43,106 nucleotides of DNA from a virus. This document shows positions 1 through 43,106 of this stretch, piece after piece. The position numbers and the translations under genes were made by a program. The notes beneath the pieces were generated by a model. The model was not told the DNA's origin. It did not search any database and was given only the letters and a program-made list of their open reading frames with translations. The stretch lies in IMG/VR virus record IMGVR_UViG_3300037993_000065, positions 1 to 43,106 of that record, one strand, 5' to 3'. How positions within the stretch are numbered: position 1 is the stretch's first letter; every line of letters starts with the position of its first letter.

Positions 1-268
1 CCGCCGCCCACGCCTTGGCTCTGCTGCCCTCCTCCAACGCCTCGGCTGTGCTTCCCGCCACCCACGCCTTGGCTGTGCTGCCCTTCGCCCTCGCCTCGGC
101 TGTGCTGCCCTCCGCCCACGCCTCGGCGATGCTGCCCGCCACCAACGCCACGGCTGTGCTGCCCTCCGCCCACGCCTCGGCTTTGCTGTTTGGGTGCATC
201 GCTCGCGCTACGTCGCCAGGCTGTAATGCTCGCACTATTTCGCCGTCTTTTGTGCTGTCGTAAATCAT
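1..268 (-). CDS. Nonapeptide-repeat protein, paralogue A (cut by the window start)
   Basis: The reading frame starts with ATG at 268, preceded on the minus strand by a good ribosome site (GGAGG, 10 nt from the ATG), and runs off the window start. About 25 N-terminal residues (MIYDSTKDGE..., LQPGDVARAMH) precede tandem nine-residue repeats of the type GSTAEAWAK. It is a close paralogue of the gene at 42726-43031. The window end continues this gene: after joining, the sequence matches the paralogue's tail (shared stretch CAATACCATACGC). The shared end segment is about 4 nt shorter here than in the paralogue, so a frame shift or a few bases lost at the ends must be considered. If corrected, the stop would be TAG at 43082-43084. 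Function unknown; alanine- and glycine-rich repeats of this kind suggest a repetitive beta structure. Confidence 0.6.
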   Translation of the reverse strand, partial: MIYDSTKDGEIVRALQPGDVARAMHPNSKAEAWAEGSTAVALVAGSIAEAWAEGSTAEARAKGSTAKAWVAGSTAEALEEGSRAKAWAA

Positions 269-289
269 TTTGCCCTTACCTCCGTCTCT

Positions 290-376
290 TGTTGTGCCGG
301 ATGCGCTCCGGCTGGCGGTTGTGCTATGTTGTGGTGCTCTCAGACATCCGGGCCGCTCTCTCAATCCCGCTTGCGG
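290..376. repeat. 86-bp direct repeat, copy 1
   Basis: This stretch recurs at 921-1007 with only a few substitutions and two single-base indels. The two copies flank the gene at 385-903. Each copy contains the inverted repeat GCCGGA/TCCGGC with a 5-nt loop. In the minus-strand reading direction each copy sits just upstream of a ribosome site. It may be a duplicated leader or regulatory unit, or the scar of a gene duplication. Confidence 0.85.
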
Positions 377-384
377 AGCGGAGC

Positions 385-903
385 TTACAGTTCGACTACC
401 TTGTAGGTGGGTCGGCTGCTCTCGTTATGGGAGAGCACATAGTCTTCTTCCGCTCCGTCGATCCACGCTTGGGCTGCAGCGGCGTTGTCAAACTCGGCTT
501 CGCGCTGGCCATTATCTTCCATCGCTACGCTGATCTCAGAGTGGGGACCGTAATAATTACGGCTGATGAGTACCGCGCACAGATTAGTGGAGTCCTGTGG
601 GGCGGCATCTACAGTTTCTACTCCGAAAACGCTTGCACGGTTGCGGAGCAGGTCAAGGCCGCTCAAGTCCTGGCTGATGAGCCAATCTCCCAAGTCGTCG
701 GTGTCGTCGGCGACGGCGTAATTGGTTTCACCGCTATCGCCGTACGCAATCGCGTACCCCTTGCCTCCGGCAAGCTCGTAAGCCGAAACATACCCGTAAT
801 CTTCTCCTGAATCTGCGGTAAAGTTGGCGGTTGGCTCAACACCATTTTCGCGGAGGGTGGCGATGATGATTTTAGCGAGTTCGGTTTCTGTGTAGTTCTT
901 CAT
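385..903 (-). CDS. Hypothetical acidic protein, 172 aa
   Basis: The ATG at 903 has a clear ribosome site (AAGGAG, 7 nt upstream on the minus strand). The product begins MKNYTETELAKIII, is rich in Asp, Glu, Ala and Tyr, and has no signal peptide, membrane segment or recognised motif. It is the first gene after the leftward promoter at 1050-1078, and is bracketed by two copies of an 86-bp direct repeat. That suggests an accessory cassette acquired or duplicated by recombination. I do not recognise the family. The overlapping plus-strand frame at 190-810 is a shadow of this gene. Confidence 0.75.
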   Translation of the reverse strand: MKNYTETELAKIIIATLRENGVEPTANFTADSGEDYGYVSAYELAGGKGYAIAYGDSGETNYAVADDTDDLGDWLISQDLSGLDLLRNRASVFGVETVDAAPQDSTNLCAVLISRNYYGPHSEISVAMEDNGQREAEFDNAAAAQAWIDGAEEDYVLSHNESSRPTYKVVEL

Positions 904-920
904 TTTCTTGCTCCTTCAAG

Positions 921-1007
921 TGTTGTGCCGGATACGCTCCGGCTGGCGGCTGACTATGTTGTGGTGCTCTCAGACAATCCGGGCCGCTCTCTCAATCCCG
1001 CTTGCGA
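921..1007. repeat. 86-bp direct repeat, copy 2
   Basis: Second copy of the repeat at 290-376, lying between the leftward promoter (1050-1078) and the ribosome site of the 172-aa gene. It keeps the GCCGGA/TCCGGC hairpin. It would be in the 5' leader of the leftward transcript, so a role in leader RNA structure is possible. Confidence 0.85.
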
Positions 1008-1049
1008 ATCACTCTCAGGTGTCTCTTGTCATCTCTCACCAACATTTAT

Positions 1050-1078
1050 AGAATACCCTTACGGGTCGTAGGAGTCAA
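1050..1078 (-). promoter_or_regulatory. Sigma70-type promoter for the leftward accessory operon
   Basis: On the minus strand TTGACT (1073-1078) is followed by a 17-bp spacer and TATTCT (1050-1055), so both boxes are close to consensus. Transcription would start near 1043 and read leftward into the 172-aa gene and on across the window ends. The predicted leader is about 140 nt and contains one copy of the 86-bp repeat. Confidence 0.6.
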
Positions 1079-1089
1079 TAGGGTCAAAC

Positions 1090-1107
1090 TGTGGAAAATG
1101 TGGAAAA
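1090..1107. repeat. Two tandem 9-bp TGTGGAAAA repeats (DnaA-box-like)
   Basis: TGTGGAAAA occurs twice back to back. Each copy differs at one position from the DnaA box TGTGGATAA. The site is in an AT-richer intergenic stretch beside the leftward promoter and about 400 bp from the 11-bp repeats at 1513-1545. It could be a host DnaA or regulator site, but two imperfect copies alone do not make an origin. Confidence 0.35.
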
Positions 1108-1188
1108 CTGACGTATCTATCTCAAAACGCAAGAGATATTATGTGCAAAACTATTATTTGCGCGGCGGAATCGCGCGAAAAGAGGAAG

Positions 1189-1392
1189 CTACTTAGGCTC
1201 CTTAGGCTTAGGCTCCTTGGCACACTCCATCATGCGCTCGATAGACAATGCGGAGATACGGGCTACTCGATGGGAAAGCCGACGCTTATCCAGCAAGCCC
1301 TTCCGGCACCATACTCTTATAGTCGAAATGCTCACTCCCAGGTAGCTAGCTGCTTCCCGGTATCCTACCCAATCGCTCATCAGTTGATTCAT
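1189..1392 (-). CDS. Small helix-turn-helix DNA-binding protein (MerR/excisionase type)
   Basis: This 67-aa protein has an HTH_17 or excisionase-like domain at about residues 9-38: GYREAASYLGVS, STIRVW, RKGLL. Proteins of this family bind DNA as phage excisionases or small regulators. A lysine/proline tail (KEPKPKEPK) follows. The ATG at 1392 has an AGGAGG ribosome site 11 nt upstream. No integrase is present, so a regulator is more likely than an excisionase. The three 11-bp repeats 120 bp upstream (1513-1545) are candidate operators. Confidence 0.75.
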   Translation of the reverse strand: MNQLMSDWVGYREAASYLGVSISTIRVWCRKGLLDKRRLSHRVARISALSIERMMECAKEPKPKEPK

Positions 1393-1512
1393 TGTCCGGT
1401 AGTCCTCCTATATAGATACTACTCCCATTCTGTCCCATTGCGCTAGAGAAGAGATAGTCGCGTCGGAATACTATCAGCCACTTCCAGCCAGTATCGGTCA
1501 TATTAGACGATG

Positions 1513-1545
1513 GTCGTCTGCCTGTCGTCTGCCTGTCGTCTGCCT
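1513..1545. repeat. Three tandem 11-bp repeats (GTCGTCTGCCT), iteron-like
   Basis: Three perfect contiguous copies are preceded by AGACGA (1505-1510), which makes a short palindrome with the first TCGTCT. A run of ten C follows at 1550-1559. The stretch 1393-1678 has no convincing gene, so these repeats are its main content. They could be operators for the HTH protein at 1189-1392 or replication iterons. Confidence 0.7.
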
Positions 1546-1678
1546 GTTTCCCCCCCCCCGTTGAACTTGGGGCATATCTTGTTTGCTATCAATGGTTTCC
1601 GGCGGTGGATCGAGGCCGGATCGTCAACTTGTCCGGAATGGCATGGTGCGGTGGCTTAGACGTACCTCGCCTTTGTAG

Positions 1679-1738
1679 ATGACCCAACCCCCAAAGAGTG
1701 CTGTATGGTGGTGGTGGTGGTGGCGGTGGTGGCGTTGA
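1679..1738 (+). other. Possible 19-aa tryptophan-rich peptide frame
   Basis: ATG at 1679 opens a 19-codon frame (MTQPPKSAV, then six Trp, Arg, two Trp, Arg) created by a TGG triplet repeat. Its stop codon overlaps the TTGACA box of the next promoter. No ribosome site precedes it. It is probably a by-product of the repeat and is listed because this stretch holds no other gene. Confidence 0.12.
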
Positions 1739-1764
1739 CATTGTGGTGGTGGTGGTGGCATAAT
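1735..1764 (+). promoter_or_regulatory. Near-consensus promoter with a TGG repeat in its spacer
   Basis: TTGACA (1735-1740), an 18-bp spacer, then CATAAT (1759-1764). The spacer is almost entirely a TGG repeat. The -10 box ends 6 nt before the ATG at 1771, so the transcript should begin at or next to that start codon. It would drive the zinc-ribbon frame and tRNA-Lys. Confidence 0.7.
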
Positions 1765-1770
1765 GAGTGT

Positions 1771-2076
1771 ATGGTGATTTGCCCCAAATGCGGCGCGGTG
1801 AATGGACATCGGACTGCAGACCCTGTGAAGTGCTGTCGTTGCTGGTATCAGTTCAAGCGGTGTGGGGGTCCAGGGCGCGTAGCTCAGTTGGAAGAGCAGG
1901 AGACTCTTAATCTCAAGGTCGCAGGTTCGATCCCTGCCGCGCCCACCAATCATGAGTCAGTCGAGCATCTCTGCGGGTTCCGGTCGTACAACGGCGAGGA
2001 TGGCGAGTGGTATCGGTGCGGGTTTCTGGAGCACTCTGACAAGGTGGAGCACGGAAAATGGGTGAAGGAGGGATGA
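1771..2076 (+). CDS. Zinc-ribbon reading frame running through the tRNA gene
   Basis: The frame starts at ATG 1771, where the promoter at 1735-1764 predicts the RNA 5' end, and has no ribosome site. The first 30 residues form a typical small phage zinc ribbon (CPKCG, about 12 residues, CCRC). The frame then passes without a stop through tRNA-Lys (1873-1948). It continues with a plausible protein tail containing CGFRSYNGEDGEWYRCGF and ending HGKWVKEG. Either a zinc-ribbon gene was interrupted by the tRNA, or a short upstream gene lost its stop. The part inside the tRNA is surely not selected as protein. Moderate confidence for the N-terminal module, low for the full frame. Confidence 0.4.
   Translation: MVICPKCGAVNGHRTADPVKCCRCWYQFKRCGGPGRVAQLEEQETLNLKVAGSIPAAPTNHESVEHLCGFRSYNGEDGEWYRCGFLEHSDKVEHGKWVKEG
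1873..1948 (+). tRNA. tRNA-Lys (anticodon CTT), CCA encoded
   Basis: The acceptor stem GGGCGCG/CGCGCCC is perfect. The D stem GCTC/GAGC, anticodon loop CTCTTAA (anticodon CTT, reads AAG) and T stem GCAGG/CCTGC with loop TTCGATC are all intact. The anticodon stem has one G-A mismatch at its base. Discriminator A and CCA are encoded (1945-1948). Shadow proteins on both strands here are artefacts of the tRNA sequence. It is probably transcribed from the promoter at 1735-1764. Confidence 0.95.
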
Positions 2077-2084
2077 GTGGTTTT

Positions 2085-2113
2085 TTAGGCTGAGCCAATT
2101 GTGGTATTATAAT
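2085..2113 (+). promoter_or_regulatory. Promoter of the XRE regulator, leaderless arrangement
   Basis: A perfect TATAAT (2108-2113) lies 4 nt before the ATG at 2118; a frame-shifted reading, TATTAT at 2105-2110, is 7 nt before it. The -35 region (TTAGGC, 17-bp spacing) is weak, which would fit a regulated promoter. No ribosome site fits between -10 and ATG, so the message is probably leaderless. Confidence 0.55.
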
Positions 2114-2117
2114 AGTC

Positions 2118-2468
2118 ATGTACAGCAGACCTTTCGGCAGGCATTTGAGGGACTTGCGGGAACGCGCTCATCTGTCCCGTCTCAAGGTAGTCGAACTGAC
2201 TGGCATATCAGAAACCACCATCATCTACCTTGAAAAAGGCGAACGCAAGCCGCAGTCAGACACTCTTGAGCGGTTGGCTGGGTTGTACACTCAGCGAATT
2301 AGGTACTGGGAGTCAGTCTCACGCGAACTGGAGGAAAAGCATGTCGATTCAATCAATCCCAAAGGGTCTATCGGGAGTAGAAGCCCTGGACTCAATGCTG
2401 GAGAAGGTCCGGGAGCGCTTGGTGCGTCACGACCGCTTCGCCCCGCACAAGAGCTACCAAGGGTATGA
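2118..2468 (+). CDS. XRE-family helix-turn-helix regulator
   Basis: Residues 6-58 form a classic Cro/CI-type HTH_3 domain (FGRHLRDLRERAHLS, VELTGISETTIIYLEKGERKP, TLERLAGLY). Such proteins repress or activate phage promoters. The frame continues to 116 aa, but its last 40 or so residues overlap the start of the next gene in another frame, are rich in Gly, Pro and Arg, and look like shadow sequence. The functional protein is essentially the first 75 residues. The ATG sits 4 nt after TATAAT, so translation is probably leaderless. The gene stands at the head of the packaging and head operon, so control of late genes or of itself is plausible. Confidence 0.8.
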   Translation: MYSRPFGRHLRDLRERAHLSRLKVVELTGISETTIIYLEKGERKPQSDTLERLAGLYTQRIRYWESVSRELEEKHVDSINPKGSIGSRSPGLNAGEGPGALGASRPLRPAQELPRV

Positions 2469-2844
2469 AGCGAGGATCAGAGTGGAGTTTTACCCGGCAG
2501 CCAGCTTCGCCCCGCCGCTCACAGACGACTTCACCGTTGGCCAGCACGAGTCGGATGCGATTGTGTCTCAGACTGCCCTCGTGGATGAGACGGTGGAAAT
2601 TCCCCTCAGGCCGCCGAATCAGGTAAGGGTCGAAGCAGGGATGAATACTCCGGTCATGGTGCCTGATGGCAAGGGCGGGACGGAAGAGAAGTGGATTTCC
2701 AAGGGCACGGTGCCCGGTGGCGAGCGCAAGAAGGGATCGAAGCTCAACGTCTCCGGTGGCGGTGTCAGCACCATCCCGAAGCCGGACCTGAAGAACTTCC
2801 AACCGCATTCTCCGGCCAGCATCGCCGAGGTGGATGAGCTATGA
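2341..2844 (+). CDS. Hypothetical protein before the terminase genes, 167 aa
   Basis: The start is ATG 2341, with a strong ribosome site (GGAGG, 6 nt away); the longer frame from 2230 lacks one. The product (MSIQSIPKGLSGVEALD...) has a helical N-terminus, a middle part with QHESDAIVSQTALVDETVEIPL, and a basic Gly/Lys-rich stretch. I recognise no family. It overlaps the end of the XRE frame by 128 bp and ends in an ATGA overlap with the next small frame. Position suggests a role in early packaging or regulation. Confidence 0.7.
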   Translation: MSIQSIPKGLSGVEALDSMLEKVRERLVRHDRFAPHKSYQGYEARIRVEFYPAASFAPPLTDDFTVGQHESDAIVSQTALVDETVEIPLRPPNQVRVEAGMNTPVMVPDGKGGTEEKWISKGTVPGGERKKGSKLNVSGGGVSTIPKPDLKNFQPHSPASIAEVDEL

Positions 2845-2909
2845 GCGTGGCCAAAACGGTTAAAGAGTGGCAGCGCCGGATGTTCCTTGCATCAGAGCCG
2901 GAGCAATAA
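2841..2909 (+). CDS. Possible 22-aa coupled microprotein
   Basis: ATG 2841 overlaps the previous stop (ATGA), and its own stop TAA overlaps the ATG of the next gene (TAATG). The 22-aa product begins MSVAKTVKEWQ and is amphipathic and basic. It has no ribosome site of its own and would be made by termination-reinitiation. It may act only as a coupling device between its neighbours. Confidence 0.35.
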   Translation: MSVAKTVKEWQRRMFLASEPEQ

Positions 2910-3664
2910 TGGCAAACCCTCGCAAAGCCTTCAAACCGCCAAAGAAGCGCCCAAGAGACCCCCTGCACGATGGTTCGCTCAAGGCGGCGGCTCTGCGTCG
3001 GTTGAAGGCTGCATGGCAGGTCGAGAATTCAGAATCGGAGTGGGAGCCAGAGAAAGAGCCGTCCATCAAGTCAATCTTCGAGTGCGCCGAGGGCGGAACA
3101 AGTTCGGTCCTAGACGCGCTCAGGGCTTACTCGAACGATGAGGCTCAGGAGTTCATTCGGCTCTACGATTCCGCTACGGAGAGGGACCAGAAAATCATCC
3201 CCATCGAAGCGTTTGCCTTTGCCAGCGGGGTAGGATCGGTCAGACTGGCAGGTCTGGCAGCCGAGGCGTTGGTCTCGCAAGGCCACACCCAGACTCAAAT
3301 TCTCATGGGTTCGGCCATGCACAAGGTCATGCGCTCCACCATCAAGGCCGCTACCGATCAGCTTCCGATTGTGGCCGATGACCAGATTGTCGGGTACACA
3401 AACGGCGACACCAGAGCGCAAGAGATGTTCCACAAGATGACTGGCATGATGCCCATCCCCAAGGGGTCTCAGATTGCCATTCAGAACGTCTACAAGGGTG
3501 CTGAAAAGGACGAGGTGGAGCAGGCAGGCGGTGGCTGGCGCGGCCCTGATGAGCGTCTGAGAGAGATTTACGAAGTGGTGGATGCCAAGCAGCTTGAGGC
3601 ACCTAAAGCCGATACGTTCATCACTGGGCGCGGGTCAGTCGAATTTGACCACGTTGGGAGGTAG
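2909..3664 (+). CDS. Putative small terminase subunit
   Basis: The 251-aa product lies directly upstream of the large terminase, where the DNA-recognition subunit normally sits. ATG 2909 has GGAG nearby and overlaps the previous stop; the frame from 2867 adds 14 residues with no ribosome site. The N-terminus is very basic and proline-rich (NPRKAFKPPKKRPRD), as expected for DNA contact. The centre is helical (AFASGVGSVRLAGLAAEALV). I cannot recognise a named small-terminase family, so the call rests on position and character. Confidence 0.5.
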   Translation: MANPRKAFKPPKKRPRDPLHDGSLKAAALRRLKAAWQVENSESEWEPEKEPSIKSIFECAEGGTSSVLDALRAYSNDEAQEFIRLYDSATERDQKIIPIEAFAFASGVGSVRLAGLAAEALVSQGHTQTQILMGSAMHKVMRSTIKAATDQLPIVADDQIVGYTNGDTRAQEMFHKMTGMMPIPKGSQIAIQNVYKGAEKDEVEQAGGGWRGPDERLREIYEVVDAKQLEAPKADTFITGRGSVEFDHVGR

Positions 3665-3681
3665 CTATTTTCTCTGCGAAG

Positions 3682-5820
3682 TTGGCTAATCATAAACTCG
3701 CTGCGCTCTCCCGCGATGCTGCCGCAAAGGGCAAGCTGTGGATTCCTGAGTACCACTCCATATCCAACATTGACGGGTTCAACTCACACTATGACGCTCT
3801 GTCGAAACGCGCCGAGCGTGACGGGGTGGACGTGGAACTGGGACAGGCAGAGGAAGATTGGATATTCAACGAGTACAGCATTTGCGCCTGTGACTACCGC
3901 TACTGGTCTGAGAAGTACGCCAAGATCAACGACGGCGGAGATATTATACGGTTCCAACGCCGAGCATCCCAGTCCATGCTGGTCGATATGTGGGGCGACA
4001 GGCAGGAGAAGGGATACGCCATTGAGCAGCAGGTGTTGAAGGCCCGTCAGCAGGGAATTTCGACTGAGGTAGAGCTTGCCATCACCCACCTGGTGAACTT
4101 CGGCGTAGGAGTCAAGGCGGCGATTGCCAGCTACGATTCAGACGCTTGCGAGCGCATGGGCGGCATGATGGACTTGGCTTTCAATGAAATTCCTCAGTGG
4201 ATGAGGGCCACCCCAACGTCGAACCGAGCAGGATCGCTCTACGCCTTCTCTGCCATCAATACTCGCCTGACGTTCTATTCAGGCCGCAAGGCTTCCGGTA
4301 TCGCTCGCGGTGACACGCCTAACGTCATTCATATCAGCGAGGTAGCATCCTTCCCCGATGCTGAAAACATCATTGAAAACTCGCTTTTTCAGTCGGTCCA
4401 CCCCAAAGCCAACACGTTTATGATCCTCGAATCGACTGGCGAGGGCAACACAAACTGGTGGGCGAAGACTTGGTACTCCAGCCGCGACTTCTGGGAGACG
4501 GGCGGGGCGAGACTACAGCCAGTGTTCTTCCCGTGGTTCATCGCCAGTGATTTGTTCCCTACCCCTGATTGGAGGCGTGAGCATCCCGTCCCGCGCCAAT
4601 GGTCTCCAATCACCGAGACACGAAAGATGATGGAGAAGGCGGCTTCCTACGTCCACCAGACCCCGACGATTCGTAAGTTTCTGGGCGACAAGTGGCGGAT
4701 GCCGGACTGGCAAGCATACTTCTGGGAAGTGAAGTTCTTGGAGTACAGGCGCAAGGGAAACGAAAAAGGTTGGCTGCAAGAGATGCCGATGGACGATATA
4801 GAGGCCCTTCAGCCTAAAAAAGACCTCGTATTTGACCTGACAGAAGTCCAGACCCAAGAGAAGCACCGCCCACAGTACACAGCATGGGCTATCGTCGGGC
4901 AGCAGATTCAGGAGAAGTGGTGGCCAAACGATCACGAGATCGACTTCGACACTCCACGGTTCTCAGTCACTTACGACGGCCATATTCACGACCTGCGCGG
5001 AAGAGAAAATCGCACGTTCGAGTGGGAGTTTGTTCCCCTGAAGCAGCCTGTGGAAAAAGGGATTGACATCTTCGACGCAAACGAAAAGTGTCTCATCTCC
5101 GACTGGCCGCGTGAGGGTTGGGAATACTCCATAGGCGTGGACAACGGCGAAGGTGTCGGCAAAGACAACACCGTGATTACGGTCTGCGGCAAGTCCATGT
5201 TTACGAACGAGCCTGACCGCCAAGTGTGCGAGTTCGTTTCCAACCGAATTGATCCTGCTTTTACGCACCCCTACGTCATGGCGATTGCGTCTCTGTACAA
5301 GGCGTGTATGCCAGAGGGCAAAGAGCCTCTGGTAGCCATTGAGCAGGTCTATGGATTGGGCGAGACAACCCAGATTCAGATGAAGTCGATGGGGTACAAG
5401 CGGTTCTACAACTTCACTCGACTGGACGGCAAAAACCCAGAGGCAGACAAGAAAAAGTCAAAGCGAACTGGCTGGTTCACTACTGAATGGAGTCGTCCAT
5501 TCATGCTGACTCTGTTTCGTAACGCCGTGCATAATCATTGGTTTAAGCTGTTTTCACCGCATCTTTTGAAGAACGAGATGCCGAGCTACCAGATCGACCA
5601 GACGGCGACGGGCAAGGTGCGGTTTGACCATGAATCCAACAAGCATGATGACCGGATTGTGGCCTCGGCCATATCCTTTGTTGTGCTGAATGACACAGAA
5701 AGTATGACGCGAAGGCTGGAATCGGTCTATTCTGATGAAGAGGAACAAGTTGAAATTGACTACAGCTACCCAACAGTGTCGCAGAGGATAGCAGAGATGG
5801 AGGAAGCACTTGAGTCTTGA
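3682..5820 (+). CDS. terL: Terminase large subunit (packaging ATPase and nuclease)
   Basis: It drives DNA translocation into the procapsid and cuts the concatemer. Counting from the TTG, a terminase-type Walker A (KARQQGIST) lies near residues 120-128. Walker B (VIHISE) has the catalytic Glu near 220, and the coupling motif ESTGEG is near 250. The nuclease acidic residues are in IGVDNGEG (Asp about 487), VAIEQVYG (about 554) and HDDRIVAS (about 656-657). At 712 aa it is longer than average. The start is unusual: there is no in-frame ATG or GTG near the 5' end. TTG 3682 is 20 nt from the only ribosome site (GGGAGG, 3656-3661), whereas an ATT at 3667 lies 5 nt from it. Confidence 0.93.
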   Translation: MANHKLAALSRDAAAKGKLWIPEYHSISNIDGFNSHYDALSKRAERDGVDVELGQAEEDWIFNEYSICACDYRYWSEKYAKINDGGDIIRFQRRASQSMLVDMWGDRQEKGYAIEQQVLKARQQGISTEVELAITHLVNFGVGVKAAIASYDSDACERMGGMMDLAFNEIPQWMRATPTSNRAGSLYAFSAINTRLTFYSGRKASGIARGDTPNVIHISEVASFPDAENIIENSLFQSVHPKANTFMILESTGEGNTNWWAKTWYSSRDFWETGGARLQPVFFPWFIASDLFPTPDWRREHPVPRQWSPITETRKMMEKAASYVHQTPTIRKFLGDKWRMPDWQAYFWEVKFLEYRRKGNEKGWLQEMPMDDIEALQPKKDLVFDLTEVQTQEKHRPQYTAWAIVGQQIQEKWWPNDHEIDFDTPRFSVTYDGHIHDLRGRENRTFEWEFVPLKQPVEKGIDIFDANEKCLISDWPREGWEYSIGVDNGEGVGKDNTVITVCGKSMFTNEPDRQVCEFVSNRIDPAFTHPYVMAIASLYKACMPEGKEPLVAIEQVYGLGETTQIQMKSMGYKRFYNFTRLDGKNPEADKKKSKRTGWFTTEWSRPFMLTLFRNAVHNHWFKLFSPHLLKNEMPSYQIDQTATGKVRFDHESNKHDDRIVASAISFVVLNDTESMTRRLESVYSDEEEQVEIDYSYPTVSQRIAEMEEALES

Positions 5821-6262
5821 ACTGATGAAGCATCAGCAACCCGACGATTGGACCCGCGAGAACGGCAAGGAAAAGCTCTGGTGGCAGGAGAACGCCGTAG
5901 GCCGGGTGTTTCTGTCGTCTCCGATGAGTCGGCTGGCCGTCGGATATGTGCTCAAGTCCACGACCAGCCCCCGCGAAATGGACCGCATCTATGACAAGCT
6001 GAATGCTCAGGAGCGCGAGCATAATCAGCAGCTTTTGGATGACCTGTTCAACCGCGACCGGGCCACGTACGACGCAACGCGCTCTAAACTGATGACCAAA
6101 CTGGCATCCGGCGCATCGAACGCAGAAAAGAACCTCATCCGAGAGGCTCTGAAACTGATGGACGCAAAGGAAGAGAAGATGCGAAAGAACTCTGTAACCG
6201 GAGTGGCGGATATTCAGGAGCATGAAGCAAACAACGGCCCGAAGACGACAAAGGTGATGTGA
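5810..6262 (+). CDS. Hypothetical helical protein between terminase and portal
   Basis: The start is TTG 5810, with GGAGG at 5799-5803 (6-nt spacing) and overlap with the terminase stop; the first ATG (5825) has no ribosome site. The 150-aa product has an N-terminal Trp-rich part (KLWWQENAVGRVF) and long charged helices (AQEREHNQQLLDDLF, REALKLMDAKEEKMRKN). Family not recognised. Position between terL and portal suggests a head-assembly or packaging accessory. Confidence 0.7.
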   Translation: MSLELMKHQQPDDWTRENGKEKLWWQENAVGRVFLSSPMSRLAVGYVLKSTTSPREMDRIYDKLNAQEREHNQQLLDDLFNRDRATYDATRSKLMTKLASGASNAEKNLIREALKLMDAKEEKMRKNSVTGVADIQEHEANNGPKTTKVM

Positions 6263-6566
6263 TGGCAGAAGAATTTGTGAGCGCCGTATCGTTTACGGAT
6301 TACGACAAAGCCCAACTTAAAGCAATGGGCCGCGATTCGAATTTTGCCATAGTAACCACTGTGTGGACCGGGCATTTAAGGTGGGAGCCAGACGAAGATC
6401 CAGTATCAAATATCCCCGTCGAGCGCACCGTCGAGCCTCGATGGAAAAAGAATCTGAAGTCGCTACGGTATCGGTGGTGGGAGTTCTTCTACTATTACGA
6501 GCGGACGATGAACAGAATTGCACGAGTAATTGGCGTTGATCTGTACGCTTGAGGTGATGTGATGGC
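6252..6566. repeat. Perfect 15-bp direct repeats bracketing the 97-aa gene
   Basis: AGGTGATGTGATGGC occurs at 6252-6266 and again at 6552-6566, exactly 300 bp apart. Each copy holds the ribosome-site-like AGGTG and the start codon of the following gene (the 97-aa gene and the portal gene). Recombination between them would remove the small gene exactly and keep the portal start intact. Confidence 0.85.
6262..6552 (+). CDS. Hypothetical 96-aa protein in a removable cassette
   Basis: ATG 6262 overlaps the upstream stop (TGATG); GTG 6259 is an alternative start. The product (MAEEFVSAVSF...) has a basic aromatic C-terminal half (WKKNLKSLRYRWWEFFYYY) that may be amphipathic or membrane-associated. 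The gene lies between the two 15-bp direct repeats and so looks like an inserted cassette. Family not recognised. Confidence 0.65.
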   Translation: MAEEFVSAVSFTDYDKAQLKAMGRDSNFAIVTTVWTGHLRWEPDEDPVSNIPVERTVEPRWKKNLKSLRYRWWEFFYYYERTMNRIARVIGVDLYA

Positions 6567-8703
6567 TTTGAATAACAACGCAGAAGTACAGTGGCAATGC
6601 CCGGTGTTTGAGACTCCAGACGTAGACAAGCTGGCGTTTCTCAAACGCATGGTCGAAGACGGCATGACCTGGCAGCGGGAGAACTGCGATCAGGACATTG
6701 TGGGCCGCGCCATCAACATCCTCTCTGGCAAGACTGGTTCTGCCAAGTCGTCAAAGTGGGCGAAGTTCACTACAGGCGACCTGAAACGGGCTGTGCTGGA
6801 GATCATCGAGACGCTATCCGACATTCGCCCGTATTGGGGATACGCGACGGACAACAAGGCATTCAAGAGCCAAGCCGACATGATGAGCAAGGTGGCTAAG
6901 TCCATTTACCTTGAGTCATTCGTTGACCGCGCCTTGAAGGAAGCCTTGCAGTTTGCCGCTATCACTGGGGCCGGATTCCTATATCCCAAGTACACGCGCT
7001 CGATGTACGGCATGGGAGAGGGGCAGTTTGAGTTTGTGGCTCTCGGCCAGAATGACGTGTTGCCGATCCAGCTTCCGCGTGACAAGAACTACCAGAAAGC
7101 GTACATCGTCACCATCGTATGCCCGACTGGAGTAGCGGAGGCTCATGCACGGTTCCCGAACTACCAGCAATACCTCAAGCCAATGGCGAAGAAGCGGTAT
7201 TCGCGCAGCCAAGGCGGGGAAGAGTCCAACATTCCGGCGCAGAGACGGTGGGACATTAACCGATTTGCCATGCACGGCTTGAGCCTTGAACACTTCTGCG
7301 ACATCTACTACACCTACGTTCTCGACGTGAGAATCAATTACGGGGAAGTGGATGCAGAGGGCAAGCCAGTTCTTGATGCCGAAGGGAATCCTATTGGCAA
7401 AGAACTGGAAATGGGCCAGAAAGACACGTCTTGGTACTACAAGGTGCCATACGTCGGCCAAAGCATCACGAGGTTTGAGAATGGGCGCGAGGTCACACGG
7501 GCGGCGACGGAAGACGACTCCCGCGTGTACCCGAATCGCCGATTGATGATTCACTGCGATGACGCTCTGATGTACGACGGTCCCGCGTTTGACTGGCACG
7601 GCATGGTTCCGCTGCTGCCGTTTTTCCTCGACGAATGGGCTTGGGAGCAGACCGGATACAGCCTGTTCAAAGGCACGGCGAATACTCAGGACGCAATCGA
7701 CGATCTCATCCGGTCCATCTACCGCGTGGCAATGGCAAGGGCGAACCCAGGAAAAGCCTACAATATGGACGTGATTACCGGAGAAAAAGGCGGAAAGCTC
7801 ACCAGCCGTCAGGCCGAGGCACTGGACCCGTTCGATCCTGGATTCACAGTTGGAGTAGATGGGGAAGTCAAGGACGCGATTCTCAAGCCACCTATGCCGG
7901 AGTGGTGCTATAACGTGCCGGAATGGGTAATGAAGGTGGTCGAAGTGCTGGCTCAGTCGATCCAGCGTCAGCTTGGACTCGATCAGATCAAGTCGCTTGA
8001 AAAGCTGCGCGGAAACGTCTCTGACCCAGAAAAGCTGCTCGATGCGGAAGGGCCAATCGTCATGGGCACCTCGCGTTCGATGGAGCGCAGCTTACGCGAT
8101 CTTGGCGAAATGATGAAGTTCCTGATTATCCAATATATGCCCACAGGCCGCATCATGCAGTATGTGGGAGCTACTGGGATTGCGCCGGAGGTGTTCGACT
8201 ACGCACCAGATAGCGTCATTCCCTCACATTTGCCAGGAGAGGCGACGACAGACGCGGAAGGCGCGTTACTGTCATCGAAGACCGACCCGTGGCTTAGAGC
8301 CAAAACCTTTGCCAAGAACCTGCGTTTCTTTATCACTCCTCACTCGCTCCACTACATCGCTCAGGCGCAACAGCGGTTGAACCTTCTGGCATTGATTGGC
8401 AAAGGTGTGCCGATGGACCCGCAGACCATCGCGGAGCAGTTCGACGTTCCGAACTGGGGCAGCATCGACGGTGCGACAGTCAAGGAAAGAGTCTTCGAGT
8501 GGGCCAAAGAGCAACTGATGGAAAAGGCGGAACTCGCAAAACTGGCAAAGGCTCTTGGGTTTGGGCAGGAAGAAGAGGGTGGCGGAAAGCCTGGTCCTGC
8601 TCCCGGTCATGGCGGCGCACCGCCGAAGAAGCCAGGTCAGGGGCAGATTAGGCAGAAGGGAATAGCGTCCGGCGGAAGAGTCGTGAACGCAACAACGAAG
8701 TGA
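6562..8703 (+). CDS. Portal protein
   Basis: The 713-aa product follows the terminase, as expected for the dodecameric portal that forms the DNA entry vertex. Its length is close to that of P22 gp1 (about 725 aa). The N-terminal part (WQRENCDQDIVGRAINILSG) and helices around NTQDAIDDLIRSIYRVAMARANPG fit portal wing and crown regions. A long helix near SMERSLRDLGEMMKF would be the stem. The tail is Gly/Pro/Lys-rich and probably disordered. ATG 6562 is preferred over GTG 6559. Family assignment comes from position, size and general pattern. Confidence 0.85.
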   Translation: MALNNNAEVQWQCPVFETPDVDKLAFLKRMVEDGMTWQRENCDQDIVGRAINILSGKTGSAKSSKWAKFTTGDLKRAVLEIIETLSDIRPYWGYATDNKAFKSQADMMSKVAKSIYLESFVDRALKEALQFAAITGAGFLYPKYTRSMYGMGEGQFEFVALGQNDVLPIQLPRDKNYQKAYIVTIVCPTGVAEAHARFPNYQQYLKPMAKKRYSRSQGGEESNIPAQRRWDINRFAMHGLSLEHFCDIYYTYVLDVRINYGEVDAEGKPVLDAEGNPIGKELEMGQKDTSWYYKVPYVGQSITRFENGREVTRAATEDDSRVYPNRRLMIHCDDALMYDGPAFDWHGMVPLLPFFLDEWAWEQTGYSLFKGTANTQDAIDDLIRSIYRVAMARANPGKAYNMDVITGEKGGKLTSRQAEALDPFDPGFTVGVDGEVKDAILKPPMPEWCYNVPEWVMKVVEVLAQSIQRQLGLDQIKSLEKLRGNVSDPEKLLDAEGPIVMGTSRSMERSLRDLGEMMKFLIIQYMPTGRIMQYVGATGIAPEVFDYAPDSVIPSHLPGEATTDAEGALLSSKTDPWLRAKTFAKNLRFFITPHSLHYIAQAQQRLNLLALIGKGVPMDPQTIAEQFDVPNWGSIDGATVKERVFEWAKEQLMEKAELAKLAKALGFGQEEEGGGKPGPAPGHGGAPPKKPGQGQIRQKGIASGGRVVNATTK

Positions 8704-8713
8704 GGGGGAACCA

Positions 8714-8941
8714 ATGAAGTCGATCACACGCAGCCAGATGGTACACGCAACTACGCTCATGCCGGACGCGAAATTCGAGGACGGCGGACGGGCGTTCTTG
8801 GCGGACGCCTTTGACACCATCCACGAATCGAAGCGCAGCGGGGAACTAACCGTCCAGTTTGGTCCGGGGGGCGTGGTACGCTCTACGGTGTTTCGAGAGA
8901 CTCAGGCTTTGCCGCAGACAGCAACAATCGACATGGGGTAA
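8714..8941 (+). CDS. Small hypothetical head-region protein, 75 aa
   Basis: ATG 8714 has a strong purine-rich ribosome site (GAGGGGG) 5 nt upstream. The product (MKSITRSQMVHATTLMPDAKF...) has no recognised motif. It lies between the portal gene and an intrinsic terminator, so it is the last gene of the packaging transcript. Function unknown. Confidence 0.7.
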   Translation: MKSITRSQMVHATTLMPDAKFEDGGRAFLADAFDTIHESKRSGELTVQFGPGGVVRSTVFRETQALPQTATIDMG

Positions 8942-8960
8942 TCAGGCTCAATCTTCGATG

Positions 8961-8990
8961 AAGCCCTCGGTTAAAACCGGGGGCTTTTTT
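8961..8990 (+). terminator. Intrinsic terminator after the packaging genes
   Basis: GCCCTCGGTT and AACCGGGGGC form a GC-rich stem with one G-T wobble, followed directly by six T. It ends the packaging-portal transcript. The AT-rich stretch 8991-9120 that follows has a possible -10 (TATATT at 9013-9018) for the head genes, with no clear -35. Confidence 0.85.
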
Positions 8991-9131
8991 ATGCGGCGAA
9001 GACAGGCGCTAGTATATTACAACTACAATTTGAATCTTCAAAATAAAGGGTTTACGCTGATTTCAATCAGGACTACGGAAGCCTCCACGGATGTGCTCAC
9101 CGCTCCTAAATCAAACAAGGAGTGACACATC

Positions 9132-9263
9132 ATGGCAAAACACAAGAAACTCGGTGGCAAGGGCCACAAGCTGCACGTTGCTGGCGCTCATCTGGGCGCT
9201 CACATGAAGAAGAAGGCTGGCAAGGGTCGTGGCCGCAAGCGTCAAGTCCGGAAGTCCGTCTAA
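9132..9263 (+). CDS. Very basic 43-aa protein, possible DNA-condensing virion peptide
   Basis: ATG 9132 follows AAGGAG (9-nt spacing); the stop TAA overlaps the ATG of the next gene. The product is nearly all Lys, Arg, His, Gly and Ala (MAKHKKLGGKGHK..., ending GRGRKRQVRKSV), with essentially no acidic residues. Its position just before the scaffold and capsid genes suggests a packaged DNA-binding or capsid-internal peptide, similar in character to protamine. Homology is not recognised; the role is inferred from composition and position. Confidence 0.7.
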   Translation: MAKHKKLGGKGHKLHVAGAHLGAHMKKKAGKGRGRKRQVRKSV

Positions 9264-9487
9264 TGGGTACTTCACCCATGCCCGTATCGCAACAGCCGCA
9301 GGGAGGGCCGCAAGGCTCCTCCCCAGCGGTAAAGCTCGCTATTCTGGGCCAGTTGATTCGTTCTTTGGCTCAGGAGTTCCCGCAGGGGCAGCAGGGTGTT
9401 CAAATGATGCTCCAAGGTCTCCAGCAGGTACAGTCGAGCGCGTCAGCGGCATCTTCACCGCAGCAACCGGCAGCACCGCCCCGATAG
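9263..9487 (+). CDS. Hypothetical Gln/Pro-rich head-region protein, 74 aa
   Basis: ATG 9263 overlaps the previous stop (TAATG). The N- and C-termini are Gln, Pro and Ser-rich, around a short amphipathic helix (AVKLAILGQLIRSLAQEF). The frame from 9122 is the same frame extended upstream through the basic-protein gene and is not the real start. It may be a small scaffold-associated or capsid accessory protein; family unknown. Confidence 0.6.
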   Translation: MGTSPMPVSQQPQGGPQGSSPAVKLAILGQLIRSLAQEFPQGQQGVQMMLQGLQQVQSSASAASSPQQPAAPPR

Positions 9488-9508
9488 TCCCGATCACGAA
9501 GGAGAGCA

Positions 9509-10324
9509 ATGACAGAGCGTGAATGGTTGATTGAAAAGTCGGGACTCACCGCCGAGCAGTTGATGGCGATGGAAGCAGTTGCCGGAGCAGACAAGTTTAC
9601 CACCCTGCTGAAGAGCGTGATTGCGGAAAACGAAGCTGCGACTCAGGCAAAGGCCGCTGCGGAAGCTCAGACGCTAAAACAGCAAAAAGATTACGAAGAG
9701 TGGGCACATCAGACTACGCAGTTGGCTAAAGATAACCTCAAGGCACAGGCAGATGCAGCATCCGCCAGAGCGCAACTGGAAAAGGTGAAGGAGTGGGGGT
9801 TCCTCCCGGACAACGCTCCAGCACAGCCCCCCGAACCGCCCCGCGCACCAGGCTCCCCCGATCCGAATTCCATCACTCGTGACGACTTTGGACGTTTCAG
9901 CCAAGCGCAGTCGAGCACCATCATTGCATTGAACGATCTGAATGCGGAGCACTTCAAGCTGTTCGGAGCGCCTCTGGGCAATGCTCAGGAGCTTGCAGAC
10001 GAAGCGCAGCGTCAGCGCAATCTGGGCAACAAGAATTTTTCTCTCCGCCAAGCGTGGGAGACGAAGTACAGCGTGGCAGCCAAGCGTGATGAGATCACCA
10101 AGGCGGAGCGTCAGAAGGAAATCGACGCTGCCATTGCTGCTGATCGTAAAGCCCGCGCTGAAGCATCTGGCGGGAACCCGAATTTGGTGAGTGGAAAGCC
10201 AAGCCGCTTCTCTACTTACAAACCTCAAGACTCTAACACCCAGCCGTGGAAATCATCGAATATGCCACATGAGCGCAACGCTGGCTGGAGAAATGCTGCG
10301 ATCCAGAAAGTTAACGCCGCTTAA
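9509..10324 (+). CDS. Probable scaffolding protein
   Basis: The 271-aa product is immediately upstream of the major capsid gene. It is highly charged and helical, with coiled-coil stretches near residues 40-95 (AAAEAQTLKQQKDYEEW, DAASARAQLEKVKEW). A Pro-rich linker (QPPEPPRAPGSPDP) follows, then a further helical, basic C-terminal part. This design fits scaffolds that guide capsid assembly and then leave. AAGGAG precedes ATG 9509. Confidence 0.7.
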   Translation: MTEREWLIEKSGLTAEQLMAMEAVAGADKFTTLLKSVIAENEAATQAKAAAEAQTLKQQKDYEEWAHQTTQLAKDNLKAQADAASARAQLEKVKEWGFLPDNAPAQPPEPPRAPGSPDPNSITRDDFGRFSQAQSSTIIALNDLNAEHFKLFGAPLGNAQELADEAQRQRNLGNKNFSLRQAWETKYSVAAKRDEITKAERQKEIDAAIAADRKARAEASGGNPNLVSGKPSRFSTYKPQDSNTQPWKSSNMPHERNAGWRNAAIQKVNAA

Positions 10325-10336
10325 GGAGAATGAACC

Positions 10337-11551
10337 ATGCCTGCTCTCGCACCTCTCTTTCCAGAGCTAACAGCCACTACTCTCAACGAGTTAGTGGACA
10401 ATTTTGTGTGGCAAAACAGCTACATTGAGACAGCTCTTCTGCGTTATTTCAGGGCTTCGGGCGCGTTCGATCCGTTCGGCGGCGGCGCTGCCATGCAGGT
10501 GCCTCAGATTTACCAGGGTGCGCCTGGTGGTTCGCTGTTCCCCGGTGAGGACGTGACGATCACCAACCAGCAGGTTGTGACCGCTGGTACGTTCATCCCG
10601 AAGTTCTACGACAAGTATTACCTCATCAACGAGTTCACGATTGAGGTCCAGAACACGGGCCCCGAAGCCAAGATTTCGTTGCTGGAGACCTACCTCAATC
10701 AGATGATAGAAGGCATCGACTTCCAGATTGAGGGCGATTGGTTCCGTCACGGTCAGGCTGCCGGGAACGGTGTCAACGACGACCGACTTTCGGCAATCAA
10801 TGGTTTTTCGGAAGCGGTCAATGACGGCGTGACCCCCTCGTGGGATGGAAACGTATTCCCCACCTACGGCGGCGAGACTCGCAACGGCGCAATAGGAGCG
10901 TCTTTGAACTCCACTCCGATTTGGCTTGGCGATCAGTCGGGCAACCCGGCACCTCCGAACTACCAGACGATGCTGAAGACGTACAAGACCCCGATTGGCC
11001 GCCCGACTTTGGGCGTGACCAGCTATATCGGATACTCGTCCATCGCCGCTGTGTTCCAGCGTCAGCAGCGTTACGAGGTCCGCAACGACCAGAACATCAA
11101 CTGGTCCGGTATCAAGTTCGAGGATGCGACGATCTTCGATGATGATATTGTCCCGTCGAGCACACCGAAGGTGACCATCGCCAATCTGTTCTACTCGCCC
11201 AACGGGCAAGCCGCTTCGCCTGGAGCGATTCAGACCGGGCAGTTTACCTTGACGGCGGCGATGCTGGCGAACCAGCAGTACAGCGGACTTCCGAGCCTCG
11301 GATTCACCTCGAAGGCAACCCCCACACTGTCGGGCGGCTCGAACACAATCGTGGTTGGTGAGCCTCTGTTCTGGCTGGATGTGAACTCTTGGAAGTATCG
11401 TCCCGCGAAGAGCGAGAAGTTCAACTATCACCTGATGGACCCGCTGTACTGGCCGAACAATCCAACCAACTTTGTTCAGCACTTGCGTCACTCGCTGAAC
11501 TCGTACACAGGTGTCCCGCGCCGCCACGTCCAGTGCTACGGCATCCGGTAA
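10337..11551 (+). CDS. Major capsid protein
   Basis: The 404-aa protein follows the scaffold gene and has a strong ribosome site (AAGGAG). It would form the HK97-fold shell. Visible features are the N-terminal helix (TATTLNELVDNFVWQNSYIETALLRYF), a glycine-rich turn (FDPFGGGAAM), and VTAGTFIPKFYDKYYLINEFTIE, which resembles the P-domain and E-loop region of shell proteins. Near the end, VQHLRHSLNSYTGVPRRH is basic. No protease gene is seen, so maturation cleavage is uncertain. Identification rests on order, size and composition. Confidence 0.85.
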   Translation: MPALAPLFPELTATTLNELVDNFVWQNSYIETALLRYFRASGAFDPFGGGAAMQVPQIYQGAPGGSLFPGEDVTITNQQVVTAGTFIPKFYDKYYLINEFTIEVQNTGPEAKISLLETYLNQMIEGIDFQIEGDWFRHGQAAGNGVNDDRLSAINGFSEAVNDGVTPSWDGNVFPTYGGETRNGAIGASLNSTPIWLGDQSGNPAPPNYQTMLKTYKTPIGRPTLGVTSYIGYSSIAAVFQRQQRYEVRNDQNINWSGIKFEDATIFDDDIVPSSTPKVTIANLFYSPNGQAASPGAIQTGQFTLTAAMLANQQYSGLPSLGFTSKATPTLSGGSNTIVVGEPLFWLDVNSWKYRPAKSEKFNYHLMDPLYWPNNPTNFVQHLRHSLNSYTGVPRRHVQCYGIR

Positions 11552-11573
11552 CTGAGAGAGAAGGAGAATCGAG

Positions 11574-12233
11574 ATGGCACTTTCACCGACATATGGAGTA
11601 TGGCTACCGGGGTATCTGAATACCTGCAACTCTCCGAGTCCCACCGGACAGCAGGACGCATACGGGAACAACATCCCCACGCCGCTGACCGCTGGCAAGG
11701 CAGTGCAGATCGGACCCAATGAAGTGAAGGGTCTGACTGCCCCCGGAACCCCAGGCGCGAACCTTTTGTACGATGGCCAGTATCAGTGGGTGAATCTGGA
11801 TTCGGGCGCGACGGCCTCGAACGCAGTGGCCGGAAACGCCGCCTACATCCGCGTGGATTCGTCCAGCGGCTCTTATCCTTGGCCGACTGTGACCACCTAT
11901 GACAAGGTGAGCACGGAATCAGCGGCTGGTTTGCTGGCAGGCGTGTTCCTCAACCCGGCCACGCTGAACGGAAGCAGCAACACCGTCACTCCCGGCAATT
12001 GGACGATGATTTTCGTGGGCGATGGCCGCGTGGCTGTGAACCTGAACGCGGCTGGTGGAACTCCGGCAATCGGCGATACGGTCAACGCGGACGGATCGAG
12101 CGATGCGAAGTTCACCTCCACCAACACGACCACTGTCACGTCTTCCACTCTTGGTACGGCTGTCACCGTTCCGAGCACCACATATGGTTGCCTGGTTCGC
12201 GTGACCGACGTCTTCGGCGTAGTGCCGAACTGA
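11574..12233 (+). CDS. Putative capsid decoration or head-stabilising protein
   Basis: The 219-aa product follows the major capsid gene with a strong ribosome site (AAGGAG). It is rich in Gly, Thr, Ser, Ala and Val and predicted to be beta-strand-rich (NTTTVTSSTLGTAVTVPS near the end), like outer capsid decoration proteins. Family not recognised; role inferred from position and composition. Confidence 0.55.
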   Translation: MALSPTYGVWLPGYLNTCNSPSPTGQQDAYGNNIPTPLTAGKAVQIGPNEVKGLTAPGTPGANLLYDGQYQWVNLDSGATASNAVAGNAAYIRVDSSSGSYPWPTVTTYDKVSTESAAGLLAGVFLNPATLNGSSNTVTPGNWTMIFVGDGRVAVNLNAAGGTPAIGDTVNADGSSDAKFTSTNTTTVTSSTLGTAVTVPSTTYGCLVRVTDVFGVVPN

Positions 12234-12248
12234 TGAAGGGGAGATAGC

Positions 12249-12614
12249 ATGGCGCAAGCAGTAGGAACTCCGGTCTCCGTTCTGGGTCACGACGACACGT
12301 TCGGGGGGCATTTCTTCGGGGCCGTTGATTACATAGGCCCTACCAGTTACGTTCAGGGGGGCGATGCGATTGATCCCCATCCGTTCGGATGCCCAAACTC
12401 GCTTCTGGCGTTGATTTCGTCGGTCGATCAGAGCAACGTATTCAGAACTGAAGCGAGAGCGCTGTACAGCGGCGCTCAGACTACCTTTCAGCTTGTTTGG
12501 ATTGCGGATGTGACCGGAACGTATGGCGGTCAGTCGCAGACGGCGGGAACTGAGGTTGCTGCCGGAACAAACCTTTCCACATACACGGTTAGGCTGGCTG
12601 GCATCGGGTTCTAA
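12249..12614 (+). CDS. Small beta-rich structural protein, 121 aa
   Basis: ATG 12249 has a GGGGAG ribosome site. The product (MAQAVGTPVSVLGHDD...) is Gly, Thr and aromatic-rich without charged helices, which suits a minor head or decoration protein. It is the last gene before a terminator, so it ends the capsid transcription unit. A similar-sized protein at 19997-20362 has a comparable build, but I cannot show homology. Confidence 0.6.
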   Translation: MAQAVGTPVSVLGHDDTFGGHFFGAVDYIGPTSYVQGGDAIDPHPFGCPNSLLALISSVDQSNVFRTEARALYSGAQTTFQLVWIADVTGTYGGQSQTAGTEVAAGTNLSTYTVRLAGIGF

Positions 12615-12637
12615 GATCGTTTTTCTGGGGTGCCTTT

Positions 12638-12666
12638 GGGCTGGGCTGAAAAAGCTCGGCCCTTTT
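12638..12666 (+). terminator. Intrinsic terminator after the capsid genes
   Basis: GGGCTGGGCT and AGCTCGGCCC pair over ten positions (two G-T wobbles) around a GAAAA loop, followed by TTTTC. Because the next gene begins 17 nt later in the same direction, it is likely partial, giving high capsid and lower tail expression. Confidence 0.75.
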
Positions 12667-12682
12667 CATTTGAGGAGAGCGC

Positions 12683-13681
12683 ATGGCTTTAATTGACCTG
12701 ACGAGCGAACTCACGGAGATCGTGCCGAGTATGTCGCGCATCCGTGCCAAGAAGCTCATCAATCGGGCATGGAGGTTCGTTGAGGACTCCTGCCTGTGGA
12801 GCTTCCAACTCGGCATTGGAGGGTTTTCTACTCCTCAGATGACCACGGCGGGGACGTTCTCGTGCTCTATCGGATCGAGTCAGGTTACAGGGGACACATC
12901 GGCATCGGCGGTATGGGCGGCTCTGCCTATGTACTGGCAGCCACCGTTTCAGCAAATTCGCGCTCAGGGCTACTCGATCTACTCAATCATTGCGGCTGAC
13001 TACACCAACCCGAACGCGGTAGTTCTGACGTTGGACCGTCCATTTGTGGATCCGTTGCCGTTCTTCACCGGGGTTGCGTACCAGATGTTTCAGGCGTACA
13101 TCCCCTGCCCGGTTGGGTTCAAGCGGTGGCTGTCAGTGGTGGACGAGTTTGATACATGGGCTATGGATATTTGGAGCAGCCGACGCTCAGAGGACTTGGA
13201 AGACCCAACCCGGCTGGTGCAGTCGAACCCTTACCGGATGCTGCCTCTTGGTGTGGACCAGCGCGGAAAGGGAACGGCAACTCCATCGGCGACTCTGGGG
13301 CAGATGATGTACGAACTTTGGCCGACACCGCAGAGCGAGATTTCCTACCAGACGTACTACGCTGCCTACTACGGGCCGCTGGTGAAGAACTCCGACACGC
13401 TTCCCGCGCCGATTGACGAGGAGACGGTACTGGAGAAGGCGCTGGCGTTCGCCTATAGGGATGCAGAGGCGCGTAAAGACGTGATGGCAGCCAAGGGCAG
13501 CGGGGCCAACTACTTGGCACTCAAGCGGGAAGTGGAGGACGACTTTCTGAAGCGACTGAAGACGCTGCGGCTGTTGGATCGAGATGCGGTGGACTCGTAC
13601 ATGGTCTCGATGAAGAAAGCTGTTGGCGTAACCCCCTTTTACAATTCGATCACTGGGACTTCGGTCCCAATTGGCAGGTAA
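12683..13681 (+). CDS. Putative head-tail adaptor protein, 332 aa
   Basis: The product lies directly after the capsid genes, where podoviruses encode head-completion or adaptor proteins. The N-terminal helical part (SRIRAKKLINRAWRFVED) and the late helices (EETVLEKALAFAYRDAEARKD, DFLKRLKTLRLLDRDAVD) fit an adaptor that docks to the portal. GAGGAG precedes ATG 12683. The next gene follows after 3 nt. Family not recognised from sequence alone. Confidence 0.6.
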   Translation: MALIDLTSELTEIVPSMSRIRAKKLINRAWRFVEDSCLWSFQLGIGGFSTPQMTTAGTFSCSIGSSQVTGDTSASAVWAALPMYWQPPFQQIRAQGYSIYSIIAADYTNPNAVVLTLDRPFVDPLPFFTGVAYQMFQAYIPCPVGFKRWLSVVDEFDTWAMDIWSSRRSEDLEDPTRLVQSNPYRMLPLGVDQRGKGTATPSATLGQMMYELWPTPQSEISYQTYYAAYYGPLVKNSDTLPAPIDEETVLEKALAFAYRDAEARKDVMAAKGSGANYLALKREVEDDFLKRLKTLRLLDRDAVDSYMVSMKKAVGVTPFYNSITGTSVPIGR

Positions 13682-13684
13682 CAA

Positions 13685-15016
13685 TTGGCCTACGGATACA
13701 TCACTCTCGGAACGCTTCGCTCGGAACTGCTTCAGCGGTTGCAGGATTCCTCTGGCGTGTTCACTACCGCCGCCGAGGGCAACTACTACATCCGCGAGGC
13801 GCTTCGGATGCTGAACTCGCTCACTTATGCGTGGTCGGCTGATTATCAGTTCGATTTTAACGCCGGGGACACTTGGAAGTCGCTGAACGTGGCCGGATCG
13901 CCGCGACAGCGCACCATCACCACGGATTACCTGTTCAACCAGATGGAAGCGATGCTGATCGAGCCGATGAGTGGCGGGACGTGGACCGGGACTCCGCAGT
14001 TCAACATCGGAATCCTCTCGGCTGCGCTCCAATATCGCCGGGACGAGTTGCTGCTGGAGTGCGCCGGAAACGTGGTCAACTGGCTTAACCCCTCCCCGCT
14101 GCTTTCGACGCGTACTGCGCTGCCTGATTCCACGCTTGACGTTATGCGGGTGCGGTGGATTCAGGCCGACTCGACTTCCGGCAGTCCTTATGTGCTCGGC
14201 AGGGAAGATGTGCAGACCATCAATGCCTTCGCGCCGCAGGCAGGGATTCAGCCGGGGTGGCCGGACTCATGGTCGATCACCGCCAGTCCTCCTCTCAACT
14301 TTGATGCGTCCTGTCCAATCAGTGAGCCGGGAACGTGGGACACGCTTCTGTCATGGGCAGGTGTACCGTTTGCGCCTCCAGCAACGGCTCTTGTAGGTCT
14401 TCCCGATGACTGGACATGGGTTTGCCTGTACGGAGCACTGGCGGACGTTCTGGCGAACTCTCCAGAGGGCAGAGATTCGGTTCGCGCCAAGTATTGCTTG
14501 AAAAGGTACGAGCAGGGCAAGAGAGCGATGCGTGAACTGCCGTGGCTGATGGATGCAACGGTGGCGTCTGTGTCGGTCGATACACCTTCGCATATTGAGA
14601 TGGACTCGTGGGAGCAGAACTGGGAGCAGATTCACGATCCATCGGACCCGTTGATCGTGGTGGGCGGAATGGACCTCGTAGCTCTGGCCCCGTTCCCGAC
14701 TGGCGCGACTGTTTCATCGGTGCTGACGCTGGTGGGGAATGCTCCTGTTCCATCGTCTGACACGGATCAGATTCAGCTATCCCGCGACGGCGTGGATGCG
14801 ATTCTCGCGTATGCCCAACACATAGCAATGTTCAAGTGTGGAGGGGCTGACTTCCAAGCTACCATGCCGCTGCTGAAGCAGTTCGAGGCGTATTGCAGGA
14901 CGAAAAACTCCGAATATGCGGCTCTGGGCATCTTCCGGCCTGACGTGCTCAATCAGGGATCACGCGGGGACGAATTAGATACTCGCTTTATCGAGCAGAA
15001 AAAGGGGAAGGCATGA
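13685..15016 (+). CDS. Putative tail or head-completion protein, 443 aa
   Basis: The start appears to be TTG 13685, 3 nt after the upstream stop, with GGCAGG 6 nt upstream; translation is probably coupled. N-terminal LGTLRSELLQRLQD and IREALRMLNSLTYAW are helical, and the middle is beta-rich. The C-terminal part has alternating helices (LSRDGVDAILAYAQHIAMFK). It ends in an ATGA overlap with the large tail gene. It probably belongs to the connector or tail complex; exact role unknown. Confidence 0.6.
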   Translation: MAYGYITLGTLRSELLQRLQDSSGVFTTAAEGNYYIREALRMLNSLTYAWSADYQFDFNAGDTWKSLNVAGSPRQRTITTDYLFNQMEAMLIEPMSGGTWTGTPQFNIGILSAALQYRRDELLLECAGNVVNWLNPSPLLSTRTALPDSTLDVMRVRWIQADSTSGSPYVLGREDVQTINAFAPQAGIQPGWPDSWSITASPPLNFDASCPISEPGTWDTLLSWAGVPFAPPATALVGLPDDWTWVCLYGALADVLANSPEGRDSVRAKYCLKRYEQGKRAMRELPWLMDATVASVSVDTPSHIEMDSWEQNWEQIHDPSDPLIVVGGMDLVALAPFPTGATVSSVLTLVGNAPVPSSDTDQIQLSRDGVDAILAYAQHIAMFKCGGADFQATMPLLKQFEAYCRTKNSEYAALGIFRPDVLNQGSRGDELDTRFIEQKKGKA

Positions 15017-18000
15017 GCTTTGAGCGTGAAAAGAACGGAAAACGCCTTGTCATGGCGGGTGCTCTCAACACCGTCAGCCCCCCAGATTCGCTCAAAGATG
15101 GCGAATACGCCTATTTGCAAAATTGCCGCAGACTGAATTCCACGCGCATCACCGGGCGGCCAACGGCGGATAGTTCACTATTCAACGTGGGGGCACCGCC
15201 GCACACGATTGAGCGCGTAGACTATGGCGGAAGCACCGTTCGCATGGTCGGGGCAGGCTCGAATCTCTACGTCAATTCGACGCTGGCCGTGGACTCTGGA
15301 TTTTCAGGAAACCCTCTCTCGCTCGTGACGCTTGAGCCGAATCAGAGCGTTTCTCCGTGGGTGTATGTGGGGGATTCGTCTCAGGCGGTCACGATTGTTG
15401 GAACGGGTCAGCAGTGTACATCAGCGGTTAAAGTACGCGCCTCGGACGGCCTGACGCGAAAGACAGGTATCAAAGAGCCGCAGTACTCCCCTGTGATCGG
15501 CATCAACATTGACTCTTCAGCAATCTGGCTATCTCTTCCGGCCAATACCCCGCCGTGGACGAATCAGAACGGATCCAACCCGAATCAGAACTACTCTGGG
15601 ACGGACACTCATCCGCCATATCCTACCATCATCCCAACCCCGGTATACGGGGCGACAGTGCAGCTTACCGTGACGGGAACGGCAACGGTGAATGGGAACA
15701 CTCATGCGCCTGGAGATTCCGGGCCGTCTGGGGCCGGGTATCCTGGTAACTTTATCACTTCCCCTGAAATCGTGGTCTATGCGTTCACGGACGCTGACGG
15801 GAATATCATCGCGCAATCATCGGCGGTGGGCGCTCCCCCGGTTCTGGGCAACGTGGGAGCATCAGCCACGATAACGGTCCCGTATGGCGCGGCGCAGCTT
15901 CAAATCGGCATCAACTCAGAGGGTGGAAACTTTTCGGCCAACTCCGGCGCGTTCACCGTGCAAGGGTATGTGTCCACCAACGCCATCACCACAAACACGT
16001 CTATCGTGGGACTGGTGATGGCGTATGTGTGGGGCGACTCGCCTCATACCGGGCCGGTGGCGAGTTACATATGGAAAAATCCGAACGATGGTGGAACAGG
16101 CATATCTCGGTCTATCGGGACGGCTCAGGCTTCCCCATCGAATAATTCTCTCATCTTCGACTCCACGCCGGAAGATAGTACTGTCCCGGTGCAATGGACA
16201 ACCTTGCAGTCAAATGGGAGCACAGTGGGAACGATCCCTCTGTTTTCTCCTGCTTTGGAGTCAGAAGGGTACGAGGACTTCAACGCTTGCATCGTGGGGC
16301 AGCTATTTTTCCCTGCGCCGGGAATATACGACGTCCAGATCAAGTGCAAGGATCAGGTTATGTTCGGCATGGGCGGTGGAATCACTTCCACGAGCCAGCC
16401 AGTTTATGGAGCCAACGGCCAGAGCATCACCGTGGTAAATGGCTATCCGCTCCTGTACGTTACGACGGTTAACGGAGAAGGCGGCCAGCAGACATTCAAT
16501 CTGACCGTACAGGTTCCCGCGCTTGGGGTTTACGGATTTGAATTTAATTGGGATTACTGGTATCACACCGGGCGGTCGCTCATTGTCGAGATCGGACCAA
16601 CTCCTGGTGCTCCAGTGGCGTTGATTCCCCCTCAGCCTCCGAGCGTCAGAACCAATGTCCAGTATTGGGCGAAGTACCGGGCAACGGAGACAGGAGCGGT
16701 ATCGAATCCCTCACCGGGATCAATGGTAGAGCTTACACCGGTCCTGACCAACACGATTCAGGTTCCCTACTCGAACGATCCTCAAGTGGCGGTCTATGAT
16801 CTTTACCGTCAAGATCAGGGGCTTCCCAATCCCACCTACGTTGCCACTGGTCCGAATGACGGATTGGGTGGAACGATCAACGGTATCGTCTATAACACCG
16901 CGATTGAGGACACGCTTTCGGACCTTGCTGCTGCTACGAATCCGACAATGGACTTTGACGACTTCGAGCCGTTTCCGTCTGTTGGTGCTCCGCTGTCGGG
17001 CATGGTGACTATCGTCGATGGTGTGGTGACGTGGAAGAGCGGCAATAAGTTTCCTCTTGATATGCTGGCCGGGACCATCATTCTTATAGGCTCCCCCACT
17101 CAGACGGCCTACACTCTGTTTCAGCGGCCATTGAGCGCGACGACGCTGGTACTAGAGGACGTTGCCGACACGATTGGAGACGCGGCGGGAGATGGAGTCC
17201 CGTTCAACATCGCACAGCCGATCCTTGCACAGCAGCCGCTTCCGTCGATGTGGGGGCCGGATGCCTACGGGTTCACTCATGCTTGTGGGGATCCAAACCA
17301 GCCGGGGGCGTACAAGTGGACCAAAGCGTACAACCCCGACTCTGCGCCGGATACAAACACGCTTCTGCTCACGTCACCCTCGGACCCGCTGATGGGCGGG
17401 GGTCTCATCAATGGCGTGTCGATGGTGTTTTCAACCCGGTACGCATGGCTGATGTATCCAAACTTCGCAAACGCTGTGGCGACGGCAACCGGGATTCAGG
17501 GCAACCAGTGGCAACCCATTCTCGCAATGGAGGATCGCGGCCTCTACATTCGCAACTGCCTGTGCTCCCTCGGCGGAAAAGCGATAGCGTTCCGGGCGAA
17601 CGATGGCATTTATCGCACGTCGGGAAGCGGATCGAAGTCTATCACCCAGCGAATCTACAACCTGTTCCCGCATGAGAACTACAAACCATCTCCGGTGACG
17701 GTAGGACCGTACACAGTCTATCCGCCAAACGATTCACTGCCGCAAAAGCTAGCGTATCAGAACGGCTACATCTACTGGGATTATCAGGACGTGAACGGAA
17801 CATACCGGACGCTGGTCTACGATGAGGCGGCTGAGGGCTGGAGCGTTGACGTAGGAGGAGGGTTCCAGTTCTCATGCCACGCCGGGGAGTTTGCTCCGGG
17901 GGTGAACGATACCGCCGTAGGGTGTTCTGATGGCTCTGTGCGTATCCTGAAGTCGGGCGGAATTGAGCCTGCCGTTTCAGTGGTGGCAACTGGCGCAGAG

Positions 18001-18639
18001 AACGGCGGGGATGCTCGCGCTCTCAAGCGGATGGCTGATGTGTTTGTTCGCGCCATAGTGAATTCCAGCCCGGTCACGGTGGGCCTCTACGCCAACCAGT
18101 ACCAGACTGCGCTTACGGGGTACTCTCCAGCATCTCTGGCGGCAAATGGCGTCCTGTCTCCCTATGTTCTGGACTGGGGAGGCAACCAGCCGCAAGACCT
18201 GATCGACATTGAAGCGACGTTCTCGTGGCCGACAAACAACCCAACAGAGCTAGACCTCTGGCAGCCTGATTTCTTTGGTCTGCCCCTGGCAATTCAAACG
18301 CGGGTGACGGAAGCCACATCATGCGGCCTGAGCGACTGGGGCCATTGCTACCTGGTTGACCTCCAATACGCATCAAGTCAACCCGTTACCGTGACGCTGA
18401 ACACAGACCAGGGTGATGTGTCAGTGACATTCCCGGCGGCTGGGTCGTTGTTTGTCCCTGCAAAGATCGCGCTCAAGGTTCCTCCGCTAAAATGGAAGAC
18501 GTGCGCTTGGCAGGTCACGTCGAGCGCAGAATGGTATCTTTTTGATCTTGTAGGATGGATCGGCACATGGGAGCGCAGTAGGGAATACGAGAAGTTTCAC
18601 CCGTTCGGGCACATTCAACAAGCAGGAGGGGTTCGATGA
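15013..18639 (+). CDS. Large tail-tube/nozzle-like structural protein, 1208 aa
   Basis: The N-terminus (MAGALNTVSPPDSLKDGEYA, then LQNCRRL) resembles the opening of podoviral tail tubular B or P22 gp10-like proteins, which begin with a 'gln-t-r-p-x-x-l-x-x-g' stretch. The body is beta-rich. It includes Ig- or fibronectin-like segments in the middle and a propeller-like C-terminal half (RANDGIYRTSGSGSKSI, DVNGTYRTLVYDEAAEGW). It probably forms the distal tail conduit. At 1208 aa it is longer than T7 gp12 (about 790), with inserted beta domains between residues 180 and 560. It overlaps both neighbours by 4 nt. Confidence 0.65.
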   Translation: MSFEREKNGKRLVMAGALNTVSPPDSLKDGEYAYLQNCRRLNSTRITGRPTADSSLFNVGAPPHTIERVDYGGSTVRMVGAGSNLYVNSTLAVDSGFSGNPLSLVTLEPNQSVSPWVYVGDSSQAVTIVGTGQQCTSAVKVRASDGLTRKTGIKEPQYSPVIGINIDSSAIWLSLPANTPPWTNQNGSNPNQNYSGTDTHPPYPTIIPTPVYGATVQLTVTGTATVNGNTHAPGDSGPSGAGYPGNFITSPEIVVYAFTDADGNIIAQSSAVGAPPVLGNVGASATITVPYGAAQLQIGINSEGGNFSANSGAFTVQGYVSTNAITTNTSIVGLVMAYVWGDSPHTGPVASYIWKNPNDGGTGISRSIGTAQASPSNNSLIFDSTPEDSTVPVQWTTLQSNGSTVGTIPLFSPALESEGYEDFNACIVGQLFFPAPGIYDVQIKCKDQVMFGMGGGITSTSQPVYGANGQSITVVNGYPLLYVTTVNGEGGQQTFNLTVQVPALGVYGFEFNWDYWYHTGRSLIVEIGPTPGAPVALIPPQPPSVRTNVQYWAKYRATETGAVSNPSPGSMVELTPVLTNTIQVPYSNDPQVAVYDLYRQDQGLPNPTYVATGPNDGLGGTINGIVYNTAIEDTLSDLAAATNPTMDFDDFEPFPSVGAPLSGMVTIVDGVVTWKSGNKFPLDMLAGTIILIGSPTQTAYTLFQRPLSATTLVLEDVADTIGDAAGDGVPFNIAQPILAQQPLPSMWGPDAYGFTHACGDPNQPGAYKWTKAYNPDSAPDTNTLLLTSPSDPLMGGGLINGVSMVFSTRYAWLMYPNFANAVATATGIQGNQWQPILAMEDRGLYIRNCLCSLGGKAIAFRANDGIYRTSGSGSKSITQRIYNLFPHENYKPSPVTVGPYTVYPPNDSLPQKLAYQNGYIYWDYQDVNGTYRTLVYDEAAEGWSVDVGGGFQFSCHAGEFAPGVNDTAVGCSDGSVRILKSGGIEPAVSVVATGAENGGDARALKRMADVFVRAIVNSSPVTVGLYANQYQTALTGYSPASLAANGVLSPYVLDWGGNQPQDLIDIEATFSWPTNNPTELDLWQPDFFGLPLAIQTRVTEATSCGLSDWGHCYLVDLQYASSQPVTVTLNTDQGDVSVTFPAAGSLFVPAKIALKVPPLKWKTCAWQVTSSAEWYLFDLVGWIGTWERSREYEKFHPFGHIQQAGGVR

Positions 18640-18815
18640 GCGCACAGAACATTCAATTCACGCCTCCAAAGGCCGAAGGAAAGACTGGAGATGATCTGAC
18701 ACGGCACGTTGACCAGATGCACCAGTTGATTTTTAACAAGCTGCAAAACCACTTTGAGGCTATAAGCGCCTTAAATACGCGCATCGCGGCATTGGAGGCG
18801 GAGCAGAAAAAATGA
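18636..18815 (+). CDS. Short coiled-coil tail protein, 59 aa
   Basis: It has a perfect ribosome site (AGGAGGGG) before ATG 18636, an ATGA overlap upstream and a 4-nt overlap downstream. The product (MSAQNIQFTPPKAEG...) is a single amphipathic helix (LTRHVDQMHQLIFNKLQ, then HFEAISALNTRIAALEAEQ) likely to form a coiled coil. It may be an adaptor or trimerisation piece for the tail fibre gene that follows. Confidence 0.75.
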   Translation: MSAQNIQFTPPKAEGKTGDDLTRHVDQMHQLIFNKLQNHFEAISALNTRIAALEAEQKK

Positions 18816-19417
18816 GTCTAATCACAAACAATTCGAGGGCGGGTGTATCTCCTATCGGGACGGTATCGCCCAACTCTGGGTCTGCTGGAAACACGAACTC
18901 AAGCTACGCGCAGAATGCTTACACGTCTGGTATCAACTTGCAAGGAACTGGCACATCGTACACGCTGCAAGATACTGATTATCAAGGAATTGTACTGTTC
19001 GATACCTCATCTGCTATCTCTGTGTCCCTGAACTCGGCAGTGAAGACGAACTTTCAGACATCAATTCTAAACATAGGGACTGGCGCGATTACGTTGACCA
19101 CAAGCGACAGTTCATCCATCAACAGCGGCGGGTCAACGCTTGCTCTTGGGAGCGGTCAGGGGTGCCAAGTATTCTTTGCCAACCGCGCATGGTCTGCCTA
19201 TGTAGGTACAACGGTGCTTCAGGTGGTTCCACAAAACACCCCGGCTACTGCGGGGGGGTATCTGACGGGATACAATTCTTCAACTGGGGCATTTACCGCT
19301 AACGCAACAGCAGGAATATCGGCTACCATAACAACAGCAGCACTGACGGCCCTTGGTTCGCAGGGCAGCATGACTTTTGTTAATGGGCTTTTGACGGCTC
19401 AGGTGCAAGCGAATTAG
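18812..19417 (+). CDS. Tail fibre-like protein, 201 aa
   Basis: The product (MSLITNNSRAGVSPIGTV...) is Ser, Thr, Asn and Gly-rich with few charges. It contains TSYTLQDTDYQGIVLF and SILNIGTGAITLTTS, a beta-repeat style common in phage fibre and neck-whisker domains. Coupling to the coiled-coil gene and placement after the nozzle gene support a virion surface role. Receptor target unknown. Confidence 0.6.
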   Translation: MSLITNNSRAGVSPIGTVSPNSGSAGNTNSSYAQNAYTSGINLQGTGTSYTLQDTDYQGIVLFDTSSAISVSLNSAVKTNFQTSILNIGTGAITLTTSDSSSINSGGSTLALGSGQGCQVFFANRAWSAYVGTTVLQVVPQNTPATAGGYLTGYNSSTGAFTANATAGISATITTAALTALGSQGSMTFVNGLLTAQVQAN

Positions 19418-19426
19418 GAGAAGGCG

Positions 19427-19987
19427 ATGAGCGGATTTATCGGGAGCTTGATTGATCTGGCAGAAGGCGATCCGGCGCAGACTCAGGAGAATCAACTGAG
19501 TGCGCTTGGCGGATACGAAACTGGCATCGGCGAGACGGGCACCACTGCGGCCCTGAATTACGATCTCGGCCTTCTGAGCGGCGATCCGACGAAGATGGCG
19601 CAGACGCTTGCACCGGAAATCAGCGCGGGGCAGCAGCAAGCCGGACAGCAGCAGAAGACTCTTGCGGAGTTTGCCCCCCGGTCAGGCGGTACAGCGGCGC
19701 AGTCGAACGCTGCCCAGACGGGCGAACGGGCAAATATCATCAATCTGGAAGGCGGATTGCAGCAGGGCGCGGCGGGTCAGGCGGGAGGACTTGGAGCGTC
19801 TGATCTTGGCATGGCCACGAACAACATCAATGACGTGGCAACGATGAAGACCGCTCGTAGGGCATCTACCATCAGCGATTGGAACGAAATCGCAAAAGCA
19901 GCGGCGGAAATCGCAACGATGAATCCGGAGAAGGGCGACGTTGGCGGTACCCCCGGAGCCGGTAATGCGCAGTCAGCAGAGGACTAA
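19427..19987 (+). CDS. Putative internal or ejected virion protein, 186 aa
   Basis: A GGAGAAGG ribosome site precedes ATG 19427. The product starts with a hydrophobic helix (MSGFIGSLIDLAEGD) and continues with a Gln, Ala and Gly-rich helical part (ISAGQQQAGQQQKTLAEF) and a helical C-terminus. It has the low-complexity, helical build of short ejection proteins and precedes two longer proteins of that kind. Role inferred. Confidence 0.5.
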   Translation: MSGFIGSLIDLAEGDPAQTQENQLSALGGYETGIGETGTTAALNYDLGLLSGDPTKMAQTLAPEISAGQQQAGQQQKTLAEFAPRSGGTAAQSNAAQTGERANIINLEGGLQQGAAGQAGGLGASDLGMATNNINDVATMKTARRASTISDWNEIAKAAAEIATMNPEKGDVGGTPGAGNAQSAED

Positions 19988-19996
19988 GGAGGAAGT

Positions 19997-20362
19997 ATGT
20001 CGCAACCGTTTCAAAGGGCAATCGGCGGAGTAACCCCGCTTGGAGTCATCACGGTCACGCCGGGAACTCCCATTAACGTGCTCAAGAATCTCAGTCTGGC
20101 AACGAAGACCTACTCGTTTCAAGCTCGACAGTTGGGCATCAGCGTAGACTCATCTCCTTCGGGAGAGGTTTATGTCAACTACGGCAACGTGGCAGGCGAG
20201 GATGCAAACGTGACGGCCATGATTATCCAGTCGGGAACAGTGACCAGCCTCCCTGCTTACGGCGTGGCGACTGAGGGCGAGTTGGACTTGTCGCAGTGGT
20301 ACATTGACGGGAGCGCGGCTTGCGTTGTGGCGCTATATGCACTTGACGCAAGTTCTGCTTAA
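19997..20362 (+). CDS. Small beta-rich virion protein, 121 aa
   Basis: A strong AGGAGG ribosome site precedes ATG 19997. The product (MSQPFQRAIGGVTPLGVITV...) has few helices and no membrane segment. It resembles in size and composition the 121-aa protein at 12249-12614. It is probably a minor tail or head component; family not recognised. Confidence 0.55.
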   Translation: MSQPFQRAIGGVTPLGVITVTPGTPINVLKNLSLATKTYSFQARQLGISVDSSPSGEVYVNYGNVAGEDANVTAMIIQSGTVTSLPAYGVATEGELDLSQWYIDGSAACVVALYALDASSA

Positions 20363-20374
20363 AGGAGAACGACT

Positions 20375-21742
20375 ATGGCTTTGGTGGACATTCTTGAGGG
20401 CGTAGGCAATGCGTTGGGCAAGGGGGCGAAGGTAACTGGTACGGTGCTCAAGCCCATTGCGAAACGCACTGCGGAAGTCGTGTCTGGGGAAGCGCCGGAG
20501 CTTGACCGCGAGCGCCGTGAGCAGCGCATGGCTTTGGACAATGCCGGGATCGAAGCCAAGGCCAATCTGATCGAGCAGCGGCTAAAGCAAGGCGGACTCA
20601 CGCCGGAGCAGAACAACCAGCTTATTGACGAACTGAGCAAGCTCTACGCGCATCCGACTCAAGCTCCCAACCTGATGCAACGGCTTCATCGCATCGTTCA
20701 CGGCGGCAAGGGGACGACGTACCAGCCGAACACTCCGGCCAACTTGGGCGACATTTTTTCGGCTCAGGATACTGCACTGCAAAACCGGAAGCAAGACGCA
20801 GAGAAGAGCAAGTTTGCTGACATGATGAAGGAGATAGAGGAGCGCGGGAAGTTCAAAGGATCGAAATCCAAGTCTCCTCCGTTACCCGGCAGCCAGCTTC
20901 CCTCAGATGCGACGGACCCGGCTGGGAATCCCATTCCAGAGGCTTCGCGCAACGCTGGGCAGTCCTTTGTGGAGTTCAATGGAGCGTGGTGGCCAGTAGC
21001 CAAGCCAAAGCCTATCTTCAAGAAGGTAAAGGGCCATGCGGTGCTGGTGGACCCGATGAGCGGGGCGATTCTGCGCGATCTTGGACCGGAAGACGCTGCA
21101 AAGGTGACAACTCGTCAGACTCCGCAGCCGGGAGACGATGGGCAAATGCACATGGTATCGCTCACCTCCGTCACGACTCCAGAAGGCGCGGTGATCGACG
21201 TGGAACCGCAGCAAGGCGAAGAGCAGACCTCCGAACAAAAACCTCCCTCAGCGGGACCAAAGCCTTCGACTGGTGCTCGTCCCGTGCAGCCGAAAGGTGC
21301 TCCGGTAGTTGCCGGATTCACTGGTCTGGCCCACAAGAAGAACGCAACGGCACCGCAAAACAAGGCAGATGCGGACGTGGTGGAGGCAACAAAGCTATCG
21401 TCTATCGCAGACCAAGTGGCAGCCAAGCCGAATGACGCAATTAACCAGAGGCGTCTCGCGGTGGCATTGGAACGCGCTTCCGCTGGCCGATTTACCACTC
21501 AGGCGCTTGACTACATCAAAAATCACACTGGATGGGGAAATACCATTCAAGAGTGGGCAAACAGCCCTACTACTGGAGCGTTACCTCCTGATGTTATGCG
21601 TCAGTTGATTGATGGAGCACATGAGAACCTGAAAGCGGCGCGTGATGCTCAGGCGGCTGCGTATGGAAGTGGAAACCAGCCCGCTGCGGGAGCACAGCCG
21701 AAAGTGCTCAAGTACAACCCGGCGAGCGGGAGGTTGGAGTAA
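20375..21742 (+). CDS. Putative ejection (internal virion) protein, 455 aa
   Basis: AAAGGAG precedes ATG 20375. The N-terminus (MALVDILEGVGNALGKGAKV) is a small-residue helix typical of membrane-inserting ejection proteins. Charged helices and long Pro, Gln and Lys-rich linkers follow, then a helical C-terminal domain (NQRRLAVALERASAGRFT). It overlaps the next gene by 1 nt (TAATG). It probably leaves the capsid with the DNA and helps form the conduit through the envelope. Confidence 0.55.
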   Translation: MALVDILEGVGNALGKGAKVTGTVLKPIAKRTAEVVSGEAPELDRERREQRMALDNAGIEAKANLIEQRLKQGGLTPEQNNQLIDELSKLYAHPTQAPNLMQRLHRIVHGGKGTTYQPNTPANLGDIFSAQDTALQNRKQDAEKSKFADMMKEIEERGKFKGSKSKSPPLPGSQLPSDATDPAGNPIPEASRNAGQSFVEFNGAWWPVAKPKPIFKKVKGHAVLVDPMSGAILRDLGPEDAAKVTTRQTPQPGDDGQMHMVSLTSVTTPEGAVIDVEPQQGEEQTSEQKPPSAGPKPSTGARPVQPKGAPVVAGFTGLAHKKNATAPQNKADADVVEATKLSSIADQVAAKPNDAINQRRLAVALERASAGRFTTQALDYIKNHTGWGNTIQEWANSPTTGALPPDVMRQLIDGAHENLKAARDAQAAAYGSGNQPAAGAQPKVLKYNPASGRLE

Positions 21743-23742
21743 TGCCCAAGCGCGTTCAACTTCCAGACGGCAATATCGGCGAGTTCCCTGATTCCATGTC
21801 GGATCAGCAGATTGAGTCGGTATTGCAGAAGCAGTTTCCCCCAGAATCTGCCCCCAAACAATACGCGGGCCCGAATGACCCAAGCAACCGCACACCTACA
21901 GGGGAGCCGCTACCCGACGACCCGCGCAACGCTGCCCAGCGCAGGATGGATTTGCTCGTCACCCCCGACCCGCGCCGGGAAGAGTGGCAGAGCAAGCCGA
22001 GGAACCTTGCCGACACTTTTGCTCGTGGAGTGGCGGAGAACGTCATCCCGATTGTGTCGCACCCGGTTGACACCGCGAAGGGTTTTGCGTCAAGCGTCGC
22101 AAGTTCAATTGAAGAGGCACCAAGAAACCCCTTTGGTTTTGTGGGGGCATTTCTTCGGCCTCAGGTTGAGCAAGCGGTTAAGGAGTTTCAGGAAGACCCT
22201 GTGAAGGCGACCGCTCATCTTGTCGGGCAGGGAGCGGGGATGTGGGCAACTGGTGAAGTTGGCGGTGCAGCGGCAAAAGGCGCGAAGAACCTTGCAGGAA
22301 CCATGCGTAAGGGAGTGCATTCGGTAGCGCAGAAACTGACTGGACTCGGAGAGCGAGCGGTCAAAGAAGACGTAGCCACCTCGGCACGGAAGGCAGGAAA
22401 GGAAGCAAAGGCAACTGAGGAAGCCAACCGTGCAGCATTAAAGAAGCATGAGTCTGATGTGCAGTTGGCAGAGAAGAAGAACCTACGGGCGCACATGGAG
22501 CATCTGGTTGCGAAGACTGAAGCAGAACAGGCCAACGCGGCGGCGCGGGCGATTCCTGATGCTTGTGCAGGCCTTGAGGAATACATTGCGCGTCAGTCTA
22601 AGGACTTGAGGGCGGAGATTGAAACTGCCCGCGAGGAGGCTCTGGAAGAGGGGAACAAAAAATTCAGCGCGGTCAACGAAAAGCTCAACCACGTTAAAGC
22701 GGACTCTGGAAACGTGGTTGCTGGACTGGAAGATGCCGCAAGCAAGATCAAGGGGTCTCAGATACGAGGCTCTGAGGCTAACCCTCGCATTCTCGACGAC
22801 ATTCAGACCAGAATCCAGAAGGGTGACACGTTCAACTATGAGGACTTGCAGGGCTACTACTCCGAACTCAACCGGGAACTGAGCAAGGGGACGCTTCCCG
22901 GTGACGTTTACGCTGCCTATGACACGCTTCATGAGTCATTCGGGAACGAGATGCAGCGTATTGCTGACGATAACGGCGTGGGCGCGGAACGTAAAGACGC
23001 CAGCGATTACTGGCGCAGAATGAAGCAGGCATTTGGCAAGGAGTACAATCCCTCCGATGCGGCTACGAAAACGATGGAACGCGCTTCCCCGGAATGGGCA
23101 CGGACGGAAGATGAAGCCAAACAGTTGAATCTTCTGGGCTCCTTCAATCACACTATCCCCGAACTGGTGAAGGGACTCCGTTCTGCTCGTGAGCGGTTGA
23201 GCGCGCTTTCCAGTGAGAGTTCCCGTCCCACCGCGAAGATCCCTGAATATCCCGAAGGTGTCACGGCAGAACCTCCCAAGACCAAGACCGTAGAAGTGCC
23301 GGAGGTGAACATTCGCGCATTGCGTGAAAAACTCCTTGACAAGTGGGTAAAGGGCGAGGAGGGGATGGGACGATACCAGGTGGCGCGTCTCATGTCGGGC
23401 GGCGTGGGTGCCGTCATCGGCGCTTTGATGGACCGTGGACTGGGTGCCGGTATTGGTGGAACCATCGGAGCTACGCTGGGGCCTACTGCCATCGCAAAGT
23501 TGGTAGAGAGTCCATTGGTTCGCGAGTGGCTTACGCGGCCTCCCACCGGCGAACTGGAGACACTTCAGAAGCTACCCTATGCCGACCGAATCCGAATCAC
23601 GGACGGAATCAAGAAAGTGGTTCAGGAAGCCCAGAAGAAGGGCGTTGATGTCAATCCTGCATGGTCTGCCGCATACGCTATCCCAGTTGCGTCTCAACAG
23701 AAAAAGCTCCGCGACCTGTACCCGGAGAAACCTCAGCAGTGA
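21742..23742 (+). CDS. Large ejection-type internal virion protein, 666 aa
   Basis: The N-terminal 35 residues (VQLPDGNIGEFPDSMSDQQIESVLQKQF) look like the short 'DG...P.x.T.e.i...l' motif often found at the start of phage internal proteins. Long coiled coils follow (about residues 200-330). Near residues 550-580 a Gly/Ala-rich hydrophobic segment (GGVGAVIGALMDRGLGAGI) could insert in membranes. The build matches the largest protein ejected by podoviruses. No lytic transglycosylase motif is visible. Confidence 0.6.
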   Translation: MPKRVQLPDGNIGEFPDSMSDQQIESVLQKQFPPESAPKQYAGPNDPSNRTPTGEPLPDDPRNAAQRRMDLLVTPDPRREEWQSKPRNLADTFARGVAENVIPIVSHPVDTAKGFASSVASSIEEAPRNPFGFVGAFLRPQVEQAVKEFQEDPVKATAHLVGQGAGMWATGEVGGAAAKGAKNLAGTMRKGVHSVAQKLTGLGERAVKEDVATSARKAGKEAKATEEANRAALKKHESDVQLAEKKNLRAHMEHLVAKTEAEQANAAARAIPDACAGLEEYIARQSKDLRAEIETAREEALEEGNKKFSAVNEKLNHVKADSGNVVAGLEDAASKIKGSQIRGSEANPRILDDIQTRIQKGDTFNYEDLQGYYSELNRELSKGTLPGDVYAAYDTLHESFGNEMQRIADDNGVGAERKDASDYWRRMKQAFGKEYNPSDAATKTMERASPEWARTEDEAKQLNLLGSFNHTIPELVKGLRSARERLSALSSESSRPTAKIPEYPEGVTAEPPKTKTVEVPEVNIRALREKLLDKWVKGEEGMGRYQVARLMSGGVGAVIGALMDRGLGAGIGGTIGATLGPTAIAKLVESPLVREWLTRPPTGELETLQKLPYADRIRITDGIKKVVQEAQKKGVDVNPAWSAAYAIPVASQQKKLRDLYPEKPQQ

Positions 23743-24656
23743 TCCTGTCCGCCTCTGCTCTCGATGACTTTGATGCTTGCGAACGCAAGTACGCGCTGCT
23801 CCACGGTTATGAGCCAACCTTCGCATCGTCTACGGCAATGCTGTACGCCGGGGTGGAGGCTGGCTTGGTGGACGTATTGCCAGGTGAGGGCGCAAAACAG
23901 GCAGTGCGAGAGATGGCGGCGCGTGTAGACCTTGAAGCCAAGGGACTCAGCGGACTCTCTGGCGTTCGTCACGTTGGCTTGCTGGCCGAGGTGCTGTCTG
24001 TGCATCTGCGGCGCGTTCTGGGGCCGCTGGAGCGTGTCGGCGACGTGTCATTCAACGGGCACACATGGCAGTCTGGCTTGTTCCGTGACAAGAGTTCTGC
24101 GCTGCATAAGATCATCCTCATCCCACATCAGGACGACGACATTATCCGCTCGGTAGCGCATCGGTGGGGAGTGGTTGGGGAACTGGCGGTGCTGAAGCAG
24201 GAAATCATGCTGACGGCGGTCGTTATCGGCCAGTCACGCGGCGGACGTAGGCATTCCCACTGGACCAAAGGACTGACCCACCCTGTACAGAAATCCCTTC
24301 GCTTTGCCCGGAGGAATGGAGACAAGTCCGGGTTCACGAAGGGATGGCAAGACGTTTGGCGTGAACAGACGCAAACCACGGCGGAGCAATGGCTTACAGC
24401 AATGGAGTCGGATGGAGTTCTGGAGGAAGCCCTGACATCGCGGCGAGTTCCGTGGCGCTCATCTGACGCAAGGGTGGTATCTGCGGAGCGGGACTTGGTG
24501 CAATTGGTTCCACGAATGGCGGAGGCATCGGCGGAATCTCCGATGCGGCGCTCGGCGTGTGATGATCTTCGCGGTCCATGCCCCCTGCAACCGTTCTGCT
24601 GGTCGGCGGAGGGGGCGGATATGGAATCGCTGGAGGAGCGGTTTCGGGTTCGGTGA
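23739..24656 (+). CDS. Cas4/RecB-like protein with a Fe-S cysteine set, catalytic residues unclear
   Basis: The start is GTG 23739, overlapping the previous stop (GTGA); the frame from 23661 would begin inside the previous gene. The 305-aa product has one N-terminal cysteine (DDFDACERKYAL, Cys14) and three near the C-terminus (CDDLRGPCPLQPFC, about 274, 281, 287). This is the split arrangement that holds a 4Fe-4S cluster in Cas4, AddB and related PD-(D/E)XK nucleases. I cannot find a clear D...ExK pair, so it may be inactive or divergent. Its last 263 bp overlap the gene on the opposite strand. Confidence 0.55.
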   Translation: MILSASALDDFDACERKYALLHGYEPTFASSTAMLYAGVEAGLVDVLPGEGAKQAVREMAARVDLEAKGLSGLSGVRHVGLLAEVLSVHLRRVLGPLERVGDVSFNGHTWQSGLFRDKSSALHKIILIPHQDDDIIRSVAHRWGVVGELAVLKQEIMLTAVVIGQSRGGRRHSHWTKGLTHPVQKSLRFARRNGDKSGFTKGWQDVWREQTQTTAEQWLTAMESDGVLEEALTSRRVPWRSSDARVVSAERDLVQLVPRMAEASAESPMRRSACDDLRGPCPLQPFCWSAEGADMESLEERFRVR

Positions 24657-24813
24657 GGAGATGGCCGAAAGCGTCATGAAGTCCTAGAATGATAAACGTA
24701 GCGAGAGGGTAGCGTCTTTCATGCGCCAAACGCTGCAATAGATCATACAGACGAGAGTCTTCCGGCCTCGAAAATTCCAAGTTTGCTTGTTTGCGCTGCT
24801 TTTTAGTCGCCAT
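24394..24813 (-). CDS. Small basic helical protein with a proline-rich tail, 139 aa
   Basis: The N-terminal 50 residues (MATKKQRKQANLEFSRPED, LYDLLQRLAHERRYPLATFIILGLHDAF) look like a compact DNA- or protein-binding helical domain. The rest is Pro-rich (PPAIPYPPPPP). The ATG at 24813 has no ribosome site but lies 6 nt after a TAAATT box, so leaderless translation is likely. The proline-rich half is antisense to the cysteine motif of the 23739-24656 gene. It has its own promoter and is not part of the operon upstream of it. Confidence 0.5.
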   Translation of the reverse strand: MATKKQRKQANLEFSRPEDSRLYDLLQRLAHERRYPLATFIILGLHDAFGHLLTEPETAPPAIPYPPPPPTSRTVAGGMDREDHHTPSAASEIPPMPPPFVEPIAPSPAPQIPPLRQMSATELAAMSGLPPELHPTPLL

Positions 24814-24819
24814 GCCTAG

Positions 24820-24848
24820 AATTTAACACATCAATCCTCATTTTACCA
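24820..24848 (-). promoter_or_regulatory. Weak promoter of the 139-aa gene, leaderless arrangement
   Basis: TAAATT (24820-24825) lies 6 nt before the ATG on the minus strand. With a 17-bp spacer the -35 would be TGGTAA (24843-24848), a poor match. The spacing to the start codon repeats that seen at other transcription-initiating genes of this genome. Confidence 0.35.
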
Positions 24849-25592
24849 TACTCCTACAGGTTTGAGGGAATCCCCGAACACGTCCGGGCGGTTGAACGGA
24901 ACCTGGAACTGTTCCTTGTCAGGGTCGCCTCCCCACTTGGCGCGGTAATAGTGAGAGTCGATTTGGTGAACAATATCGTTCGTGAACCGCAACCTAGCGT
25001 CGCTCTTGATTGTGGATGAACCGATGTGCTCCGTGTGAATCCCGGTGTCGATGGTTTCCCACCCCCGCACCCGCATACGGTAAGTGTGATCGTTGTCACA
25101 GAGATACTTGGGAAATACAGTGTCGTACCCGCCCACGTCGTCGATCATTTCGAGGTTAACAGCGGCGAGGGAGTCGTAGAATGTCCATGCCAGCCCCCAT
25201 TTGCGCTTACCGACGCAATGCTTGCGAACAAAATCAACAAGGCGAAGATGGCCGTTGTTGACGGAAGAGGCATCCGAGTGCATCCAAACCATGAAATTGC
25301 AGTCACGATTCCGCGCATCCTGAAAAAACCAGTTGTGCGATTGAGTGAAGGTTAGAGGAACAGGAGGGCGAAACACGTCAATTCCCGGCGGAAGGCGGTC
25401 GGTCACTTGGTCCGGCGAGTTGTCCATCACTGTCATGTGTCGGTGGAATTCAGGAACCGAATTGATCGCGTTCAACAGTAGGTCGGGACGGTTCTGGACG
25501 CGCAAGTAAACGTGAAAATCCCTGCCAAGAGCGCAATCAAGCTCATCTGGATCGGTTGACGGGTTGACAAGATGCTCAAGAGAAGTGTTCAT
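24843..25592 (-). CDS. GT-A-type glycosyltransferase (family 2-like)
   Basis: The 249-aa product (MNTSLEHLVNPSTD...) shows a GT2-like layout. The N-terminal VYLRVQNRPDLLLNAINSV resembles the nucleotide-sugar entry strand and helix. FMVWMHSDAS resembles the metal-binding DxD region (here HSD), and LCDNDHTYRMRVRGW resembles the acceptor-side acidic motif. The ATG at 25592 has GGAGG close by and overlaps the upstream stop (ATGA); the frame from 25646 is an extension. It is the last gene of a leftward five-gene cargo operon. Likely substrates are host or virion surface sugars, or modified DNA; not determinable here. Confidence 0.65.
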   Translation of the reverse strand: MNTSLEHLVNPSTDPDELDCALGRDFHVYLRVQNRPDLLLNAINSVPEFHRHMTVMDNSPDQVTDRLPPGIDVFRPPVPLTFTQSHNWFFQDARNRDCNFMVWMHSDASSVNNGHLRLVDFVRKHCVGKRKWGLAWTFYDSLAAVNLEMIDDVGGYDTVFPKYLCDNDHTYRMRVRGWETIDTGIHTEHIGSSTIKSDARLRFTNDIVHQIDSHYYRAKWGGDPDKEQFQVPFNRPDVFGDSLKPVGVW

Positions 25593-25822
25593 TTCCCCTC
25601 CATTTCCGCCAATACGTCCGGCAATATCAACTGACCCGTCAGGCAAGGATGAATACAGTCAAATTCCGTCAACTGCCGTCCATCATTGCCAAAGTACGCC
25701 CACTCTTCCGGCTTTCCTGAGACCCGTTGGTAGCGTATGTGAACAGGTCCAAACATCCTCACCAGTTTCCGATGCTCTTGGTATGTTCCATCGTCCGTCC
25801 CTATATCAGAAATGGTAATCAT
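25589..25822 (-). CDS. Hypothetical protein in the glycosyltransferase operon, 77 aa
   Basis: The ATG at 25822 has GGGAGG upstream and overlaps the preceding stop (ATGA), as does its own stop with the glycosyltransferase start. The product (MITISDIGTDDGTYQEHRK...) has two cysteines in a short span (FDCIHPC) and no recognised motif. Tight coupling implies a function shared with the sugar-transfer genes. Confidence 0.65.
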   Translation of the reverse strand: MITISDIGTDDGTYQEHRKLVRMFGPVHIRYQRVSGKPEEWAYFGNDGRQLTEFDCIHPCLTGQLILPDVLAEMEGK

Positions 25823-26001
25823 TTTCCATCCCTCCCGCGCTTGTAGGCTGCAAGCTTTAGGCTTTCCACTAGAACTCCGTTGCAATACAGGTCAATGTGG
25901 TCAGCTCCCTCTGGGGCAGTCGCAATACAACTCTCTAAAAAGGCGTCAAACCTATTATCCACTTCCGGCACCACAATCTTCTTCTCAGTCATAATGCTCA
26001 T
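25819..26001 (-). CDS. Hypothetical protein in the glycosyltransferase operon, 60 aa
   Basis: The ATG at 26001 follows GAGAGG and overlaps the end of the HAD gene; ATG 25992 is an alternative start. The product (MSIMTEKKIVVPEVDNRF...) is small and mixed alpha-beta with a basic C-terminus (YKRGRDGK). Family not recognised. Confidence 0.6.
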   Translation of the reverse strand: MSIMTEKKIVVPEVDNRFDAFLESCIATAPEGADHIDLYCNGVLVESLKLAAYKRGRDGK

Positions 26002-26356
26002 CCTCTCTCCCTCTCGGTGTCATGGCGATAACCCGGTAAGCATCTTCGCCCAGTTCGGTGCGAATCTGCTCGGCCAGTCCATCGTCAAAGTGCATATCAA
26101 CACCGTTCTCGCGGATCGCTCTTGCCTTGAGAATGGCGTAGTCTTCGCCCTTGCTGTCTAAAGCGCGGCCTAAGTAGAAGTTCGGCTCTGGGAAACCGCG
26201 TTCCCTGAGCAGCGCCAAGTCAGCCGGACGGTGGATGATCTTGTGGCTGGTCAGAATTCCGACTTGGTGCCCCGCCGCTTGCATGGCCGGGATCAGGGCG
26301 CGGAAAAAGTTCTGGTGGTGCCAGAGTGTGCAGTCAAGGTCAATGCTGATCTTCAC
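25985..26356 (-). CDS. HAD-superfamily phosphatase-like protein
   Basis: The 123-aa product begins with motif I, IDLDCTL (the nucleophile Asp and the +2 Asp of HAD phosphatases). It then shows motif II-like ILTSHK, a Lys in AILKARA as motif III, and FDDG as motif IV. The minimal length implies a cap-less HAD enzyme. The start is GTG 26356, with GGAGG 8 nt upstream; the previous stop is 3 nt before it. Between two glycosyltransferases it may process a sugar phosphate or nucleotide sugar. Confidence 0.75.
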   Translation of the reverse strand: MKISIDLDCTLWHHQNFFRALIPAMQAAGHQVGILTSHKIIHRPADLALLRERGFPEPNFYLGRALDSKGEDYAILKARAIRENGVDMHFDDGLAEQIRTELGEDAYRVIAMTPRGREDEHYD

Positions 26357-26359
26357 CGC

Positions 26360-27514
26360 TCACACCTCCATAAACCACTCTGACCACCGGGGCCAGAGGT
26401 TATTCCAGTCCAGCGATTCTGGCAGGATGCTTTCCCGCGCCACCTGAGACGATTCCAGCGCGGCAGACTCCACCTTGTCCGCCCACTCTGATGCGTTGAA
26501 AACAGGACGCTTGGAGCAGAATGCGCCCTCGTAGTAAAAGGCAATCGGATCAGCGAGATACTTCTTAGGAACGTACTCCGACTGCGCCGCATAGTTCCCG
26601 GTGACGCACGGCACCCCGCAAGCGAGAGACTCCATAATTGGATACCCCATGCCCTCTGGTCCTACTCCGAGCGTCACATCGCAAGCCGAGTACAATTCCG
26701 CAAGTTCGTCATCAGTGAAGCGGTTCACCGTGGCAGCCACGCGGCCAGCCAGCCCGTAGTCGGTAACGAGTTCGTCCAAGTCCCAATAGCGCGTCATAAC
26801 GTCCGTATGCGCCCACACGCGCACATCGTGACCACGGTCCAGCAGGATACGGCAAGCCTCCATGCCCAGTTGCCAGTCCTTCCGCGCCTGATTCGTCGCC
26901 ACAATCCCAACCAAGAGCGAATCCTGCTTCAGACCGTGAAAGCCGTGCTGGACGAAGGACGATCTGGCTGCTCTCCGGTCTCGTGGGTAGAATACGCTGG
27001 TGTCGATTCCGTGAGGAAGGTGCTCCGCGTTTCCGGTGATGCGAGTGGACCATTCGGTGTAGTCAAGAACTCGATCAAACCCCTTGTACGTCTGAGCGAT
27101 ACTGTGAGATATTTTGCCGTTTGGCCCTTCCGCGTCGATTGCGCCGTAGATCCATAGCTTTTTCGGAGCGTTCTCTACCCAATACCGCAGCCGAGAATCG
27201 TGGCACTTCTCCGGCGTTCCCAACCAGTAGAGGCGGGAAGCATCCCAAACAAAACAGATGATCGGCTCATCCCCCTGAGCGAAGTCATCAGCAATGGCGG
27301 GAAGCTCTGGAGTTATCCAATTGTCGATTGTGTGCAAATGATACTGTGGAAAAGGAAATTTGATGCTTCCAGCTCCGCCATAACCGACGGTAGCCACGCG
27401 GAAACGGTCGCCGAGGTTCTGGTGAACGAGAACGGCCAGATCGCGGGTTATACGGGCAAGCCCGGAACTTGCGGATATGGAGTCGGATACGAAAAGGATC
27501 GGTTTTTTGCTCAT
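26360..27514 (-). CDS. GT-B glycosyltransferase (GT4-like)
   Basis: The 384-aa product has a GT-B build. The N-terminal half includes LFVSDSISASSGLARITRDL, which resembles the Gly-rich acceptor loop. The C-terminal half includes VGIVATNQARKDWQLGMEA and the E-x7-E signature (GPEGMGYPIMESLACGVPCV) that contacts the nucleotide sugar. The ATG at 27514 has no ribosome site but lies 7 nt after TATAGT; the longer frame from 27544 starts upstream of that box. It is the first gene of the leftward cargo operon and diverges from the tailspike gene. Confidence 0.8.
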   Translation of the reverse strand: MSKKPILFVSDSISASSGLARITRDLAVLVHQNLGDRFRVATVGYGGAGSIKFPFPQYHLHTIDNWITPELPAIADDFAQGDEPIICFVWDASRLYWLGTPEKCHDSRLRYWVENAPKKLWIYGAIDAEGPNGKISHSIAQTYKGFDRVLDYTEWSTRITGNAEHLPHGIDTSVFYPRDRRAARSSFVQHGFHGLKQDSLLVGIVATNQARKDWQLGMEACRILLDRGHDVRVWAHTDVMTRYWDLDELVTDYGLAGRVAATVNRFTDDELAELYSACDVTLGVGPEGMGYPIMESLACGVPCVTGNYAAQSEYVPKKYLADPIAFYYEGAFCSKRPVFNASEWADKVESAALESSQVARESILPESLDWNNLWPRWSEWFMEV

Positions 27515-27521
27515 CTCATCA

Positions 27522-27527
27522 ACTATA
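27522..27527 (-). promoter_or_regulatory. -10 box of the glycosyltransferase operon
   Basis: TATAGT on the minus strand ends 7 nt before the ATG at 27514. No good -35 hexamer is visible at 17-18 bp. The tailspike gene promoter faces the other way about 50 bp to the right. Confidence 0.4.
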
Positions 27528-27572
27528 CTAGCACAAAACCCCAAAAATGGAAGATATATTTCATGGTGATTG

Positions 27573-27578
27573 TAAACT
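27573..27578 (+). promoter_or_regulatory. -10 box of the tailspike gene
   Basis: TAAACT lies 6 nt before ATG 27585, again with no ribosome site between. The expected -35 position (GAAGAT) is poor, so an activator may be needed. Low confidence on its own; supported by the recurring geometry. Confidence 0.3.
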
Positions 27579-27584
27579 TACGGC

Positions 27585-30500
27585 ATGAAGAGATTGATTG
27601 CCTTTCTCATCGTATTGCTTCCACTGCCGCTCATCTGCCAAACTGCCCCTATCGGTGGTTTTTGTGAGCAGGGCGCGAAAAATGCGGTCACTTCTGGACT
27701 GTCCTCCAGCAACTACTTGAACGGGGTTGTTCCGTCCTGCACTGTGACAGTGTATTTGACGGGAACTACTGTACGGGCGACGATCTACGCCGATGCGATC
27801 AACACTCCTCTATCAAATCCATTCACTGCGTCATCGACTGGACAGTGGCTTGCTTATGCTGCTGTGAATCAGGGGTATTATGCGGTTTTGAGCGGAGGGG
27901 TTTATCCGAACATCTACACCACGCCAGTGACGATATATCCTGGAATGAATGTTTCCGTTAATTATTCGCTTGTCAATTTTATCAATGTTATCAGCTACGG
28001 CGCAAAATGCGACGGCTCAACAGACGATCTCGCCGCATTCAATGCTGCCTACGCTGCGGTGCAAGCAATCAATGAAGAATCAGCCAACATACTCTCTACT
28101 GGATGGGGTGGACAGGCATATCTAACGGCTCCCGCCGGGGTGAGTTGCGCTCTTTCGAGCACGGCAGTGTGGGCACAGGGCGGCGTCTATATGCCGGGAA
28201 CTCGGCTGGTGCCGATTCCGATAACCGCTGACTACGCGCTCTATCAGGACGGTAACAAGCTGGGCCAAGGGCCGCAGTGGAATCCCGCTACCTGCCTTGC
28301 AGCGGGGGATGGAGGTTGCGAGCCGAGCCGCAACCTCCATGATTGGCTGCCTTCCGTCTACAGGCAAAAGGCTGGCCCTGGCTGGGCGGATACGACACAC
28401 TGCGGCGGCGAGATCGTGAGCGTGCAGGATTCCTATTTCTGGGCAGACGAGGTTGACGGATTCCAGCGTGCAGTTTGTATAGAAGACGCTTATGGTACTG
28501 GCACCAGTGACATCACAGTCTATCTGGGCCGTATGGAAAACGATCAGATCGGAGTGCAGGAAATCCCTCTTGACCAGTACAGCTACGTCAACAGCATAAC
28601 GACCTACGGCGGTGACTTTATTGCAGATTCCAGCAATGGAGCAGCCCCGCCATTTACGTCTGCGCTTCCCCGAAAAGCGTTTTATGGAACGCTCATCAAT
28701 AACAAGACATGGCTTGGGAATACCAGCTTGCCGCTGCCAAACGTGGTGACGAACGTGGCGGCGAACGGTGATGGATCAGGCGGCTTTCCCGCTACAATCA
28801 CCCCCGCTGTAATGGCCGCCAAGCCGCTGCTGCTGTGTGGCAATGTTGCTCCGCCGATGATTACCATCCCGGACTTTGCCTACGTTTCAGACTACTGCAA
28901 CGGCGGCCTGAATTATGAGGGGAAGTCTTGCAGCACGTCGCCGTCTGTTACTCTGAGCTATGATTTTCCTGGCACCATCACCAGCGGATCGAATGAGATC
29001 ACTGGGGTCTACGACACTGGGTTTACAGGGAACTCGCAAGCAAAAACCATCTTGGTAGGCGAGACGCCGAACATGATTTACATTGTGCCTAATATCCCGC
29101 CGTATGTGCTTGGCACTTCCAGTACCTATACGACGATCACAGCCAACAGCGGTTCCTGCACTAGCGGCTGTACAGCCACGATGAGCGTCAACGCACAGGG
29201 CACGGCCTCGAATGTGAATTTCACGTTTTATGCAGGGCTGACAAGCATCATTATCGCTTCGGCGGTGGGCAGCCTAACAGCCGGATCGCCAACCATCACG
29301 TTTGCCGGGGCGAGCAGCTTCAGCGTAGGCAGCATCACATCACTGGTGAACGGCACGACTATCGGCGGCGGCGGCTACGTCATTCCGATTGGCAATGTTA
29401 TAGAGCCGATCAGCACCAATGGCGTCATGTTGCAGACTGCAAGCACAGTGAGTGGCTCGTATAGTTGCTACTTCGAGAATCAGAGCTTCCACAACCTGAC
29501 TTGGAAGAATAGCGGCGGCACATACCAAGCGGATTACCCATGCACGCTGACCAGCGGGAGTACATCCGTCACGCTGACTGGCACACCTTATACTGGCTCA
29601 GGCAACATCAATGCCGGGATCAGCGGACCTACGGTAACAGGACTTGAGTCTACAATCACCGGCACTGGAATCCCCTCCGGCGCACACGTCCTGCTTGTCG
29701 AATCTCAGTTTCAATTCGACATCTGCACCGGAACGCCGTGCTTGCCAGCGAATGCTACAGCGAGCGGTACCGTGACGTTGACTGCGCCTGCATACTCCAA
29801 TTTGAATTCGACAGACTTGGGAGCCATTTATACAACCACGCCGCTTTATTGGCCTATGGCTGGCACAATTGCGTTTGACGCTGAAATTTATCCAAGTGGC
29901 GTATCTTACCCGCTCAATGCGAACCGCGTAGTCGGCCTGGATGTGGAAGGGGGGCAGCAAGAGCTATACTGCAAAGTTCGAGTGGTTGGCGCGAATGTAA
30001 TATTCGATTATCTGCGGTGGGAATCTGACTATGGCGGACGTGCTTGCCTTGTTGATTATTACGTTCCATCAGGCGCGGGGCAGCGAATCCAGCCGACATT
30101 CCGCGTCGTTTTCAATCAGGGATTTGAATTGGAGCAGTTGCAGGTGGCAACAGGCCCTTTCAGCTACAACTGGCAGATTTGCTCGAACAACGGATGCCTC
30201 AAGAATGGCGCAGAACTTGGCGAGGTTTTGTCGAACAGCACTGGTGACGGCCAGCCCATCCTTACGCTGAAAACTGGGCAGGTGCAACTAAACGATCAGT
30301 ATTCGAGTGCGTTTAGTTGGATGTTCACGTCGAATGACTTCTTGGCACAGATTACGACCGACTCAACGCCACGATTCGATTTCAACCCCTATGCCAAGGC
30401 GATGTACTTCAGCGACGGGACCACTGCGATCAACAAAAACACCAGCACCAATATTGCGTGGAGCAACAACAATGGTCAGTATGGAACGCCAGACATTTAC

Positions 30501-31685
30501 CTGGGGAATGCAAACTTGGGCTTCACGGCGCAGTACGGTACCCAGACGCCGGATGGGTGGAACATAGGCAAGATGATGTTCTTTAACCCATCTACAGGGA
30601 ATTTCAACTACGTTTGGTATAGCCCTGCTTCTAATGCGTGGGAGTACAATTCTGGCATTCCAACAGCCAGCGGCAACATAACGTCGCTGACGATTGCGAC
30701 TTACAGCGGCTCGTGCTCGCCAATTCCAGCACCGTGTGACTTGGCCACGGTGACGGCTGCGAACTCGTTTACATCAGGATCGAGCATTGAGTTCATCGGA
30801 CCTCTGGGGCAAACTCTCGCAATCAGCGGATTTACAGGGTCTAGCGGCACACTGACATTTACGACTACGACACAAAGTCCAGCATTAACATCAGGGGCAC
30901 TGGTCACGTTAACTGGATTTACTGGCGGAAATTCAAGTCTAAACGGGCAAGTTGTCACATTATTATCATCTGGTTTGACTACTACACAATTTGAGGCTAT
31001 CGTTACAGGGTCTGGATACTCTACAGGAGCAGGAGAACTGATCACCATCGGAACTCAACTGGTTGGAAAAACTGGCCTAGTAGTTGGTGACGGGCTTTCA
31101 ACCACTCAATTTGAGGCCCTCATTCCGGCAGTAACAACGACTGGCACAGAATCCGAGAGTAACGGCTATGCGGTAACGGCTACACCCGTGTCGGCGGCCT
31201 CAAACGCGCTCCCAAAGAGTGCTCCATCACTTGCTACGAACAGCCTATCCCAGATAACGGCAGCCCCCAATACCAGGGGATGCGCGGCTGGCTATGACTA
31301 CTACGGATGTCCGCTGTCGTCCACCTACCTGCCTACGTTCACGTTCACCACAGGAACGTACAATTCTGGGGGAATCACACTACCTGTCAACAGCAGCAGC
31401 AACTACTTCTCAGGCTCGCTCTATCGCATCACATCGACGATATGCACCGGGACAACAGGCTCGGCAACGTCGGCGACACTGTACATCTACCCGACCAACG
31501 AAAGCAATGTGATTACGACTGGCAGCAATAATCTGGCGTCGAACATTTGCCAAACGGCGGTGATTTTGACGGCACCAACCAGCAACGCAACCAATGCGTA
31601 TGATGTATTTGTTGTACCCAGTCCCAACCCGATCACGTCCGGGGCGACGTACACGCTTTCAACGGAAGTCGAAATGGTGAAGTAG
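27585..31685 (+). CDS. Tailspike-like protein with pectate-lyase helix and N-terminal signal peptide
   Basis: The 1366-aa product starts with a strong Sec-type signal (MKRLIAFLIVLLPLPLICQT). Next comes a module with CTVTVYLTGTTVRATIY (about residues 45-65), then VISYGAKCDGSTDDLAAFNAA (about 130), the hallmark opening of Pectate_lyase_3 right-handed beta-helices used by phage tailspikes. The long Ser, Thr and Gly-rich remainder fits a beta-helix and receptor-binding tip. The signal peptide is odd for a virion protein and typical of secreted host proteins, suggesting acquisition from a host or export of the protein. No ribosome site is seen. Confidence 0.7.
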   Translation: MKRLIAFLIVLLPLPLICQTAPIGGFCEQGAKNAVTSGLSSSNYLNGVVPSCTVTVYLTGTTVRATIYADAINTPLSNPFTASSTGQWLAYAAVNQGYYAVLSGGVYPNIYTTPVTIYPGMNVSVNYSLVNFINVISYGAKCDGSTDDLAAFNAAYAAVQAINEESANILSTGWGGQAYLTAPAGVSCALSSTAVWAQGGVYMPGTRLVPIPITADYALYQDGNKLGQGPQWNPATCLAAGDGGCEPSRNLHDWLPSVYRQKAGPGWADTTHCGGEIVSVQDSYFWADEVDGFQRAVCIEDAYGTGTSDITVYLGRMENDQIGVQEIPLDQYSYVNSITTYGGDFIADSSNGAAPPFTSALPRKAFYGTLINNKTWLGNTSLPLPNVVTNVAANGDGSGGFPATITPAVMAAKPLLLCGNVAPPMITIPDFAYVSDYCNGGLNYEGKSCSTSPSVTLSYDFPGTITSGSNEITGVYDTGFTGNSQAKTILVGETPNMIYIVPNIPPYVLGTSSTYTTITANSGSCTSGCTATMSVNAQGTASNVNFTFYAGLTSIIIASAVGSLTAGSPTITFAGASSFSVGSITSLVNGTTIGGGGYVIPIGNVIEPISTNGVMLQTASTVSGSYSCYFENQSFHNLTWKNSGGTYQADYPCTLTSGSTSVTLTGTPYTGSGNINAGISGPTVTGLESTITGTGIPSGAHVLLVESQFQFDICTGTPCLPANATASGTVTLTAPAYSNLNSTDLGAIYTTTPLYWPMAGTIAFDAEIYPSGVSYPLNANRVVGLDVEGGQQELYCKVRVVGANVIFDYLRWESDYGGRACLVDYYVPSGAGQRIQPTFRVVFNQGFELEQLQVATGPFSYNWQICSNNGCLKNGAELGEVLSNSTGDGQPILTLKTGQVQLNDQYSSAFSWMFTSNDFLAQITTDSTPRFDFNPYAKAMYFSDGTTAINKNTSTNIAWSNNNGQYGTPDIYLGNANLGFTAQYGTQTPDGWNIGKMMFFNPSTGNFNYVWYSPASNAWEYNSGIPTASGNITSLTIATYSGSCSPIPAPCDLATVTAANSFTSGSSIEFIGPLGQTLAISGFTGSSGTLTFTTTTQSPALTSGALVTLTGFTGGNSSLNGQVVTLLSSGLTTTQFEAIVTGSGYSTGAGELITIGTQLVGKTGLVVGDGLSTTQFEALIPAVTTTGTESESNGYAVTATPVSAASNALPKSAPSLATNSLSQITAAPNTRGCAAGYDYYGCPLSSTYLPTFTFTTGTYNSGGITLPVNSSSNYFSGSLYRITSTICTGTTGSATSATLYIYPTNESNVITTGSNNLASNICQTAVILTAPTSNATNAYDVFVVPSPNPITSGATYTLSTEVEMVK

Positions 31686-31749
31686 GCAGTACCGCCAAGG
31701 CTCCAGTAATCGGGAAGGCGGGGTTGTAGATTCCAAAACGAGGTGGGCT

Positions 31750-32142
31750 ATGACCCCGGAAGAGCAGCAGTTGGTGAACATCTCCTCTAGGCTGGAGAGA
31801 TTGGAGAACACGGTGGCAGACATGAGCGCAACACTTTACGGCGACGGCAACAGACCGAGTATCACAGAGATGATCGGCGACATCAGGCTGTGCTTGACCG
31901 ACTACATCTCCGAGGCGAGAGGCCGCGCAGACGAGCGCCGGAAGCTGGAAAGCAAGTTCCGCTGGATCATTGGAATCATTCTGACGGCTATTGGTCTGCT
32001 GATCGCGGCCCTGCAAGCGAACCATCAAATCAGGACGGGCGAGCTTGCATTGCCCTTCCGCTTGAGTACGGTTGAGCTTTACAATGCAAGAGTGATGCAC
32101 GAAAATATCACCGCAGGAGTCGATTATGTACCAAGCAACTGA
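31750..32142 (+). CDS. Coiled-coil membrane protein, probable lysis accessory
   Basis: The 130-aa product has an N-terminal coiled coil (LVNISSRLERLENTVADMS), a charged middle, and one membrane helix near residues 75-92 (WIIGIILTAIGLLIAALQ). This is the build of XhlA-type or spanin-like lysis helpers. ATG 31750 has GAGGTGG upstream. It is the first gene of the lysis region and overlaps the next frame by 17 bp. Confidence 0.6.
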   Translation: MTPEEQQLVNISSRLERLENTVADMSATLYGDGNRPSITEMIGDIRLCLTDYISEARGRADERRKLESKFRWIIGIILTAIGLLIAALQANHQIRTGELALPFRLSTVELYNARVMHENITAGVDYVPSN

Positions 32143-32296
32143 GCCGATTGAGGACGGAAACACCAACGGTGGCCGCACCTTGCCGCCAAGAAACCCGCCG
32201 CCTACGCCTTGCGTGACCAGTAACGACACGCTTGCCGAGGTGCAAGCCAAGCACGGCATTGACCAGCCCAAGCAAGGGATGATGAAGACGATCTAG
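32126..32296 (+). CDS. Proline-rich small protein ending at an amber codon before a holin-like frame
   Basis: ATG 32126 has AGGAG 6 nt upstream. The 56-aa product (MYQATEPIEDGNTNGG...) contains LPPRNPPPTPC and ends MMKTI at TAG 32294-32296. The same frame then continues as a holin-like membrane protein to 32470. Either this is a separate short gene, or it is the N-terminal part of one gene interrupted by an in-frame stop. Ordinary TAG stops end several other genes here, so genome-wide reassignment is not supported. Confidence 0.5.
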   Translation: MYQATEPIEDGNTNGGRTLPPRNPPPTPCVTSNDTLAEVQAKHGIDQPKQGMMKTI

Positions 32297-32470
32297 ACTG
32301 ACCCGAAGACGACCATCGGCGGGCTGCTGGTGGGCATTGTGCTGGTGGCGAACGTGCTGACCTCGCACGGCGTACAGCTTGGACACATCGGCACGACCGA
32401 CTGGATCACGCTGGTTGGCGCACTGGCGGCGGCGGTGGGCGGATGCTTGGCAAAAGACCCAGCGAAGTGA
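32297..32470 (+). CDS. Holin-like two-helix segment without its own start codon
   Basis: Directly after TAG 32294-32296 and in the same frame, 57 codons encode a cytosolic lead (TDPKTT), a hydrophobic helix (IGGLLVGIVLVANVL), a polar turn, a second helix (WITLVGALAAAVGGCLA) and a basic end (KDPAK). This is typical of small phage holins. No ATG, GTG or TTG with a ribosome site lies at its beginning. Production would need amber suppression, or a start at the ATGs just before the TAG plus suppression. Otherwise it is a pseudogene created by one nonsense change. Confidence 0.5.
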   Translation, partial: TDPKTTIGGLLVGIVLVANVLTSHGVQLGHIGTTDWITLVGALAAAVGGCLAKDPAK

Positions 32471-32505
32471 TATGATGAAATCTGTGCATCGCGTACAGCC
32501 TCCTA

Positions 32506-32531
32506 AACGCCTCGGCTCCGGTCGGGGCGTT
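32506..32531 (+). terminator. Hairpin after the holin-like region, possible terminator
   Basis: AACGCCTC and GGGGCGTT pair over eight positions around a 10-nt loop, but no T-run follows. It lies between the lysis frames and the promoter at 32554-32582, so partial termination or insulation is plausible. Confidence 0.35.
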
Positions 32532-32553
32532 GCTGTGTTCATGCAGAATTAAC

Positions 32554-32582
32554 TTGACAGCCGTGCTCAATGCTGGTACATT
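32554..32582 (+). promoter_or_regulatory. Promoter with consensus -35, leaderless arrangement
   Basis: TTGACA (32554-32559), an exact 17-bp spacer and TACATT (32577-32582), followed by 6 nt and then ATG 32589. The predicted RNA start coincides with the A of the start codon. Confidence 0.75.
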
Positions 32583-32588
32583 TTGTTC

Positions 32589-32843
32589 ATGGGCGATACA
32601 CCAATCCCGACGCTGGCGCAGACGATACGCTCGGCGGTCGAGGGTGCAGTGATTAAAGCGCGTGGCAACAAGAAGCTGGCAGCGAAGTGGCTAGGGATCA
32701 GCAGGAATACGCTGTACCGTCACTTGGAGCAGGGCGAGAAGGTGAACCATGAGCTACCAACCATTGTAGAAATGGCTGGAATCGTGCCAGATTTTACTGG
32801 CGGGTTGACGATGCAGGAATTCTGTGACGAGGTGGGCGAGTGA
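32589..32843 (+). CDS. Fis-type helix-turn-helix regulator, 84 aa
   Basis: The central part (GNKKLAAKWLGISRNTLYRHLEQ) is an HTH_8 or Fis-family DNA-binding motif; the N-terminal helix (LAQTIRSAVEGAVIKAR) may dimerise. Such proteins act as bacterial or phage regulators. ATG 32589 lies 6 nt after the -10 box, with no ribosome site, so the mRNA is probably leaderless. The stop overlaps the GTG of a 40-aa leucine-zipper gene. It heads the small-gene cluster before the endolysin and could time lysis. Confidence 0.75.
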   Translation: MGDTPIPTLAQTIRSAVEGAVIKARGNKKLAAKWLGISRNTLYRHLEQGEKVNHELPTIVEMAGIVPDFTGGLTMQEFCDEVGE

Positions 32844-32962
32844 GCAACAATGCACTGAGTAACGCATACGCCGAGCTAGATGAGCTTCGCAAAGCATATC
32901 ATGTTTTGCAAGCGGAGAACGCCGAACTCAAGTCGCAAGTGTCCGCACTGAAAGGCAGGTGA
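32840..32962 (+). CDS. 40-aa leucine-zipper microprotein
   Basis: GTG 32840 overlaps the regulator's stop (GTGA), with GAGGT just upstream. Residues 13-37 form a textbook zipper: Leu at 16, 23, 30 and 37 (d positions). The a positions are Leu13, Tyr20, Asn27 and Val34. An Asn in a core a position is the feature that sets parallel dimers in GCN4-type zippers. It has no DNA-binding domain. Coupling to the HTH gene suggests a dimerisation partner or titrating factor. The next frame begins inside its stop (TGATG). Confidence 0.65.
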   Translation: MSNNALSNAYAELDELRKAYHVLQAENAELKSQVSALKGR

Positions 32963-33132
32963 TGCCAATTGAGTCCAGCAATGGATCGTATGCACGAAAA
33001 ATCACCATTTCTGACACCGAGCCAGCGAGCCGCCGTGGCTGGCAGTCGGCAACCACGGCGGGGAGGAACGCAATGCTTGAGCTATTCGTTTTCGTCGCGT
33101 TGGCACTGAAGTCTGTCATGTGGGGAACGTAG
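32962..33132 (+). CDS. Small membrane peptide (19 or 56 aa)
   Basis: Two starts are possible. ATG 32962 overlaps the previous stop and gives 56 aa (MPIESSNGSYARK...). ATG 33073 has a far better ribosome site (GGAGG at 33062-33066, 6-nt spacing) and gives a 19-aa peptide that is a single membrane helix (LELFVFVALALKSVMW). A perfect 9-bp inverted repeat (33030-33038 with 33053-33061) ends at the edge of that ribosome site. I favour the short form. It may be a lysis or membrane-acting peptide. Confidence 0.45.
   Translation: MPIESSNGSYARKITISDTEPASRRGWQSATTAGRNAMLELFVFVALALKSVMWGT
33030..33061 (+). promoter_or_regulatory. Hairpin at the ribosome site of the membrane peptide
   Basis: CCGCCGTGG and CCACGGCGG form a perfect 9-bp stem with a 14-nt loop. 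The 3' arm ends one base before GGAGG (33062-33066). Folding could restrict ribosome access or stop transcription; no T-run follows. Confidence 0.5.
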
Positions 33133-33193
33133 ACCACACCAGGCGCAAACCATCACGCACCATCAACCGCGCAGAGCGCAAAGGAGAAACATC

Positions 33194-33388
33194 GTGAACA
33201 TCGCAAACCTTACCGAAGATTTGACCGCTTGGGGCACCGCTGGCAAGAACCTGATGACCGCTATTGGGGCTGTCAAGGCCGCCATTGCATCGAAGGACAT
33301 TGAGGCAGGTATCGCGGCTGGCGAAGCCCTGCTTGTGGCGATTGAGGCCGAAGCTGCTGCGACCGAGAAGCTCGCTTCGGACTTTTAA
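33194..33388 (+). CDS. Small alanine-rich helical protein, 64 aa
   Basis: GTG 33194 has AAGGAG upstream. The product (MNIANLTEDLTAWG...) is Ala-rich and helical (AVKAAIASKDIEAGIAAGEALLVAI), weakly acidic, without a membrane segment or signal. It sits between the membrane peptide and another helical protein ahead of the endolysin. Function unknown. Confidence 0.65.
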   Translation: MNIANLTEDLTAWGTAGKNLMTAIGAVKAAIASKDIEAGIAAGEALLVAIEAEAAATEKLASDF

Positions 33389-33435
33389 CACGGAGATCGT
33401 AGAGTAACGCCGCGCAATGCACACGAAAGGACACC

Positions 33436-33846
33436 ATGAGCGAGCAGAACCCGCAGTACAGCAGCAACCCAGTCCTATCGGCCTTTGAGCACTTAGGCCA
33501 TGCAGCGCACATCGTCGAACACGCGATTGTGCATGATACCGTCGAGATCGTCGAATTCCCGGAGCGTCTTCTTGCCGTCCTCAAGGTTGGCAAGGCCGCA
33601 TACCCGAAGATTCACGCTGACCTGGTGCTGATCGAATCGACTGGCCAGACAGCGTTTGTTGACGGCGTACAGGCAATTGCTGCGAAGGGGTTGAACTGGC
33701 AGGAAGACGTGGCCACCGTTCAGGCTATCGAGGCATTCTCAGCCGCTTGGAAGCCATTCGTGGCGGACGTGGAAGCGGCCTACGCAGAGATCAACTCAGC
33801 GGCGGCAGGCGCGGCTTCGGTTGCCGTGGCCAGCACGACGCTGTAA
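33436..33846 (+). CDS. Hypothetical helical protein before the endolysin, 136 aa
   Basis: ATG 33436 has AAGGA upstream. The product (MSEQNPQYSSNPVLSAF...) has His-rich and hydrophobic helices (FEHLGHAAHIVEHAIVHDTVEIV) and an Ala-rich end. Family not recognised. It is followed by a terminator-like structure, so it is the last gene before the endolysin. Confidence 0.6.
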   Translation: MSEQNPQYSSNPVLSAFEHLGHAAHIVEHAIVHDTVEIVEFPERLLAVLKVGKAAYPKIHADLVLIESTGQTAFVDGVQAIAAKGLNWQEDVATVQAIEAFSAAWKPFVADVEAAYAEINSAAAGAASVAVASTTL

Positions 33847-33850
33847 CGAG

Positions 33851-33911
33851 GTTGCGCTCTGGGGAGGCGCAACGAGGGTAGACTGGGGAGGCTTCGGTCT
33901 CCCCGATTTTT
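33851..33911 (+). terminator. Tandem hairpins with UUCG-loop terminator before the endolysin gene
   Basis: The second hairpin pairs GGGGAGGC (33885-33892) with GTCTCCCC (33897-33904) around a UUCG loop and is followed by five T: a good intrinsic terminator. The first pairs GTTGCGC (33851-33857) with GCGCAAC (33867-33873). CTGGGGAGGC occurs in both (33859-33868 and 33883-33892), so the CTCCCC arm could pair with either copy. The endolysin ribosome site starts two bases after the T-run. This layout resembles an attenuator. Confidence 0.7.
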
Positions 33912-33927
33912 CGGGAGGAACTGAGCA

Positions 33928-34443
33928 ATGGCGACTGACTTTCAGACCTGCTACAACTGGACGATGGGCTTCGAGGACCGCGAACGGAAGTACGAAGCCG
34001 TGCCTGATCCTGGCGGTAGCGCAATCAGCGGTATCAATAGCCACTACTGGCCAGCGGAATACGCTTCCATCGCAGCTATCCCACAAGCGCAACGCGGCCC
34101 CGCTGTCGAGAACTTCTATCTCTGCAAGATGTGGAAGCCAATCATCGCGCAACTGAACGATGTGGAGATCGGCAAGCGGTACTTCGACTCGATTGTGAAT
34201 CTTGGAGATGAAGAGGCGACGCTGCTGCTGCAACGGGCAATCGTGGCCCTAGGTTACTCAGAAACAGGCACGGTGCGCGTGGATGGGGTAATCGGACCCT
34301 TGACGGTTGCGGCGGCAAATGAGGCTATTCCTGATCGTTTGGTGACGATGTTCAAGGAGCTTCGTGCCGCGCATTATCTGGAGAACAAGGCGAGACTTCC
34401 GCAGAGCGTGGTCAATGAGTTGGTTGCGAGGGCGAGGGCTTGA
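33928..34443 (+). CDS. Endolysin, GH108-type muramidase with peptidoglycan-binding C-terminus
   Basis: The 171-aa protein would cleave cell-wall glycan at lysis. The N-terminal part (WTMGFEDRERKYEAVPDPGG) fits the GH108 entry with the catalytic Glu near residue 16 and the conserved DPGG. GINSHYWPAEY and FYLCKMWKP follow. The C-terminal VDGVIGPLTVAAANEA is the family's binding-domain signature. There is no signal peptide, so a holin is needed for release. ATG 33928 has GGGAGG upstream, directly behind the terminator at 33885-33911, suggesting gated expression. Confidence 0.85.
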   Translation: MATDFQTCYNWTMGFEDRERKYEAVPDPGGSAISGINSHYWPAEYASIAAIPQAQRGPAVENFYLCKMWKPIIAQLNDVEIGKRYFDSIVNLGDEEATLLLQRAIVALGYSETGTVRVDGVIGPLTVAAANEAIPDRLVTMFKELRAAHYLENKARLPQSVVNELVARARA

Positions 34444-34562
34444 CATCCTCCCCACTGCTCCGCGTTGTACGACCTGGCTGCTTCGACCAGCGCATCCGTG
34501 CGAATGTTGTTTTCCTTCTCCTGGCTGACCGTAGGGGCAAGCAAAGGTAGCTTCGGGGTCAT
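34374..34562 (-). CDS. Possible small protein convergent with the endolysin, 62 aa
   Basis: ATG 34562 follows a seven-codon mini-frame that starts at the ribosome site downstream of the ribbon-helix-helix gene (GGAGG) and ends TTATGA over this start. The product (MTPKLPLLAPTVSQEKEN...) is polar at first. Its last 20 or so residues are antisense to the endolysin 3' end. Coupling suggests it may be translated; evidence is modest. Confidence 0.35.
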   Translation of the reverse strand: MTPKLPLLAPTVSQEKENNIRTDALVEAARSYNAEQWGGCQALALATNSLTTLCGSLALFSR

Positions 34563-34578
34563 AAAATCGGTTTCTCTC

Positions 34579-34773
34579 TCATACTTCCTCCGTAGTCCGG
34601 TGCCCCATCTTCGCTTCGGCTTGTCCTTCAGCAATGCGAATTGATGCACGAATAACCCCGGTAGTGCCAAGCTTTCCGTACTTTGGTTGCAGCTTCTTTG
34701 CCACACGGCGGATGACTTGCTTGTCGTCTGCGGTGAGCACAATAGACGTGTGCGATGGTGCTTGTTTAGCCAT
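34579..34773 (-). CDS. Ribbon-helix-helix-like regulator, 64 aa
   Basis: The product starts MAKQAPSHTSIVLTADDKQV: a short strand (TSIVLT) followed by a helix, a turn (GKLGTTG) and a second helix (VIRASIRIAEGQAEA), the layout of Arc/MetJ repressors. ATG 34773 lies 6 nt after its -10 box, with no ribosome site. The gene faces the early operon across a 70-bp region with two mirrored promoters and the inverted repeat TGTCAAG/CTTGACA. It probably represses itself and the early DNA-metabolism operon. Confidence 0.65.
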   Translation of the reverse strand: MAKQAPSHTSIVLTADDKQVIRRVAKKLQPKYGKLGTTGVIRASIRIAEGQAEAKMGHRTTEEV

Positions 34774-34779
34774 GTATAA

Positions 34780-34808
34780 AAAGTACCACGCGGCATTATT
34801 TATGTCAA
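34780..34808 (-). promoter_or_regulatory. Promoter of the ribbon-helix-helix gene
   Basis: On the minus strand TTGACA (34803-34808), a 17-bp spacer, TACTTT (34780-34785), 6 nt, then ATG 34773. It mirrors the promoter at 34824-34852. Confidence 0.8.
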
Positions 34809-34823
34809 GCGGTAAAATATGCC

Positions 34824-34852
34824 TTGACAAGTTTCGTGAACATCTGTACTGT
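34824..34852 (+). promoter_or_regulatory. Promoter of the early DNA-metabolism operon
   Basis: TTGACA (34824-34829), a 17-bp spacer, TACTGT (34847-34852), 6 nt, then ATG 34859. The -35 boxes of this and the opposing promoter form the arms of TGTCAAG...CTTGACA (34803-34829), so one bound repressor could block both. Confidence 0.8.
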
Positions 34853-34858
34853 TGAGGC

Positions 34859-35218
34859 ATGGAGGAAACACCAATGCCAACAGCACACGAATCATCGCTC
34901 GAACTTCGCCGCCTCGCGGATGCACTTGACAGCAACCCGGATATGATTATCGCTCGTCCCATAATCTATCTCGGATACAACTATGGTTTAGGAGGCGGGA
35001 AAGATGGATTTCTGAATTTTGCAAAGGTCATGCCGCGCCCCTTTGACAAGGTTTACGGTGCTACTGAGCTTGAACTGAGAATTCAGACAGATGCTATCCA
35101 TATTACAGCGTGCATCAATCGTGACAAGGTATGCAGAATTGTCACCCCTGCCCAACCAGCGCAGTACGAATGCGAACCGCTGTTTTCGGATTCCGAAGAA
35201 GAGGGGGTGACGGCATGA
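34859..35218 (+). CDS. First protein of the early operon, hypothetical, 119 aa
   Basis: ATG 34859 coincides with the predicted RNA start. A second ATG at 34874 has GGAGG upstream inside the first codons, so the true start may be there (114 aa). The product (MEETPMPTAHESS...) has a helical LELRRLADALDSN, a Gly-rich middle and VYGATELELRIQTDAIHITACINR. Family not recognised. It overlaps the annealing-protein gene by 4 nt (ATGA). Confidence 0.7.
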   Translation: MEETPMPTAHESSLELRRLADALDSNPDMIIARPIIYLGYNYGLGGGKDGFLNFAKVMPRPFDKVYGATELELRIQTDAIHITACINRDKVCRIVTPAQPAQYECEPLFSDSEEEGVTA

Positions 35219-35985
35219 CCGACAACGCACTACAGCGCACATCACCAACAGGCATGGAGCTGCTGGCTGAAATCTCTCGCCGCACAGATTGCACTCCAGA
35301 AGTTGCAATGGCAGTCGCCAAAGCTGGAGTCGATCTGCAAATTAAGATGGTGGAATTTGATTGGAAGCGCGAGGAGCGGCAGGCGAAGATTGATTTTGAT
35401 GAGGCACTAAACGAATGCCAGTCGAAAATAGGCCGCATCGCTCCGAATCAGAATCGCACCGATACTCACTCGTGGTGGGCAGATTACGCGCAACTAGACC
35501 GCACTGTGCGCCCCATCTACACGGCTGCGGGATTTTCAATCGCATACTCGGAGGTTCAATCGCTCGCTCCGGGGAAAGTTCGCACCAGGGCGGAACTGTC
35601 GCGTGGCGGCGTGTCGAAGGAGTATTTTTCCGAGATCACACCGTCTACGGTAGGGCCAAAAGGCAAGGAAATGGCTACAGCCACGGATGCCGACGCAATC
35701 GCTCTATCCAGAAACAAGCGGTATCTGCTGCTGTCCATTTTTAACATAGCCGTGGGAATTGACAAGATCGAGAAAGAGGGAATTCCTAGCGATGGTAAGG
35801 CTATGCAGGGCTTGGACCTATGTCTTGAAGACCTCAAGAAAGCCAATACGGTAGCTGAGGCTAAGGCTATCTGGCACAAAGGTGTAGCCGCAGCCAAAGA
35901 AGCGAAAGACGCAACCGCTATCGGCAATATTCATCTTGCATTCGGGGAAGCCAGCACACGAATCAATGGGGAGGAGTCCAAGTGA
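35215..35985 (+). CDS. erf: ERF-family single-strand annealing protein
   Basis: The 256-aa product anneals complementary strands in phage recombination. ERF features are WWADYAQLDRTVRPIYTAAGFS (about residues 80-100) and ATATDADAIALSRNKRYLLLSIFNIA (about 155-180), the equivalent of the conserved 'a-l-t-Y-a-r-R-Y' segment. ATG 35215 overlaps the upstream stop; the frame from 35131 is an extension. It is coupled to a lambda-exo-like nuclease gene, forming the usual two-part recombination system. Confidence 0.85.
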   Translation: MTDNALQRTSPTGMELLAEISRRTDCTPEVAMAVAKAGVDLQIKMVEFDWKREERQAKIDFDEALNECQSKIGRIAPNQNRTDTHSWWADYAQLDRTVRPIYTAAGFSIAYSEVQSLAPGKVRTRAELSRGGVSKEYFSEITPSTVGPKGKEMATATDADAIALSRNKRYLLLSIFNIAVGIDKIEKEGIPSDGKAMQGLDLCLEDLKKANTVAEAKAIWHKGVAAAKEAKDATAIGNIHLAFGEASTRINGEESK

Positions 35986-36782
35986 GAATAGTTTGCAACG
36001 AGCAGCACACGAGGGAATGGCACAAGGCCAAACTGGGGATTGTCTCTGCGTCTCAGGTATGGAGGGCGATGGATGTACTAAAGGTGAAGTCAAAGAACGG
36101 TTCTTCCGGTGATCCATCCTCAGAGCAATTGAAATACCGCGACGAATTGGCGATGGAGATTCTTAGCGGTGCTCCAGTCGAGCATTGGGTAAGCCCAGAG
36201 ATGGACGCTGGCACGGCACTGGAACCGAAAGCGCGTCAGGAATACATCTTTCGCAACGATTGCCCTGAGTTGGCGTGGCAGACGGGATTCGTACTGCATC
36301 CGACGATGGACCGACTTGGAGCAAGCCCCGATCTGCTCATCAAGCCGAATCTGGGGGCTGAATTCAAATGCCCCAAGCTGCACACACATCTTGGGTATTT
36401 GTTTGCCTACGCGAAAGCGATAGCCCCTCAATTCAGCGCAGATGAGGAACTGATTCGCGCTCCTCTGACCGGAAACGAATTGGCCGAAGCTGTGATTCCT
36501 GAGAAATATCTCTTACAGGCTCATACGGTTATAGCTTGCTGCGAGTTGGATGCACTGGATTGGGTCAGCTACTATCCGAGTGATTCGGATATTGGCGACG
36601 ATCTGCGCGACGGCAAACCGTGGCTCCTGCGCCCGGATATTCCCGACGAGATAAAATATCTCCAGATTCGAGTCGAGCGCGATGAGAAGAAGATCGCGGA
36701 GATTGAAGATAAGGTAGAGGTCTTCAATGAGCGTCTCTTGGAATACTTGGACACGATGAAATCAATCCTATGCAAACGGTAG
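35982..36782 (+). CDS. YqaJ/lambda-exonuclease-type recombination nuclease
   Basis: The 266-aa product has the PD-(D/E)XK core: LGIVSASQVWRAM near the N-terminus, AGTALEPKARQEY as motif I, GASPDLLI with the metal-binding Asp, and GAEFKCP with the E-x-K. It would resect DNA ends for the ERF partner. The C-terminus is a charged coiled coil (VERDEKKIAEIEDKVEVF). The start is GTG 35982, overlapping the previous stop, with GGAGGAG upstream. Confidence 0.88.
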   Translation: MRIVCNEQHTREWHKAKLGIVSASQVWRAMDVLKVKSKNGSSGDPSSEQLKYRDELAMEILSGAPVEHWVSPEMDAGTALEPKARQEYIFRNDCPELAWQTGFVLHPTMDRLGASPDLLIKPNLGAEFKCPKLHTHLGYLFAYAKAIAPQFSADEELIRAPLTGNELAEAVIPEKYLLQAHTVIACCELDALDWVSYYPSDSDIGDDLRDGKPWLLRPDIPDEIKYLQIRVERDEKKIAEIEDKVEVFNERLLEYLDTMKSILCKR

Positions 36783-36822
36783 CGCGGCGCGGCTTGCCGC
36801 CTACTCAATGGAGCATAATGCC

Positions 36823-37242
36823 ATGACCGAAAACGAGATCGCTTGGGCGGCCATCCTTGAGGTCATCCCCAATGTCGAAGTCTGGAACCGAAATCTCAGT
36901 GAGTTCAAGCGACTCACTGAGAAGTACGGTCCTGAATGCAGGGAGTTCATTCTGGCCGAAGCTGAACGTCGTGGATACCTTTGGAGCGCAGATTCCAAGT
37001 GTTATGTACATCCGTGGCGGATGATCGCATGCAACCACCCTGTACGACTGATGGGAGTTGGTTGGCGATCCGGCCAACTGGCTTGCGTTTTCAACTCAAA
37101 GAGCGGCCCGGTGCGATACGAGTCTGAGAGTCACGAAATTGAGGCGCAGACGGCGCAAAAGTTAGTAAACTCGCTCTATTGCGACTCTCTGTACAAGAAG
37201 TTGATTATTGACAAGGACGTGAAAATGGTGAGGGTTAGATGA
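36823..37242 (+). CDS. Hypothetical protein between recombination and helicase genes, 139 aa
   Basis: ATG 36823 has GGAG 9 nt upstream and is preferred; ATG 36808 would add five residues. The product (MTENEIAWAAILEVIP...) has a helical N-terminus and a basic mixed C-terminal half. Family not recognised. It ends in an ATGA overlap with the helicase gene, so a replication role is plausible. Confidence 0.65.
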   Translation: MTENEIAWAAILEVIPNVEVWNRNLSEFKRLTEKYGPECREFILAEAERRGYLWSADSKCYVHPWRMIACNHPVRLMGVGWRSGQLACVFNSKSGPVRYESESHEIEAQTAQKLVNSLYCDSLYKKLIIDKDVKMVRVR

Positions 37243-38807
37243 ATTTACCTTTATTCGTTGACAAGGACATAAATTTGTTCCCGATGCGCTTCTATCAGGA
37301 ACCTTGCATTTCTGAATTCAGGCAGGGAATCAAGGAGGGGCACCTTCATTCAATCGGTCAGGCTCCGTGCAGATTTGGTAAGACGGTGGTGTCTGCCCAC
37401 CTCCTTTACGGGGCGCTGATAAAGGGAAGCCGATGCCTTTTCGCTACCCCCCGCATCTCGCTTGTAGAGCAAACTTTGGATTCATTTGAGGCTCAAGGGT
37501 TGAGAGATATAGGGGTTATGCAAGCGAACCATTACCGCACAGATATGAATGCACAGCTTCAAATTGCCTGTTTTGACACGCTTTACAAGAGGGATTCGGG
37601 TAATTTTGACGTGGTGATTCTGGACGAGGTTCATTTGTGCGATGCTCGGATGTGGGAGCTTAAGAAGAAATGGAAAATCGTCTTAGGATGGACAGCTACC
37701 CCCTGGACTAAGGGTCTTGGCTTGCATTTCAGCAAGCTGCACACATTCGCTACCATTCCGCAGATGATCGGATATAACGCTATTGATAGGACTATAGGAC
37801 TTGTTCCAGGTCGGGGAATCGGGCCACGCGCCGACCTTATCGCGGGAGTGGAGAAGATACGCAAGAACGATGCGGGGGAATTCGTAGAAACAGACGCTTG
37901 CGCTTTCATGGACCGAGACGCGGTGATCGCTGATGAGGTTGACACATGGCTCCGCACGCGCCAAGAAGGTAAGCATCCTGGTGATAGGACGTTTCACTTT
38001 ATCCGGCGCAGAGCGAGTGCTAAAGCTCGGATGGAACGATTTGCAGCAGCAGGCGTGCAAGTGGAATACATTGATGCATTCACGGACGACAGGAGTCCGA
38101 TCTTCGAGCGATTTCGTAGGCGGCAAACGAAGGTGATTTTGAGTGTGGGCTGTCTCTCCACCGGGGTAGATGCAGACGTGCGCTGCATAATCGACGCTGC
38201 ACCGTCAAACTCAGAATCGACCATCGTCCAGAAACTTATGCGCGGGGGAACCCCGGCGGAGGGCAAGGAATACTACTGGCTGAACGACCATGCAGGCAAC
38301 GCGAATCGGTTCGGATGGTACGAAGACATTTTCCACGACAAGCTCGACACGACACCTCCACACGTCAAGGGATGCGCCTACCAGCAGGAAGAGGCCCCAC
38401 CGACCGAGAAGAAGCAGAAGGATTGCCCGGTTTGCCGCTCATTTCTCCGGCGCGGCGCGTTATCCTGCTCCAACTGTGGCCACCAGGTCGTCGAGGATAC
38501 AACTGTTGTGGTACAAGGCGAACTCGGAGAGCTTGTTCCGCAGAAGAAGGAGAAGAAGGAGAAGAAGGAGAAGAAGCGCGAATACACGATGCAGGAGAAG
38601 TCTCAGTGGATGGGTGGCTTCATGTGGCTAGCGAGAGAGTGCGGCTATTCGGAAGGATGGGCAAGTTGGCGTTATAAGGAAAAGTTTGGATGCTGGCCCC
38701 AGAGCGTTGACCGAACGCCGAGACCTCCATCTTTTGAATGCAAACAGTTTGATCGACATTGCCGGATAAAACACGCGAAGGCGCAGGGAAAAGAACGGGA
38801 CAAATAG
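37239..38807 (+). CDS. SF2 DEAD/DEAH-type helicase with C-terminal zinc finger
   Basis: The 522-aa enzyme shows Walker A APCRFGKTV (about 42-50), DEVH (about 129-132), WTATPW (about 151-156), a motif V-like CLSTGVDAD (about 305) and a motif VI-like QKLMRGG (about 331). It probably unwinds DNA or branched intermediates. A zinc finger follows (CPVC, ten residues, CSNC, about 396-413). A Lys/Glu stretch (KKEKKEKKEKK) made by a 9-bp GAAGAAGGA repeat comes next, then a basic tail. It is the main motor in the early operon. Confidence 0.88.
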   Translation: MNLPLFVDKDINLFPMRFYQEPCISEFRQGIKEGHLHSIGQAPCRFGKTVVSAHLLYGALIKGSRCLFATPRISLVEQTLDSFEAQGLRDIGVMQANHYRTDMNAQLQIACFDTLYKRDSGNFDVVILDEVHLCDARMWELKKKWKIVLGWTATPWTKGLGLHFSKLHTFATIPQMIGYNAIDRTIGLVPGRGIGPRADLIAGVEKIRKNDAGEFVETDACAFMDRDAVIADEVDTWLRTRQEGKHPGDRTFHFIRRRASAKARMERFAAAGVQVEYIDAFTDDRSPIFERFRRRQTKVILSVGCLSTGVDADVRCIIDAAPSNSESTIVQKLMRGGTPAEGKEYYWLNDHAGNANRFGWYEDIFHDKLDTTPPHVKGCAYQQEEAPPTEKKQKDCPVCRSFLRRGALSCSNCGHQVVEDTTVVVQGELGELVPQKKEKKEKKEKKREYTMQEKSQWMGGFMWLARECGYSEGWASWRYKEKFGCWPQSVDRTPRPPSFECKQFDRHCRIKHAKAQGKERDK

Positions 38808-38826
38808 ATGAAGGAGGCAACAGAAA

Positions 38827-39372
38827 GTGAGCCAACCCACGCGTGACAAGAAAAGCAAGCTGGGCGATCTATACTCCATTCTGCGTGGCATGATACGAGA
38901 AGAGATCGACCAAACGCCGGGTTTTCGAGAACTTACCGGGGAATCGAAACTTCCGGCAAACGTCTATGCCGAAAAGACCATTCTTGGTGCGATCCTGCTC
39001 GATAATGCGGCGCACTCCGAGGTTGCCGAGAAAATCGTAGCGGACGAATTCTCGCTCGATTCGCATCGGCGCATATTCGTTGCAATGTGTGCCCTGAAAA
39101 AAGAAGTAAGGCCGATTGATCTGATTACGCTGCAAGAGCATATGGGAACCGGCATTAAGGAGATCGGCGGAGCGGCATATCTTTTCAGCCTGACTGAGGG
39201 CCTGCCGCGTCGCCCGGTCATCGAAGAGTACATCCGCATCGTGCAAGAAAAGGCAAAATTGAGGCGTATCATGGCTGGATGTATCGAGGCAATCAAGAAG
39301 TGCCAGCAGCAGCAAGAAACGGCTGCGGAGATCGTTAAGCAGTTGGGTATCGCCGTGAAAGGGATCAAATGA
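38827..39372 (+). CDS. Stand-alone DnaB N-terminal domain protein, 181 aa
   Basis: The start is GTG 38827, with AAGGAGG 9 nt upstream. Residues about 44-150 match the DnaB N-terminal domain (YAEKTILGAILLDNAA, FSLDSHRRIFVAMCAL, PIDLITLQEHM, GGAAYLFSLTEG). The RecA-like motor that should follow is absent; the protein ends with a helical Gln-rich tail. It may recruit host primase or host DnaB to phage DNA, or inhibit the host helicase. It is not a degraded end: the next gene overlaps its stop in the normal way. Confidence 0.8.
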   Translation: MSQPTRDKKSKLGDLYSILRGMIREEIDQTPGFRELTGESKLPANVYAEKTILGAILLDNAAHSEVAEKIVADEFSLDSHRRIFVAMCALKKEVRPIDLITLQEHMGTGIKEIGGAAYLFSLTEGLPRRPVIEEYIRIVQEKAKLRRIMAGCIEAIKKCQQQQETAAEIVKQLGIAVKGIK

Positions 39373-39692
39373 AGCGTTCACCGATCCGAGCAAAACGACC
39401 AGGCACCCGGCGCGGCGAGTTGACTCCAGCCGAGAAGGAAGCAGTGCGCCGCATGGCCTACGACCGGGCACGGGGCCGCTGCGAGCTAGATGCCCACCTG
39501 CACTGCTGCGGCGGCGTGGTGCTACCGTGGGGCGGCGGCCACCTCGTCCACCTGCGGAGCAAGCGGAGGTTTGGCTGGGGAGAAAATAACGTAGCATGGG
39601 GGTGCCCACATGGGCATTTAGACCTGAACCACACCAAAGGCATTCCGCTGCCAAAGACGTATGATGAACTGAAGGGGGTGAAGAATGGGTGA
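39369..39692 (+). CDS. HNH-like nuclease protein, 107 aa
   Basis: The very basic N-terminus (MKRSPIRAKRPGTRRG) precedes a Cys/His domain (ARGRCELDAHLHCCGG, GGHLVHLRSKRRFG, NNVAWGCPHGHLDLNH). It resembles HNH endonucleases or NinG-like proteins, although the usual H-H-I core is altered to HLVHL. It may process recombination intermediates. ATG overlaps the upstream stop (ATGA). Confidence 0.65.
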   Translation: MKRSPIRAKRPGTRRGELTPAEKEAVRRMAYDRARGRCELDAHLHCCGGVVLPWGGGHLVHLRSKRRFGWGENNVAWGCPHGHLDLNHTKGIPLPKTYDELKGVKNG

Positions 39693-39729
39693 CTTCGTCA
39701 AGGAAACCATCATCGAACGGGAACGATAA
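39685..39729 (+). CDS. Possible 14-aa coupled peptide
   Basis: ATG 39685 lies inside the end of the HNH-like gene, with GGGGGTG just upstream, and encodes MGDFVKETIIERER. The good ribosome site argues for translation, but the size makes it uncertain. Confidence 0.25.
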   Translation: MGDFVKETIIERER

Positions 39730-39783
39730 GCGTGAGCGCATCTGGTTCAACAAATCCTGTTTAATCTCGAAAGGACTTTTCGC

Positions 39784-39876
39784 ATGAGCCAGCCAACGTA
39801 CACTGTAGCGCAACTGGTGGCGCAGATTCAGAAGAAGCTCAAGGAATTCCGGGAAGCGAAAGAGGCGAAAAAGTGA
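39784..39876 (+). CDS. 30-aa basic helical microprotein
   Basis: ATG 39784 has AAGGA 8 nt upstream. The product (MSQPTYTVAQLVAQIQ...) is one amphipathic, Lys-rich helix. Its stop overlaps the GTG of the next gene. Unknown function; it could be a small binding partner for another early protein. Confidence 0.5.
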   Translation: MSQPTYTVAQLVAQIQKKLKEFREAKEAKK

Positions 39877-40130
39877 GCATGAAGGGATTTGAAAGAAAGC
39901 GTCCGCAATATGCCAACAGTGCCGAAGAATGCAGGGATAGAGGTTTTAAGGTTGGAGATAAGCTGGTAGGCGACGAAGGCTACGGCCCTACGGTGATCCA
40001 ACTGGATTATGTTGGCAGAACGCGCATTCTAGCCACGGAAATCAGCCACAACGGAGAACCTCGGCCTACTGCGACCCAAGAAGACACATGGAGTTTAATG
40101 TGCCGAGACTGGGAGTTAGTGCAGCTATGA
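39873..40130 (+). CDS. Hypothetical early protein, 85 aa
   Basis: GTG 39873 overlaps the previous stop (GTGA), with AGAGG upstream; ATG 39879 is an alternative. The product (MSMKGFERKRPQYANS...) contains a beta-rich middle (YGPTVIQLDYVGRTRILATEI), possibly a small SH3-like fold. It overlaps the nuclease gene by 4 nt. Confidence 0.6.
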   Translation: MSMKGFERKRPQYANSAEECRDRGFKVGDKLVGDEGYGPTVIQLDYVGRTRILATEISHNGEPRPTATQEDTWSLMCRDWELVQL

Positions 40131-40444
40131 GCGAAACAACAGAGATTACCGGGCCCCTGGTCAAGATGATCTGGCAGATGGGGATTTACGCGCTGCGGAT
40201 GAACAGCGGCATGGTGCGCGTGAAGGGCGGCTTCATGCACCTGCACGACAAGGGCACTGCGGATATTCTTGTTTTCTTCAAAACTGGTCGCGTAGTCTGG
40301 CTGGAAACCAAAGACCCGAAAGGAGTTACACAAAAGCAGCGAATCGCAGATCAAGCCGCATTCGCGGAAAAAGTGCGAGATTTAGGGCACGAGTACTATC
40401 TCATCAAAAGCATAGACGAAGGTCTGGCCGCTCTGCGCGGCTAG
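40127..40444 (+). CDS. VRR-NUC-type nuclease
   Basis: The 105-aa product contains the VRR-NUC signatures: ALRMNSGMVRVKGGFM, DKGTADILVF (metal-binding Asp) and WLETKDPKG with the E-x-K, then Gln/Arg in TQKQRIADQ and a final YYLIKS strand. These enzymes cut junctions or flaps. ATG 40127 overlaps the previous stop. It is the last gene of the early operon; an inverted repeat overlaps its stop codon. Confidence 0.85.
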   Translation: MSETTEITGPLVKMIWQMGIYALRMNSGMVRVKGGFMHLHDKGTADILVFFKTGRVVWLETKDPKGVTQKQRIADQAAFAEKVRDLGHEYYLIKSIDEGLAALRG

Positions 40445-40449
40445 CGGCC
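40426..40449 (+). terminator. Hairpin at the end of the early operon
   Basis: GGCCGCT and AGCGGCC form a perfect 7-bp stem with a 10-nt loop over the VRR-NUC stop codon. No T-run follows. It could terminate weakly or stabilise the 3' end. Confidence 0.4.
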
Positions 40450-40454
40450 TAATC

Positions 40455-40495
40455 CGAATAAAAGAGCGGCCCGGTTGCTTTTCAGCTTCCGGGCC
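40455..40495 (-). terminator. Terminator with GAAA tetraloop at the end of the leftward operon
   Basis: On the minus strand GGCCCGG and CCGGGCC enclose AA-GCT-GAAA-AGC-AA: an outer 7-bp stem, a symmetric AA/AA loop and an inner 3-bp stem closed by GAAA. It is followed by GCTCTTTTATT. The U-rich stretch makes this the likely 3' end of the leftward transcript. Confidence 0.6.
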
Positions 40496-41006
40496 ATGTC
40501 GTTGTGATGGGTGTGGGGTTGCTCTCTAAGGAGTGGGCCTAGCAAACCGGAGAGCTGGAGCGTAGCGGCATCCGCCCCACACACTTGCAATCATAGCAAA
40601 AAACATGGTAATATTCAACTGCCTGGCAAATCGTATGCAAGAATTCCTGACAATCCGTTGCAGCACGTCATGGATGCCGTATTCGTGCGCCTGGGCACTT
40701 TCCTTGCGAATGCCTTTTTCTAAGCGTGCGCTGGCCGGTCGGGTATGGGCCTTATCCCCCCATGACGTGCTGCTCAGTTCGCGGACGGCTTTAGGCGCAT
40801 CTCCGGGGCCGTATACGGCCCTCTCACCGAAAACGGGAGCCTGCATGGGGTCAACGTGCAGCGGGAGCAGTGTGACGGGTACAGCGCAGCATCGGGACTG
40901 GGCAACGCTAGTCAGATAGCGATCCCTGCCGATCCTGCGCGTGACGGCGCAGGGCGACACCACGCATAGCAGGAAAGGCAAAGAAGAACTAAAGCCGAAG
41001 GTCTAT

Positions 41007-41069
41007 CTACTCAAAGACTATCTGCGCATCCCGAATAGAGCGCATTTCCTCAACAGAGAGTGCAAGCAC
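41007..41069 (-). CDS. Possible 20-aa peptide with a strong ribosome site
   Basis: GTG at 41069 is preceded by AAGGAGG with 6-nt spacing, and 20 codons (MLALSVEEMRSIRDAQIVFE) end at TAG. The ribosome site can pair in a small hairpin (CTCC...GGAG). It may be a leader peptide ahead of the structured region, or a chance frame inside the RNA. Confidence 0.35.
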   Translation of the reverse strand: MLALSVEEMRSIRDAQIVFE

Positions 41070-41138
41070 TTAATTCCTCCTTAAGGGAGTGGTGATCGAC
41101 GGGCAGACAAGGTTGGTGAAGGTCTACCCGCCGATTGG

Positions 41139-41372
41139 TTAATCGTTGTACCGCTCCCAGCATTCCAAGCACACGTCGCCATGATCTTCCACTGGTGCAT
41201 CACCGCAATCCGAGCAGAACGGACGGCACTTCTCGCACCGCCGCTCACCCGCGTGGTCGTCCAGCATCCACGAGACGACCGGCAGTCCGCATCCACCGCA
41301 GTACCCAACTTCGTCCTCGCGAGCTGGTCGGTCGTCGTCAACAGCGGTTCGGATTCTGGGCCAGTCTGTCAT
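41139..41372 (-). CDS. Multi-CxxC zinc-ribbon protein, 77 aa
   Basis: Four CxxC pairs are visible (YCGGCG, RCEKCR, FCSDCG, VCLECW), enough for two zinc sites. The N-terminus is acidic and basic mixed (WPRIRTAVDDDRP). Such small phage zinc-ribbon proteins usually bind nucleic acid or host proteins. ATG 41372 has AAGGGA upstream and overlaps the previous stop. It is the last sizeable gene of the leftward operon. Confidence 0.75.
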   Translation of the reverse strand: MTDWPRIRTAVDDDRPAREDEVGYCGGCGLPVVSWMLDDHAGERRCEKCRPFCSDCGDAPVEDHGDVCLECWERYND

Positions 41373-41548
41373 TTTTCATCCCTTTCGAGTGCCCGCTTGA
41401 GCGCGGCGATAGTGTAGTTGCTGGCAGTCATCCCGGCCAGTGAGGCGGCTGATCTCACGCGCCACCAAAGCTCTTTTGGCATTCCGTGAATCTTAGGTGC
41501 AGTAGGTGCAGGTGGACGTACAGGTACTGGTGCAGGTGCATTTGCCAT
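41369..41548 (-). CDS. Ribbon-helix-helix-like small protein, 59 aa
   Basis: ATG 41548 has AGAGG 6 nt upstream; the stop overlaps the next ATG. A Pro/Ala-rich N-terminus (MANAPAPVPVRPPAP) precedes MPKELWWRVRSAASLAGMT and ASNYTIAALKRALERDE. That order (strand, helix, turn, helix) is typical of RHH DNA-binding proteins. It may regulate the leftward operon. Confidence 0.65.
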   Translation of the reverse strand: MANAPAPVPVRPPAPTAPKIHGMPKELWWRVRSAASLAGMTASNYTIAALKRALERDEK

Positions 41549-41575
41549 TTAGGACCTCTTTCTGCCTTTCGGCGG

Positions 41576-41671
41576 TTAGTTGAACCACTGCGGGAAGAAT
41601 CCCGTGATGAGCGCAAGTGAGATGTAGCCCCACAGCGCGAAAACGAATACTGCTAGCGCGATTGTCTTCAC
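41576..41671 (-). CDS. 31-aa single-span membrane peptide
   Basis: GTG 41671 has a perfect GGAGGT ribosome site with 6-nt spacing. The product (MKTIALAVFVFALWG...) is almost entirely one membrane helix ending FFPQWFN. Phage peptides of this type act in lysis control or superinfection exclusion, but the sequence does not say which. Upstream, at about 41711-41736, GCATGAGGTT is repeated in tandem. Confidence 0.65.
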   Translation of the reverse strand: MKTIALAVFVFALWGYISLALITGFFPQWFN

Positions 41672-41733
41672 CGAACGACCTCCATACAAACGCGATACCC
41701 TAGAAAATCCAGATCATGCAACCTCATGCAACC

Positions 41734-42465
41734 TCATGCTTGCTCCTTCCCTGGCATCTTCATTCGCAGAGCCGCTGCCTTCGCGAATTCAAATGCGGCT
41801 ACACGATCTTCGCTGCGATCCGATCTATCATCCGGGAAGCTGCTTGGGTTGCTGTTGCGAATTCCGATCTTTTCCCATTCCTCCAGCGATTTGAAAAGAC
41901 AGCCCATGCGTACCCAGCGAGAGCCATCGGCCATCAGCACCGACCACACGTTGAAAGCGTAAAGACCCGCGTAGCCTTTAATCTGTGATACTGGCTTATT
42001 GAGGATTTCCCCCAATGAGACCGTGCATTGGGAGACCGTGCCGCCGGAGACCGTGCCGCCGGAGACCGTGCCGCTGGAGACCGTGCAGCCGGAGACCTTG
42101 CAGTCGGAGACCGTGCAGTGGGAGACCGTGCCGCCGGAGACCTTGCAGTCGGAGACCGTGCAGCCGGAGACCTTGCAGTCGGAGACCATGCAGCCGGAGA
42201 CCATGCAGCCGGAGACCTTGCAGTCGGAGACCTTGCAGTCGGAGACCGTGCAGTAGGAGACCGTGCAGTAGGAGACCTTGCAGTCGGAGACCGTGCAGCC
42301 GGAGACCTTGCAGTAGGAGACCGTGCAGTGGATTGGCAGATCAAAGCCAATCAACTCCACACCTGCGAAGTCACCGCGCCGCCCGGTACTTCTGTCCGCC
42401 AGCCACTTATTGTGCTCAGTGATAATCGCGTCAAATTCATCTTTGCTTAGCTTCCGCTTCCTCAT
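41734..42465 (-). CDS. Cysteine-rich pentapeptide-repeat protein, 243 aa
   Basis: ATG 42465 overlaps the upstream stop (ATGA), with AAAGGAG upstream; the frame from 42666 is a shadow extension. After an N-terminal helix (KLSKDEFDAIITEHNKWLAD) come 21 five-residue repeats of the form C-(T/K/M)-V-S-(D/G/Y). Cys fills the first place in 17 repeats and Gly in four. Pentapeptide repeats fold as a four-sided beta-helix; here a ladder of Cys would line one position. The C-terminal domain (VWSVLMADGSRWVRMGCLFKSLEEWEKIGIRNSN) recurs, as I recall, in other phage repeat proteins. Function unknown. Confidence 0.75.
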   Translation of the reverse strand: MRKRKLSKDEFDAIITEHNKWLADRSTGRRGDFAGVELIGFDLPIHCTVSYCKVSGCTVSDCKVSYCTVSYCTVSDCKVSDCKVSGCMVSGCMVSDCKVSGCTVSDCKVSGGTVSHCTVSDCKVSGCTVSSGTVSGGTVSGGTVSQCTVSLGEILNKPVSQIKGYAGLYAFNVWSVLMADGSRWVRMGCLFKSLEEWEKIGIRNSNPSSFPDDRSDRSEDRVAAFEFAKAAALRMKMPGKEQA

Positions 42466-42713
42466 GCCATCTCCTTTGTTTTCTGCGTAAAAACATGGTC
42501 GTACAATCCACTCGCCGCCATTTCGCCAAGTGCCGAGCGTACCTGCTCTGTGCGTTCCGCCTCGCTCATCATTGCCTGAAGCTGCATTTCGCGATAGCGC
42601 ATGGACCGCCGCCGTGCTGCTGCTTGTTCTTGCGGTGTGGCGGCTTGATTCACCGCCAGGTCGCACGTTGCCGCTATTTCGCCGAAAAGCTCCACCAGAT
42701 CAATCATCGTCAT
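42462..42713 (-). CDS. Hypothetical helical protein, 83 aa
   Basis: GGGAGG precedes two possible starts: ATG 42713 (3 nt away) and ATG 42707 (9 nt away, more likely). The product (IDLVELFGEIAATCDLA...) is helical, with a charged middle (EQAAARRRSMRYREMQLQAMM). No family recognised. It links the repeat-protein paralogue and the pentapeptide gene by close spacing and an ATGA overlap. Confidence 0.65.
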   Translation of the reverse strand: MTMIDLVELFGEIAATCDLAVNQAATPQEQAAARRRSMRYREMQLQAMMSEAERTEQVRSALGEMAASGLYDHVFTQKTKEMA

Positions 42714-42725
42714 GCGCCTCCCGCG

Positions 42726-43031
42726 CTATGCTGCTGATTTTGCGTATGGTATTGCGATTGCGCCAGCCACCCACGCCTTGGCTGTGCTGCCCTTCGCCCT
42801 CGCCTTGGCTCTGCTGCCCTTCACCAACGCCTCGGCTGTGCTGCCCGCCGCCCCCGCCCCGGCTGTGCTGCCCTTCGCCCACGCCACGGCTGTGCTGCCC
42901 TTCACCCACGCCTCGGCTGTGCTGCCCTTCGCCCACGCCTCGGCTGTGCTGCCTCGGTGCATCGCTCGCGCTACGTCCCCAGGTTGTAACACCCTCACTA
43001 CTTCGCCTTCTTTTGTACTCTCGTAAATCAT
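42726..43031 (-). CDS. Nonapeptide-repeat protein, paralogue B, 101 aa
   Basis: ATG 43031 has GGGAGG 8 nt upstream. The N-terminus (MIYESTKEGEVVRVLQPGD) matches paralogue A (1-268) closely. It is followed by eight 27-bp repeats encoding variants of GSTAEAWAK. Because 27 is a multiple of three, other frames on both strands stay open through the repeats and are shadows. The C-terminus (AIPYAKSAA) is also shared in DNA with the window end. Repeats of STAEAW type occur, as I recall, in various phage and bacterial proteins of unknown role. Confidence 0.7.
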   Translation of the reverse strand: MIYESTKEGEVVRVLQPGDVARAMHRGSTAEAWAKGSTAEAWVKGSTAVAWAKGSTAGAGAAGSTAEALVKGSRAKARAKGSTAKAWVAGAIAIPYAKSAA

Positions 43032-43106
43032 CTTTGCACCTCCCAGTGCTGTGGTGGCCGGTTAAACTCGTACTTCGGCGGCTAAACTGCGTATGGTATT
43101 GCAGTT

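Follow-up and report, generated by a model that had tools for sequence, protein, structure and literature searches.

The window analyzed here comprises an entire virus record (43,106 bases), a soil-type phage genome. In its ORF map, a plus-strand gene ends at 40444 and a minus-strand gene occupies 41139-41372, and the initial annotation had described the interval between them as a candidate new large structured RNA, rich in inverted repeats, devoid of convincing frames and read, with the strand not settled, preferably on the minus strand. The open reading frames of this interval indeed lacked Pfam or PHROGs support. The inverted repeats were likewise confirmed in the sequence: a perfect 14-bp pair at 40660-40673/40760-40773 with 86 nt between its arms, a set at 40511-40582 that includes GTGTGGGG/CCCCACAC (40511-40518/40575-40582), and a 14-bp stem at 41095-41135.

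The density of these repeats, which had been taken as a sign of RNA, is unsupported in that role. The region is not uniformly rich in stem-loops. When folding energies were compared with those of shuffled sequences in 130-nt windows, the parts at 40401-40584, ~40861-41010 and 41081-41135 folded better than shuffled, whereas ~40521-40860 lay at or above the shuffled energy on both strands. For the whole region, the folding z was -1.6 on the plus strand and -3.6 on the minus strand (only 20 shuffles), and the RNA proper, as delimited below, reached only -1.25 by itself. Folding energy neither proves nor refutes the RNA; covariation across relatives does prove it.

Relatives in other phage contigs

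The protein encoded upstream (endonuclease/Holliday-junction-resolvase PHROGs) led to one other virus contig, in which the element was found (L031/L006). Compared with that record, the DNA of the region gave a 70-nt match of 81% identity (E 3.5e-12), located in a gap of ~700 nt between plus-strand genes. A degenerate pattern representing a conserved piece retrieved 12 related contigs out of 25 from IMG/VR, corresponding to six distinct elements besides that of the window; a second pattern, representing a shared internal module, added L044, L045 and L046, and a third, combining promoter and core, added L055, L056 and L057. The resulting 13 distinct elements (window, L022, L016, L019, L031, L010, L008, L044, L045, L046, L055, L056 and L057) are a lower bound, since the patterns were short and exact and would miss members with an altered core; all these virus contigs come from metagenomes, some of them as fragments. 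Another core pattern gave no new members, and a scan for the 14-bp inverted repeat of the window gave no match. When the window and the elements of L022, L031, L045 and L056 served as queries in BLAST searches of phages and plasmids, no real homologue was returned, and one search gave 13 short matches at chance level (E 0.6). A pattern scan of GTDB genomes yielded a single match, in Porphyromonadaceae, which had no flanking conservation and was judged to be due to chance. By sequence comparison, at least twelve other phage contigs hold relatives that share the promoter or the core.

The neighbours of the element in the window, L022 and L044 include Erf-like and/or RecE-like recombination genes as well as pentapeptide-repeat genes. 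In L022, L044 and also L019, the RNA is immediately preceded by a classical pentapeptide-repeat gene. The window itself has, at 41734-42666 on the minus strand, a gene for a pentapeptide/beta-helix-type repeat protein, whose coding DNA is a near-tandem repeat (GGAGACCGTGCAGCC...) at ~42000-42340. In L045 and L046, the element is found towards the small terminase subunit, and L046 has a large terminase assigned to PHROGs other than those of the window; the RNA is thus common to phages with different packaging genes. For the terminase (3682-5820) and the major head protein (10337-11551) of the window, both on the plus strand, the nearest isolate relatives are Tunturiibacter (Acidobacteriota) phages, with 29% and 32% identity, respectively. 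From these distant relatives, we would guess that the host group is Acidobacteriota.

Promoter, strand and extent of the RNA

A sigma70-type promoter was recognized on the plus strand at 40585-40614, with the -35 element TTGCAA (40585-40590), an 18-nt spacer and the extended -10 element TGgTAATAT, in which TAATAT occupies 40609-40614. In the 11 members with a recognizable 5΄ side, the promoter stands at a constant distance from the core; the spacing between -35 and -10 is 16-18 nt, and the pair ends 2-5 nt before a common AAnTG motif. The summed promoter consensus score was 105.5, compared with 76.9 ± 3.0 for shuffled sequences (maximum 85 in 300 shuffles). Individually, the promoter is weak in L010, L031 and L045, and the corresponding region has diverged in L044 and is truncated by the contig end in L046. 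What is conserved is a promoter sequence; its position would place the start of the window RNA near 40621 on the plus strand, ~7 nt past the -10 element.

The plus strand is favoured by two further observations. The wobble pairs of the helices comprised 13 G-U against 4 A-C on this strand, and the alifold z for the window and L022 was -5.2 on the plus strand and -3.6 on the minus strand (100 column shuffles each). Promoter, wobble pairs and best pair alignment all point to the strand opposite to the one initially preferred.

The hairpins at 40468-40495 and 40511-40582, within 40455-40583, had also been counted as part of the RNA. However, they precede the promoter and are not shared by the relatives, which carry other terminator-like hairpins in their place. 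On the minus strand, GCTCTTTTATT comes after the hairpin at 40468-40495. The segment is probably a minus-strand terminator and spacer outside the RNA.

Downstream of the promoter, a constant core of ~48 nt (40649-40696; GACAATYCGTT....CGTCA.GG..nCGC..GCGCCTGGGC) is common to the 11 members. The 14-bp long-range stem of this 5΄ domain (40660-40673/40760-40773) is retained only in part by L022 and L045, and a search for its arms in the relatives showed that it is not conserved as such. The 5΄ domain including this stem is conserved in sequence, with only four double-sided changes (three sequences); the stem and the 5΄ domain fold are thus candidate structures and unproven. The core may pair with a conserved GUGUGACGG, a complementarity spotted by eye only and without covariation.

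From promoter position, core and covarying 3΄ domain, we infer an RNA at about 40621-41050. Its 3΄ end would lie at least at 40997 and possibly as far as the stem ending at 41135. That stem, which separates the RNA from the convergent minus-strand gene, is possibly the end point of both transcripts, but neither of its sides carries a U run. On the minus strand at 41080-41020, opposite the 3΄ end of the RNA, a strong ribosome-binding-like AAGGAGG is followed by a short frame (GTG..., ~20 codons).

Covariation in the 3΄ domain

The 3΄ domains of five members were aligned by sequence alone, blind to structure, and the resulting model, R1, places nine helices at 40785-41008 of the plus strand. The closing helix H1 (40786-40794/40989-40997; inverted repeat CGGCTTTAG/CTAAAGCCG) reads CGGCUUUAG/CUAAAGCCG in the window and GGCUGGGG/CCCCAGCC in L046, and in L022 it ends in GG/CC. 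Within it, a four-way part at 40801-40867 consists of H2 (40801-40804/40864-40867) around hairpins at 40806-40821, 40823-40839 and 40842-40860, and H2 is CUCC/GGAG, AUCC/GGAU or GACC/GGUC depending on the member. The stem AUCGG-GACU-GGG-CAA-CGCUA/UAGCG-AU-CCC-UG-CCGAU at 40891-40933 is missing from L022 and kept by all further members of the type, and the adjoining hairpin H9 (40934-40953) shows double-sided changes in 6 of its 7 pairs.

In this alignment, 28 of 51 pairs had changed on both sides and still paired, compared with 12.6 in shuffled alignments, and none of 500 shuffles reached so high a number. Paired cells amounted to 94.0%, against 75.6% after shuffling; when the pairing partner was slid by one to three columns, they were 36-47% (46.5% at most), and the slid structures gave at most 8 pairs with changes on both sides. 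Unguided RNAalifold returned the same fold, with double-sided changes in 29 of 56 pairs. Compensatory changes beyond both shuffled and slid controls, the general mark of a structured noncoding RNA, were thus found in the 3΄ domain, and we regard a real structured RNA family as almost certain.

The R1 model, built without L016 and L019, found both (E 2.8e-13 and 3.4e-14, respectively). Since a 16-nt internal motif is common to these two and the sequences of the model, these matches are supporting and not fully independent evidence, and the two are too alike to be informative as a pair. One model copy was present per record where any was found. The R1 model had no match in L031, L010, L008, L055, L056 or L057, which share the promoter and the core and have other 3΄ parts; four of these six share a different 3΄ arrangement. 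The fold of an alignment of this C-type (L031, L010, L056 and L057) showed many double-sided changes on both strands together with many broken pairs, and we therefore make no structural claim for its 3΄ domain.

The initial proposal of a new large structured RNA stands with respect to covariation, the conserved promoter, the copies in other phages and the lack of an Rfam match (see below), and gives way on boundaries and favoured strand. It had also held that a folding energy no better than that of shuffled sequence would count against the RNA; applied here, this test would have wrongly discarded it. Inverted repeats read straight from the sequence can lead to a genuine RNA that would go unnoticed if folding energy were the only guide.

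Alternative readings and possible function

That the region is instead a decayed or unrecognized protein gene with incidental stem-loops is extremely unlikely. The window does contain open frames of 104 aa (plus strand) and 151 aa (minus strand), and the first seven members, as judged by eye, have a start codon (ATG, GTG or TTG) lined up at the core. However, no protein family matched, no frame is held open across the members, and on inspection the substitutions in the core fell mostly at first and second codon positions, with none of the excess of third-position changes expected in a conserved frame; nor would coding account for the double-sided compensatory changes. Little credit can also be given to a minus-strand small RNA of ~130 nt (40583-40455). 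Its putative promoter (TTGAAT-17-TATGAT, 40618-40590) faces the GC hairpin at 40495-40468, which is followed by a T-rich tract and would serve as terminator, but one such promoter-like site was found where 1.1 are expected by chance, it overlaps the conserved plus-strand promoter, and no relatives were found. This idea was abandoned after the plus-strand promoter was discovered.

Concerning function, we lean towards a large phage-encoded structured plus-strand RNA with its own sigma70-type promoter, a constant core and a variable 3΄ domain, acting in trans. An RNA of ~380-500 nt would be transcribed from this promoter, its constant 5΄ core might bind some host or phage factor that the carrier phages have in common, and its exchangeable 3΄ domains might set specificity or resist a host countermeasure. 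It is quite possible that the element is rather a long structured 5΄ leader that affects the following phage operon in cis, for example through antitermination or translation control, the window being a rearranged exception. Antitermination of this kind is known from phage HK022, where the put RNA makes RNA polymerase ignore terminators. The promoter directly upstream of the RNA agrees with a leader, and in most relatives the last helix is shortly followed by a plus-strand gene with a plausible ribosome-binding site, the two being separated by no obvious terminator, an arrangement that fits a leader at least as well. By contrast, in the window the RNA is followed only by the convergent minus-strand gene, so that there is nothing evident to regulate in cis; this is what favours action in trans. 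The downstream genes moreover vary among members, and in length and elaboration the RNA far exceeds what a short polymerase-binding element such as put requires. In L008, L031 and L055, the same small gene (MWTPKRFFSPEQVEAAMTARGGFSRQSLAK...), of no assigned family, lies downstream of the RNA. Our preference for a stand-alone RNA over a leader is held by a small margin, one case standing against many.

A replication transcript that primes or opens an origin, as ColE1 RNA II does, would have its own promoter too, and Erf/exonuclease genes are close to the element in the window, L022 and L044, with the cumulative GC skew of the window peaking at ~41 kb. However, the change in skew coincides with a switch of coding strand and is thus not independent, no iterons or initiator genes were tied to the element, and in L045 and L046 it lies near packaging genes, which makes this reading improbable. 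Within the preferred reading of a trans-acting RNA, we advance speculatively a modular arrangement, in which the 5΄ core would dock on one host target, swappable 3΄ domains would diversify under an arms race, and the element would be exchanged horizontally among unrelated phages of one host group.

Comparison with known RNAs

A search of the window and 12 related loci against Rfam 15 at the gathering score returned no RNA family besides tRNAs, the match of the window being one tRNA located elsewhere. At E ≤ 5, the window at 40300-41300 and L006 at 6200-7500 gave tRNAs and weak chance matches only, and none of the covariance models of GOLLD, ROOL and OLE matched in these searches, in agreement with the initial annotation, which could assign the region to neither GOLLD nor ROOL. 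All three are known large RNAs, and those of phages or prophages, GOLLD and ROOL, have no established function (PMC12286853). GOLLD is often over 800 nt long, with a universally conserved 3΄ region and a less conserved 5΄ region, and ROOL, found in phages and prophages, is about 660 nt (PMC12286853). The present family resembles GOLLD in being large, elaborate, phage-encoded and partly conserved, partly variable, but its conserved 5΄ and variable 3΄ parts are the reverse of GOLLD; in addition, the window RNA is shorter, has no adjoining tRNA island and matches no Rfam model. With ROOL, an RNA characterized by pseudoknots and a multimeric cage, it shares the character of a large structured phage RNA, and it differs in having no Rfam match. 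These comparisons cover the models of Rfam 15. Soil-1 and Solibacter-1, candidate structured RNAs reported in 2010 from soil DNA or Solibacter (Weinberg et al.), carry no Rfam accession (PMC2864571); the window RNA could be identical with one of them.

HK022 put has been described as acting in cis on early phage genes (PMC9378689). The window RNA likewise appears, from its sequence, to open a phage transcript, with a promoter just ahead of it. It differs in that its structured part is several times larger than put, and in that no gene follows it in the window; a position ahead of the affected genes, as put has, is plausible in most relatives and not in the window. The known large structured RNAs of phages are few, and the present family adds another, whose clear promoter, tractable core and natural variants with an exchanged 3΄ half make structure and function dissectable by comparison.
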